42,804 nt of DNA, taken from positions 1 through 42,804 of the forward strand of contig REDG01000042.1 in the NCBI GenBank assembly GCA_007693605.1. Reading direction: 5' to 3'. Shown here in pieces: positions 1 to 42,804 of the stretch. Below the pieces are notes generated by a model, which searched no databases, was not told the DNA's origin, and saw only the letters and a list, made by a program, of their open reading frames with translations. A program made the translations under genes and the position numbers. This DNA comes from Bradymonadales bacterium (GTDB lineage Bacteria; Bdellovibrionota; UBA2394). The stretch's first letter is position 1. Each line of letters opens with the position of its first letter.

Positions 1-29
1 CTCCGCCCTGCTCGCCTTCTCGTTCGCTC

Positions 30-135
30 GAAAGACTCGCTCACCGCAAATCTGGGTTCGAATCCTCTCTTCCCGATTCTAAAATCAGGCTCTACACCAT
101 TAAGTGGGGCAGACTGTTTATACTGGCTCTACACC
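30..135 (+). other. tRNA-like 3'-half debris with a short direct repeat
   Basis: The stretch GGTTCGAATCC followed by CTTCCCGA resembles a tRNA T-loop and acceptor 3' strand, but the T-stem pairs badly and no matching 5' acceptor strand is in the window. Just downstream GGCTCTACACC occurs twice (88-98 and 125-135), the second time after GCAGACTGT. Both pieces recall the anticodon arm and long variable arm of tRNA-Tyr, but without a foldable cloverleaf. It may be the end of a tRNA that starts before the window, followed by fragments. It is not called a functional tRNA. Confidence 0.25.
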
Positions 136-205
136 GGTCCACGGGCTTACGAAGCGTAACGAAATCCACCGAACTTCTTTGTCGAGAGCCTGGCTCTGGC
201 TTGAA

Positions 206-1414
206 TCAATTTTTACGCTGGCGTCTCTTTATTTTTCTAAGCAGTTCTCTGCAGCTTTCAGATTGAGGTTGCGATCGAAGACGTGGGGCTGAAAAGGCCC
301 ATGAATCTTTTTCCAAAGTAAGGGGCTGAAAGAGATATTCGAGCCCTCGATATCTTAAAAATAGTCGGATAAGGGCAATGTTACCTATGTTCCCTGTATC
401 AAACTCACGAGTTGGACCCGTTCCTCCTAGAGGGGTAATGACTTCATACTCCTTTAGCCAGCGCTCTCCTGTCAGTCCTTTCCATCGAGATCGTCTCCTT
501 TCAAGATATCTTTGAAGGCCTTCTTGAGTATCTAAAAGAAGGGACTCATAGTGTTTAAGGGTTTGTTCGGCATCCCAATTAGGAAATGCACGGCTCAACC
601 AGCCCCCACCTTGTTCTCGTTTTAATAGACGAGGGCCACCTTCCAAAAGCTCAAAAAACCACCGAAGCTCCTCTGAAGTGAGCTCTTGCTGAAGTGACCC
701 CATCAACTTCCACATATTGAGATAGCCAACATCTGTTGAAAAATCTTCGATAGAACGTAAAAGGCCTGAGATGTAGATGGGGTCATCGGAGAAAGCAGGC
801 TTTCCGTCTGGAGTCTTAAGAAGGCCCAAGCGGGTACTGGCGGCATGCCTCTCGTAGTGCTCCATCGCTCGAAGGTAGCGATTCTCCCTTAAACTGTGTT
901 CTGGAAAAACCCCAGGCCAAAATCTATAGCTATCCCATACCGGCCTTCCCTGATGGCACTGCGCGCACTCAGGAGGGTCCAGGGTCAAGAAAGTTCCTGA
1001 AGGCTCAAATTCGATTCGAGCAAACTGAAAATCCGCAGAATCAAACTGAAAATCAATGATCTCTAGAGAGTTCCCACCCTTAAGCTGTTCTCGAGAGCTC
1101 ATAGCGATCATCATATTCATGCGTTGATGGTTCGGCTTTCGGTTATAAAGAACAACTCGTGGGTCATCCCTTGAAGCATGTTGAAGGGAACTACGAGAGT
1201 CATGGATTAAAAGGAAGGATCGACCAAAAGTGCGTGAAAAGAGAGGGTCATCCAAAAGCTCTTCAATGCTTTCAATGCCTTGATCTTCAATTCTTTCCCA
1301 AAGAGCATTGATTCCATCAATGGAAGCAATGCTAAGTTGGACTTGGGTGAAGAAGGCTATGCTCAAAGAAAGGCAAAGTGGGTGAAAACGACTTATCTGA
1401 AATTTAGACAGCAT
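206..1414 (-). CDS. secreted protein with a CxxCH haem-binding motif
   Basis: A 402-residue protein with an N-terminal hydrophobic stretch (about residues 11-31) that reads as a signal peptide. One C-A-Q-C-H motif at residues 150-154, preceded by a proline (P-P-E-C), is the classic attachment site for covalent c-type haem and implies an exported protein. The rest has no domain I recognise; it is rich in Arg, Glu and aromatic residues and probably folds as one helical unit around the haem site. No other cytochrome or oxidase gene is adjacent, so an electron partner cannot be named. The ATG has only a weak upstream GGAA. CxxCH can occur by chance, but Pro before the motif and the export signal make haem binding plausible. 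Confidence 0.7.
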   Translation of the reverse strand: MLSKFQISRFHPLCLSLSIAFFTQVQLSIASIDGINALWERIEDQGIESIEELLDDPLFSRTFGRSFLLIHDSRSSLQHASRDDPRVVLYNRKPNHQRMNMMIAMSSREQLKGGNSLEIIDFQFDSADFQFARIEFEPSGTFLTLDPPECAQCHQGRPVWDSYRFWPGVFPEHSLRENRYLRAMEHYERHAASTRLGLLKTPDGKPAFSDDPIYISGLLRSIEDFSTDVGYLNMWKLMGSLQQELTSEELRWFFELLEGGPRLLKREQGGGWLSRAFPNWDAEQTLKHYESLLLDTQEGLQRYLERRRSRWKGLTGERWLKEYEVITPLGGTGPTREFDTGNIGNIALIRLFLRYRGLEYLFQPLTLEKDSWAFSAPRLRSQPQSESCRELLRKIKRRQRKN

Positions 1415-1601
1415 AAAGCAATTCCACGGGCGTAGTAGACAGATAAAGCCCGTTGGTCAAGTTAGGAAAAAGCAGGGTTTATTTCTCGACCCACCTTTTC
1501 CTCTAAAGGGCCCAATAAGCCTCTCATCCCGATTCGAAAAATCGCCTTTTTGCCATCACAGGTATAGACGGCTATAGGCCAATCTACTTCAAGAGGGACT
1601 T

Positions 1602-2372
1602 ATGCGCAGAAACTCCCTACAGAGCAGCTCTCCCTTGCGAGGGAGAAGGGTCCCGCATACAATTAAAACTGTGCCTACTTCGATCAGATTGAGTCTCCTG
1701 TCAACTCTTGCTGGCTTCTTCATCTTGGCCACCCCCCCAAAGACCTTTGCAGCATGCTCTCCTGGCTATAGAGATTTGGTTGACTTACCGCATCTCATCA
1801 AAATCGCGGCCTCTGGGCGCGTCATCGAATCGAACGCCGACGAAATTCGACAGAAAGAAAAATCTCTGGCGCTAGCGAACGAGGAAAAGTCGGTTCTTTA
1901 TCGACTTGTTTTTGAAATCGAGAACTACCTCGTTGGGGCTAAAGGAGCTGAACCAAGGACTCTCGACCTCTCTCGCAGTCTTGTTCTCCAATCTGTCATG
2001 ACGAGGGGACCTGGAAATTTTTTGCTCCCCAAAAATTGGAGGGGAGTTCTCTTCTTTGAAGAGCTAGACCCCCCAAGGCTACGGGCAGCTTCCCAATCTT
2101 GTGGGTATGGATGGGGCTTTCCTATGGACGGAAGTGAATTGAGCACAAAAATGCTGCATGCAATTCAAAGTCCAGCTCCTGACAAGTGGTTTGCGTGCCA
2201 GAAGAGTAGTGACTGTGTGGTGCCCAAGAAGTGTCATCGCTCCGTCAACAAAAAGTATGTGAGCGACTACCTTGATTACAACTCCGATGAAGCCATGCCT
2301 CGATGCTATGAGTCTCATGAGGTCAATTCAGCATGCAATAACAACAGATGCCTTGCCATTCGGAATTGGTGA
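1602..2372 (+). CDS. secreted cysteine-rich protein of unknown function
   Basis: A 256-residue protein. The ATG follows AAGAGGG at a good distance. The N-terminus is long and basic before a hydrophobic segment (about residues 28-50) ending in T-F-A-A-C, so it is exported; the Cys after A-A could also make it a lipoprotein. The C-terminal third carries a regular cysteine pattern (F-A-C, S-D-C, K-K-C, P-R-C, S-A-C, N-R-C), suggesting a small disulfide-bonded module. I do not recognise the family. It is convergent with the next gene, 62 bases away, with no clear terminator between. Confidence 0.65.
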   Translation: MRRNSLQSSSPLRGRRVPHTIKTVPTSIRLSLLSTLAGFFILATPPKTFAACSPGYRDLVDLPHLIKIAASGRVIESNADEIRQKEKSLALANEEKSVLYRLVFEIENYLVGAKGAEPRTLDLSRSLVLQSVMTRGPGNFLLPKNWRGVLFFEELDPPRLRAASQSCGYGWGFPMDGSELSTKMLHAIQSPAPDKWFACQKSSDCVVPKKCHRSVNKKYVSDYLDYNSDEAMPRCYESHEVNSACNNNRCLAIRNW

Positions 2373-2434
2373 TCGGTCGCTCTGCCTGAAAGGCGAAGGA
2401 AGCTTGATAAGTTTAGATCAAAGCACGGCGCCCA

Positions 2435-3607
2435 CTACTTTTTATTCCAACTCGACCTCAGCTCTTCAACTGGCCGACAATAGTAGGTTTCCTCTCGATT
2501 GAGGCCACTGGCAGCCACGGTAAATGTCACCCGCCAAATGGCCTCAAGGGCATCATTCAAACTTTCACAAGCAAGCTCATGCTGCCGACTCGTGGCCTCA
2601 ATTTCTTGATCCTCCAGCGCCTTCTCGCAGAAGTGCATCTGTTCAACCTGAGCTCTCAGCTCAATCAGTGAAAGTCGTATCTCTTCAATCAAACCGGAAT
2701 CCACGCCTCTCACCCGGCCTAACATTTCAAACACGAATGGCCAGTCAATGACTCCCCCCGCATATCCCTTTTGAACTCTAATCACTGCCGAAACTACAAA
2801 CAAAACCTCATTGAAACTCGATAGATCGATCTGCTTTGGAGAGTTTTCAATTTTAATAAAACCCATCGCCCTCATTCCAAGAATCAAACCCAAACAATGA
2901 GACAGTCTTCCCTTCTGAAGCCACGCCTCAAATGGACCGAACAAGGCCGCTGCGCGATCATGAATCCGATTCAAAAGATTGAAGGCTAAGATGTTCTGTG
3001 TTGTCGTGTTTTTATTGAGAAGGATGTAGATGAACTGGATGTATTGATGAATTTGTGAGGGTGTCAACGCTCGATCGTTGGCCGCAAATCGATGCATGAC
3101 TGTAAATACTTTGAGAGTCGGCTCAGTGACCTGTCCAAGATAGAAAGAATCATCGTCAATCAGTCTCGTGATAGAGCTTGGGTAAACATCTATGGCGACG
3201 GCTGATCCGCAACCTTTGAGCGAGGAGGTAACAAGAGAAAATAGCTCTTTCTTTTTCTCTTCGGTCAAGGCCTCCCATTCAGCATCTTCTAGCGCTGGCA
3301 ATCGCTCTTGAAGCTCCAACAGCTCCGTCCAACAGTTTCTTAAAAACATCGAGTCATCCAACTGGGCCCACTGAATCAAGGGCTCCCTGATGTCAAAAAT
3401 GATCTCGCCATTTTCCGCGCTTCTCAGCAGTTCAGTGGCCCTCTGCTGCGCTTTCAAGCGGATCTCATCAATTTTGTAAAAGGAGAGAAGCTGGCTGGTG
3501 ACCAATCGATAGAACTTGTTTCCTAAAACCTGGCTATTGGAGATCAGCGAAAACGCAGCCATGCCAACAACCACCAAACAAATCACTATGATATAAAGCT
3601 TTTTCAC
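2435..3607 (-). CDS. membrane-anchored protein of unknown function
   Basis: 390 residues, starting with GTG (M-K-K-L-Y-I-I-V-I-C-L-V-V-V-G). Residues 4-22 form one hydrophobic helix after two lysines, so the protein is either anchored by its N-terminus or exported. The remainder is soluble and predicted helical, with no motif I know. It may be cotranscribed with the decayed frame just upstream (3644-4021): same strand, 36 bases apart. No Shine-Dalgarno sequence is evident before the GTG. Confidence 0.6.
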   Translation of the reverse strand: MKKLYIIVICLVVVGMAAFSLISNSQVLGNKFYRLVTSQLLSFYKIDEIRLKAQQRATELLRSAENGEIIFDIREPLIQWAQLDDSMFLRNCWTELLELQERLPALEDAEWEALTEEKKKELFSLVTSSLKGCGSAVAIDVYPSSITRLIDDDSFYLGQVTEPTLKVFTVMHRFAANDRALTPSQIHQYIQFIYILLNKNTTTQNILAFNLLNRIHDRAAALFGPFEAWLQKGRLSHCLGLILGMRAMGFIKIENSPKQIDLSSFNEVLFVVSAVIRVQKGYAGGVIDWPFVFEMLGRVRGVDSGLIEEIRLSLIELRAQVEQMHFCEKALEDQEIEATSRQHELACESLNDALEAIWRVTFTVAASGLNREETYYCRPVEELRSSWNKK

Positions 3608-3643
3608 TTACTCATTCTCAACCAGCGGCCCTGCGTTCGGCAA

Positions 3644-4021
3644 CTAGAATTGAGAGGGTGAATCGATCCACGAGTTCTGGTAGATTTGCGTCTTTTCGGC
3701 TCGCCAAAACGGAAAGAGCAAGACAGATCCCCGATCGACTTCAACCCACTCAGGCAACAAGATCAGAATTTCAAAGACATCGAACGGCATCTACTTCAAC
3801 AATAAGCTATCGTAGCTTGTGAGAACAATACGCTTTGCTCTAAAGCCTTTAAATCCCACCACCTCCCCCAAAGGTGCAGGGGTTGCTTTCCCGAAGAGTA
3901 GGCCTCCAAGCGCTTTTATTTTGGCATCGGTCTCAATTTTCTTGTCAAATCCTGCGCTTTTGGTTGAGTCTCCAATGAAGGGAGATTCAGGATGATTGCA
4001 GTTCGATTCTTGCTGTTGATT
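3644..4021 (-). pseudogene. decayed reading frame, one in-frame TAG, no start codon
   Basis: On the minus strand one frame stays open from about 4021 to 3791, meets TAG, then continues in the same frame from ATG (3790) to a TAG at 3644. The upstream part reads ...F-K-G-F-R-A-K-R-I-V-L-T-S-Y-D and has no ATG and no sensible GTG or TTG start. The downstream part is 48 residues beginning M-P-F-D-V-F-E-I-L-I-L-L-P. Protein-like composition on both sides of the stop suggests a former gene with a lost 5' end and a nonsense change. Alternatively the 48-residue piece is itself a small gene. Its 5' side overlaps the start of the plus-strand gene at 3992. Confidence 0.4.
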
Positions 4022-4732
4022 TTAGCTCTGATCAGTTTCAGCTTTGGTGAGCTCACCAAGGCCGACGAGACTCAATTGCCCGAGAGAGTGAGGAGTTTTC
4101 CCGGCTATGCCTCTCATCAGGTCATCCTGCTGGGGGCCTTTACCGACCCTCTGGAAGTCGAGATTTTCTTTCCGGGCCGGATCTCTGGCCCAGGCAAAAT
4201 GCCCAACAACTACCGCCTAGAGGTCAATGTCCCAAACCTCCTGCCACTCACGGTTCACAGTGAGTGGGAGAGATGGCCCATTGGTCGAGAGAGCTACCTC
4301 AACTCTATTGCCATCCTTTCGGCTCTTGCAGAAGACCGCCTGCAGCTTTTCATTCCCAGAGCCCGTGTAAGGGAGGTGATTGAGAGCTTCAGCATTGATT
4401 TGAAGAGCTACCACAAACTCTTAGGCTACAGCGCTCATGAGAAAGATCTCTGGGTATCTTCGGAGTCCTTGGGCTGGATAAAACTCGTAGACTTGGTTCG
4501 TATCTGGGAAGCCTTCTTGGAGCTCCCGAGACTTCAGACACTCTTTGATCATTGTATGCAGTATCTTTCCGAAGGCCAAAGAAAAGCGATTGAAGCCTTG
4601 CTTCAGAAAGTGCAGAGAGATTTTGACCACCGTTCAAGAGTCCATATGCTCGGGGGTCCGATTGCAACCCAGACGGATGTCGCTCCCTGCACTGCAAGAA
4701 TCACGAGTGTTGGTGGTACAGGCCTGATTTAA
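3992..4732 (+). CDS. exported protein of unknown function
   Basis: 246 residues with a clear signal peptide: M-I-A-V-R, then a hydrophobic run to about residue 20, with processing likely near K-A-D-E. AAGGGAG lies about 10 bases before the ATG. Residues 30-100 are rich in beta-prone residues, including F-P-G-R-I-S-G-P-G-K; residues 120-225 are helical. The C-terminus V-A-P-C-T-A-R-I-T-S resembles the short C-terminal tail of the coiled-coil protein at 34475-35128 (A-P-H-C-T-A-A-I-I-T-V), which hints at a shared tail motif in exported proteins of this organism. Function unknown. A strong hairpin follows at 4749. Confidence 0.6.
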   Translation: MIAVRFLLLILALISFSFGELTKADETQLPERVRSFPGYASHQVILLGAFTDPLEVEIFFPGRISGPGKMPNNYRLEVNVPNLLPLTVHSEWERWPIGRESYLNSIAILSALAEDRLQLFIPRARVREVIESFSIDLKSYHKLLGYSAHEKDLWVSSESLGWIKLVDLVRIWEAFLELPRLQTLFDHCMQYLSEGQRKAIEALLQKVQRDFDHRSRVHMLGGPIATQTDVAPCTARITSVGGTGLI

Positions 4733-4741
4733 GCTCTCTAA

Positions 4742-4785
4742 AAAAAGAGCCCCTCTTCGATCAAGTTCGAGAGGGGCCCCTTTAC
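4742..4785. terminator. bidirectional rho-independent terminator
   Basis: GCCCCTCTTCGA pairs with TCGAGAGGGGC around a short loop (one bulged T). Read on the minus strand, the hairpin is followed by a run of seven T (plus-strand AAAAAAA before the stem), giving a textbook terminator for the histone/SWIB gene; on the plus strand it ends in CCCTTTAC, weaker, serving the gene ending at 4732. A second hairpin, GAGACC-AAAC-GGTCTC (4795-4810), lies between it and the minus-strand gene. Confidence 0.8.
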
Positions 4786-4822
4786 TTCTAGATAGAGACC
4801 AAACGGTCTCATTTGAAAAAAC

Positions 4823-5248
4823 CTACTTCAAATGCTTCGACACATGCTTGGTCATCTCAAACATATTGATCTTACCCTTGCCTCCAAAGATTTGGCGCAA
4901 ACGGGCATCTGCATTGATCATTCGTCTCTCAACGGCATCTTGAAGCTTATTCTTTTTGATATAGGCCCAAAGCTTTTTTGTCACCTCAGTACGGGGCATG
5001 GGTCGATTTCCAATAATCGCGCCCAGAGCCGCAGTCGGAGTAAGAGGTCTCATGAAAGCAGCGTTAGGCTTTCTCTTTGACTTCGTTTTTTTAGCTTTCG
5101 CTTTTGTCTTTCTCTTGGTCGTCTTTCGAGCCGTCTTTCTCACGGTCTTCTTTTTAGACTTTCCCTTTTTAGCCGTTTTTCTTTTTGCAGTTTTCCGCTT
5201 CGCAGTTTTTCTCTTTGCTGTCTTCTTCTTTGCTTTTCGCTTTGCCAT
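4823..5248 (-). CDS. histone H1-like lysine-rich tail fused to a SWIB/MDM2 domain
   Basis: 141 residues from the ATG at 5248, chosen because AAGGAG lies six bases upstream; the frame stays open further but has no comparable signal. Residues 1-60 are almost entirely Lys, Arg, Thr and Ala, with tandem K-R-K-T-A units, like the C-terminal tail of histone H1. Residues 65-141 match the SWIB fold seen in Chlamydia and plant proteins: F-M-R-P-L-T-P, a helical middle with L-W-A-Y-I-K-K-N-K-L-Q-D, and I-N-M-F-E-M-T-K-H-V at the end. Known bacterial fusions of this kind are presumed nucleoid-associated. The tail probably binds DNA without sequence specificity; the SWIB part may bind a protein partner. 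It ends 37 bases before a strong terminator. Confidence 0.88.
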   Translation of the reverse strand: MAKRKAKKKTAKRKTAKRKTAKRKTAKKGKSKKKTVRKTARKTTKRKTKAKAKKTKSKRKPNAAFMRPLTPTAALGAIIGNRPMPRTEVTKKLWAYIKKNKLQDAVERRMINADARLRQIFGGKGKINMFEMTKHVSKHLK

Positions 5249-5358
5249 TCCCACTCCTTCTTGAATCAATCTAGGTTTGCACTTCTTCGAGACAACCTCA
5301 AAGATATGAAAAGTTTGACGCATTTTTCACTATGAACAAAGAAATATTTTCAACAAAG

Positions 5359-6054
5359 TTAGAAAAACTCGTCCTGCGGAATACTAATTTCCCACTCCAC
5401 CCACTCCTTTCGAACAGGATGCATCAGCCCAAGAAGTTTAGAACGCAATTGAATTCCAAGTTTCTCGGCGCCGCTATCAGGCATTAAAGCCTCTGCTTCG
5501 GGCTTCCCATAGCGAAGATCTCCTAGAATGGGATGCCCCACCTTTGCAAGCTGAGCTCGAATCTGGTGCGAACGACCCGTCTTCAGCTCCACCTCAACCA
5601 GGCTGAATTGGTCCTTCTCGCCAATCTTCCAATAGAAAAGCTCCGCTCGCTTTGCACCGGGCGTCGGCCTCGGAAAAACCGTCGTTCGGTTCGTCTTAAA
5701 GTTCTTCTTTAAGTAGTGGACCAAGTGCTGACGCCCTGGGGCGACACTGCCTTTGACCCACGCCCAATACCGTTTCTTGACGACTCGATTTCGAAACTGA
5801 GACGAAAGCTCCTCAGCAATTGGAGCGGATTTCGCAAAAATCATCACTCCAAGAACCTCCCGATCAAGCCGATGAACAGGAAAAAACTGAGCCCCCTGCA
5901 CGCGAGAGATGAATTCAGCCAAAGATTCCTGCGCTCCCTCATCCGACCTTTGCGAAAGAAAAGCTTTTTTCTTCTCTATGACGAGAATATCCTGGTCTTC
6001 GTAAAGGGGTTGATAGATGAGTTCGCGTGTCACTAGAGATAGGCCTACAGCCAA
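5359..6054 (-). CDS. RluA-family RNA pseudouridine synthase
   Basis: 231 residues as given. Isomerises uridine in rRNA or tRNA. The catalytic motif H-R-L-D-R-E-V-L-G lies at residues 61-69 with Asp64 as nucleophile, and the C-terminal L-K-T-G-R-S-H-Q-I-R-A-Q-L and G-D-L-R-Y-G motifs complete the RluA signature. There is no N-terminal S4 domain, so it belongs to the short RluA/TruC/RluC-like group; the modified site cannot be told. The start is uncertain: TTG at 6054 overlaps the divergent gene at 6017, while GTG at 6033 would shorten the overlap; neither has a clear Shine-Dalgarno sequence. Confidence 0.88.
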   Translation of the reverse strand: MAVGLSLVTRELIYQPLYEDQDILVIEKKKAFLSQRSDEGAQESLAEFISRVQGAQFFPVHRLDREVLGVMIFAKSAPIAEELSSQFRNRVVKKRYWAWVKGSVAPGRQHLVHYLKKNFKTNRTTVFPRPTPGAKRAELFYWKIGEKDQFSLVEVELKTGRSHQIRAQLAKVGHPILGDLRYGKPEAEALMPDSGAEKLGIQLRSKLLGLMHPVRKEWVEWEISIPQDEFF

Positions 6055-6784
6055 GCTCGGCCAGGCTCAAGTCCTGAGAAAAAAACGAAAGGCTTTTGTC
6101 TTCCACCTCCTGTGGCCAATCAGCTTTTGCACTCTGGGGGTGGCCGAGCTGCAAGCCCAAAACCGACTGGAAGTTCGAATCGAGATTCCGCAGCCCTCAG
6201 CAGAGATGACAAGAGTTTTAAAGAATTTCATGGATCAACAGGTCTGTGAAGACTTTGAACCTTTGGATTTTCTTCCCCCCGCGGGAGGGCCGCTTCAGTA
6301 CTTCGCGGCCTGGCTGGAGCCACTAGAAGCCTCAGAGCTCAAGACTGCACCAAGCTCCCAGAGAAAGCGCATGGAAATCTCTGGCTGCAAAGCTTCTTCG
6401 GCTGTGACTTTTCTGAACCCCGGAGATGAACTCGAGATTCGATCGAAAGACCCTATCACCTACGACCTCAGTTTTTTTGAAAGCTCGGGGGGGCGTGCTA
6501 CGCGACTGCTGCCGCCTAACCTGATGGCCGCACGACTGCAGTGGACCGAGCCCAATACAGTAGAGGCCCGTTGCGAACTTCATCCGAACCTGCGATTTGC
6601 TGTCATCGTCAGCCCCAGCCCCTGGCGAGGCTTTGCCGGCTCCGACACAAAGCTGAGTCTCGAAAACATTCCTCGTGGCCAATACCGTCTGCAACTTTGG
6701 CATCCTGTCTTAGGCTCAAAGATCTATAGCCGACCGATTGATATACAAGAGAGGAGTTCTCAGATTCTGGTGCGATGGAGCTAA
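6017..6784 (+). CDS. exported cupredoxin-like protein, copper site incomplete
   Basis: 255 residues; AGGGGT stands eight bases before the ATG. A basic start (R-K-K-R-K) precedes a hydrophobic signal segment ending near L-Q-A-Q-N (about residue 48). The C-terminal half resembles the plastocyanin-like 'methylamine utilisation' family: C-E-L-H-P-N-L-R-F-A-V-I-V, then I-P-R-G-Q-Y-R-L-Q-L-W-H-P. The Cys and nearby His could be copper ligands, but the usual early His is missing: the equivalent strand reads I-T-Y-D-L-S. It may therefore bind metal weakly or be only structural. It diverges from the pseudouridine synthase, overlapping it by up to 38 bases. Confidence 0.6.
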   Translation: MSSRVTRDRPTAKLGQAQVLRKKRKAFVFHLLWPISFCTLGVAELQAQNRLEVRIEIPQPSAEMTRVLKNFMDQQVCEDFEPLDFLPPAGGPLQYFAAWLEPLEASELKTAPSSQRKRMEISGCKASSAVTFLNPGDELEIRSKDPITYDLSFFESSGGRATRLLPPNLMAARLQWTEPNTVEARCELHPNLRFAVIVSPSPWRGFAGSDTKLSLENIPRGQYRLQLWHPVLGSKIYSRPIDIQERSSQILVRWS

Positions 6785-6788
6785 AGGC

Positions 6789-7034
6789 TTAGCAAAACTT
6801 TTTCGGAGCCTCTCGAATTTCAAAGCCCCCAGACATTTTTGAGTGCTGAGCAACATGGACAGATCCTGTGTGTCGAAGCTCCACACTCCCAGAACACAAA
6901 AGTGCTCTACATCTAAAACGAAGTCCTTCAAGATCTTCGGTGCCAGACTGAGCCTCATAGCGCTCGCCACATGTATCGCAACGACCTGTGTACAAATCGT
7001 CGGACATTCCAGGAAATGACTTGCCTCTCTTCAT
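6789..7034 (-). CDS. small zinc-ribbon-like protein
   Basis: 81 residues. GGAAGG lies just before the ATG, which supports it as a real gene. Cys19-x2-Cys22 and Cys42-x4-Cys47 look like the two knuckles of a zinc ribbon, with a last Cys at 81 and a His-rich stretch (H55, H60, H64). No family name can be given. It is convergent with the cupredoxin-like gene (four bases apart) and divergent from the ferredoxin gene, so 7035-7169 must hold promoters for both; no strong hexamers stand out there. Confidence 0.55.
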   Translation of the reverse strand: MKRGKSFPGMSDDLYTGRCDTCGERYEAQSGTEDLEGLRFRCRALLCSGSVELRHTGSVHVAQHSKMSGGFEIREAPKKFC

Positions 7035-7169
7035 CTACCTTCCATTTTATTCGCTTTTGTCCCTTCAGGCAGTCCGCACCGCCCCAAAATGGCCCTAGCC
7101 TCACAGCATTCACACAAATAAAAATCGTCGTTGGATGCAGAGCTAAATATCCTCTAAGATGCCTTCCTG

Positions 7170-7490
7170 ATGCCCAAACTCAAGCTGCTGCCTTCTGGCT
7201 TAGTGCTGGAGGCTCCAAGGCGAGCTAATTTGATGCGTTTTCTTCATGACGCCGGTGTTCCCGTCGGGAGCGCCTGCGGGGGCAAGGGTTTGTGCGCAAG
7301 CTGCAAGATTCAGGTTCTTCGAGGAGCTGAGAACCTCTCAAGACCCAATGATCGAGAGCTGGATTTAGCGGAAAGAAATCGGCTCCAAAAGAACGAGCGC
7401 ATTTCTTGTCAGACCAAGGTGTTGGGGGATGTTGAACTGACCACCCCCTACTGGGCGGAAGACTTAGTCTTAGAAAGTGAGGAGTTGTGA
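7170..7490 (+). CDS. [2Fe-2S] ferredoxin
   Basis: 106 residues. Cys36, Cys42, Cys45 and Cys80 form the plant/mitochondrial-type [2Fe-2S] signature (A-C-G-G-K-G-L-C-A-S-C, then R-I-S-C-Q). A single-electron carrier in the cytoplasm; its partner is not visible here. The ATG is weakly signalled. Its stop codon overlaps the GTG start of the thioesterase gene (TTGTGAG), so the two are translationally coupled. Confidence 0.88.
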   Translation: MPKLKLLPSGLVLEAPRRANLMRFLHDAGVPVGSACGGKGLCASCKIQVLRGAENLSRPNDRELDLAERNRLQKNERISCQTKVLGDVELTTPYWAEDLVLESEEL

Positions 7491-7957
7491 GCCAAAAAAA
7501 GAGCCCCAAAGATTCCTGTGTGGAAACCAGCTATATTGTTCTTCCCTCTCACACCAATGCTCTCGGAGGAGTTTTTGGTGGAACCGTTATGAGTTGGATT
7601 GATATGGTCGGAGCGATTTGTGCACAGCGACACTCGAACCGTATTTGCGTGACCGCGAGCATTGATGCCCTTCATTTCATCCATCCACTAGAATTGGGCG
7701 ATACCGCCACACTGTTTGCTCGCATCGTCTACACAGGCCGAACCTCGATGATGATTTCTGTAGATGTTTATGCAGAGAATCCCATTCGTCGAATTAAAGC
7801 GCAGTGCGTAAAAGCCTATCTGACCTTTGTTGCCCTGGGCGAAGATCGCAAGCCCACCCCGGTTCCAGAACTCTTGCTGACAACAGAGTCGGAAAAGCAA
7901 GCCTATGCTGATGCGAAAGAAAGGCGAAAGGCCCTTCTGGCACAAAGCCGATCTTGA
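7487..7957 (+). CDS. hotdog-fold acyl-CoA thioesterase (YciA/BACH type)
   Basis: 156 residues from a GTG overlapping the ferredoxin stop, preceded by GAGGAG. Hydrolyses acyl-CoA to free fatty acid and CoA. The family signature is clear: N-A-L-G-G-V-F-G-G-T-V-M-S-W-I-D (residues 24-39), with Asp39 the usual catalytic acid, then R-I-C-V-T-A-S-I-D-A-L-H-F-I-H-P. One hotdog domain means it works as a multimer. Overlap with the ferredoxin indicates an operon, though no functional link is obvious. Substrate chain length cannot be read from the sequence. Confidence 0.9.
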   Translation: MSQKKSPKDSCVETSYIVLPSHTNALGGVFGGTVMSWIDMVGAICAQRHSNRICVTASIDALHFIHPLELGDTATLFARIVYTGRTSMMISVDVYAENPIRRIKAQCVKAYLTFVALGEDRKPTPVPELLLTTESEKQAYADAKERRKALLAQSRS

Positions 7958-8000
7958 GAGGGGTAATTTGAGAATTCAGTGCTAAAATAGAGACTTAGAT

Positions 8001-9935
8001 ATGCAGATCACTTGCTCGGGCTGCTCCAGCCGATACAAATTGGACGACTCAAAGATCAAGCCTACAGGCACGAAGGTTCGTTGTCCGAAATGCAGCAAGA
8101 CTTTTCTCGTCCATCCCAAGGCCCCCCCAGAAGAGAAGAAAGAAGTTCGCCGTCCAGAGCCCAGCCCAAAGCCTCCTCCAAAAGCCCCGATCAAGCAGCC
8201 ACCAAAGCAGCCCACTCAGGCATCTCCAAAAACAGCGCCAACTTCGCCCTTTAAGAGTCCAAGCGCCACTGCCCAGACGGGCGGCAAGACTGGCTCTCAA
8301 GCCATCACTGCAACCCCCAGCCTCGGGGGCGAAGATGAAGACGACCCCTTCAACGAGAAGACCATCGTTTCCGACAGGGCCGCCCTGCGACAAGAGAGTC
8401 TTCAACAGTATTCTACTCAGAAGCAGGAATCCAAAAAGCCAGAAGCATCCATCGTCGAAGAAGACCCCTTTGCAACGGTCGCCTCTGAAAGAGAGGACTT
8501 CATTCCTGATTCTGATGACGACCCTCTCGATGAGGCCACTCAGTTAGATCCTCAAGCATTCAAAGACCCTGCCCCCTCACCCCTCTTTGAAGACCCCGCA
8601 CAAAAGCAGAAGACTCCGCTTCGCGACCCAGGTCAGCCAGAGAAGGAGCCAGAAGAGATTCGACCTTTTGGGGATGCCACCCTTTTAGAAATTCAGCGAA
8701 TGGGAAGAAAGCCCCGAAAGCTGAAGCGACCTCTCTTTATTGCAGCAGCACTCTTGGTTTTCGGCTATTTAGCCTATGCCTTTCTGCCTCAGTTTTTGCC
8801 AACACAAAGAGACCGGGCCTTTGTGACGCATACCGTGTTGCGACCTGGAGGCTGGTATCAACACGACCCAAGCCTCTATCAATCCGTACTCACCCAGATC
8901 GCCGCACTTCCACGCGCCGACCAGGAAAGTCCAGAAAGCCGTGCTCTTTTGGCAGAGAGCCTTATTCTGAACGGCCAGCTGTTGGGAGATAGCGAACAGG
9001 TACTCTCAGGCCTGGGCATCTCGACTTCCCTTTCTGTCAGTTTTCCTCATAGTCCGGTGGGCTTTTATGGAGCTTCTGCCTACGCGATTGGCACCAATGA
9101 TCGTCGGAGCATTCAAGAACTTTACGACCGATGGCCAGAGAGCCACCGAGATGATCCCGAGTTTGAGCTGTTGAAGATGCTTCATCTTGCACACTCCGGA
9201 GAAACTGACTCTGCCCTCAGGCTCTCAAAGTCGTTGCTAGAGGCTCAGCCCGATTTTGTAAGAGGAAAAGTCTATAGTCTGTTGCTTGTTTTGCAGAACC
9301 CCAATTCAGCCCATGATATCTTTGAGGAGGACCTGAGAAAGTCTCTTGAGCAAGACTATCGTCGGCACCGCTCTCAAATTGTCAATCAAGTGACTCAACT
9401 GCCCCGAGTCTACCAAGACATCGATCGCTTCTTGGGTTTTCAACGGAGGCCTTCAGCACCAAGTCCTCCGGCCCCTCCAGAAGAGACTGCTCCTTCTGAG
9501 GAACCCACTGACGACACCGATGTTCGAACTCTGGCCGATTTCATCGTCGACACCCCAACCAAAGAACCTCCCCCCAATCCTTTTGAACAGCATGCTCAGG
9601 GTCCGCGCACGAGCGCAAGCGGTCTGCCCATGGCCTCTGCAGAGCTTGTCGCTCAAGCCCAGAGGGGGCAACAGTCTGATCGAGAGGCTCAAAGTCTCTA
9701 CCGCCAGGGACTTCAATCTTTTGAACAGGGACGACTCGATGAGGCCCTTCGACTCTTTCGAGACACTCTTAAAGCAAATGCGGAATACGCTGACGCTTAC
9801 AAACAAATTGGTCGAATCTATATGCAGCGAGAAGAGGCAAGCCGAGCCCTTCGATCTTTTAAGATTTATCTACAGCTCAAACCCGGTAGTGCCGATCGAT
9901 CTCAGGTCGAAGGCTGGATTGAAAGTCTCGAATAA
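8001..9935 (+). CDS. zinc-ribbon / single-TM / TPR protein
   Basis: 644 residues. Residues 1-37 are an MJ0042-type zinc ribbon (Cys5, Cys8, Cys28, Cys31). Residues 40-240 are low-complexity, Pro/Lys-rich then acidic, with repeated D-D-P-F and E-D-P-F motifs. One membrane helix lies at 244-266. The outer part has helical repeats with TPR character, clearest at about 560-640 (Y-R-Q-G-L-Q-S-F-E-Q-G-R-L-D-E-A-L-R-L-F). Similar architectures occur in myxobacterial gliding (AgmX-like) and other deltaproteobacterial envelope proteins: a cytoplasmic ribbon linked through the inner membrane to a periplasmic TPR scaffold. The role is unknown. The NagZ-like gene begins one or four bases after its stop. 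Confidence 0.8.
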   Translation: MQITCSGCSSRYKLDDSKIKPTGTKVRCPKCSKTFLVHPKAPPEEKKEVRRPEPSPKPPPKAPIKQPPKQPTQASPKTAPTSPFKSPSATAQTGGKTGSQAITATPSLGGEDEDDPFNEKTIVSDRAALRQESLQQYSTQKQESKKPEASIVEEDPFATVASEREDFIPDSDDDPLDEATQLDPQAFKDPAPSPLFEDPAQKQKTPLRDPGQPEKEPEEIRPFGDATLLEIQRMGRKPRKLKRPLFIAAALLVFGYLAYAFLPQFLPTQRDRAFVTHTVLRPGGWYQHDPSLYQSVLTQIAALPRADQESPESRALLAESLILNGQLLGDSEQVLSGLGISTSLSVSFPHSPVGFYGASAYAIGTNDRRSIQELYDRWPESHRDDPEFELLKMLHLAHSGETDSALRLSKSLLEAQPDFVRGKVYSLLLVLQNPNSAHDIFEEDLRKSLEQDYRRHRSQIVNQVTQLPRVYQDIDRFLGFQRRPSAPSPPAPPEETAPSEEPTDDTDVRTLADFIVDTPTKEPPPNPFEQHAQGPRTSASGLPMASAELVAQAQRGQQSDREAQSLYRQGLQSFEQGRLDEALRLFRDTLKANAEYADAYKQIGRIYMQREEASRALRSFKIYLQLKPGSADRSQVEGWIESLE

Positions 9936-9936
9936 A

Positions 9937-11019
9937 GTGGTGTCAGGAGATCTCAGAAAAAATCTTGCAAAGAGATTCATCGTCGGCGTGAAGGACTTTC
10001 ACTTCTCCGCCGAACTCCAATCTTTGCTCAAAGACTTTCCCATTGCTGGCATCGCTCTTTTCAACTCTCCCCATAGTGATTCAAGGCATCTTTGGTCTGA
10101 TCCTCAGGCAGCCCTCGAGGCGCTTTATGAGTTTGTAAGTCGCATTCGATCTGAGGTTCAGTTTCTTGTGGCCGATCAAGAGGGAGGCCGTGTGCTTCGC
10201 TTGAAGAAGCCGTTTATTGAACTCCCTTCCGCTGCCAAGATCTCTGAAGCCTTTCCCAGTGACTCGAAACACTTCTTGGAGCTTCGCGAGCTGTACCAAG
10301 CTGTCGCCGAACAAATGTCTCTGTGTCAAATTCGATGGAATTTTGCCCCCGTATGTGACCTAAGACAAGAGAGCGGACACTCGGTGATAGGCGATCGAAG
10401 TTACTCCGACAAAGCAGATGAGGTGGTCTCTCAAGCTCGAATCTTCTGCGAGTCTTTTCAAGACCGAAGTGTTCTTACTTGTCTGAAGCACTTCCCTGGC
10501 CACGGTTCTAGCTCGCAAGACTCCCACGAAAAAATCGCAGTCTTGGGCAAATCTGAGGAAGAGATGATCCAAACGGATCAAAAGATCTTTCAAGAGCTCG
10601 CCTCAGTTGCCGGAGCGATTATGCCGGGGCATCTTGCCTTTCCTGAAAAGCCCGATGAGCTTCTTTCTCTCAAGCACGATTTTTTGAAAGCATCGAGAGA
10701 GCTCTTTCCGTCAAAGCTGATCTGGATCACTGACGATCTGATCAGCATGAAGGCGGTGAGCGAGATGCAGCCTTGGCGGCTGTGTCTTCGAGCGGGCTAC
10801 GACTATATTTTGCTCTGTGGCGAAGTCGAGCAAGCTCATTTCGCTCTAGAAGACAGTCTCAAGTTGGCAGAGACTGAGCCCCTCTCCATTCAGGCTTCAA
10901 GCTTTCCCTTTCAAGGCATTGAAAAACTGCCCCGCTTTAGTTCGTGGCGAGAGAAGATTGAGATGCAAACGGAGAAGGCTCATCGACTACTCGAAAAGAG
11001 AGGCCTTGAACTGGGATGA
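9937..11019 (+). CDS. nagZ: glycoside hydrolase family 3, NagZ-like beta-N-acetylglucosaminidase
   Basis: About 360 residues from GTG 9937 (or GTG 9940); the longer open frame upstream is a shadow of the TPR gene. NagZ removes N-acetylglucosamine from muropeptides during peptidoglycan recycling. Seen here: A-D-Q-E-G-G-R-V-L-R at 79-88, K-H-F-P-G-H-G-S-S-S-Q-D-S-H at 184-197 (the mobile loop with catalytic Asp/His), and W-I-T-D-D-L-I-S-M at 263-271 with the nucleophile Asp. Length fits the one-domain family. There is no signal peptide, as expected for the cytoplasmic enzyme. The stop overlaps the next start (ATGA). In a predator it could also act on prey cell-wall fragments, which is inference. 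Confidence 0.88.
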   Translation: MVSGDLRKNLAKRFIVGVKDFHFSAELQSLLKDFPIAGIALFNSPHSDSRHLWSDPQAALEALYEFVSRIRSEVQFLVADQEGGRVLRLKKPFIELPSAAKISEAFPSDSKHFLELRELYQAVAEQMSLCQIRWNFAPVCDLRQESGHSVIGDRSYSDKADEVVSQARIFCESFQDRSVLTCLKHFPGHGSSSQDSHEKIAVLGKSEEEMIQTDQKIFQELASVAGAIMPGHLAFPEKPDELLSLKHDFLKASRELFPSKLIWITDDLISMKAVSEMQPWRLCLRAGYDYILLCGEVEQAHFALEDSLKLAETEPLSIQASSFPFQGIEKLPRFSSWREKIEMQTEKAHRLLEKRGLELG

Positions 11020-11690
11020 AGATTTTAGTCACCTCAGACTACGACCCCTCGTGGGGCTTTTTTTGGAAAGAGGACCTTCTCACTCGCTTGCGCAGCCTCA
11101 ACTTCAAGCCTGTTTTGAGCTGCCAAGACATTTCAGTCGCACTAGAGCAACTGGCAGAAGTGGTTGGAATTCTGATTCCGGGCGGACTTCAAGACATTCC
11201 ACCTGAGGCCTATGGGGAAAGACCTCATCCAAAATCCTTGATTAACTCTGTCCGCTACGAATTTGAAAAGCCTTTGATCGAGGCCAGCCTGAAGAAAAAC
11301 CTTCCAATACTAGGAATCTGCTGGGGAATGCAGGCTTTAAATGTGGCTCTTGGGGGAAGCCTCCATCAACACCTCCCAGACGAGGAAAAGTTTTTTGTTT
11401 CTCACGAACAAGCTGGGCCGAAGCATCTACCTACTCATAAAGTGTCTTTTCTTAAAAAGGAAAGAGCCGAAAAACTATTTGGTCGCAGTGAAATGAAAGT
11501 AAATTCGACCCACCATCAAGCCGTCAAATCGCTTGGAAAGGGCCTCGAAGTAGAAGCATTGGCTGAAGACTCTCTGATTGAAGCGATTTCTCTTCCGACT
11601 CAAAGCTTTGTCTGGGGTGTTGAGTGGCACCCTGAACGCCTAGACGACGACCCGATCATCCCTGCTTTTGCAAAAGCCTGTCAGCGCTGA
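11016..11690 (+). CDS. class I glutamine amidotransferase-like hydrolase (PuuD/peptidase C26 type)
   Basis: 224 residues, ATG overlapping the nagZ stop. The fold is the class I amidotransferase: nucleophile Cys102 in G-I-C-W-G-M-Q, His205 and Glu207 in G-V-E-W-H-P-E, oxyanion strand I-P-G-G-L near 54-58. V-N-S-T-H-H-Q-A-V-K (162-171) is typical of gamma-glutamyl-GABA hydrolase (PuuD) and relatives that cleave gamma-glutamyl bonds. No putrescine pathway genes are nearby. Coupling to nagZ raises the possibility that it acts on gamma-D-glutamyl bonds from peptidoglycan, but that is speculation. Confidence 0.85.
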   Translation: MKILVTSDYDPSWGFFWKEDLLTRLRSLNFKPVLSCQDISVALEQLAEVVGILIPGGLQDIPPEAYGERPHPKSLINSVRYEFEKPLIEASLKKNLPILGICWGMQALNVALGGSLHQHLPDEEKFFVSHEQAGPKHLPTHKVSFLKKERAEKLFGRSEMKVNSTHHQAVKSLGKGLEVEALAEDSLIEAISLPTQSFVWGVEWHPERLDDDPIIPAFAKACQR

Positions 11691-11880
11691 TGTCTAAGAA
11701 CACAGCATTCTGCCGTTCAAGTATCTGAAGCTTCGCCTTGAGCTGTTCGTTCTCTGCTTGAAGATCTCGTCGTTGTTTTCTAAGTAGGTGAATGGCGCTT
11801 ACCAGAAAATTTGTGCCCCCAAGTCCCTCTGCTTCATCGGGAATAAAAATCAAGTTCTCTTCAGAAATTCGTGATGACAT
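11656..11880 (-). CDS. small coiled-coil protein
   Basis: 74 residues. GAGGAG stands six bases before the ATG. Residues 33-60 form a heptad-like helix (L-L-R-K-Q-R-R-D-L-Q-A-E-N-E-Q-L-K-A-K-L) reminiscent of DivIC/FtsB or cell-division coiled coils, but without a membrane segment. The last 35 bases overlap the 3' end of the amidotransferase gene on the other strand. Function unknown. Confidence 0.65.
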   Translation of the reverse strand: MSSRISEENLIFIPDEAEGLGGTNFLVSAIHLLRKQRRDLQAENEQLKAKLQILERQNAVFLDISADRLLQKQG

Positions 11881-12486
11881 AGTTTACTCCTCTTGCCTTC
11901 TGTAACCTGCAAGTTTGTCTCCAGATCAGCTACGCATCAATGGGCCTTTGACTCGCGCATCAAGCCCCAAATCGGTGTCAAAATATCAACGAAGTGTTGA
12001 AAACGAAACGGCTTTCAAGCGCCCTCTCAGCTAAAGACCTCGACAGGTTCCACTACGGAAGCAGCTTTTCCCTGAGTGCCGTTCACAGACTGAGGCAATC
12101 TTAGAAACAGATTCACTATAGGCGGAGCGGAAGTACAATGCGATTCAGTGACCGAGCACCTCTTCGATCGACAGAGAAAATCTCTCTCCATATCGCACCC
12201 CTTCCCCTCCGATCGAACCCAATCCCCTAAAAACAAAATGAGTCCCTTAAAAACTCATTTTCTTGGGGGTTTGGAAACTCAACTTCATTGCCAAAAAATA
12301 TTCTATTTTTTTATTGACGGGTTTTTTTAAGCACTATTCTTAGTCTCGCAAATCAAATCAGAATGCTGGCTTCAATCGCTCTGGCTTTTGTTTTGGAAGC
12401 CCGTTCTTGATCTGGAATAACAAAACTTAGTCCCACAGCAATACAGCTTATAGAGCGAAGATACGGCAGCCAAAAAAGTTCATGTT
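11881..12486 (+). promoter_or_regulatory. 606-base leader of the first HNH gene, with hairpin, repeats and probable promoter
   Basis: No gene is supported here. It holds two copies of a TTCCGCT-CGG-like motif (12048-12061 and 12121-12134), a perfect 9-bp stem-loop (12235-12261), then TTGACG with a TATTCT 15 bases later (12313-12339), a plausible if tightly spaced promoter. From TTGACG to the start codon, about 170 bases closely match the region before the second HNH gene (36570-36741), including 'AAGCACTATT' and 'GCGGCAGCC'-like blocks and CAAAAAAGTTCATGTTATGC at the start codon. Conservation of a long untranslated leader suggests regulation or a role in DNA. Confidence 0.6.
12235..12261 (+). 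repeat. stem-loop, loop orientation opposite to the second locus
   Basis: Stem AAAATGAGT / ACTCATTTT encloses the loop CCCTTAAAA. The equivalent element at 36532-36558 has stem AAAATAAGT / ACTTATTTT and loop TTTTAAGGG, the exact reverse complement of this loop. The paired stem change (G-C here, A-T there) keeps the hairpin. CCCC and GGGG just outside extend the pairing here. Confidence 0.7.
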
Positions 12487-13599
12487 ATGCTCAAGCCCAT
12501 GAAAGATATGAACTCTCAAAGAAACTCAATTCTTTATCCGACTACTCAAAAGCTGCTCGAGCCTGAGATATCCAATCTTCAGAAACTCGGCTCCGACGAT
12601 CTTCTTTCTTATACGCAAAAACTTGCAGCCTCAGAGAGAAAAATCTATGCCGCCGTGATCGAGGCCCTAGAAGAAATCGAAAGGCGAAAGCTATATCTTG
12701 CTAAGGGCTATTCTTCTCTCTTTCTATTTTGTACAGAAGTCTTAAGGTATTCCGCCGGAGCGGCACAGAGAAGAATCGAGAGTATGCGGCTGATTAAGAA
12801 TTTCCCTATGGCTCAAAAAACAGAAGTTAAAGTGAAGCTTCAAAGGGGAAACCTCTCTCTTTCTCACCTAAGCCGGGTCTCTAAGGCCCTTCGCTCACTT
12901 CCCCCCCAGAGCTGTCATGAAAAAATGAAACTTTTGTCTCAGGTTGAGAACACCACCCAAAGGGAGTGTGAGCGAAAATTGATCGAGGCGGGGGTGCCAG
13001 GGATAAAGAAAAGAGAGGATTTTCGAGCGGTCTCAGAGTCCAGCTATCGACTGTCTGTGACAGTAGATGAGGAGACCAAAGAACTTTTAGAGAAATTCAT
13101 GGGCTTAACCGCTCATCAAAACCCTTGGGCGAGTCGGGAGAAAGCCTTAAAGATTGCCCTGAAGTTAGCTCTTCAAGAAGTGGAGAAGCGGAAGTTTGGA
13201 GTGAGAGGGAAAAAGAAGGGGGCCGAGTCTAGAAATATGATGACTTCCAAAGCGGAAGTCAGAAGGCCTGCTAGAAAGAAGAAAGCCTCTGAAGTTGTTT
13301 CCGCTACGGAAGCTCTTTCTCCCGCGGATAGCAAAGAAGTAGTCGTACAGCCCAAAAGCAACCGAAGCCGGCATATTCCAAGATCTGTTCGAGCAGAGGT
13401 GTGGGAGAGAGATGGGGGGGCTTGTGTTTTTGTGGAGCCAGACTCAGGTAGAGCCTGTGGTTCGAGTTTTGGGCTGGAGTGGGATCATGTATGGGAGTTT
13501 TCTAGAGGAGGAGATTCCAGCGCTTCGAATCTTCGGTTGCTTTGTCGTCGACACAATAACGGGCGACAGCGATGGGAAAGGGAGTCGTCAATAGATTGA
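12487..13599 (+). CDS. DUF222/13E12-like HNH endonuclease, copy A
   Basis: 370 residues. Residues 40-245 are a helical DUF222-like region (A-S-E-R-K-I-Y-A-A-V-I-E-A-L, G-Y-S-S-L-F-L-F-C-T-E-V-L). A basic, variable linker follows (about 245-295), then the HNH domain: R-S-V-R-A-E-V-W-E-R-D, Cys pairs, L-E-W-D-H at the first His, F-S-R-G-G, N-L-R-L-L-C-R-R-H-N-N. All key HNH residues are present, so it is probably active on DNA. It is a close paralogue of the gene at 36742: by eye about 20 changes in 205 residues in the first region, but a different linker. No good Shine-Dalgarno precedes the ATG; in-frame ATGs follow at codons 5 and 8. No standard transposon ends flank it. Confidence 0.85.
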   Translation: MLKPMKDMNSQRNSILYPTTQKLLEPEISNLQKLGSDDLLSYTQKLAASERKIYAAVIEALEEIERRKLYLAKGYSSLFLFCTEVLRYSAGAAQRRIESMRLIKNFPMAQKTEVKVKLQRGNLSLSHLSRVSKALRSLPPQSCHEKMKLLSQVENTTQRECERKLIEAGVPGIKKREDFRAVSESSYRLSVTVDEETKELLEKFMGLTAHQNPWASREKALKIALKLALQEVEKRKFGVRGKKKGAESRNMMTSKAEVRRPARKKKASEVVSATEALSPADSKEVVVQPKSNRSRHIPRSVRAEVWERDGGACVFVEPDSGRACGSSFGLEWDHVWEFSRGGDSSASNLRLLCRRHNNGRQRWERESSID

Positions 13600-13654
13600 C
13601 TGACAATCAAGCGTGTGAGTATTGGAGAGAGGGATGCAGGCTAGCCAGCTCGAT

Positions 13655-14269
13655 CTAGAGCGCAACGGACTTCCAGCGTCGCTTCTCTTGTGGAGTGAGA
13701 GAGAAGAAGGCCTGAAACAAGGATCGCTGATCGTCGAAGCAGCTACTTTCGTTTAAGACCGCCCGACAAAAGGATCGGGCGATTTGATGAGCGTCGTGGT
13801 ATCGAGCCCGTTCTTGTTCATCAACCCAATCACCCAGCCTGATTTGATCAAACAAAAGCTCAAAAATTTCATCTTGAAACTCCTGACCGGACCCCTGTAA
13901 ACAGCTGAGTGCAAAGCTAAACTTGTCGACTTCTGATTGAATCTCAAGGTCAAGCGGACGGATTTGTTGATTCAACCGAGTCTTCTCCACGAAATAGTTG
14001 AAATGGCTCAACTCTTCGACCAGAACGGATAAACTTGGAAAATCCTCAAGTCGAAAATCGGAGGGATAATGTCTTTCACCAAATTCTTCTAACAGCTTTG
14101 CCTGAAGGCAGATCGCCAGATCGGCCACTCCTTCAGTTTGATTTACCAGCAGTGCGTTTTGACTTTCTGTGGCCATCACAAAGTCACGAGAGTCGTAGGG
14201 ATTCTCTTGACCATTCACCGTCTCAATCTGTCGCTGAATGCTTTTCAGAGCTCTAAGCTTGACCTCCAT
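13655..14269 (-). CDS. conserved helical protein of unknown function
   Basis: 204 residues; AGGAGG lies six bases before the ATG. Mostly alpha-helical. The central run V-L-V-E-E-L-S-H-F-N-Y-F-V (residues 86-98), then L-D-L-E-I-Q-S-E-V-D-K-F, resembles a protein I associate from memory with myxobacteria and other deltaproteobacteria, sitting beside a relative of the next gene. There is no signal peptide or membrane helix. It is 27 bases downstream of the gene at 14297-14884 and almost certainly in the same operon. Confidence 0.6.
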   Translation of the reverse strand: MEVKLRALKSIQRQIETVNGQENPYDSRDFVMATESQNALLVNQTEGVADLAICLQAKLLEEFGERHYPSDFRLEDFPSLSVLVEELSHFNYFVEKTRLNQQIRPLDLEIQSEVDKFSFALSCLQGSGQEFQDEIFELLFDQIRLGDWVDEQERARYHDAHQIARSFCRAVLNESSCFDDQRSLFQAFFSLTPQEKRRWKSVAL

Positions 14270-14296
14270 TTGCCCCTCCTAAAGGATGATTTGCCC

Positions 14297-14884
14297 TCAC
14301 TCTTTCGGAATCATGGGAATGATCCCTTGTTCTTTGAGCTTCTCCCGAGCAAAATCAGACTTAGAGCTAGAGTAGAACTTCAACAGTTCGAGCGCATTGT
14401 ACTCCTGAATTCGCAAGCTCTCAGAAATCACCGCCAAAAGATCGGCCACCACTTGAAAGCCATCGGCCAATTCGATGAAGACATTCTTTGTCTCGCTCAA
14501 ATCACTGAGATGAGAGTAGGCGCTTTCCCCCATTTGAGCGTAATAGCTCTGCTTCATTCCTCGACGATTGAGCGCCTCTCGAAAATACCCGCTCATCATT
14601 AGGGAAGTGTCTCCCAATCGTCTCAGAATGGAAACGCGACGGGCTGAGTCTGCTGCCATGGCTTCAGCCAAGATATCAGCGAGAACTGGAAGTCGACCCG
14701 AGTCTGCCTTAAAAAAATTGTCTACCTGGTGAAAGTGAGTGAGAAGCTTTGCGACATAGTTCAGCGCCATGGGCGAAACAGACTGATCTTGCTTCTCAGC
14801 GGTCCCGACCAGAAGCTCCTCAAAAAAGCCCTGCAGATCTCCCAAAACGATCTGGGAAGATATGTTTTCTCTAGACTCGCTCAC
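14297..14884 (-). CDS. conserved helical protein, partner of the downstream gene
   Basis: About 195 residues. Two GTG codons are possible; the second (14884) has the better distance to GGAGGG, so it is used here. The core L-R-R-L-G-D-T-S-L-M-M-S-G-Y-F, then Y-Y-A-Q-M-G-E-S-A-Y, looks like a strongly conserved signature (G-D-x-S-L, S-G-x-F, Y-Y-x-x-M-G-x-x-A-Y) known to me only from hypothetical proteins. Soluble and helical. An extended -10 promoter (TGCTATAAT) lies 39 bases upstream. Confidence 0.6.
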   Translation of the reverse strand: MSESRENISSQIVLGDLQGFFEELLVGTAEKQDQSVSPMALNYVAKLLTHFHQVDNFFKADSGRLPVLADILAEAMAADSARRVSILRRLGDTSLMMSGYFREALNRRGMKQSYYAQMGESAYSHLSDLSETKNVFIELADGFQVVADLLAVISESLRIQEYNALELLKFYSSSKSDFAREKLKEQGIIPMIPKE

Positions 14885-14922
14885 CACGGCCCTCCAAAAC
14901 CCCTATGATCACACCCACTTAT

Positions 14923-14931
14923 ATTATAGCA
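14923..14931 (-). promoter_or_regulatory. extended -10 promoter element
   Basis: Minus strand reads TGCTATAAT, a perfect extended -10, about 40 bases before the start of the two-gene unit at 14884. No good -35 is seen, as is usual for extended -10 promoters. Directly upstream is the palindromic repeat copy at 15002-15080. Confidence 0.55.
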
Positions 14932-15001
14932 AAATTTCAGAAAGCTGGGAAATCAAGGCTTTAGGCGAGGTCGCCAACAACATGAGAGATCTATGGGCAA
15001 T

Positions 15002-15080
15002 GGGAGTGTCGCTAAAGGCACATCTGCTTCGGCTGCTGCGTCGCTGCGCTTCTCGCATCTGGACCCTTACCGCCACTCCC
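15002..15080. repeat. dispersed palindromic repeat, copy 1
   Basis: Begins GGGAGTGTCGCTAAAGGC and ends GGACCCTTACCGCCACTCCC, which are near-perfect inverted repeats of each other; the middle (GCTGCTGCGTCGCTGCGCTTCTCGC) is also G/C-rich and self-complementary. The 79-base unit can fold into one long hairpin. Similarity to copy 3 continues about 25 bases past the right end (read in reverse: CCAAA-TCTGG-TTCGGGAGTGG). It lies 36 bases 3' of the threonine ammonia-lyase gene, where it could act as a terminator or mRNA stabiliser. Confidence 0.85.
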
Positions 15081-15116
15081 GAATCCAGAGTTTGGCGACA
15101 GTCCCGCAATGATCCG

Positions 15117-16346
15117 CTACGGCAAAAATCGAACCGGCCAAGAGGTCTTTTCTAAGCTCGCTTTGACTCGCTGCAAATGCTCTAGACCACTGGTCTCTAT
15201 CTCAATATGAGTGACCACTTCTCGAAGGGCCGTTTTGGTAAAGACCCGCTCGTGGTGGACCTGAAGAATGCTGGCCTGCTCCTGCGCGATCACATGCAGC
15301 AGCGCTTCTAAGCTGCCAGGGCTGTCTGGAATTACGACTTCAAATTGAGTCCTTCGACCTTGCTTCGCTAAGCCCCGCTCAATGATTCTCGCCAATAGAT
15401 CCACATCGAGATTCCCCCCACTCAGCAAAATCACAGATGAACCTGAAATCAAGTCTGACCTCTTCATCGCCGCCGCGACAGTCGCCCCCCCACATCCTTC
15501 AACAAACAGGCGCTCATTTTCTAGAATCCACAATAGGGCATCAGAAATCTCTTCGTCAGAAACAATGACCGTCTCGTCAACCAAACTCTGACAGATCGAA
15601 AAACTCTTCTCGCCCATCCGCTTGACCGCCATTCCTTCAGCGATGGTGTTTACTTTGTCCAGCGAGACAGGAGAGCCCTTTTTCAGAGAGGGGATCAACG
15701 ATGAACAACCCTCTGCTTGAACCGCAATCAGTTTGATCTTCGGATTCTTTGCTTTCAAATAACTACCAACCCCAGCCAGCAAACCTCCGCCCCCAACCGG
15801 TAAAAATACAGAAGACACATCCGGACACTGCCGCAAGATCTCGACCCCAATCGTGCCTTGGCCTGCCATGACCGTCCAATCGTCGAAGGCGTGAACATAA
15901 GCTCGACCGCTCTCCTTGGCCAATCGAGTCGCTTCTTCGTAGGCCTCCTGATAAGACTCCCCAAACAAGATGATTTCAGGCCCCCACTGCTTGGTCGCTC
16001 TCATCTTGACGATTGGGGTGCCTATGGGCATCACGATTTTAGCCGAAACCCCCAAGCGGGAGGCATGAAAGGCAAGCCCCTGAGCGTGGTTTCCAGCAGA
16101 GGCCGTAATGACGCCCTTCTCTTTGGCTTCCTTCAAAATTTCAAGAATCTTTGCGAGTGCCCCTCGGGCCTTAAAAGAACCCGTAAACTGCAGGTTCTCT
16201 GCCTTCAAAAATAGCGCCTGTTTACTCTGAACTCTCTTCTCGAGACTTTGCGAGCGAATCAAGGGTGTTTCTCGAAGAGCCTCCCCAAATGATTTGGCCA
16301 ATTCCTCTATATGACTCGCATTTAGCTCTGAGACCGCCTTTGCCAT
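15117..16346 (-). CDS. ilvA: threonine ammonia-lyase (biosynthetic/catabolic type with ACT-like tail)
   Basis: 409 residues from the ATG at 16346; AAAGGAG is five bases upstream and overlaps the alternative GTG at 16352. PLP-dependent deamination of threonine to 2-oxobutanoate, first step to isoleucine. Lys59 in G-S-F-K-A-R-G-A binds PLP; G-G-G-G-L-L-A-G (185-192) holds the PLP phosphate; N-H-A-Q-G at 86-90 is typical. Residues 333-409 look like a single ACT-type regulatory domain, as in the about 400-residue TdcB/IlvA-like group, rather than the two-domain E. coli IlvA of 514 residues. No ilv genes adjoin. The palindromic repeat copy 1 follows. Confidence 0.9.
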   Translation of the reverse strand: MAKAVSELNASHIEELAKSFGEALRETPLIRSQSLEKRVQSKQALFLKAENLQFTGSFKARGALAKILEILKEAKEKGVITASAGNHAQGLAFHASRLGVSAKIVMPIGTPIVKMRATKQWGPEIILFGESYQEAYEEATRLAKESGRAYVHAFDDWTVMAGQGTIGVEILRQCPDVSSVFLPVGGGGLLAGVGSYLKAKNPKIKLIAVQAEGCSSLIPSLKKGSPVSLDKVNTIAEGMAVKRMGEKSFSICQSLVDETVIVSDEEISDALLWILENERLFVEGCGGATVAAAMKRSDLISGSSVILLSGGNLDVDLLARIIERGLAKQGRRTQFEVVIPDSPGSLEALLHVIAQEQASILQVHHERVFTKTALREVVTHIEIETSGLEHLQRVKASLEKTSWPVRFLP

Positions 16347-16410
16347 GATCACTCCTTTGCGACGCTCCCCGTTAAATCACAGTTCGATATCTCTGTTAAG
16401 TCTTCTTCGA

Positions 16411-16424
16411 GATTTGATACAATG
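16411..16424 (+). promoter_or_regulatory. candidate -10 region for the Hsp70 gene, leaderless message possible
   Basis: GATACAAT ends only a few bases before the ATG at 16429, and no Shine-Dalgarno sequence is visible. If this is the -10, transcription would begin at or next to the start codon. The -35 (GTTAAGTC region) is poor. Confidence 0.35.
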
Positions 16425-16428
16425 ACCT

Positions 16429-18465
16429 ATGGCAAAAGTGGTCGGAATTGATTTCGGAACGAGTAACTCCGCGGTCTCGTGTGTCGTCGACGGAGAAACC
16501 CACATCCTCCCTGACGAGAACGGCAATCGGCTGACCCCCTCGGTCGTTTCCTTTGGCAAAGACCAAAGGATTTTGATTGGGCAGGCGGCGAAGGAACAAG
16601 CCTTTAAGAACCCCAAAAGAACCATTCACTCGATCAAACGACTGATTGGAAGAAAGTTTTACTCCTTAGAAATTGAAAAGGCGAAGGCCCTGCTTCCGTT
16701 CGATCTAGTCGAAGTCGACGGAAAGAATGTCGGCGTTCAAGTCGACAATTCGGTCTACTCACCTCAGGAGATTGCGGCGCTGATTCTGAAAAAGATGAAG
16801 ACGATCGCCGACTCCGCCCTGGGAGAAGATATCGTGAAAGCGGTTGTCACGGTCCCAGCCTATTTTAATGACAACCAAAGACAGACCACGAAAGAGGCCT
16901 GTGAGCTTGCCGGCCTTGATCCAATCAGAATGATCAACGAGCCCACAGCGGCAGCTCTTGCCTACGGCTTTGGTAAGTCCTTGAACCAAAACATTGTGAT
17001 TTACGATCTTGGGGGCGGCACTTTTGACCTATCGATCTTGAGACTGAGGGGAGATGTCTTCGAGGTGGTTGGAACAGCTGGAGACACCTTTCTGGGAGGA
17101 GATGACTTTGATGATCGACTGATTGATCTCATTGCCTCTAAATTCTTGAAGACTCACGGGGTCGATCTTCGAAGCATTCCGGCGGCCCTTCCGATCTTGC
17201 GATTGCAGGCAGAGAAGACCAAGAAAAGACTTAGCTATTCTCAAAGGACGGATTTGTTTATCTCGAAGATCATCCAAAAGGATGATGAGTCCATTGATCT
17301 TCATATGACTCTTTCACAAGACCAACTGAAAGATTCTTGTCAGGACTTGATTCAGCGAACCTTTAGTGTTTGTGACGAAGCCCTCTCAGCCGCGCGACTT
17401 AAGGCATCAGAGATTGATGAAGTCATTCTTGTGGGTGGCCCCACAAAAATGCCCGTGATCGTGGACGCGGTGCAGAGTTACTTTGGAAGACAACCCCTGA
17501 ACGATCTGAATCCCGATGAGGTGGTCTCAATGGGGGCAGCCATACAAGCGCACAGCTTGAGCTCGGATTCAGCCGAGAAGCGCTCATTGCTCTTGGATGT
17601 GACACCGCTCGATTTAGGAGTCGCAACTGTCGGTGGCTACACCGAAACACTCATCAGCAAGAACTCCCCCATTCCGGCCGAGGCGAAACAGGTTTTCACC
17701 ACAACCTCAGACGGGCAGAAGTCTGTCGACATTCGGATCTTTCAAGGGAAGGGTCGTCGAGTTGAAAGCTCAACACCCCTGGGAGAATTTTCTTTGAGCG
17801 GTTTTGAGCCCGGCAAGGCAGGTTCGGTAGAGATTGAAGTCCGGTTCTCGATCAATACCGACGGGATCATGTCCGTCTCTGCGATTGAAAAGAAAACGGG
17901 GGTATCTCAAAACATTTCAGTGAAGATGGGAAGTCTTTTAGCAGAGCAGGAGCGACAAGCCAAGACAACGAAGGCGAAGTTAAACGAAGTTCAAATCAAA
18001 GACGAGTGGTCTGAATTTGAGAAGGTCTTGATTCAACTCCCTTCTCGTTCAGGCCTTGGGTCAACTTACAAAGAAGGTTTCATGAAAAAGTTTGATCCAG
18101 AGTCAAAGTCTCTGGAGATTTTTTCTGAGGACAAGAGTGGTCAATCCATTGAGATTGACCCTAGCGTCGTCGGCTGGATCGCATTGATTGATGATTTTTC
18201 TAACATCCCACGCTATATTCGAAGCTTGTATAAAAAACCAAAGCCTGGTGCGAAGGCAGGAAAGTTTCAGCTTTATGAATTTCGCATGAAGAATAGAGAG
18301 TGCTTTTACGCAGAAGCTGATCTACCGAAGTTGAGAGAGAAGGGTTTCTGGGTCACCGCCCACTCACCCTTAGACCCCTTGAAGGGCCGAATTTTTGTGT
18401 ACTCTGACAAGCTAGAGTCTGCCAATCCTCTAAATCAGACGGAAAAGGGAGTGGCGAGTGCATAG
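16429..18465 (+). CDS. Hsp70-family chaperone with atypical C-terminal domain
   Basis: 678 residues. Nucleotide-binding domain 1-380 is complete: [46 protein letters not shown]. Linker [11 protein letters not shown] then a beta-substrate domain to about 510. From about 530 on, the usual helical lid is replaced by about 145 residues of mixed alpha/beta ([11 protein letters not shown], then F-Y-A-E-A-D-L-P) that I do not recognise; there is no E-E-V-D or Gly-rich tail. A J-domain gene overlaps its 3' end, so the two very likely work together. grpE and the main dnaK are not in the window; this is probably a specialised paralogue. Confidence 0.85.
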
Positions 18466-18994
18466 CAAGATCGAGCTTGAGACGATTGCGAAGGTAATCG
18501 AGTCGCTAAACCACTACCAGGTATTGAAGCTTGATCCTATGGCGGGCGACGAAGAGATTCGAGAAGCCTTTCATAATGAGGCGATTTCATTCCACCCCGA
18601 TCAATATTTTTCAGAGAAGAACCCAGAGCTCTCTGAGCTGGCTAAGAAGATTTATTCAAGAGTCGTTGCTGCCTATCGAGAGCTCTCAAGCCCTGAACTG
18701 AGAGCGGCCTACGATAAAAAAATGAATATCAACTCAGGTCGGATCGAGAGCGCAGAGGAGCCCGTCGATGAAGATGCCATTACCTCTGTGAAGAGAAAGC
18801 CCACATGGGCCCAAAAAGGTCCTGGAGAAAAGTTTTTTCAACTGGCCGAAAAGGCCTACGCCTCAAGAGACCTTCGGTCGGCTCTAATGAATGTACAGAT
18901 CGCTCTCGGCTCGGAACCAGACAACCCTCAGTATCAAAGATTTCAAAAAGAACTCGAAAAACAGCTCCAAAAAAATACCAAGCTAAAGAAATAA
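18458..18994 (+). CDS. J-domain co-chaperone with short helical C-terminus
   Basis: 178 residues from GTG 18458, overlapping the Hsp70 gene by eight bases, with GGGAG just upstream. J-domain at 17-82: Y-Q-V-L-K-L-D, the essential H-P-D at 46-48, and A-Y-R-E-L-S-S-P-E-L-R-A-A-Y-D-K-K. No Gly/Phe region or zinc fingers, so it is a class C J-protein. After an acidic linker, residues 125-175 form a TPR-like helical hairpin (F-F-Q-L-A-E-K-A-Y-A-S-R-D). It is predicted to stimulate the upstream Hsp70 ATPase and bring clients to it. A long inverted repeat follows. Confidence 0.88.
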   Translation: MHSKIELETIAKVIESLNHYQVLKLDPMAGDEEIREAFHNEAISFHPDQYFSEKNPELSELAKKIYSRVVAAYRELSSPELRAAYDKKMNINSGRIESAEEPVDEDAITSVKRKPTWAQKGPGEKFFQLAEKAYASRDLRSALMNVQIALGSEPDNPQYQRFQKELEKQLQKNTKLKK

Positions 18995-19000
18995 TCCCAA

Positions 19001-19085
19001 GGGGTCGGGAGACGGAAGTGCCAGACTAGCGCTGGCGAAAAAACGGACCTTATTTTCTAGTCTGGCTCGTTTGTCTCCCGACCCC
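19001..19085. terminator. long imperfect hairpin, 3' arm is the end of lexA
   Basis: GGGGTCGGGAGAC and GCCAGACTAG on the left are matched in reverse by CTAGTCTGGC and GTCTCCCGACCCC on the right, separated by short unpaired stretches and a 29-base loop. The right arm is the last 12 codons of the minus-strand lexA; the left arm lies beyond its stop. It sits between convergent genes and can end transcription from both sides. Confidence 0.75.
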
Positions 19086-19673
19086 ATACCGATGTAAACC
19101 CACAACCTGACCCAAAACTCGAAAGTCGGGATCGGTGACTTCCCAGGGGGAGTATCTGGGGTTCTCCGGCTTGAGCCAGATTTTTTTTCGTTTGTAAATG
19201 AGTCGCTTGACCGTGACCTCCCCCCACTCCATTCCGACGATAATCTCCCGATCTTGAGCTCGCTCTTTCTGTTTCACAATCACAAAGTCTCCGTCTTCGA
19301 TACCCGCCTCCGTCATACTATCCCCCCTGATTTTTAGCGCAAAATGTGGACCCCGAAATTCAGTGGGCAAGGCCAACTCTCCTTCATGAGCCTCATAGGC
19401 CTCTGAGGGAGGGCCTGCGGGTGCCGTTCCTAAAATTGGAATTCGCCGAAGCGGCGTCGCTTCAGAAAAACGATAGGAGCGACCCTCCTTCTGAAGATAG
19501 TCTTTGTCCACCAAGGCCCGAACCACATCCTGAGCGCTGCCCACAGCCCTCCATTCCATCTCTCGACAAATCTCTCGAAGGCTCGGCATTCTGCCCCGCT
19601 CTAAGAAGCTCTTCTTTAAATACCGATAGACGGCAAATTGGCTGGGTGACAAAGAACGAGAATCTGATACCAT
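19050..19673 (-). CDS. lexA: LexA SOS repressor / self-cleaving serine peptidase
   Basis: 207 residues from the ATG at 19673. N-terminal winged helix (1-70): L-S-P-S-Q-F-A-V-Y-R-Y-L, P-S-L-R-E-I-C-R. Cleavage site A-G at 86-87 (T-A-P-A-G-P-P), catalytic Ser119 in G-D-S-M and Lys156 in T-V-K-R-L. So RecA-stimulated self-cleavage is expected. The frame extends upstream to 19745, but the ATG at 19673 fits the LexA family length and lies inside the operator palindrome; no Shine-Dalgarno is seen, so the message may be leaderless. The divergent neighbours are SOS mutasome genes, which fits a local regulator. Confidence 0.92.
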   Translation of the reverse strand: MVSDSRSLSPSQFAVYRYLKKSFLERGRMPSLREICREMEWRAVGSAQDVVRALVDKDYLQKEGRSYRFSEATPLRRIPILGTAPAGPPSEAYEAHEGELALPTEFRGPHFALKIRGDSMTEAGIEDGDFVIVKQKERAQDREIIVGMEWGEVTVKRLIYKRKKIWLKPENPRYSPWEVTDPDFRVLGQVVGLHRYGVGRQTSQTRK

Positions 19674-19688
19674 ACAAATGTATGGTAT
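19667..19688. promoter_or_regulatory. palindromic operator shared by lexA and the imuA-imuB-dnaE2 operon
   Basis: Arms ATACCATACA and TGTATGGTAT are perfect inverted repeats separated by AA. On each strand the sequence TGTATGGTAT supplies the ATG start: lexA from 19673 on the minus strand, imuA from 19682 on the plus strand. Symmetry and position make this the likely LexA box of this organism, different from E. coli CTGT-N8-ACAG. Confidence 0.8.
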
Positions 19689-20227
19689 TTGAAGATCCCC
19701 CAAAAAAGCAAGCCCTTCTCTCTCTAAAAAAGTCTCGCTGCGCATTCACCCAATGGTCAGGAAGAGAAAGCGAAGGTCAAATTCGAGCCTGTCTCGAACA
19801 AATCCCCTCTAACAAACGACTTTGTTGGGTTCGATCCGATTGGCATATTTACGCCCCACTGCTCTGGACTCTGGCAGAAGATAAAGAAATTTTTTTAATC
19901 GGGATAGAAAGCCCAAAGGCTGCAAAAAGACGGCTTTTTTGGCAGGAACTCAGTCAGCTTGCTTTTTTTGATATCTGGGTTCTCGATCAGCTATCGATTT
20001 CGCAAGCCGAAGCTCTTTTCTTGAGAGCTCTTCTTCAACAACACCCCATTGAAGTTGTTTTTATTCAAAGCGCGAGCATCTCATTTTGTCAGAAGAAATT
20101 TGAGGTTCGACACTCACATCATCAACTGCGCGTTGAACAGAAAAAAGGGTCGGCGCCAAATATTCGCTATCGAGACAACCCCTATCTTCAATTTAGTAGA
20201 GAGAATTTTTATGTTCGCTCTCAGTGA
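19682..20227 (+). CDS. imuA: ImuA-like (SulA/RecA-fold) SOS protein
   Basis: 181 residues from the ATG inside the operator (M-V-F-E-D-P-P). It is the only ATG in the region, and no Shine-Dalgarno is visible. The middle (W-V-R-S-D-W-H-I-Y-A-P-L-L-W-T-L, then I-E-S-P-K-A-A-K-R-R-L-F-W) resembles the truncated RecA-like fold of ImuA/SulA-type proteins, but similarity is weak; the name rests mainly on its place before imuB and dnaE2. It lacks Walker A. Role: accessory factor of the error-prone polymerase complex. It overlaps imuB by 17 bases. Confidence 0.6.
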   Translation: MVFEDPPKKQALLSLKKSRCAFTQWSGRESEGQIRACLEQIPSNKRLCWVRSDWHIYAPLLWTLAEDKEIFLIGIESPKAAKRRLFWQELSQLAFFDIWVLDQLSISQAEALFLRALLQQHPIEVVFIQSASISFCQKKFEVRHSHHQLRVEQKKGSAPNIRYRDNPYLQFSRENFYVRSQ

Positions 20228-21341
20228 TGAGTTCAAAGACTTATCCCCTCAAGTGATGCGGTTTCGGCTCGTCTGGATCTATGACTGCACTGGCGTCTCT
20301 AATTTCTGGAAAAACAAAATTCGATCTGAAAAAGCGGTGCTTACTGAAGATTCTGCCTGGAAGTTGATTTGTAAATTCTATGGAATTCATTTATTCTCTT
20401 CACTTCAAGAATTAGAAAATCTTTCAAAAACTTATTTTGAAGAATTTAATCTTAAAGTCAGTCCCCAACAACAACTGAAAGTTTATACGCAGCTGCGCCG
20501 ACTGGGGCTCACAAAAGTGGGGCACCTCAAAAAAATCCCAGACGATCAAATCCAAAGGAGATGGGGCAAAGATTGGCTCAATTTTTTCAGAGGCGTCTTG
20601 GGCTCTCCGAAGGCCGTTTGGCCGTGGATTCCTCATCGAAAAATTAAAGAGTTTAGACTTAAAAAAGCCTTCGACTTTGGCGTTTGTGACAGCGCCATTC
20701 TCATTGAAGAGAGCTTAGAGCTTCTACTTCAACTCTCAAAGGAACAAAGCCAGATTCATCTGAGGCAAATCGATATTTTTCTGGGCTCTCAAGAAGAGGG
20801 TGCTGATTTTCATCTCCCGTTTCTTTTTCATTCTTCTCCCCTTCTAGCCCAGTCTTTTGATTGGCTGAAGAAGCTGTTTATTCTGAGGTTCTCACAAATT
20901 GAACTTTTAGCCCCTCTCTCACAAATAGAAATCAAGCTGCTTCCTGCTGAAGCTCCCAGAGCCCAGCAACTCCATCTTTTTCAGACAAAACCTGCCGCCG
21001 TCTCTGTTTCTGAAATCACAGAACGACTCTCAAGCTTGGGGGCAAAAATCTTCCAGCCCCAAGGGCTGCCCTCTCGACTACCAGAAAGATCTTGGCACAA
21101 GGTGGCGCCCAAAGAAAATTTTAAAATCTCGACCCCTCCACTCTACTACCCCCTCATTCAACATAGGCCCAAAGAGATTCCCCAACCAAGAGCAGAGCTG
21201 TATCTCGTCGAACAGCTTGTTGAATTTGAGGCTTCGGGTGAAGAACTGAGACGAGACTATTTTGTAGCTTTTATGAACGGGCGTTGGCGCTGGATCTTTA
21301 AAGATCAAACTCAGAAATGGTTTCAACAGGGCCTGATTTAG
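20211..21341 (+). CDS. imuB: ImuB-like Y-family-related mutasome protein
   Basis: 376 residues from ATG 20211 (GAGAG upstream); the frame is open further but overlaps imuA. Residues 90-150 (L-R-R-L-G-L-T-K-V-G-H-L-K-K-I-P, R-W-G-K-D-W) match the helix-hairpin-helix thumb of ImuB, followed by a little-finger-like region. ImuB is a catalytically inactive Y-family relative that links DnaE2 to the sliding clamp. This copy is shorter than the usual about 500 residues and has a reduced N-terminal palm. A clamp-binding peptide is not obvious. It is 18 bases before dnaE2. Confidence 0.75.
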   Translation: MFALSDEFKDLSPQVMRFRLVWIYDCTGVSNFWKNKIRSEKAVLTEDSAWKLICKFYGIHLFSSLQELENLSKTYFEEFNLKVSPQQQLKVYTQLRRLGLTKVGHLKKIPDDQIQRRWGKDWLNFFRGVLGSPKAVWPWIPHRKIKEFRLKKAFDFGVCDSAILIEESLELLLQLSKEQSQIHLRQIDIFLGSQEEGADFHLPFLFHSSPLLAQSFDWLKKLFILRFSQIELLAPLSQIEIKLLPAEAPRAQQLHLFQTKPAAVSVSEITERLSSLGAKIFQPQGLPSRLPERSWHKVAPKENFKISTPPLYYPLIQHRPKEIPQPRAELYLVEQLVEFEASGEELRRDYFVAFMNGRWRWIFKDQTQKWFQQGLI

Positions 21342-21359
21342 ACTCTCGGCTAAAACAAA

Positions 21360-24300
21360 ATGGATTCTCTTTATAAAAACTCTTTTTCTGAACTCTCTGC
21401 CAGAAGCTGCTTTTCATTTCTTCAGGCCGCCTCTCAACCTGAGGAACTGATTGAAGCTGCCGCTCAAAGCGGCTACCACTCTATTTTTTTGACAGATCGG
21501 AATGGGTTCTACGGGATGGTTCGAGCCTACGAGGCCTGTGAAAGAATTGGCCTCCCTTTCCGAGTTGGAGTTGAGCTTTGTATTGAAAACTCCGCCCTAC
21601 TTATTTTAGTAAAAGACCTCAAAGGCTATCGTCGAATCTGTCGACTCATTTCGGAGGGCTTTCGCCTGAAGGAGAAAAATCAGCTCCAAATCGATCGAGA
21701 GGCTCTTGAAAAGTGGGTCGATCCTCAACATCATTTTGTCGTATTGCCCCCGAGAAACTTTCCCTCTTTCGATCTTCTCGGGTTTTATCAAAACCACTTT
21801 CCCTTCTATCAGCTAGTGACTCGTCGGTTCGAATCGACCCAAGACGAAAAAATGAAAAAATGGCTACAGAATCTTTCAAAGGAGGTGCCCCTCGTTTGGA
21901 GTTGGGATGTTTTTTTTCATGATCCCTCTAGGTTCGAGCTCTTTCACTGCATGGAGGCGATTCGAAAAAATCAAAGACTCTCTGAGACGCTTGCTTCTGT
22001 GAACTCGAAGGCCTGTATTCAGCCTCTAAGTCTGCTGAAACAACTCTCTGTCCCTAAAGAGTGGGTTTATCGAAGTCGTGAAATATCAGAGTCTTGCTCT
22101 TTTCATCCCAAGGAAATCCAATATCACTACCCAAGGGAGTGGCTGCCCAAAGGGAAAACCCCCAGCCAGTTTTTAAGAGAGCTTTGCGAAAAAGCTCTCT
22201 GCGAGCGATACTCCAACGGAGAGCCGCCAAACACGAGAAAGCAACTTGAACACGAGCTTCAACTTCTTCAGGAGCTCCAGTATGAAGATTATTTTTTAAG
22301 CGTGTGGGATATTGTGAATTTTGCCAGATCTCGAGGCATTTTATGCCAAGGTCGAGGCTCTGCCGCAAATTCTCTGGTTTGCTATCTTTTAGGAATCACC
22401 AGTATCGATCCCGTACAAATGAATCTCTTGTTTGAAAGATTCGTCTCGAAAGAGAGAAATGAGGCGCCAGATATTGATATCGACTTTGAGCATGAGCGAA
22501 GAGAAGAGGTTATTCAATATGTCTACCGAAAATACGGACGGCACCGAGCGGGATTGGTCGCCACCCTAATCTGCTATCGAACAAAGTCAGCAATTCGCGA
22601 TATGGGAAAAGCCCTCGGATTCACACCAGAGATTTTAGACGAATTGAGCCGCAAGGCCCGCTGGCGAGAGCCTGTCTTAGAAACCAAGACAGAAGACAAG
22701 GGCTTGCAGCGACTTTTTCGACTCGCCAAAGAGCTTCGGGGATTTCCGAGGCATTTAGGACAACACACGGGCGGAATGATTATCTCACAAGACCGACTTG
22801 ATGAAATGAGCCCCATCGAACCCGCAAGAATGAAAGACCGAAGTATTGTTCAATGGGATAAATATGATGTTGAGAAACTCGGTCTTCTGAAAATTGATTT
22901 GCTTGGCCTGGGAATGCTGACCTGCCTTCGAAAAAGCTTTGAACTTCTTGAAAAGCACAAGATCGCAAAGCTTCGCCTCGACACCCTACCCGCAGACGAT
23001 CCGAAGACTTATCAAATGATTTCTCGATCTCAGACTGTGGGGCTTTTTCAAATTGAATCGAGAGCCCAAATGAGCATGCTTCCAAGACTTCAGCCCCGAT
23101 CTTTTTATGACCTTGTCATTGAAATCGCCATTGTTCGGCCAGGCCCAATTCAGGGCGGAATGGTTCATCCCTATCTTCGCCGCCGAATGGGGCTCGAATC
23201 GGTGTCTTATGCTCACCCTAAACTGAAGCCCATTCTTGAAAAGACTTTGGGAGTTCCAATTTTTCAAGAGCAGGTCATGAAAATGGCCATTGAAGTGGCC
23301 GGCTATAGTGCCGGTGAGGCCGATCAACTGAGGCGCGCGATGGGGGCCTGGAGAAAAAGAGGAGATTTGAGTAAGCATGCCGCTGACCTTCAACACCGTC
23401 TGGAAAAGAGCGGGATTGATCGAGAATTTTCGGAGCGAATCTGCCAACAAATCTTAGGCTTTGGAGAATACGGCTTTCCTGAATCTCACGCCGCCAGCTT
23501 TGCACTTTTAACCTATGCCTCTGCTTATTTAAAAGCACACTACCCTTCTGTTTATCTCTGCGCTCTTCTCAATTCACTTCCTATGGGCTTCTATCCTCCA
23601 CACAGCCTTCACTTCAGCTTTCGAAGAGAGGGCGTCAATATTCTACCCATCGATCTCTATCAGTCGGAATGGGATCATCGCATAGAAAAAAGGGTATCCT
23701 CTCTCGCCCTTCGACTCGGGTTTCGGGCAGTGAAGGGTCTTTCAAGAGAAGCTTGTCAGAGATTTCTTTTAGAAAGAGATCAAGGCCTCACTCCCCATTG
23801 CAAAACGGCAAACTCTCTTTCTGATTCAAACTCTAGTTTAAACGAAGAGCGAATGTCCCGACTCCTCGAACAGCATTTCGAGTCTGATGATCGTTCTGAA
23901 TTGGCTCTTCTTACAGGAAAAGATCGAAAGCAGTCTTACTGGAGCAGTCTTAAGCCGAAGTCTCCTCCTTTAATTTCTCAGAAGGAAATAAGCTTGAAGT
24001 GGAAGTCTCTGAGTGAGTGGGAACATCTTCTGCTTGATTTCGAGCTGATGGATAGCAGCCTTCAGGAGCATCCCGCAAAGATTTATAAAAAAGAGAAATG
24101 GAACTACCCCGTCTCTCTCTCAAAAATCAAGCTGGCCTCTCAACTGGAGAAGGAAAAGGCGGGAGTGGGCTTCTTCGTGTTTGGAATGATTCAGAGCCTG
24201 CAAAGCCCCCCGACCGCAAAGGGGATGGTCTTTCTCACACTCGAGGATGAAAGCGGATTTCTTAATTTGATTTTTGATCCCCCGACTTACAAAAATTTCA

Positions 24301-24488
24301 AAGCCGTTCTTCAAAAGTCTTGGGGAATTCTTGCCTTTGGAAGACTCCAGAAAACAAGCTCTTATACTTCCATAAAAGTTCAGAGCCTGATTGAGCCGAA
24401 GGCTCTTAATTGCGAAATAAGATCAAGCCGTGAGACAGATCGTAGGGTGACAAGCCCACGGTTACTCGGTCACCGGGCATCACCTTAA
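21360..24488 (+). CDS. dnaE2: error-prone DNA polymerase III alpha subunit DnaE2
   Basis: 1042 residues, typical of DnaE2 and shorter than DnaE. N-terminal PHP domain (S-E-L-S-A-R-S-C-F-S-F-L, T-D-R-N-G-F-Y-G). Polymerase core with G-R-G-S-A-A-N-S-L-V-C-Y and catalytic aspartates in P-D-I-D-I-D-F near residue 370; D-L-L-G-L-G-M-L and G-E-Y-G-F-P-E-S-H-A-A-S-F-A-L-L follow. C-terminal OB fold (T-A-K-G-M-V-F-L-T-L-E-D-E-S-G) at about 935-985. It performs mutagenic translesion synthesis with ImuA/ImuB under SOS control. The last 27 codons are antisense to infA; the reading past the OB domain (S-S-R-E-T-D-R-R-V) looks like an added tail. Confidence 0.95.
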   Translation: MDSLYKNSFSELSARSCFSFLQAASQPEELIEAAAQSGYHSIFLTDRNGFYGMVRAYEACERIGLPFRVGVELCIENSALLILVKDLKGYRRICRLISEGFRLKEKNQLQIDREALEKWVDPQHHFVVLPPRNFPSFDLLGFYQNHFPFYQLVTRRFESTQDEKMKKWLQNLSKEVPLVWSWDVFFHDPSRFELFHCMEAIRKNQRLSETLASVNSKACIQPLSLLKQLSVPKEWVYRSREISESCSFHPKEIQYHYPREWLPKGKTPSQFLRELCEKALCERYSNGEPPNTRKQLEHELQLLQELQYEDYFLSVWDIVNFARSRGILCQGRGSAANSLVCYLLGITSIDPVQMNLLFERFVSKERNEAPDIDIDFEHERREEVIQYVYRKYGRHRAGLVATLICYRTKSAIRDMGKALGFTPEILDELSRKARWREPVLETKTEDKGLQRLFRLAKELRGFPRHLGQHTGGMIISQDRLDEMSPIEPARMKDRSIVQWDKYDVEKLGLLKIDLLGLGMLTCLRKSFELLEKHKIAKLRLDTLPADDPKTYQMISRSQTVGLFQIESRAQMSMLPRLQPRSFYDLVIEIAIVRPGPIQGGMVHPYLRRRMGLESVSYAHPKLKPILEKTLGVPIFQEQVMKMAIEVAGYSAGEADQLRRAMGAWRKRGDLSKHAADLQHRLEKSGIDREFSERICQQILGFGEYGFPESHAASFALLTYASAYLKAHYPSVYLCALLNSLPMGFYPPHSLHFSFRREGVNILPIDLYQSEWDHRIEKRVSSLALRLGFRAVKGLSREACQRFLLERDQGLTPHCKTANSLSDSNSSLNEERMSRLLEQHFESDDRSELALLTGKDRKQSYWSSLKPKSPPLISQKEISLKWKSLSEWEHLLLDFELMDSSLQEHPAKIYKKEKWNYPVSLSKIKLASQLEKEKAGVGFFVFGMIQSLQSPPTAKGMVFLTLEDESGFLNLIFDPPTYKNFKAVLQKSWGILAFGRLQKTSSYTSIKVQSLIEPKALNCEIRSSRETDRRVTSPRLLGHRASP

Positions 24489-24624
24489 TGCTAAACCGGC
24501 GCATTTTTCCACAAAGCTTTGCGTTCATCACGGTCTCATTCATATCGAGTTTCACTCGATAGATACCGCCAGCGGCCACTTCTTCGACCACTCCTTCTAC
24601 TTTTACTAAATCATCACGCGCCAT
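24406..24624 (-). CDS. infA: translation initiation factor IF-1
   Basis: 72 residues, the exact family length. One S1/OB domain: V-K-V-E-G-V-V-E-E-V, Y-R-V-K-L-D, L-C-G-K-M-R-R-F-S-I-K-V, G-D-R-V-T-V-G-L-S-P-Y-D. It binds the A site of the 30S subunit during initiation. An AGGAA/AGGG stretch precedes the ATG. The 3' end overlaps dnaE2 by 83 bases tail to tail. The C-terminal arginine-rich tail of many IF-1 proteins is replaced by G-L-I-L-F-R-N. It stands alone, not in the ribosomal protein operon. Confidence 0.93.
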   Translation of the reverse strand: MARDDLVKVEGVVEEVAAGGIYRVKLDMNETVMNAKLCGKMRRFSIKVMPGDRVTVGLSPYDLSHGLILFRN

Positions 24625-24701
24625 CTATACCCTATTCCTACAAAGCTTTTTAATGCCTTTCAAGCTGCAAAGCCGCCGACTTTCAGCTAAAAGCCAACAC
24701 A

Positions 24702-25361
24702 ATGCTTCCAACACTCTATTCCATCTTCTTTTCGATGGCTTTGACAAGCACTGCTTCGCTCGAAAGCGGAGATCTCATCTTTGTCAGCCTCGATTGTGGA
24801 TCAACTTGTCAGGCGATTGAATCGGTGACCCTGAAACAGTTCCAAGTCACTGCCCCTTCTCTTTCACATCTGGGCCTGATTGAAAAGAGCAATTCAGAAA
24901 TCTGGGTTTGGGAGGCCTGGCCAGGGCCTGGCGTACAAAGAATTCCACTTAAAGACTTTCTAGACCGACCCATTCAAGCCCCGAACACCCGGGTTCTTAA
25001 AATCCAAGATGAAATCAAAGCTCATCTTCCCAAACTCTTTGAGCAACTTAGAACATGGCAGACTAAAGCCTACGATCCTATTTTTGCCTGGACCGACTCC
25101 TCTTTTTATTGCTCGGAGCTCATCTTCAAAGCCTGGCGAGAGGTCGCGCCCGAGCTTCAGCTGTTTTCTGAAGCCGTTCTTCCGATGGATTTCGGATCTC
25201 CTCTTTCAAGTGAACGACTGGTTTGGAAACAGTATTTCGACCGATGGTATCTCAACATTCCGGCGGGTCGACCCGGCATCAGCCCCCTAGGAATTTACCT
25301 TTCTGCCAAAAAGAGCCCTTACTTTCAATCCAAGCCCTCTCTTGCCAACCACCCGAACTAA
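24702..25361 (+). CDS. permuted NlpC/P60 papain-like protein (YiiX/YebB type)
   Basis: 219 residues. Signal-like N-terminus to about residue 19, then S-G-D-L-I-F, the usual start of the permuted NlpC/P60 fold. His56 in L-S-H-L-G-L-I and Cys137 in F-Y-C-S-E-L-I-F form the catalytic pair in the circularly permuted order, with Glu139 typical. These enzymes act on cell-wall peptides or lipids; the substrate is unknown. No strong Shine-Dalgarno; ATG at codon 12 is an alternative. Its stop touches the hisS stop. Confidence 0.8.
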   Translation: MLPTLYSIFFSMALTSTASLESGDLIFVSLDCGSTCQAIESVTLKQFQVTAPSLSHLGLIEKSNSEIWVWEAWPGPGVQRIPLKDFLDRPIQAPNTRVLKIQDEIKAHLPKLFEQLRTWQTKAYDPIFAWTDSSFYCSELIFKAWREVAPELQLFSEAVLPMDFGSPLSSERLVWKQYFDRWYLNIPAGRPGISPLGIYLSAKKSPYFQSKPSLANHPN

Positions 25362-26684
25362 TCAAGCCGCAGCTCCCCGCCGAACCGCTTCAACGGCCTC
25401 TTCTAAACTAGAAAAACTCTTTTCATCGCCTGAGCGAAAGTCTTTGATCTTAAACTTCCCCGTTCGGAGCTCCTCTTCCCCCAGGAAGACGACCCAACGA
25501 TAATTCTTTTGAGAGGCATACTTGAGCTGACTCTTCATCTTCGCCTCGCCCACGAAGAGATCGACAGCAAGACCCCTTTTCTGAAACTCCCTTGCCACAG
25601 AAGTCACGGACCTTCGAAGGCTTTCCTCCATCACCGGAAAGAACACGGGCTGGTTCGTTTCGGACTCAGACTCAGACTCAAGAAGAAGCAGCAATCTCTC
25701 GAAGCCCAAACTTCCCCCCACGGCGGGTTGCGCCCTCTTCATAAAGCGACTGGTCAGATCATCATAGCGGCCCCCACCGCCCAGAGCGAAGTCCGTCCCC
25801 TGCTGCATCCACTCGAAGATCACTCCGGTGTAGTAGCCCATCCCCCTCACTAAGCTGAGATCAAACTCCACTTTATACTTGGCCTTTGAAAGATCTTGAA
25901 GCTGCTCTATCAATTTGAAGAGCGACTCCCCTGCACCCTGACTCCAAACGACAGCCTCCTCTAGCGACACTTTCTCGTGAAGCGCTCGTTCAAGATCCCT
26001 TGGCAAAGCTTTACCCAAAAGCTCTCGAAGCTCTTTTGCAAGCGCCTCTGTATCTTGCTTGTCCTTTTTATCCAGGATGATGGCGAACTCACCGAGCCGA
26101 TCACCAAAACCCCAAGCATTGGCGCAAGCCGCAAGCAAGCGGCGATCGCTGAGTCGCAATTCCAAACTAGAAACACCACAGGCCTCAAAAGCACCATAGA
26201 GGGCCTCGATTACCTCAAGCTCTGCCGCCTGAGAGGCAGTCCCAATCACATCCACATCACATTGATAAAACTCACGATAGCGAGCCTTTTGAGGCCTTTC
26301 AGCTCTCCAAACCGGCCCAAAGTGAAAAACCTTCCAGGGCAGAGGAATCTTGTCTGAGTACTCGGCCACCACCCGACAAAGGGGAACTGTTAAATCGAAA
26401 CGCAGACCCAAATCTGAAAGATCTGACTCTGAACACTTCTGCTCCAAGGCTCTCTCAAGTTTTTCACCCCGCTTGAGAGTCTTGAAAATGAGCTTCTCAT
26501 TCTCTTGACCCCCACTTCCCAAAAGAACTTCCAAGTTTTCGAGTGCTGGAGTCTCGAGAGATTCGAAACCAAAGGATCGATAAACCGACTCAATTTTTCG
26601 AATCAAGTCCGAGCGCTTTCGGCTTTCAGCGCCGAGAAAGTCTCGAAAGCCTGAAGCCGGTTTTGTAGAAAGGACTTTTCCCAT
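25362..26684 (-). CDS. hisS: histidyl-tRNA synthetase
   Basis: 440 residues. Class II motifs: motif 1 around F-E-S-L-E-T-P-A-L-E, motif 2 F-G-P-V-W-R-A-E-R-P-Q-K-A-R-Y-R-E-F-Y-Q-C, histidine-specific L-V-R-G-M-G-Y-Y-T-G-V-I-F-E, motif 3 G-G-S-L-G-F-E-R-L. Anticodon-binding domain from about 345. Charges tRNA-His. GAGG before the ATG. There is an acidic S-E-S-E-S-E-T insertion before the C-terminal domain. Palindromic repeat copy 2 lies just upstream. No T-box leader is visible. Confidence 0.96.
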   Translation of the reverse strand: MGKVLSTKPASGFRDFLGAESRKRSDLIRKIESVYRSFGFESLETPALENLEVLLGSGGQENEKLIFKTLKRGEKLERALEQKCSESDLSDLGLRFDLTVPLCRVVAEYSDKIPLPWKVFHFGPVWRAERPQKARYREFYQCDVDVIGTASQAAELEVIEALYGAFEACGVSSLELRLSDRRLLAACANAWGFGDRLGEFAIILDKKDKQDTEALAKELRELLGKALPRDLERALHEKVSLEEAVVWSQGAGESLFKLIEQLQDLSKAKYKVEFDLSLVRGMGYYTGVIFEWMQQGTDFALGGGGRYDDLTSRFMKRAQPAVGGSLGFERLLLLLESESESETNQPVFFPVMEESLRRSVTSVAREFQKRGLAVDLFVGEAKMKSQLKYASQKNYRWVVFLGEEELRTGKFKIKDFRSGDEKSFSSLEEAVEAVRRGAAA

Positions 26685-26736
26685 GCCTCAGACTCTAGCA
26701 AGAGCCCCCAGCCGACTCAATCGAGATTCGGGCAAT

Positions 26737-26885
26737 GCAGATGGGCCCTTAGCGCTTCACGGGGAGTGGCGATAAGGGTCCAGATGCGAGAAGACAAGGA
26801 GCGAGCATCGCAGTGTGGTTATGATGCCACTCGAGAAGCGCAGCGACGCAGCCGCCAAAGTAGATGGGCCCTTAGCGACACTCCC
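26737..26885. repeat. dispersed palindromic repeat, copy 2 (composite)
   Basis: Core 26762-26885 begins GGGAGTGGCGATAAGGGTCC and ends GGGCCCTTAGCGACACTCCC, mutually inverted. An extra right-arm block (GCAGATGGGCCCTTAGCG) also sits before the core at 26737, so the copy holds three arms. The inner part repeats GAGAAGCGCAGCGACGCAGC, as in copy 1. It ends two bases after the glnN stop codon, so it probably forms the 3' end of the glnN message. Confidence 0.85.
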
Positions 26886-26887
26886 TA

Positions 26888-29110
26888 CTAGTTTAGAAAG
26901 AGCATTTCGCGATACTTAGGCAAAGGCCACAGCTCATCTGAAACTTGAGCCTCCAAGTCATCGGCGACGCTTCTAAGCGCCTCCATACTCGGAATGACCT
27001 TGTCGGCGAGACGAAGGCTTCTCTTTTCTTCATCCTCCATTCGACTCGCTGAATCTAGATCCTTCTTCAGACTGGCAAGTTGGGTCAATAGCTCCGAATA
27101 GAGTTTTGAAAGAACTTCCTTTCTCTCTTTGGCTCCCTCAAAAGAGGGCTCTTTTGCCCCCCAAGCCTTCAGGCTCTCTGCAAGCGCCGATCTCCGGCTC
27201 AACTCCGCTTCGGCTGGAGGAATGATCGAAGTCTCCACCATCTCGAGCAAAGTCGCCGCCTCCATTTCAATTTGCTTGTTATAGCGCTCTAGGGCGACAT
27301 GGTGACGCGCCGTCAGTTCCTGAGGGTTCAGAATCTTCAGCTCGTGCAAAAAGCTCACCCGCTTCTCATCTCCCAAGACCTGCAAAGCTTCTGGCGTGTT
27401 TTTCAGGTGAGGTAAACCTCTTTTCTTAGCCTCTGCTATCCATTCTTCTGAATAGTTATTGCCCTCAAATCGAATGGCTTTGGCTTCTTTCATGCTCTTT
27501 TGAATCAAGCTGAGAAGAGCTTCATCACGAGCTTTTCCGGAGTCTAAAAGTTCTTTTAGTTGCGCACTAAAGTCGCGAAAGCTCGCTGACACGGCCGCAT
27601 TTAAGAACATGATGGGAACGGCGACATTGCTACTACTTCCGACTGCTCGAAACTCAAACTTGTTTCCTGTAAACGCAAAAGGAGAGGTTCGGTTTCGATC
27701 GGTATTGTCTTTTGAAACGGCGGGCAAATGAGCCACTCCTAAGCTGATAACAGTCTCTGCCGGAGAATCCTCAAGCACCTCTCCTTTTTCAAGGCGATCA
27801 CAGATCTTTGACAATGTGTCCCCCAAGAAAATACTCATAATGGCCGGGGGGGCTTCATTTGCGCCCAAACGATGATCATTTCCGGGTGAAGCAATGCCCG
27901 CCCTCAGAAGTGCCGCATGCTCGTGTACCGCTTTCAAAATCACAGAAAGAACGGCCAAGAATCTAAGGTTCTGGTGGGGAGTCTTTCCGGGCTCGAGAAG
28001 GTTATCGCCGCGATCGGTCTGCAAGCTCCAGTTGCAGTGCTTGCCGCTGCCATTGACCCCCGAAAAAGGTTTTTCATGCAACAAACAAACCAGTTTATGC
28101 CTTTGCGCGACTTTTCGGAGCATATCCATCAGAAGGGTGTTGTGATCGGTGCTCACATTGGCGTTCTCAAATATCGGGGCCACTTCAAACTGCGAAGGTG
28201 CCACTTCGTTGTGTCGAGTCTTCAAGGGCAAGCCCAAACGATAAGCTTCTTGCTCTAGCTCCTGCATAAAACTCAAAACCCGCGAGGGAATACTCCCAAA
28301 GTAGTGGTCTTCAAACTGCTGGCCCCGAGTGGAAGCTCGACCCAAGAGACTCCGACCCGTCATCACCAGGTCGGGTCGCATTGAGAAAAAGGCTCGATCA
28401 ATCAAAAAGTACTCTTGCTCAAGCCCCAAACTCACATCGACCGACTTCACATCGACATCTCCTACCAACTTCAAAAACGAAGTGGCCGCCTCATTGACCG
28501 ACTGAATCGAGCGAAGAAGAGGGGTTTTCATATCGAGCGCATAGCCACTGTAACTGATAAAGGCCGAGGGCACACAAATCGTCTTTCCGTTGGTATTCTC
28601 AATGATAAAGACCGGGCTCATGGGGTCCCATGCGGTATAGCCTCGCGCCTCAAAAGTGCTTCTCATTCCTCCGCTCGGAAATGAACTCGCATCGGGCTCC
28701 TGCTGAAGAAAGGCTTCTCCGGTCAATCGATCAATGACCTGAGTCTGACCTTGCTCTGAGATTTTGGTCGAGATCAAGGCGTCGTGCTTTTCTGCAGTCA
28801 GCCCCGTCATGGGTTGAAAGTAATGACAAAAATGTGTGGCCCCGTGACTCAAAGCCCAGTCTTTTACAATTGAAGCAATCTCATTTGCGGTCTCCTTGGG
28901 TAGAGACTTCCCCTTCTTCACTAAATTCATCAATTGCTCAAAACCTTCAGTCGAAAGCTTGGACTTCATCTGATCGAGACCAAAGGCATACTGCCCGAAG
29001 TACTCACTAATGGGTAAGGCGTTTCCCAAACTATCCTTGGGTCGCTCAATTTTTCGGATTTCTCGGTTAATGGAAGTCTCAATCGCAGACAAGCGCGAAA
29101 CAGAAGTCAT
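26888..29110 (-). CDS. glnN: type III glutamine synthetase
   Basis: 740 residues, the length of GSIII (GSI is about 470). ATP-dependent synthesis of glutamine from glutamate and ammonium. Signature blocks: G-L-E-Q-E-Y-F-L-I-D, K-T-R-H-N-E-V-A-P-S-Q-F-E, S-G-K-H-C-N-W-S-L, and N-R-T-S-P-F-A-F-T-G-N-K-F-E-F-R. AAAGGA before the ATG. Likely the main or alternative nitrogen-assimilation enzyme. No clear sigma-54 promoter is upstream. The long C-terminal helical region contains an R-R-S / K-E-R-K-E-rich segment. Confidence 0.95.
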   Translation of the reverse strand: MTSVSRLSAIETSINREIRKIERPKDSLGNALPISEYFGQYAFGLDQMKSKLSTEGFEQLMNLVKKGKSLPKETANEIASIVKDWALSHGATHFCHYFQPMTGLTAEKHDALISTKISEQGQTQVIDRLTGEAFLQQEPDASSFPSGGMRSTFEARGYTAWDPMSPVFIIENTNGKTICVPSAFISYSGYALDMKTPLLRSIQSVNEAATSFLKLVGDVDVKSVDVSLGLEQEYFLIDRAFFSMRPDLVMTGRSLLGRASTRGQQFEDHYFGSIPSRVLSFMQELEQEAYRLGLPLKTRHNEVAPSQFEVAPIFENANVSTDHNTLLMDMLRKVAQRHKLVCLLHEKPFSGVNGSGKHCNWSLQTDRGDNLLEPGKTPHQNLRFLAVLSVILKAVHEHAALLRAGIASPGNDHRLGANEAPPAIMSIFLGDTLSKICDRLEKGEVLEDSPAETVISLGVAHLPAVSKDNTDRNRTSPFAFTGNKFEFRAVGSSSNVAVPIMFLNAAVSASFRDFSAQLKELLDSGKARDEALLSLIQKSMKEAKAIRFEGNNYSEEWIAEAKKRGLPHLKNTPEALQVLGDEKRVSFLHELKILNPQELTARHHVALERYNKQIEMEAATLLEMVETSIIPPAEAELSRRSALAESLKAWGAKEPSFEGAKERKEVLSKLYSELLTQLASLKKDLDSASRMEDEEKRSLRLADKVIPSMEALRSVADDLEAQVSDELWPLPKYREMLFLN

Positions 29111-29377
29111 AAGAATTTCCTTTCTATCTTTGTTGAATTCAGCCGTTCGCCAAGCTCACAAAAACAAGTCTCAGTTTGGGCTTCAAAAACTCAATCAGAG
29201 AGCTTTTAAAACCTGCCTAAAGATTGACATGAAAGGCCGCCATTCTCAAGAAGAGATCTGCCACATTGAAAATGCCTAGCCACACTCCGAAACAAGGGGC
29301 TTTCGGCAGAATGCCCTCTTGCGACGGGAGCGCTCTCGAAACCCGTATAAGCCAAAGGTCTTTGTCAAGAATCTGGA

Positions 29378-30970
29378 CTAAAGCATTCGCTCTGAGGTCT
29401 CTGCAAAATGCAAATCTGGATAGCGCTCAAGTGCCTTATTCAGTGCATATTGGGATGAAATCAAAACCGCCCAACGGTCTTCTGAGTCTTTCGAGAGAAC
29501 CACATCGTAGCTCTTTGAGAGCTCATTGAGCGCAGCATCAAACTTCGACTCTTGGCCTTCCTTAGAAAACACCCAGCGAGAAATCTTGAAGGCACAAGAC
29601 TCGAAGCGCGCATCGACGGAATACTCGTGCTCCAAGCGGTGCCGAATCACCTCAAATTGAAGCTGCCCCACCACGCCGATGATAATGTCATTGCTGTTCT
29701 GAGGAAAGAACACCTGAGAAGCCCCCTCTTCACAAAGTTGATCTAGGCCTTTTCGCAATTGCTTCGACTTCAAGGGCGACTTCAGTACGACTCTCTGAAA
29801 AATCTCTGGGGCAAAGTTGGGGATTCCCAAAAATGAAAGCTTCTCTTTAGAGCTGATGGTATCTCCAACCCGAAACGAACCCGTATCATAAACACCCACG
29901 ATGTCTCCGGCCAATGCCATTTCGGCCTGCACCCGCTTCGATGCCAGAAACTGAAAGGTGTTCGAAATTTTAAGGTTTCGCTCTAGTCGAGTATGAAAGA
30001 CTTCATCCCCCTTCGAAAAAGAACCCGAACAGACTCGCACGAAGGCAATGCGATCTCGATGCCTCTGATCCATATTGGCTTGAATCTTAAACACAAAGCC
30101 TGAGAAGTTAGGCTCTGAAGGTTCCACGAGTCGCTCGGTGGCAAATCGCGCCTGAGGCTCTGGGGCCCAATGGCAAAACTCACGAAGAAGAACTTCCACG
30201 CCAAAATTGTTTAAGGCACTTCCGAAATAAACTCCGGTCAAGCGGCCTTGCCAGAGCGCCTCTTGTGACATTTCAGGATAGACCCCCAAAGCCAACTCGG
30301 CCTGATCTTTGAGTTGAGATAGCTCATCGTCGTCTAACCACGACTTCCATTGGGGGTCATCCCAACCCGACACGGGGAAACACTCGTCACGATCTGTATT
30401 CGCAACAAAGGGATAAAACTCTTTTTTGTAGAGATGATAAATTCCTCGAAAAGTCTTTCCGCTATTCACTGGTAGCGTGATCGGTGTCGCCTGAATACCC
30501 AGAACGGCTTCAATCTCGTCTAGCAGCTCCAGAGGATTCCGACACTCACGATCGAACTTATTCACGAATGTGAGAACAGGAATTTTCCGATCACTACAGA
30601 TCTTCATGAGCTTTTTCGTTTGCTCTTCCACTCCCTTCGCCCCATCCACCACCATCAAAGCTGAATCGACCGCGGTCAAAACACGGTAGGTATCTTCACT
30701 AAAGTCGTGGTGGCCTGGAGTGTCCAAGAGGTTCACTCGATAGCCCTGATAGTCAAACTGCAGAACCGAAGAGGTCACAGAGATCCCTCTCTGCTTTTCA
30801 ATCTCCATCCAATCGCTGGTGGCATAGCGACTGGCTTTTCTCGCTTTCACCGTGCCCGCCTCATGAATGGCGCCACCGTAAAGAAGGAGTTTTTCCGTCA
30901 AGGTCGTCTTACCCGCATCGGGGTGAGAAACAATGCAAAAGCAGCGGCGATTTCGATAGCTTTCTTTCAA
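29378..30970 (-). CDS. prfC: peptide chain release factor 3
   Basis: About 530 residues from TTG 30970 (GAGG six bases upstream), giving K-E-S-Y-R-N-R-R-C-F-C-I-V-S-H-P, the normal family N-terminus; the frame is open to 31087 but that part overlaps the divergent dsbD-like gene. A GTPase that recycles RF1/RF2: G1 S-H-P-D-A-G-K-T-T, G2 R-G-I-S-V-T-S-S, G3 D-T-P-G-H-H-D-F, G4 N-K-F-D. The RF3-specific 'I-I-I-G-V-V-G-Q-L-Q-F-E-V' lies in the C-terminal part. No ATG is near the expected start, so the real start may be TTG or ATT; the promoter must overlap the neighbour's 5' end. Confidence 0.9.
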   Translation of the reverse strand: MKESYRNRRCFCIVSHPDAGKTTLTEKLLLYGGAIHEAGTVKARKASRYATSDWMEIEKQRGISVTSSVLQFDYQGYRVNLLDTPGHHDFSEDTYRVLTAVDSALMVVDGAKGVEEQTKKLMKICSDRKIPVLTFVNKFDRECRNPLELLDEIEAVLGIQATPITLPVNSGKTFRGIYHLYKKEFYPFVANTDRDECFPVSGWDDPQWKSWLDDDELSQLKDQAELALGVYPEMSQEALWQGRLTGVYFGSALNNFGVEVLLREFCHWAPEPQARFATERLVEPSEPNFSGFVFKIQANMDQRHRDRIAFVRVCSGSFSKGDEVFHTRLERNLKISNTFQFLASKRVQAEMALAGDIVGVYDTGSFRVGDTISSKEKLSFLGIPNFAPEIFQRVVLKSPLKSKQLRKGLDQLCEEGASQVFFPQNSNDIIIGVVGQLQFEVIRHRLEHEYSVDARFESCAFKISRWVFSKEGQESKFDAALNELSKSYDVVLSKDSEDRWAVLISSQYALNKALERYPDLHFAETSERML

Positions 30971-31000
30971 TTCATCCTCAATCTCTGCTAACCTATCGGC

Positions 31001-33073
31001 GTGAATGCCTTTTCCCAAACGAAATTTCTGAGCTTTTTCTGTTTGCTGAGCCTCTTGATATCTGCCTCTTGGTTCGGCCTGAGCCAAGCCGTAGAGGCGA
31101 GCTCAGCTCACATGAGTGAATGGAAACAGGGTCGCAGTGGTGGAGTTCAGGCACGACTCTTCACTGAGTTTGAGGAAGTTGAGCCCCTACAAGATCGCAT
31201 TTGGCTTGCCCTTGAGCTAGAACTTGAGCCTGGCTGGTATTCCTACTGGAAAAACCCAGGCGATGTGGGCCTGCCACCTCGAATTGATTGGCGACTTCCA
31301 ACGGGATGGAAGGCCGACCCCATTCAGTATTGGATTCCTCAAAGACACCCCGCACCTGGAGAGCTTGAACTCACTTCTTTTGGATACCGAGATCGGGTGA
31401 TCTATCTGATTCTTCTCTCAGGACCGGAAGTGGAGGAAGAGGTCTTTCGAATTTCTGCGGCTCTTGATTTTCTTGTCTGCGAAGAACTTTGTGTTCCCGA
31501 GCGAATGGCTTTTGAACTCAATATTCCGGTCGGCACTGAGATCAGAGACGACAGCCTGGCGTTAGAGATTGAAGAGGCTTTTCTTCAGCTCCCAAAAGAA
31601 ACTGAAGACTTTGCGGTGCGATGGAGGGGCTCAACCGAATTTGAACTCAGTCTTTTTGGGGTGACCGCAGAGGATTTGTTTTTCTACAGCCCAGGCCTGC
31701 GGGCCAACTTCTGGAAGGCAGAAGAAATTGGTGCCGAAGCGGATCGAGAAGTCTGGCGGGTCCGATTGGACGAGCCCGTGCAGAGTCTGGAGTTTGTCAG
31801 CTCCTACGGATTGGGCCTCGCCACAACGGGTGTGACGGGGAAGATTCAAAGCCGAGGACTCTCTTTCTTGGAGGCCAGTTTTTGGCTCGCCATACTTTTT
31901 GCCTTCTTGGGGGGAGTGATTCTCAACCTGATGCCCTGTGTTCTTCCTGTAGTCGTTCTAAAGACCAATTCCGTTTTGAGACTTCGAGCCGAAAATCGAG
32001 ACATTTCTCCGTCTTTGATTCTCACCATTGCCGGAGTTCTTTTTAGCTTTTTGGTGCTGGCTCTGTTCACAGGCCTTCTCAAATCACTCGGACAGCAAGT
32101 CGGATGGGGCTTTCAGTTTCAAAGCCCGGGCTTTGTCAGTTTTATGATTCTTGTCATTTTCCTCTTCGCGCTCAATCTTTGGGGGCTTTTTGATGTTCAG
32201 CTCTCTTCTAAATTGGGCAGCCGTTTAAGTTCGAAAACAGGGCCCTTTTTTGAGGGGGTCTTTGCTACGATTCTCGCCACACCCTGTAGTGCCCCATTTT
32301 TAGGAGCCGCTTTAACTTTTGCTTTGAGCCAAAGCTTTCCCGTTCTCGTTTTGTTCTTCTTGGTGATGGGGCTGGGGCTTGCCCTTCCTTATGTTCTTCT
32401 ATTGGTTGCTCCTGATTTGCTCGGCTTTTTACCAAAGCCCGGGCCCTGGATGCTGCGATTGAAACGAATTCTCGCCTACAGTTTGCTTTTGGCCGTTCTG
32501 TGGTTGGCTTATGTACTTAATCAACAAACGGCTTCGATCGTGCTTTTCGCCTTGGGCTTGGGCTTTCTGTTGATTGTTGTTTGTCTCAAAGAGTTTCGGT
32601 CTGGCTGGCGTTGGGCCTTGGTGGTTTTGATTTGTCTTGGTGGCGTCTTTGCGAGTGAGAGATTTTCTTTGGATCAGCTTCAGCAGAGAGCTGCGATCGA
32701 ACAGCGCATTCAGACTTTTGATGAAAGGGAGTTCCGCAATCTGCTCGAAGAGGGGGAGCTGGTTTTTTTGAACATCACGGCCGATTGGTGCCTCACCTGC
32801 AAGTACAACGAAGCCACAGTTTTGAAAACAGGCTGGTTTCTTGAATTGCTCGAAGAAAATGGGGTGATCTTTATGGAAGCCGACTGGACGAGGCGCGATG
32901 CCACGATTGGGAGATTCTTAGAGGCCTATGGCCGGGTAGGAATTCCCTTCTCTGGCTTTTTTGCCCAAGACGAAACGGAGCTTTTGCCCGAACTCGTGAC
33001 CCGAGGCATTGCCGATCGGGGCCTTCAAGAGATCTTGCAGCGCTTGGCTCAAGAGCCCGAGAGCGAAGACTAG
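31001..33073 (+). CDS. DsbD/ScsB-like thiol:disulfide reductase
   Basis: 690 residues from GTG 31001; no good Shine-Dalgarno. Signal peptide to about residue 32; N-terminal beta-rich periplasmic domain with C-E-E-L-C (near 162-166); about eight membrane helices from 293 to 560, with the redox Cys313 in L-M-P-C-V-L-P and Cys429 in T-P-C-S-A-P-F; C-terminal thioredoxin-like domain with D-W-C-L-T-C-K (Cys597, Cys600). It carries electrons from cytoplasmic thioredoxin across the membrane to periplasmic substrates such as cytochrome c apoproteins or DsbC. Domain order matches DsbD fully. Confidence 0.9.
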   Translation: MNAFSQTKFLSFFCLLSLLISASWFGLSQAVEASSAHMSEWKQGRSGGVQARLFTEFEEVEPLQDRIWLALELELEPGWYSYWKNPGDVGLPPRIDWRLPTGWKADPIQYWIPQRHPAPGELELTSFGYRDRVIYLILLSGPEVEEEVFRISAALDFLVCEELCVPERMAFELNIPVGTEIRDDSLALEIEEAFLQLPKETEDFAVRWRGSTEFELSLFGVTAEDLFFYSPGLRANFWKAEEIGAEADREVWRVRLDEPVQSLEFVSSYGLGLATTGVTGKIQSRGLSFLEASFWLAILFAFLGGVILNLMPCVLPVVVLKTNSVLRLRAENRDISPSLILTIAGVLFSFLVLALFTGLLKSLGQQVGWGFQFQSPGFVSFMILVIFLFALNLWGLFDVQLSSKLGSRLSSKTGPFFEGVFATILATPCSAPFLGAALTFALSQSFPVLVLFFLVMGLGLALPYVLLLVAPDLLGFLPKPGPWMLRLKRILAYSLLLAVLWLAYVLNQQTASIVLFALGLGFLLIVVCLKEFRSGWRWALVVLICLGGVFASERFSLDQLQQRAAIEQRIQTFDEREFRNLLEEGELVFLNITADWCLTCKYNEATVLKTGWFLELLEENGVIFMEADWTRRDATIGRFLEAYGRVGIPFSGFFAQDETELLPELVTRGIADRGLQEILQRLAQEPESED

Positions 33074-33095
33074 GAATCTCGGGCAGATCGAGAAC

Positions 33096-34268
33096 CTACA
33101 GATCCAATGCGCCTTTCATCGCCAACTGCCAAGGAAGAATCTCGACTTCCTCTTGGAGGCGGGGCTGCTTCTCCTGGCACCAGATTTGAAGTTTACAAGG
33201 GGTGGGAAAGTCTTTCGAAATTGCCTGTAATTTTTTGACCGACTCATGGCCCACTCTTGTTCCGCTCTTGATTTCGACTAAGAGAGTTGGCTTAGACTTC
33301 TCCTCAAGAATCAAATCCACCTCAAAACCATTCTTCAATTTGAGGTATGAAAACTTAATATCTCGCTCAAGATAGTCCCTAAGGCGAATACACTCGAGGA
33401 CCACAAAGTGTTCAAAGAATCGGCCGTAGGCATAGCTCTGTGGACTTACAGGGTTCAAATCGCCCTCCAATGCACGAAGGACGCCAAGGTCAAAAAAATA
33501 AAACTTTGGACTAAGCCTCTGTTGTTTTCTCAGGGACGAATGGTAGGCAGGCAAATAGTGTCCAATCAATGTGTCCTCTAGGATTTCAAAATAACGCTGC
33601 ACGCTCTTGGTCTCTATATTCGCTTCTCTCGCTATCCGAGAGAAATTAAGAATGGAGCCAGAAGATTGGGCGGCTACCGGCAGAAACTGTCGAAAGGGGT
33701 CGATTTTTCTCACAAGCTGCTCAGATAAAATCTCCTCCTTTAAATAGGTTTGTACATAGCTCTTCAGTCCCCTCTTCCGATCAAGTTCAGAGCTTTCTTC
33801 AAGCACGACAGGCAAGCTCCCCCAGCTAAGGCTCTCGTCAAGATCAAACCCATGGCCAAGCTCAATGTGAACAAGGGGATGCATTCGAAACGAAAAGGCC
33901 CTGCCCGCTAAAAGATTCGCCTGGCCTCGCTTCAACTTTCTTGCGCTGCTCCCACTCAAAGCAAAAGCTTGCTGCTGTTTTTGAATCGATCGGTGAACAA
34001 CATCTAAAAGCTTCGGAATCTTCTGGACCTCATCGATGACTACCCAATTGAGTTTGCCGCCCCGCTTTCTCTGTTCGATCTGCTGAAAGAGCCGATCTGG
34101 CTGACGAGTGTACATCTCCTCATCGTCAGCTCGAAGGAGGTCAATCCAAAGAACAGTCGGATCCTCGGGCGGAAAGTGAAACTCTAGCCAGGTGGTTTTG
34201 CCGGTCGCCCTGGCCCCAAATAGAAAAAAGCTGTTTGATTTTGGGGGCTTAAGCATTCTGTGTATCAT
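33096..34268 (-). CDS. AAA+ ATPase with DUF4143
   Basis: 390 residues. Walker A G-A-R-A-T-G-K-T (18-25), Walker B W-V-V-I-D-E-V-Q (75-82), and a C-terminal nuclease-like region with E-V-D-L-I-L and L-V-E-I-K-S-G, the mark of the DUF4143 family. Such proteins are common accessory genes, often of unclear function and occasionally next to toxin genes; none is seen here. ATGs at codons 1 and 5 are both possible; no clear ribosome site. It overlaps no neighbour and is convergent with the dsbD-like gene. Confidence 0.9.
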   Translation of the reverse strand: MIHRMLKPPKSNSFFLFGARATGKTTWLEFHFPPEDPTVLWIDLLRADDEEMYTRQPDRLFQQIEQRKRGGKLNWVVIDEVQKIPKLLDVVHRSIQKQQQAFALSGSSARKLKRGQANLLAGRAFSFRMHPLVHIELGHGFDLDESLSWGSLPVVLEESSELDRKRGLKSYVQTYLKEEILSEQLVRKIDPFRQFLPVAAQSSGSILNFSRIAREANIETKSVQRYFEILEDTLIGHYLPAYHSSLRKQQRLSPKFYFFDLGVLRALEGDLNPVSPQSYAYGRFFEHFVVLECIRLRDYLERDIKFSYLKLKNGFEVDLILEEKSKPTLLVEIKSGTRVGHESVKKLQAISKDFPTPCKLQIWCQEKQPRLQEEVEILPWQLAMKGALDL

Positions 34269-34418
34269 GTGTCTAAAATATCCGCTTTTTTGGACATATG
34301 GTCAATGGGCAGCCGCGAGGCTATCTCCCCCATTAAAATCTTGCTTGAACAGCCCAGTCTAGCCCCCAATCCGACCGGCCAACCTCCATCTAATCACCAG
34401 TCCAAAGTCAGATAGTGA

Positions 34419-34439
34419 AAATGATAATCGTTATCATTT
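34419..34439. promoter_or_regulatory. Fur-like iron box
   Basis: AAATGATAA and TTATCATTT form a perfect 9-bp inverted repeat around TCG, close to the classic Fur consensus GATAATGATAATCATTATC. TTGACT follows immediately, so a repressor here would cover the -35 of the gene starting at 34475. The minus-strand ATPase starts about 150 bases away and could also be affected. Confidence 0.7.
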
Positions 34440-34474
34440 GACTTGATGCGCCAAACCCCCTTAGCTTCAAAACG

Positions 34475-35128
34475 ATGCGGGTTGGGCCTCTATTGATTAC
34501 AGTCTTTTTTTTCGGAGTCATTAACGCAGACCAGGGCTACGCCTCTGAGATTTCAACGGAGGTGACTGCACGAGAGGCTAAAGTCGCTTCTCTGGGGGCT
34601 GAAGTCGCCGAACTAGAGGCCGAGTTTATGCAAAGCTATCGGGACTACCAAAAGCTCGTCCTCAGACATCGGGCTTTTTGGAGGAGTGTCAATGAGCTTC
34701 AGGAGTTTTATCGGAAGCACTTTGAACCACTGATTGAACAAGCGGCTAGGGATGGAAAAAAGAGAAGCTTCGATATGCTGCGGAACAAACTAAAGTTGTT
34801 TCTCACAAATGCTCCAGAGGAGGCCTCAAGAATGAGAAGCACACCAAAGGTGCCAGAGGCATGGTATCAAGAACCCGAACGAATCAACCGCCAATTTGAG
34901 GAACTTGAGCTTCAGATGAATCGACTTTACGAGGGCATTCAAGAACTGAAAGAGAGGGCTCAAAGCTCCCAACGAGAAACCGCTAAGGCCAAGAAAAGTC
35001 TTAAAGAGACAAGCCAAAGCCTACGCAATGAACTGAAACGCTTTCAAAAACATCTGACCGCCACCAAACAAGGCGCCCCCCACTGCACCGCCGCCATAAT
35101 CACCGTGACCTTGGAACAAGTGCGTTGA
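34475..35128 (+). CDS. exported coiled-coil protein, probably iron-regulated
   Basis: 217 residues. Signal peptide M-R-V-G-P-L-L-I-T-V-F-F-F-G, cut near Y-A-S-E. The rest is almost all helix with charged heptads: residues 30-70 (V-A-S-L-G-A-E-V-A-E-L-E-A-E-F) and 138-195 (long Glu/Lys/Gln-rich coiled coil). The tail A-P-H-C-T-A-A-I-I-T-V resembles that of the protein at 3992-4732. A Fur-like box lies 36 bases upstream and TTGACT sits at -35 distance. No siderophore or receptor gene adjoins; function unknown. Confidence 0.6.
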   Translation: MRVGPLLITVFFFGVINADQGYASEISTEVTAREAKVASLGAEVAELEAEFMQSYRDYQKLVLRHRAFWRSVNELQEFYRKHFEPLIEQAARDGKKRSFDMLRNKLKLFLTNAPEEASRMRSTPKVPEAWYQEPERINRQFEELELQMNRLYEGIQELKERAQSSQRETAKAKKSLKETSQSLRNELKRFQKHLTATKQGAPHCTAAIITVTLEQVR

Positions 35129-35152
35129 TCAAACTTAACTCAAGGACGAGGC

Positions 35153-36076
35153 TCAAAGCCCCAGTCCAAGATTTCCTACTGAGTCCGTGCATCTTGTGGG
35201 ACCCACCCCTTCCGTCGGATGCGCCAGATCGGCAGGTCGGATCAAAGAACTAAGAAGCTCTCCACTATCCTGCCACCATGTCGAACTCTGAGGCTCTGCC
35301 GTCAGCTGGGGCGAGTGGTTCATCGCCTTCCAAAATTCCTGGGGTCCACGCATGATCTGAGTCAAAAGATAGCCAATCCGAAGCATGCGAGAGGCGAAAG
35401 AAGTTCGCACACCAAGATAAATAAGGGGAGTACTCGCCATGATAAGGAGAGTGGTAACTATTGCACCGATAAACATCGGCCGAGACCCCCATGAATAGCC
35501 GGGGTCAAGGGCAACAGAAGCAACGGTTCCAAGCAACATCCCAGCAAAAGGGGTCAAAATCAGGGTAAGAGCGATGACCCCATGGTTCTCAGGATCCTTC
35601 AGCTCCCCGAAAGCCGACAGACCAAGATATTGCGCCAGCTCAGAGGAAAGTCCGGTACTCGCGTCCCGCATGCCTGCCACAAAGTCCAAGGGCCTTGTCT
35701 CGAACACAGTAGGATTTGAGGAGCCGACATCCTTGAAACCGCCGAATTCCTCGTACACCCCATTGATAAGCACAGAAACTCTCTCTTCAGTCCTTGCAAT
35801 CAACCGATCATAATCGGTTCGCAGTTCTAGCGCCTTTTGCTCCGAAATCGATCCCTCATTCCAAAGCTGAGCAACACGATCGCTGAAGGCCAGCCAATCA
35901 GCTCGCAACTCCTCAATTTCCCGAGGCAGAGGGCCTTGCTCCTCTTCCTCTAGAGCTGTCCCCTGAACGATGGGCCCATTCTCCTCAGCACCAAGCGACC
36001 CAATCGCCAGAATGAAGGCGAGAAAGACCGGAAGACCTAAATTCTTAAAGAGTTTTTCTCGTCTAGTTAAATTCAA
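35153..36076 (-). CDS. membrane protein of unknown function
   Basis: About 307 residues from TTG 36076, preferred because AAGGA lies seven bases upstream and it leaves a clean signal-like start (N-L-T-R-R-E-K-L-F-K, then hydrophobic); the frame is open to GTG 36121. Two further membrane helices at about 167-191 and 201-224 in this numbering. The region between is acidic and helical (E-E-E-E-Q-G-P-L-P-R-E-I). Unknown family. Convergent with the coiled-coil gene, 24 bases apart. Confidence 0.6.
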   Translation of the reverse strand: MNLTRREKLFKNLGLPVFLAFILAIGSLGAEENGPIVQGTALEEEEQGPLPREIEELRADWLAFSDRVAQLWNEGSISEQKALELRTDYDRLIARTEERVSVLINGVYEEFGGFKDVGSSNPTVFETRPLDFVAGMRDASTGLSSELAQYLGLSAFGELKDPENHGVIALTLILTPFAGMLLGTVASVALDPGYSWGSRPMFIGAIVTTLLIMASTPLIYLGVRTSFASRMLRIGYLLTQIMRGPQEFWKAMNHSPQLTAEPQSSTWWQDSGELLSSLIRPADLAHPTEGVGPTRCTDSVGNLGLGL

Positions 36077-36121
36077 ACCACAATCCTTCTCGTCTCGAAC
36101 ACACGCCTGCGCAGACTCCAC

Positions 36122-36741
36122 AGATCCAAGCTAATCTGGCTGGCTGGAGAGGCCTTAGCATGTGAAGAAGGAGGCTTCAAGGCCATTTACCCGCAATGCG
36201 GCCACCACGGCCCTAGAGGGTACCAAGCCCCCCAAAAAGAGAGATCTGTCAGTATCGGAGCGGAAGTCGTTTTACTCAGGAATGGGTTGTGTCTGTCGCC
36301 TGTTCCTCAAAAAATAAAAATGAGTTTTTAGAGGACTCAGTCCCATTTTTCTGGAGCCCAGTTCTGCTCGAAAACTGGGGAAGGCATTCACTGCCGGAGC
36401 GGAAGTGATTTTTCTGATAAACGAGATCTTGCTGCCTATTTGTTCTTCTAAAAAATGAAAGTTTAAACTTCCATGACTTTGGACCCGTTCATTTTTTGAA
36501 CGGCCACCCCCTCGTTCCTCCCCAAAAAATAAAAATAAGTTTTTAAGGGACTTATTTTTATTTTTTTGTTGACGGGTTTTTCTAAGCACTATTTTTAATC
36601 TCACAAATCAAATCAGAAAGCGGGTTTCAATCGTTCTGGCTTTTGTTCTGTAAGCTTGCTCCCAATCTGAAATAAAAAAATCCAAATGCATGGCAATGCG
36701 GCTTATAGAGCGAAGATGCGGCAGCCAAAAAAGTTCATGTT
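36122..36741 (+). promoter_or_regulatory. 620-base leader of the second HNH gene, with repeats and hairpins
   Basis: No gene is supported (a 110-codon frame on the minus strand is Lys/Phe-rich noise). It contains CGGAGCGGAAGT twice (36256-36267, 36395-36406), a stem-loop relative at about 36317-36350, a CCGTTC/GAACGG hairpin (36485-36503), the stem-loop at 36532-36558, then TTGACG and TATTTT 15 bases apart (36569-36595). From there to the ATG it parallels the leader of copy A. Confidence 0.6.
36532..36558 (+). repeat. stem-loop of the HNH leader, second locus
   Basis: Stem AAAATAAGT / ACTTATTTT with loop TTTTAAGGG, immediately before the TTGACG element. A related, less perfect copy starts at 36317 (AAAATGAGT, TTTTAGAGG, ACTCA). 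Loop orientation is opposite to that of the copy A locus. Confidence 0.7.
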
Positions 36742-37926
36742 ATGCTCAAGCCTATGAAAGATATGAACTTTGAAGAAAACTCTGTTGAAGACCAGGCACT
36801 TCCCTTGAATCTACAAAAACTAGCCTCAAAAGACCTGCTTCTCTATACGCAAAAACTCGCGGCCTCAGAGAGAAAAATCTATGCCGCCGTGATTGAAGCC
36901 CTGGAAGAGATCGAAAGGCGAAAGCTCTATCTTGCCAAGGGCTACTCTTCTCTTTTTCTGTTTTGCACAGAAGTCTTAAAGTATTCCGCCGGAGCGGCAC
37001 AAAGAAGAATTGAGAGCATGCGGCTGATTAAGAATTTCCCGAGGGCTCAGAAGACAGAAGTTAAGACTAAACTCCAGAAGGGAAGCCTCTCTCTTTCTCA
37101 TCTCAGTCAGGTCTCTAAGGCCCTTCGGTCTCTCCCGCCCCAGAGCTGTCATGAAAAAATGCAGCTACTGTCTCGGATTGAAAACACGACTCAAAGGGAG
37201 TGTGAGCGAAAACTGATTGAAGCCGGGGTGCCAGAGATCAAAAAGCGAGAAGATTTTCGAGTGGTCTCAGAGTCCAGTTATCGCCTATCGGTCACGGTGG
37301 ATGAAGAAACCAAGGTGCTTTTGGAGAAATTCATGGCGTTAACCGCTCATCAAAACCCTTGGGGCAGTAAAGAAAGAGCCATAAAGATCGCCTTAGATTT
37401 GGCTCTTCGAGAAGTGGAGAAGAGGAAGTTTGGAGTGAGGGGGGAGAAGTCTGGAGATTCAACGAAAGAAGACTTTCAAGCAAGGGCTGGGGAAGGAGCG
37501 TTGAGAGAAACGGGCAGCTCTTCAGGGGCGAGTGCCTCGGTGGAAGTAAAATCGAGTATTTCTGAGAAGGGGAAAACTTGGGGCATCAAATCTGAGAATC
37601 TGGAGAGCAGTCGGGTGCAGGCTGCTTCCGCTACGGAATTTGTTTCAGCCGCTGGCGGCGAAGGGGTGAAACTTGGGACTAAAGGGAAGCGAAGTCGGCA
37701 TATTCCAAAATCTGTGCGAGCGGAGGTGTGGAAGAGAGATGCTGGGGCTTGTGTTTTTGTGGAGCCAAGGACGGGAAGGCCCTGTGGTTCGAGCTTTGGG
37801 CTGGAGTGGGATCATATATTGGAGTTTTCGAGAGGGGGAGAGTCGAGCGAAGGAAATCTTCGGCTGCTTTGTCGGCAGCACAATAATCGACGGAGTTGCT
37901 GGGAGAGGGAGCCGCCAGAGCTATAG
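36742..37926 (+). CDS. DUF222/13E12-like HNH endonuclease, copy B
   Basis: 394 residues, close paralogue of the gene at 12487. The DUF222-like part (about 30-235) is nearly the same; the linker (about 236-325) is longer and different (Ser/Gly/Glu-rich), with S-A-T-E coded by TTCCGCTACGGAA at the same relative place. HNH domain intact: K-S-V-R-A-E-V-W-K-R-D, paired Cys, L-E-W-D-H, F-S-R-G-G, N-L-R-L-L-C-R-Q-H-N-N. The same M-L-K-P-M-K-D-M-N start. The leader is conserved too, so the copied unit includes the promoter. Homology ends just after the stop codon. Confidence 0.85.
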   Translation: MLKPMKDMNFEENSVEDQALPLNLQKLASKDLLLYTQKLAASERKIYAAVIEALEEIERRKLYLAKGYSSLFLFCTEVLKYSAGAAQRRIESMRLIKNFPRAQKTEVKTKLQKGSLSLSHLSQVSKALRSLPPQSCHEKMQLLSRIENTTQRECERKLIEAGVPEIKKREDFRVVSESSYRLSVTVDEETKVLLEKFMALTAHQNPWGSKERAIKIALDLALREVEKRKFGVRGEKSGDSTKEDFQARAGEGALRETGSSSGASASVEVKSSISEKGKTWGIKSENLESSRVQAASATEFVSAAGGEGVKLGTKGKRSRHIPKSVRAEVWKRDAGACVFVEPRTGRPCGSSFGLEWDHILEFSRGGESSEGNLRLLCRQHNNRRSCWEREPPEL

Positions 37927-38051
37927 GACGAGCCCCATGCCCGATCTCTGGCTTGTGAGGGAGGTTGAGAAGAGGGCCGGCTTTGTGCGAGTCGAAAGGG
38001 TTTGGGTTATTTGAGCTTGATTTTGGGGGATTGTGGCCAAAGTCTGGGTTC

Positions 38052-38169
38052 GGGAGTGGGAATAGGGGTCCAGATGCGCGAAGGCAAGAAACGAAGCAGC
38101 CATTCTCAAACCATGTCGACCGAAGGTCGACCTGAAACGAGGGGCAGATGGGCCTTTAGCGACACTCCC
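38052..38169. repeat. dispersed palindromic repeat, copy 3
   Basis: Begins GGGAGTGGGAATAGGGGTCC and ends GGGCCTTTAGCGACACTCCC, matching the arms of copies 1 and 2. The inner part differs: it has its own small palindrome GTCGACCGAAGGTCGAC. It lies 125 bases after HNH copy B. Confidence 0.8.
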
Positions 38170-38348
38170 TTTGGGCTTAATTTTTGCGGGGTGGGGCGTA
38201 AAACTGACAAAAAGTGTCGATGAGGGTCAAAGTTTGGCTTTTTGCGTCAAAATTTGTCACTAAAAGTGGTTGGGTTTATCTGGCGAAAATTTAGAATAGT
38301 AGAGGGAATCGGAGCACTTAGAGCAAGTAGAGGCTGGGGCGAAAGCTT

Positions 38349-38364
38349 TGGCACAACTTCTGCT
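38349..38364 (+). promoter_or_regulatory. sigma-54 promoter of pilA
   Basis: TGGCACAACTTCTGCT has the -24 GG and -12 GC exactly ten bases apart and matches TGGCAC-N5-TTGCA closely. It is 118 bases before the pilin ATG. The RpoN/PilR pair drives pilA in Myxococcus and Pseudomonas, so PilR control is likely, by analogy. Confidence 0.75.
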
Positions 38365-38481
38365 TTCTTTGGGAGTGTCTGAGTCGGATGGGAGAGTTCT
38401 CATTCGATATTGAAACAAAAATATCAATAACGAAGAGAACTCGTTTTTGAGAGAAAACAGTCTGAGTGGAGGAATCGTTTA

Positions 38482-39087
38482 ATGAAATTAAAAAACAAAA
38501 AAGGCTTTACCTTGATCGAGCTGATGATCGTTGTCGCGATTATCGGTATTCTTGCGGCGGTCGCAATCCCCGCATTCTTAAATTATATTGCACGAAGTAA
38601 AACAGCTGAAACTAGTCTGATGTTGAAGAATGTCGCGGAGTCGAATGTGGGCTTTTTTACACGGCCCAGAATTGACCCTGATGAAGGTACTGAACTGGAG
38701 TCCTGTTTTCTAACTGTAGATGCTGAACCGCGAGGAGGTGGGCCTGGACGAAACCGACGGCCTTGGGGTGGCAACGAGCACTTCAACTACCTTGGAGTTT
38801 CGTCTGCAAGTCCTGTTTACTTTTCCTATGGGGTTGCCCAAACTGATGCGGCTTTGGAATACAACGATGAAAACTGGGACTACGCCAGTGTAACGGACGG
38901 ACCCGGTGCTTGCGACGATGTTGTGGGAGAGCCGGAAGGTGAGGGTTCTGGAATTGCAGCCGCCGCTTATGCCACAGGAAACCTCAAGGGAGGTGGTGAG
39001 GCTTACTCTCTATTCCTGAGACATTTGCGTGTTACAAACGGTCTTCCCTCTGCTGACGGCGTCATTGTCTACGGAGAGCTAAACTAA
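38482..39087 (+). CDS. pilA: type IV pilin major subunit
   Basis: 201 residues. Class III signal: short basic leader M-K-L-K-N-K-K-G, cut after Gly8, then F-T-L-I-E with Glu at mature position 5, followed by the hydrophobic helix to about residue 36. Cys75 and Cys144 could form the D-region disulfide loop, though the loop would be unusually long. The middle is Gly/Arg-rich and acidic, unlike standard pilins. GGAGGA lies eight bases before the ATG. A strong terminator follows. It assembles into type IV pili used for adhesion and, in predatory relatives, prey entry. The adjacent STT3-like and DPM1-like genes may glycosylate surface proteins, possibly this pilin. Confidence 0.9.
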
Positions 39088-39118
39088 GACCTAAAGAGAT
39101 CTTAACTTCAATTCTTAA

Positions 39119-39147
39119 AACCCCCCGCCAATGGCGGGGGGTTTTTT
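39119..39147 (+). terminator. rho-independent terminator after pilA
   Basis: CCCCCCGCC and GGCGGGGGG pair around AAT, followed by TTTTTT. AAAA before the stem gives a weaker T-run on the other strand for the convergent STT3-like gene. Confidence 0.92.
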
Positions 39148-39231
39148 ATGGGCTCCAGCCTATATGTAGTAGGATGCTATCTATAGTTCAGGCAGCCGTC
39201 CGAAAGTGTGGGATCAAAACGGCAAGACTGC

Positions 39232-41118
39232 CTAGTGCGCCTTGCTCCAAAGCCTGAAGTGAGAGAATTGGGGGTGGTCTTGAGTGACGGCTTCGAGCAG
39301 GGGCTTGAAGCTCGAGTCAGAGAAATCGTCTTGACCGAACAAGAGTCGAAGCCATGCGAAATCTTCGAGTAGGCGATCCAATCGAAACTGGGCGGCCCCG
39401 GCCTCCCCTTCTTTGAAACGATAAGTTGAGGTGTCTAGACCTCTGGCGTCTAGCATGGCTAGAAACAGTGGCACTTCGTCGGCCAACCAAACTCCGCGCA
39501 CTCGCAGCTCTAAGATGGCAGTCTCGAGCTCTTCCGCCTCTCGAATCCGTCGTAAGTCTTGGTCTCGCCTCATCGCGCCTGCATGGAAATACGAATTAGA
39601 GATCACTCCGTATCCGGTCAGATACTGAATCGCATGCCCCCAATTGGTTGGCACCCAAAATGCCTCCTCTACTTGCTCTGGCTCCCCGAGTCGCGTCCAA
39701 GCCTCTTCGGCTGAAATCTCCCAGGCCTGAAGACTGCCCTCCAGCAGTGCGAAGTCTTGGCGCCTGACAAAATCCCAGCCTGTGGGATAACCTCCATGAA
39801 TCACCGGCAGAAATAAAAGCCCAAGCCAACACGCCTTTAAAGACAGCTGAAGTCTCCGATCCAAAAACTTCCCAGTCTCTAACAAAAACCTTAAGAGCCA
39901 AAAGGAAGCCAAAACAAAACTGAAGAAAAAAAGCGCGCTGAATCTCTTTTGAGCGATACCCGGAATCAGCAAAAGAGCAAAATAGATCCAGAAGGCCTGC
40001 TCCATCAGAGACCAGCGCCGAAAATAAACAAATGCCAGAGGCAGTAAGGGCAGCAAAAACAAAAGGGGACCAAAGTTCGACCAGATAAAGCCAAGACCAA
40101 ATTGATCGAAATGATAAAAGATCGGCGAAGCCTCCCCCACAAACTGAAGCACCCCCCGGCCTGAGAAAACATAATTCAAGGCTCTCTCAAAAGAGGCGCC
40201 CAGCATCGGCCAAAAGGCCCAAACTCCCACTCCCAACAAGATGAAAAAAACAAGTCGCGTTCGCCCAAAACCTGGCATGAGCGCCAGCAATATCAGACTA
40301 AGCCCCGCCAAGCTGCCAAGATGAAAAAATGAGGGCTGCAAAATACTGATCGCCTCTTGGTTCGCCCAAAAGACTCGTAGACCGGCGATCAAAAAAACGC
40401 CCGCACAAAGCCCTGCACTGGCCCAGATAAAGGGCGCCCGGTGTTTCTCTGAAAATGAAAGCCAAGCCGTGCTCAACAAATAGGCCCCCAGCACAAAAAG
40501 CAAAGAACTCGAAAAAAGGAGGCCGAAGCTCAAGCCAAAAGCTCCCAAAGCCAGCGCTCGAAACGACAAATCTCCCTTGGCCTGTTTCAGCACAAGCCAC
40601 AGAGCGAAGAGGCTCCACAGAATCTCCATATGATGATGATCAACCTGACCCAAGGCGCTATAGCGCACCAATAAAGGGCTTAAACCAGTAACCCAGGCCA
40701 CGGCTTTGGCCATCCAGGCCTCTTCAAAAAACAACTTGGCGATATGATAGGCCAGAATCACGGTAACAACTCCGATGAAGACCGTGATCAGACTCGCCCC
40801 CCACTCAAGCGCATGATAGTCAGAGACGCCAAAGATTTTCAAAGGAATGCCATACAAGAAAAGCATGCCCTCGGGCCAATCGACCGGACCGCCGGTCGGC
40901 CAATCGGCAGTCGGATCAAAACGCATAATTTCAGGAAAGTTTTGAAGAAAGTGCGCAAGTCTTCTTAGATGATAGTAACTGTCCGCATCGTAAAAGGATA
41001 AATGCCCTGAAAGACCCGTGGTGACAAAAGACCAATTGCTAAGCCTCGCCCAAAGAGAAGCCCCTAAAACCGAGAACCAAAAGAAAGCCGAGGAAGCAAA
41101 AAGTTTCTGGCAACGCAA
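39232..41118 (-). CDS. STT3/PglB-like membrane oligosaccharyltransferase
   Basis: 628 residues from TTG 41118 (GGGGAAG six bases upstream). About 12 hydrophobic segments. Family marks: D-A-D-S-Y-Y-H-L-R at 44-52 (first external loop, metal site), G-Q-V-D-H-H-H-M-E at 157-165. The usual W-W-D-Y-G motif is replaced by T-N-W-G-H near residue 490, in the same order and followed by a similar Y-L-T-G-Y-G-V-I-S-N. So it is a divergent STT3 that may or may not still recognise Asn-x-Ser/Thr. It probably moves a lipid-linked glycan onto a periplasmic protein. Convergent with pilA; 69 bases after the DPM1-like gene on the same strand. Confidence 0.8.
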   Translation of the reverse strand: MRCQKLFASSAFFWFSVLGASLWARLSNWSFVTTGLSGHLSFYDADSYYHLRRLAHFLQNFPEIMRFDPTADWPTGGPVDWPEGMLFLYGIPLKIFGVSDYHALEWGASLITVFIGVVTVILAYHIAKLFFEEAWMAKAVAWVTGLSPLLVRYSALGQVDHHHMEILWSLFALWLVLKQAKGDLSFRALALGAFGLSFGLLFSSSLLFVLGAYLLSTAWLSFSEKHRAPFIWASAGLCAGVFLIAGLRVFWANQEAISILQPSFFHLGSLAGLSLILLALMPGFGRTRLVFFILLGVGVWAFWPMLGASFERALNYVFSGRGVLQFVGEASPIFYHFDQFGLGFIWSNFGPLLFLLPLLPLAFVYFRRWSLMEQAFWIYFALLLIPGIAQKRFSALFFFSFVLASFWLLRFLLETGKFLDRRLQLSLKACWLGLLFLPVIHGGYPTGWDFVRRQDFALLEGSLQAWEISAEEAWTRLGEPEQVEEAFWVPTNWGHAIQYLTGYGVISNSYFHAGAMRRDQDLRRIREAEELETAILELRVRGVWLADEVPLFLAMLDARGLDTSTYRFKEGEAGAAQFRLDRLLEDFAWLRLLFGQDDFSDSSFKPLLEAVTQDHPQFSHFRLWSKAH

Positions 41119-41187
41119 ATCAGCTTCCCCAAGATTTAAAAGACTCGGCCCGTTGAAAAAGCTCTACTGAAATGGAACCTTTCATTT

Positions 41188-42252
41188 TTAAGTCGACTCC
41201 CGAGAGGCCTTCGAAAGCAAAATCGAGACAAAGAAGGAGGAAAAAAAGATCTGAATGCCGAGGGCAACGAGTGCAAAGCCTAAGATCAAACTTCTGAGAT
41301 CAACTCCCTGCAAAACCAGAACACCAGCCCCAAAAACGCCGAGGCTGCCTAGAATGCCGTATTCTAACCGAAAGCTTTCAATGAAGCGGGCAAATCCACG
41401 GTCCACCAAAAAGGAGTCCGACACCCAAAGAAAGGTTTTCGCCATCAGCCCGAAGCTCAAGACCTGAAACGAACTGATCAAAACAAAACTTCCCATCACT
41501 TGATAGCCAAATCGAGGCGACCAGAAGCACCAAGCACTCACAGCGAGGCCCAACAAGGCGGGCAAGACGAAAAGAGAGAAAGGGGCGCAATAGAGAATAA
41601 ACCGCAGGTGTCGCCAGCCGTCTCGAAAGGTTCGAAGCTTGGCGACGCCACCGCCTCTTTTACGAAGTTTGATAGGGGCTTCGACAAACTTCAGACCTGC
41701 CTTCTGAGCATGAATCACCATCTCGCTCGCAAACTCCATCCCAGGAGAGCGCAAATTCATTTTTTCTAGACAGGACTTCTTAAAAGCCCGAAGCCCGCAA
41801 TTGATATCACTTAGCCGAGTGCCAAAGATCAGATTGAGAAAGCCCGTCAAAAGTGGAGTGCCAAATTTTTGATGGAGCCAGGGCATCGCTCCCTTTTCAA
41901 TTTTTCCTCTTAAGCGACTGCCAATCGCAAAATCGGCGTCTTCTTCTCGAAGTTTTTCGACTAAACGCTTGGCGTCATGAAAGTCATAGCTTAGGTCAGC
42001 ATCTCCCATAATTAAGATGTCGGCTTGAGCCTCTTGAAAACCCCTGAGAATCGCCGAGCCATAGCCTCGACGCCGCTCTTGAATCACTTTCGCTCCGGCG
42101 GCTTTGGCCAACTCAAAAGACCGGTCGGTCGAGCCGTTGTCGACGACAATGATTTCATCAGATTCTGAAGGAAAAGCCTCTCTGGCCTCACGAACACAGG
42201 CCTCAATCGTCTCTTCTTCATTTAAACAAGGAATGACCACACTTACAGACAT
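41188..42252 (-). CDS. DPM1-like polyprenyl-phosphate glycosyltransferase (GT2)
   Basis: 354 residues. GT-A domain 1-215: V-V-I-P-C-L-N-E-E, D-N-G-S-T-D, G-D-A-D-L-S-Y-D with the metal-binding D-x-D (84-86), and G-S-R-L-R-G. C-terminal membrane part of about four helices (225-350). Such enzymes make polyprenyl-phosphate-linked sugars, the donors for membrane glycosyltransferases. It lies in tandem with the STT3-like gene, so a joint role in glycan transfer is likely. A TATAAT -10 overlaps its start region (42261-42266). Confidence 0.88.
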   Translation of the reverse strand: MSVSVVIPCLNEEETIEACVREAREAFPSESDEIIVVDNGSTDRSFELAKAAGAKVIQERRRGYGSAILRGFQEAQADILIMGDADLSYDFHDAKRLVEKLREEDADFAIGSRLRGKIEKGAMPWLHQKFGTPLLTGFLNLIFGTRLSDINCGLRAFKKSCLEKMNLRSPGMEFASEMVIHAQKAGLKFVEAPIKLRKRGGGVAKLRTFRDGWRHLRFILYCAPFSLFVLPALLGLAVSAWCFWSPRFGYQVMGSFVLISSFQVLSFGLMAKTFLWVSDSFLVDRGFARFIESFRLEYGILGSLGVFGAGVLVLQGVDLRSLILGFALVALGIQIFFSSFFVSILLSKASREST

Positions 42253-42260
42253 GAGAACCT

Positions 42261-42266
42261 ATTATA
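42261..42266 (-). promoter_or_regulatory. -10 promoter element of the GT2 gene
   Basis: The minus strand reads TATAAT nine bases before the ATG, with TTGAGT about 19 bases further upstream. If used, the message would be nearly leaderless. Confidence 0.4.
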
Positions 42267-42280
42267 GTCAGTTGTCCCCC

Positions 42281-42481
42281 CTAAGACTCAAGGCGAATCT
42301 CTGATTTTGGGACTGGAGCCGCATGTGAATAGAGCTGAGGATCCACTTGTCTGCTTTGAATCGACAGTGAAGCGATCATCTGCTTCCGGAGTCTTGGCAC
42401 ATCAATTCCCTCTTTTTCACTAATCGCTCGAAGATTTTGATCGAGCGCAGATAGAAAAGCGGCTGGCGTTTTATATCTCAT
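42281..42481 (-). pseudogene. truncated AbiEii-like toxin
   Basis: 66 residues from the ATG at 42481, overlapping the antitoxin stop (ATGA). The start M-R-Y-K-T-P-A-A-F-L-S-A-L-D-Q-N-L, then I-D-V-P-R-L-R-K-Q-M, matches the N-terminus of AbiEii nucleotidyltransferase toxins, normally 250-300 residues. Here the frame leaves the family after about 36 residues and stops at 66, without the G-S-x10-D-x-D catalytic motif. It is therefore a remnant, or a short protein derived from the toxin N-terminus. Confidence 0.65.
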
Positions 42482-42804
42482 GAAAAACTCCAATTCATTT
42501 TTTCAAGTTGCGACCAAAGCTTCGACTTTTTCAATTCTGACCGAGAGATAAGGCCCCGATGAAGGGCCTCTCGGATAGCCTGGTCGAGAAGCTCACTGTC
42601 TGGAACTTCCAACTCCGAATGAACAAGATCGAAAAGAGTTCTCAAGGGCGTGGTTACCTTAAAGCCTCTCATCGCCCGAGCCTCATCTGGCGAAAGATCC
42701 TTTTGATGGAGAACAAGTGGCTTTGGAATGAGAGTTCGTCGCCTGAAGCCTTTTGGAACGATCATGTGAATTTTAGAGGGCATGGCATCAGAAAGCTCGT
42801 AGAT
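42478..42804 (-). CDS. AbiEi-like antitoxin, partial
   Basis: The C-terminal 108 codons; the frame is open to the window edge (I-Y-E-L-S-D-A-M-P-S-K-I-H), so the start lies outside. The stretch L-S-P-D-E-A-R-A-M-R-G-F-K-V-T-T-P-L-R-T-L-F-D-L, then L-L-D-Q-A-I-R-E-A-L-H-R-G-L-I, is typical of type IV AbiEi antitoxins, which repress their own promoter. Its partner gene is truncated, so the antitoxin may persist as a free regulator or a protection against related toxins. Confidence 0.8.
   Translation of the reverse strand: MYELSDAMPSKIHMIVPKGFRRRTLIPKPLVLHQKDLSPDEARAMRGFKVTTPLRTLFDLVHSELEVPDSELLDQAIREALHRGLISRSELKKSKLWSQLEKMNWSFS

Follow-up and report, generated by a model that had tools for sequence, protein, structure and literature searches.

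A predicted LexA operator that contains both start codons of the divergent lexA and imuA-imuB-dnaE2 genes

Can one short palindrome serve as the operator, the promoter core and the place of both start codons for two divergent transcription units? The question is raised by the region between lexA and imuA-imuB-dnaE2 in the window (that is, the whole stretch of 42,804 nucleotides that we analysed), where ATACCATACA-AA-TGTATGGTAT forms a perfect inverted repeat with 10-bp arms that are 100% complementary and separated by a 2-nt gap, around the conserved core CCATACA-N2-TGTATGG at 19670-19685 (Table 1). The ATG of imuA (19682-19684, plus strand) sits in the right half of the palindrome and that of lexA (19673-19671, minus strand) in the left half, which also reads TGTATGGTAT on the minus strand; hence, because the palindrome is symmetric, there is one ATG per half, and since GTA directly follows the ATG in both genes, both proteins open with Met-Val. 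The preliminary description of this DNA had reported a perfect 22-bp inverted repeat between the divergent genes, which is exact, and had a palindrome half supplying the ATG of each gene, which needs rewording: both ATGs are inside, with each half giving one. Overall, our results support that description as right on the site and largely right on the meaning, the arrangement being real, deeply conserved and more intricate than was stated.

It is important to note that the palindrome is not significant by chance statistics alone (an argument that we rejected), given that 0.55 perfect repeats with 10-bp arms and a gap of 4 nt or less are expected per first-order Markov copy of the window. What counts is instead where the palindrome lies and how widely it is kept: its significance is its conservation in 24 genomes (below) coupled to its uniqueness in its own 2.19-Mb genome, where it is the sole site at three or fewer mismatches over the 20 specified bases. 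A search of the window against Rfam gave no match. The window has just one further strong short palindrome, a G+C-rich inverted repeat (ACCCCCCGCC and its complement) at 39120-39142.

Table 1. Coordinates of genes and predicted regulatory features at the lexA/imuA divergence, in window positions.
Feature	Position	Strand	Description
lexA	19050..19673	-	207 aa; ATG-GTA start in operator left half; winged helix-turn-helix plus S24 protease
Predicted imuA promoter	19646..19673	+	GTGACA-16-TACCAT with TG before -10; consensus match only
Predicted LexA operator (SOS box)	19667..19688	.	palindrome; box kept 5' of lexA in 24 genomes, five families
Spacer between lexA and imuA start codons	19674..19681	.	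8 bp
imuA-like gene	19682..20227	+	181 aa; ATG-GTA start in operator right half
Candidate lexA promoter	19682..19711	-	-10 TACCAT 19687-19682, weak -35 TTGCTT 19711-19706, 18-nt spacer; inferred, read from the sequence
imuB-like gene	20211..21341	+	short, ~376 aa; ORF plus homology to L045/L048 genes
dnaE2 (imuC), error-prone DNA polymerase	21360..24488	+	1042 aa; NF004225 1081 bits (cut-off 939)

The identity of the genes was assessed by profile searches. The LexA protein matches PF01726 (24.5 bits; cut-off 23.7), PF00717 (93 bits) and TIGR00498 (124.6 bits, above cut-off), and its translation shows an Ala-Gly site (TAPAGPP) plus Ser and Lys residues (GDSM, TVKRL), from which self-cleavage can be predicted. 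Direct domain and profile searches with the window ImuA gave no match; a profile match links it to the RecA-like ImuA proteins of family f8 (E 2.6e-6), one of which reaches the PF00154 cut-off. The RecA-like P-loop (GxxGxGKT) that f8 ImuA proteins keep is lost in the ImuA proteins of the window's own family, a loss that suggests that the latter work without ATP binding. For the ImuB-like protein, no Pfam match and no catalytic Y-family domain were detected. Its gene is homologous to genes sitting between imuA and dnaE2 at loci L045 and L048, and the L048 homologue, from family f16, matches IMS_C at 1.2e-5. Given its small size and lack of a detectable Y-family domain, the window protein may be a reduced scaffold.

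To place the palindrome in its lineage, we looked at 97 genomes sampled from the same phylum, 76 of which returned a LexA relative. The upstream regions of 30 returned genome loci were examined in a first pass, and further loci were fetched afterwards. The core or a recognisable variant of it is present 5' of lexA in 24 genomes of five families (f1, which is the window genome's own family, f3, f7, f8 and f16), with LexA identity among relatives down to 37%, so that the palindrome that the preliminary description proposed to look for before lexA in related genomes is indeed there. The information content falls off on both sides beyond the palindrome. In the LexA tree, f1, f3+f16, f7 and f8 split into groups, and a box-less group is well supported. 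Families f9, f14 and f17 have a different sequence upstream of lexA, and in box-less families (loci L019, L023, L027, L028, L025, L029, L030 and L031), repeated TACGGA or TTACGCA-type sequences precede the gene, which may represent one or two additional LexA motifs of this phylum. Searching the genome contigs with LexA returned one distant locus (L032, 30% identity), which is without the box. Box-like sites in five other genomes (G006, G024, G154, G257, G329) do not adjoin lexA and are probably due to chance. One locus (L120, G050:C79) carries a perfect box, yet its lexA is split over two frames (frameshift or assembly error).

The start codons follow the box as well. If positions are counted from the core's first C, lexA has its ATG at +12 in 18 of the 24 genomes and at +8, still in the box, in three more (L038, L041, L127); that is, lexA starts within the box in 21 genomes and downstream of it in the other three (L033, L048, L124). 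On the opposite side, imuA starts in the box in about 12 genomes of several families: at the mirror +12 in each of the five f1 genomes, where M1 and V2 are invariant in the alignment with own-family relatives, in five of eight f8 genomes (L038, L123, L124, L126, L127) and in f16 (L048), and probably at +8 in L039 and L122. In most f3 genomes, imuA begins 23-73 bases in on its own side. At least nine genomes (the window, L034, L035, L123, L126, L038, L127, L122 and L039) have both starts in the box. The ATG anticipated inside the palindrome is thus kept; however, as ATG belongs to the operator consensus, its conservation alone is no proof of a start codon, and the claim of in-box starts depends on the in-frame evidence and on missing upstream starts (below). 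Genome G002 is a natural experiment in this respect: lexA (L036, C61) and imuA-imuB-dnaE2 (L110, C55) are carried by different contigs, yet both have a whole box of their own and both start at +12.

Neither start has a Shine-Dalgarno (SD) sequence, as the preliminary description had stated: the duplex energies in the window are +2.2 kcal/mol for lexA and -1.9 kcal/mol for imuA, against a threshold of -6 kcal/mol or better for the anti-SD duplex. For comparison, a candidate start reaches -6 or better in 15 of 29 large ORFs of the window (a generous count that takes the best candidate per ORF). None of the 17 lexA starts at +12 that were tested reaches the threshold; in long ORFs of the same loci, 25% of the first ATGs and 10% of the internal ones do. 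Of ten imuA starts, one does. Conversely, two of the three lexA starts that moved out of the box have an SD (L124, aggagatgcaATG, -7.3; L048, -7.9; the third genome being L033). In-box starts without an SD and moved starts with one are what a leaderless design would predict, on a small sample of exceptions.

Each start region would also offer a putative promoter element to its neighbour. The predicted imuA promoter is the sole promoter-like site in 19550-19800 by consensus scan (0.1 expected by chance), and its -10 TACCAT (19668-19673), read on the opposite strand, gives codons 1-2 of lexA (ATG-GTA); from this match, the imuA transcript is predicted to start at about 19680-19682. The candidate lexA promoter is under the scan threshold, and its TACCAT is likewise the reverse complement of imuA codons 1-2 (ATG-GTA, 19682-19687). 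TACCAT would serve fairly well as a -10 hexamer of the facing gene, and since each ATG-GTA reads TACCAT on the other strand, the geometry suggests a bidirectional, probably leaderless promoter. The distance from TACCAT to the A of the ATG is 8 nt, which is slightly long, so a leader of 1-4 nt is about as probable as none; the prediction is consistent with the definition of leaderless messages as having transcript starts 0-6 nt before the AUG. As for bidirectional promoters, which are defined by divergent transcript starts 7-25 bp apart and overlapping symmetric -10 elements, symmetric TACCAT/ATGGTA pairs are present in the window as putative -10 elements. Relatives show comparable elements, read by eye: in f3 and f16, a recurrent TGGACA/TAGACA lies 16-19 bp before the box -10 on the lexA side and TTGACT/TTGATC/TTGACA lies 17 bp before TATGGT on the imuA side, where the element puts the predicted start on the imuA ATG at +23 in L043, L044 and L046.

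We therefore estimate, with a probability of roughly three in four, that the palindrome would be a LexA operator that doubles as the core of a bidirectional promoter, the two messages beginning on their start codons or only a few bases away. Under this model, the half-site would be read three ways, as the LexA half-operator, as the Met-Val start of one gene and as the -10 (TACCAT) of the divergent gene, with each -35 region falling within the coding region of the adjoining gene. Bound to the site, a LexA dimer would close off the two -10 elements together with the two transcript starts; DNA damage would lead to RecA-stimulated self-cleavage of LexA and free the site, and the freed site would allow divergent transcription of lexA and imuA-imuB-dnaE2. 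The lexA and imuA mRNAs would then be translated as leaderless or nearly leaderless messages, with the two RNA polymerases in competition for one stretch of DNA.

Alternatively, the operator may overlap both starts while the transcripts begin well upstream, in the neighbouring gene, giving SD-less leaders that overlap antisense and leaving LexA to act as a roadblock. With 8 bp between the start codons, promoters within the neighbour's coding sequence are possible, and it would also fit that the lexA -35 is weak and that the scan finds a promoter on the imuA side only. Nevertheless, the single good promoter match points to a start at 19680-19682 rather than far upstream, the TGGACA/TAGACA elements of f3 and f16 are spaced with respect to the box -10, and the contrast between SD-less in-box starts and moved starts with an SD goes against long leaders; hence, we consider this scenario unlikely.

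A less probable explanation still is that the operator is real and translation in fact begins at other codons (19745 or a TTG further downstream for lexA, a GTG further upstream for imuA), the in-box ATGs being in frame by chance. An in-frame lexA ATG at 19745 and an imuA GTG 36 nt upstream do exist in the window, and some relatives begin downstream. However, within the stretch examined, no in-frame ATG, GTG or TTG lies 5' of +12 for lexA in five relatives (G004, G001, G002, G351, G021; L034, L035, L036, L046, L123) and no in-frame start lies 5' of +12 for imuA in five (G001, G002, G351, G362, G059; L035, L110, L123, L126, L048), and 18 of 24 lexA genes share an in-frame ATG at an identical box position, all of which makes displaced starts very improbable. 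The 19745 start in particular, which the preliminary description had named as evidence against its reading, is unlikely because upstream starts are missing in relatives, its ATG has no SD (duplex -2.0) and the extension would overlie the divergent imuA coding strand.

Is the palindrome bound by LexA? In family f7, the box lies 5' of recA (13 of 14 positions in G031, 12 of 14 in G010) and also 5' of dinB (G010), dnaE2 (G031) and, judged by eye, a probable radical-SAM gene (G031), and several of these are standard SOS genes. Together with its conservation before lexA itself, this indicates that the box is very probably the LexA operator of the lineage. That another regulator (e.g., an ImuA-linked or helix-turn-helix factor) binds the site and LexA does not is hardly credible, given that the box accompanies lexA in five families, precedes f7 recA, dinB and dnaE2, and that LexA normally autoregulates.

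The box at recA, which the preliminary description had also suggested looking for, is found in family f7 but not in the window's own genome, nor in f1, f3 and f8 more generally, where the best matches upstream of recA are 7-9 of 14 positions; recA was thus rejected as a second target in the own genome (best match 7/14). The f1, f3 and f8 genomes with the box at lexA mostly have one site at one or fewer mismatches; G002 has two, and in L041 and L047 the box is too divergent to pass this threshold. In the own genome, one other site occurs within two mismatches, inside an ORF, and sites at 2-3 mismatches number 31 besides the operator vs. 19 in the reversed control; of these, the 14 whose flanks we read are mostly within ORFs and none resembles an SOS promoter, so we rejected them as operators. 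With the box once in the own genome and recA without it, the regulon may be a single operator. That is, the genome probably has no second strong LexA operator, the assembly being 90% complete and weaker sites (three or more mismatches) being possible; with a single strong operator, the SOS response would mainly consist of switching translesion mutagenesis.

Elements of this arrangement are known from other systems. LexA-regulated imuA-imuB-dnaE2 cassettes have been reported in SOS regulons, and LexA motifs vary widely, with 17 counted, e.g., TTAC-N3-GTAA in Bdellovibrio and GGTT-N10-AACC in Geobacter (PMC8565304). The present cassette shares with these a LexA-type repressor adjoining imuA, imuB and dnaE2 and is presumably LexA-repressed, but it differs in that lexA is divergent, with its start codon 8 bp from that of imuA, and in that a single operator, which contains both starts, would serve the two genes, as well as in an ImuA without a recognisable P-loop and a short ImuB. 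Bdellovibrio bacteriovorus LexA, possibly from the same phylum, shares a palindrome and autoregulation (predicted here), whereas CCATACA-N2-TGTATGG matches neither the Bdellovibrio nor the Geobacter motif, the two of the 17 that were compared. Bidirectional promoters are common in E. coli, where a symmetric -10 drives divergent starts that are most often 18 bp apart (10 and 23 are also common), polymerases can exclude each other and AcrR represses both acrR and acrAB (PMC12825309, PMC10268837). The 10-bp class is close to the distance between the A's of the two ATGs here, but the symmetry here is also the predicted repressor operator and includes both start codons. Leaderless repressor mRNAs include lambda cI, Tn1721 tetR and acuR, the last with a transcript starting at the AUG beside its operator (PMC3293720, PMC3017554). 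Like LexA here, these are low-abundance autoregulatory repressors with SD-less translation (predicted here); unlike them, the repressor and its divergent target would both be leaderless and both start in one operator. Our search of the literature on LexA with Bdellovibrionota, Oligoflexia, leaderless messages and start-codon overlap, with most subscription papers outside its reach, found no such arrangement, which is a combination of known ingredients in a new way.

We see even odds that this amounts to an undescribed, lineage-wide SOS design, in which a new LexA motif has a half-site that would be the Met-Val of one gene and the -10 of the other, one dimer would control the bidirectional promoter of two leaderless messages, polymerase competition would couple repressor resynthesis to the mutagenic polymerase, and the regulon of several families would have shrunk to one operator. 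The results provide a testable LexA motif for a bacterial group so far uncharacterised and suggest a minimal SOS response confined to mutagenesis. They also offer a strong case of overlapping information, where the same bases would be the operator, codons 1-2 of one gene and the -10 of its neighbour, and make the linked evolution of operator, promoter and start codon directly testable across families.

Finally, box ATGs also open other frames. At the lexA end in G002, another short frame (MVSKVLAVGKY), truncated where the contig stops, begins at the mirror ATG as well. A radical-SAM-like gene (named by eye) near position 5039 of L117 (G031:C167) begins at the +12 ATG of a box copy, and starting inside the operator may thus extend beyond lexA and imuA.
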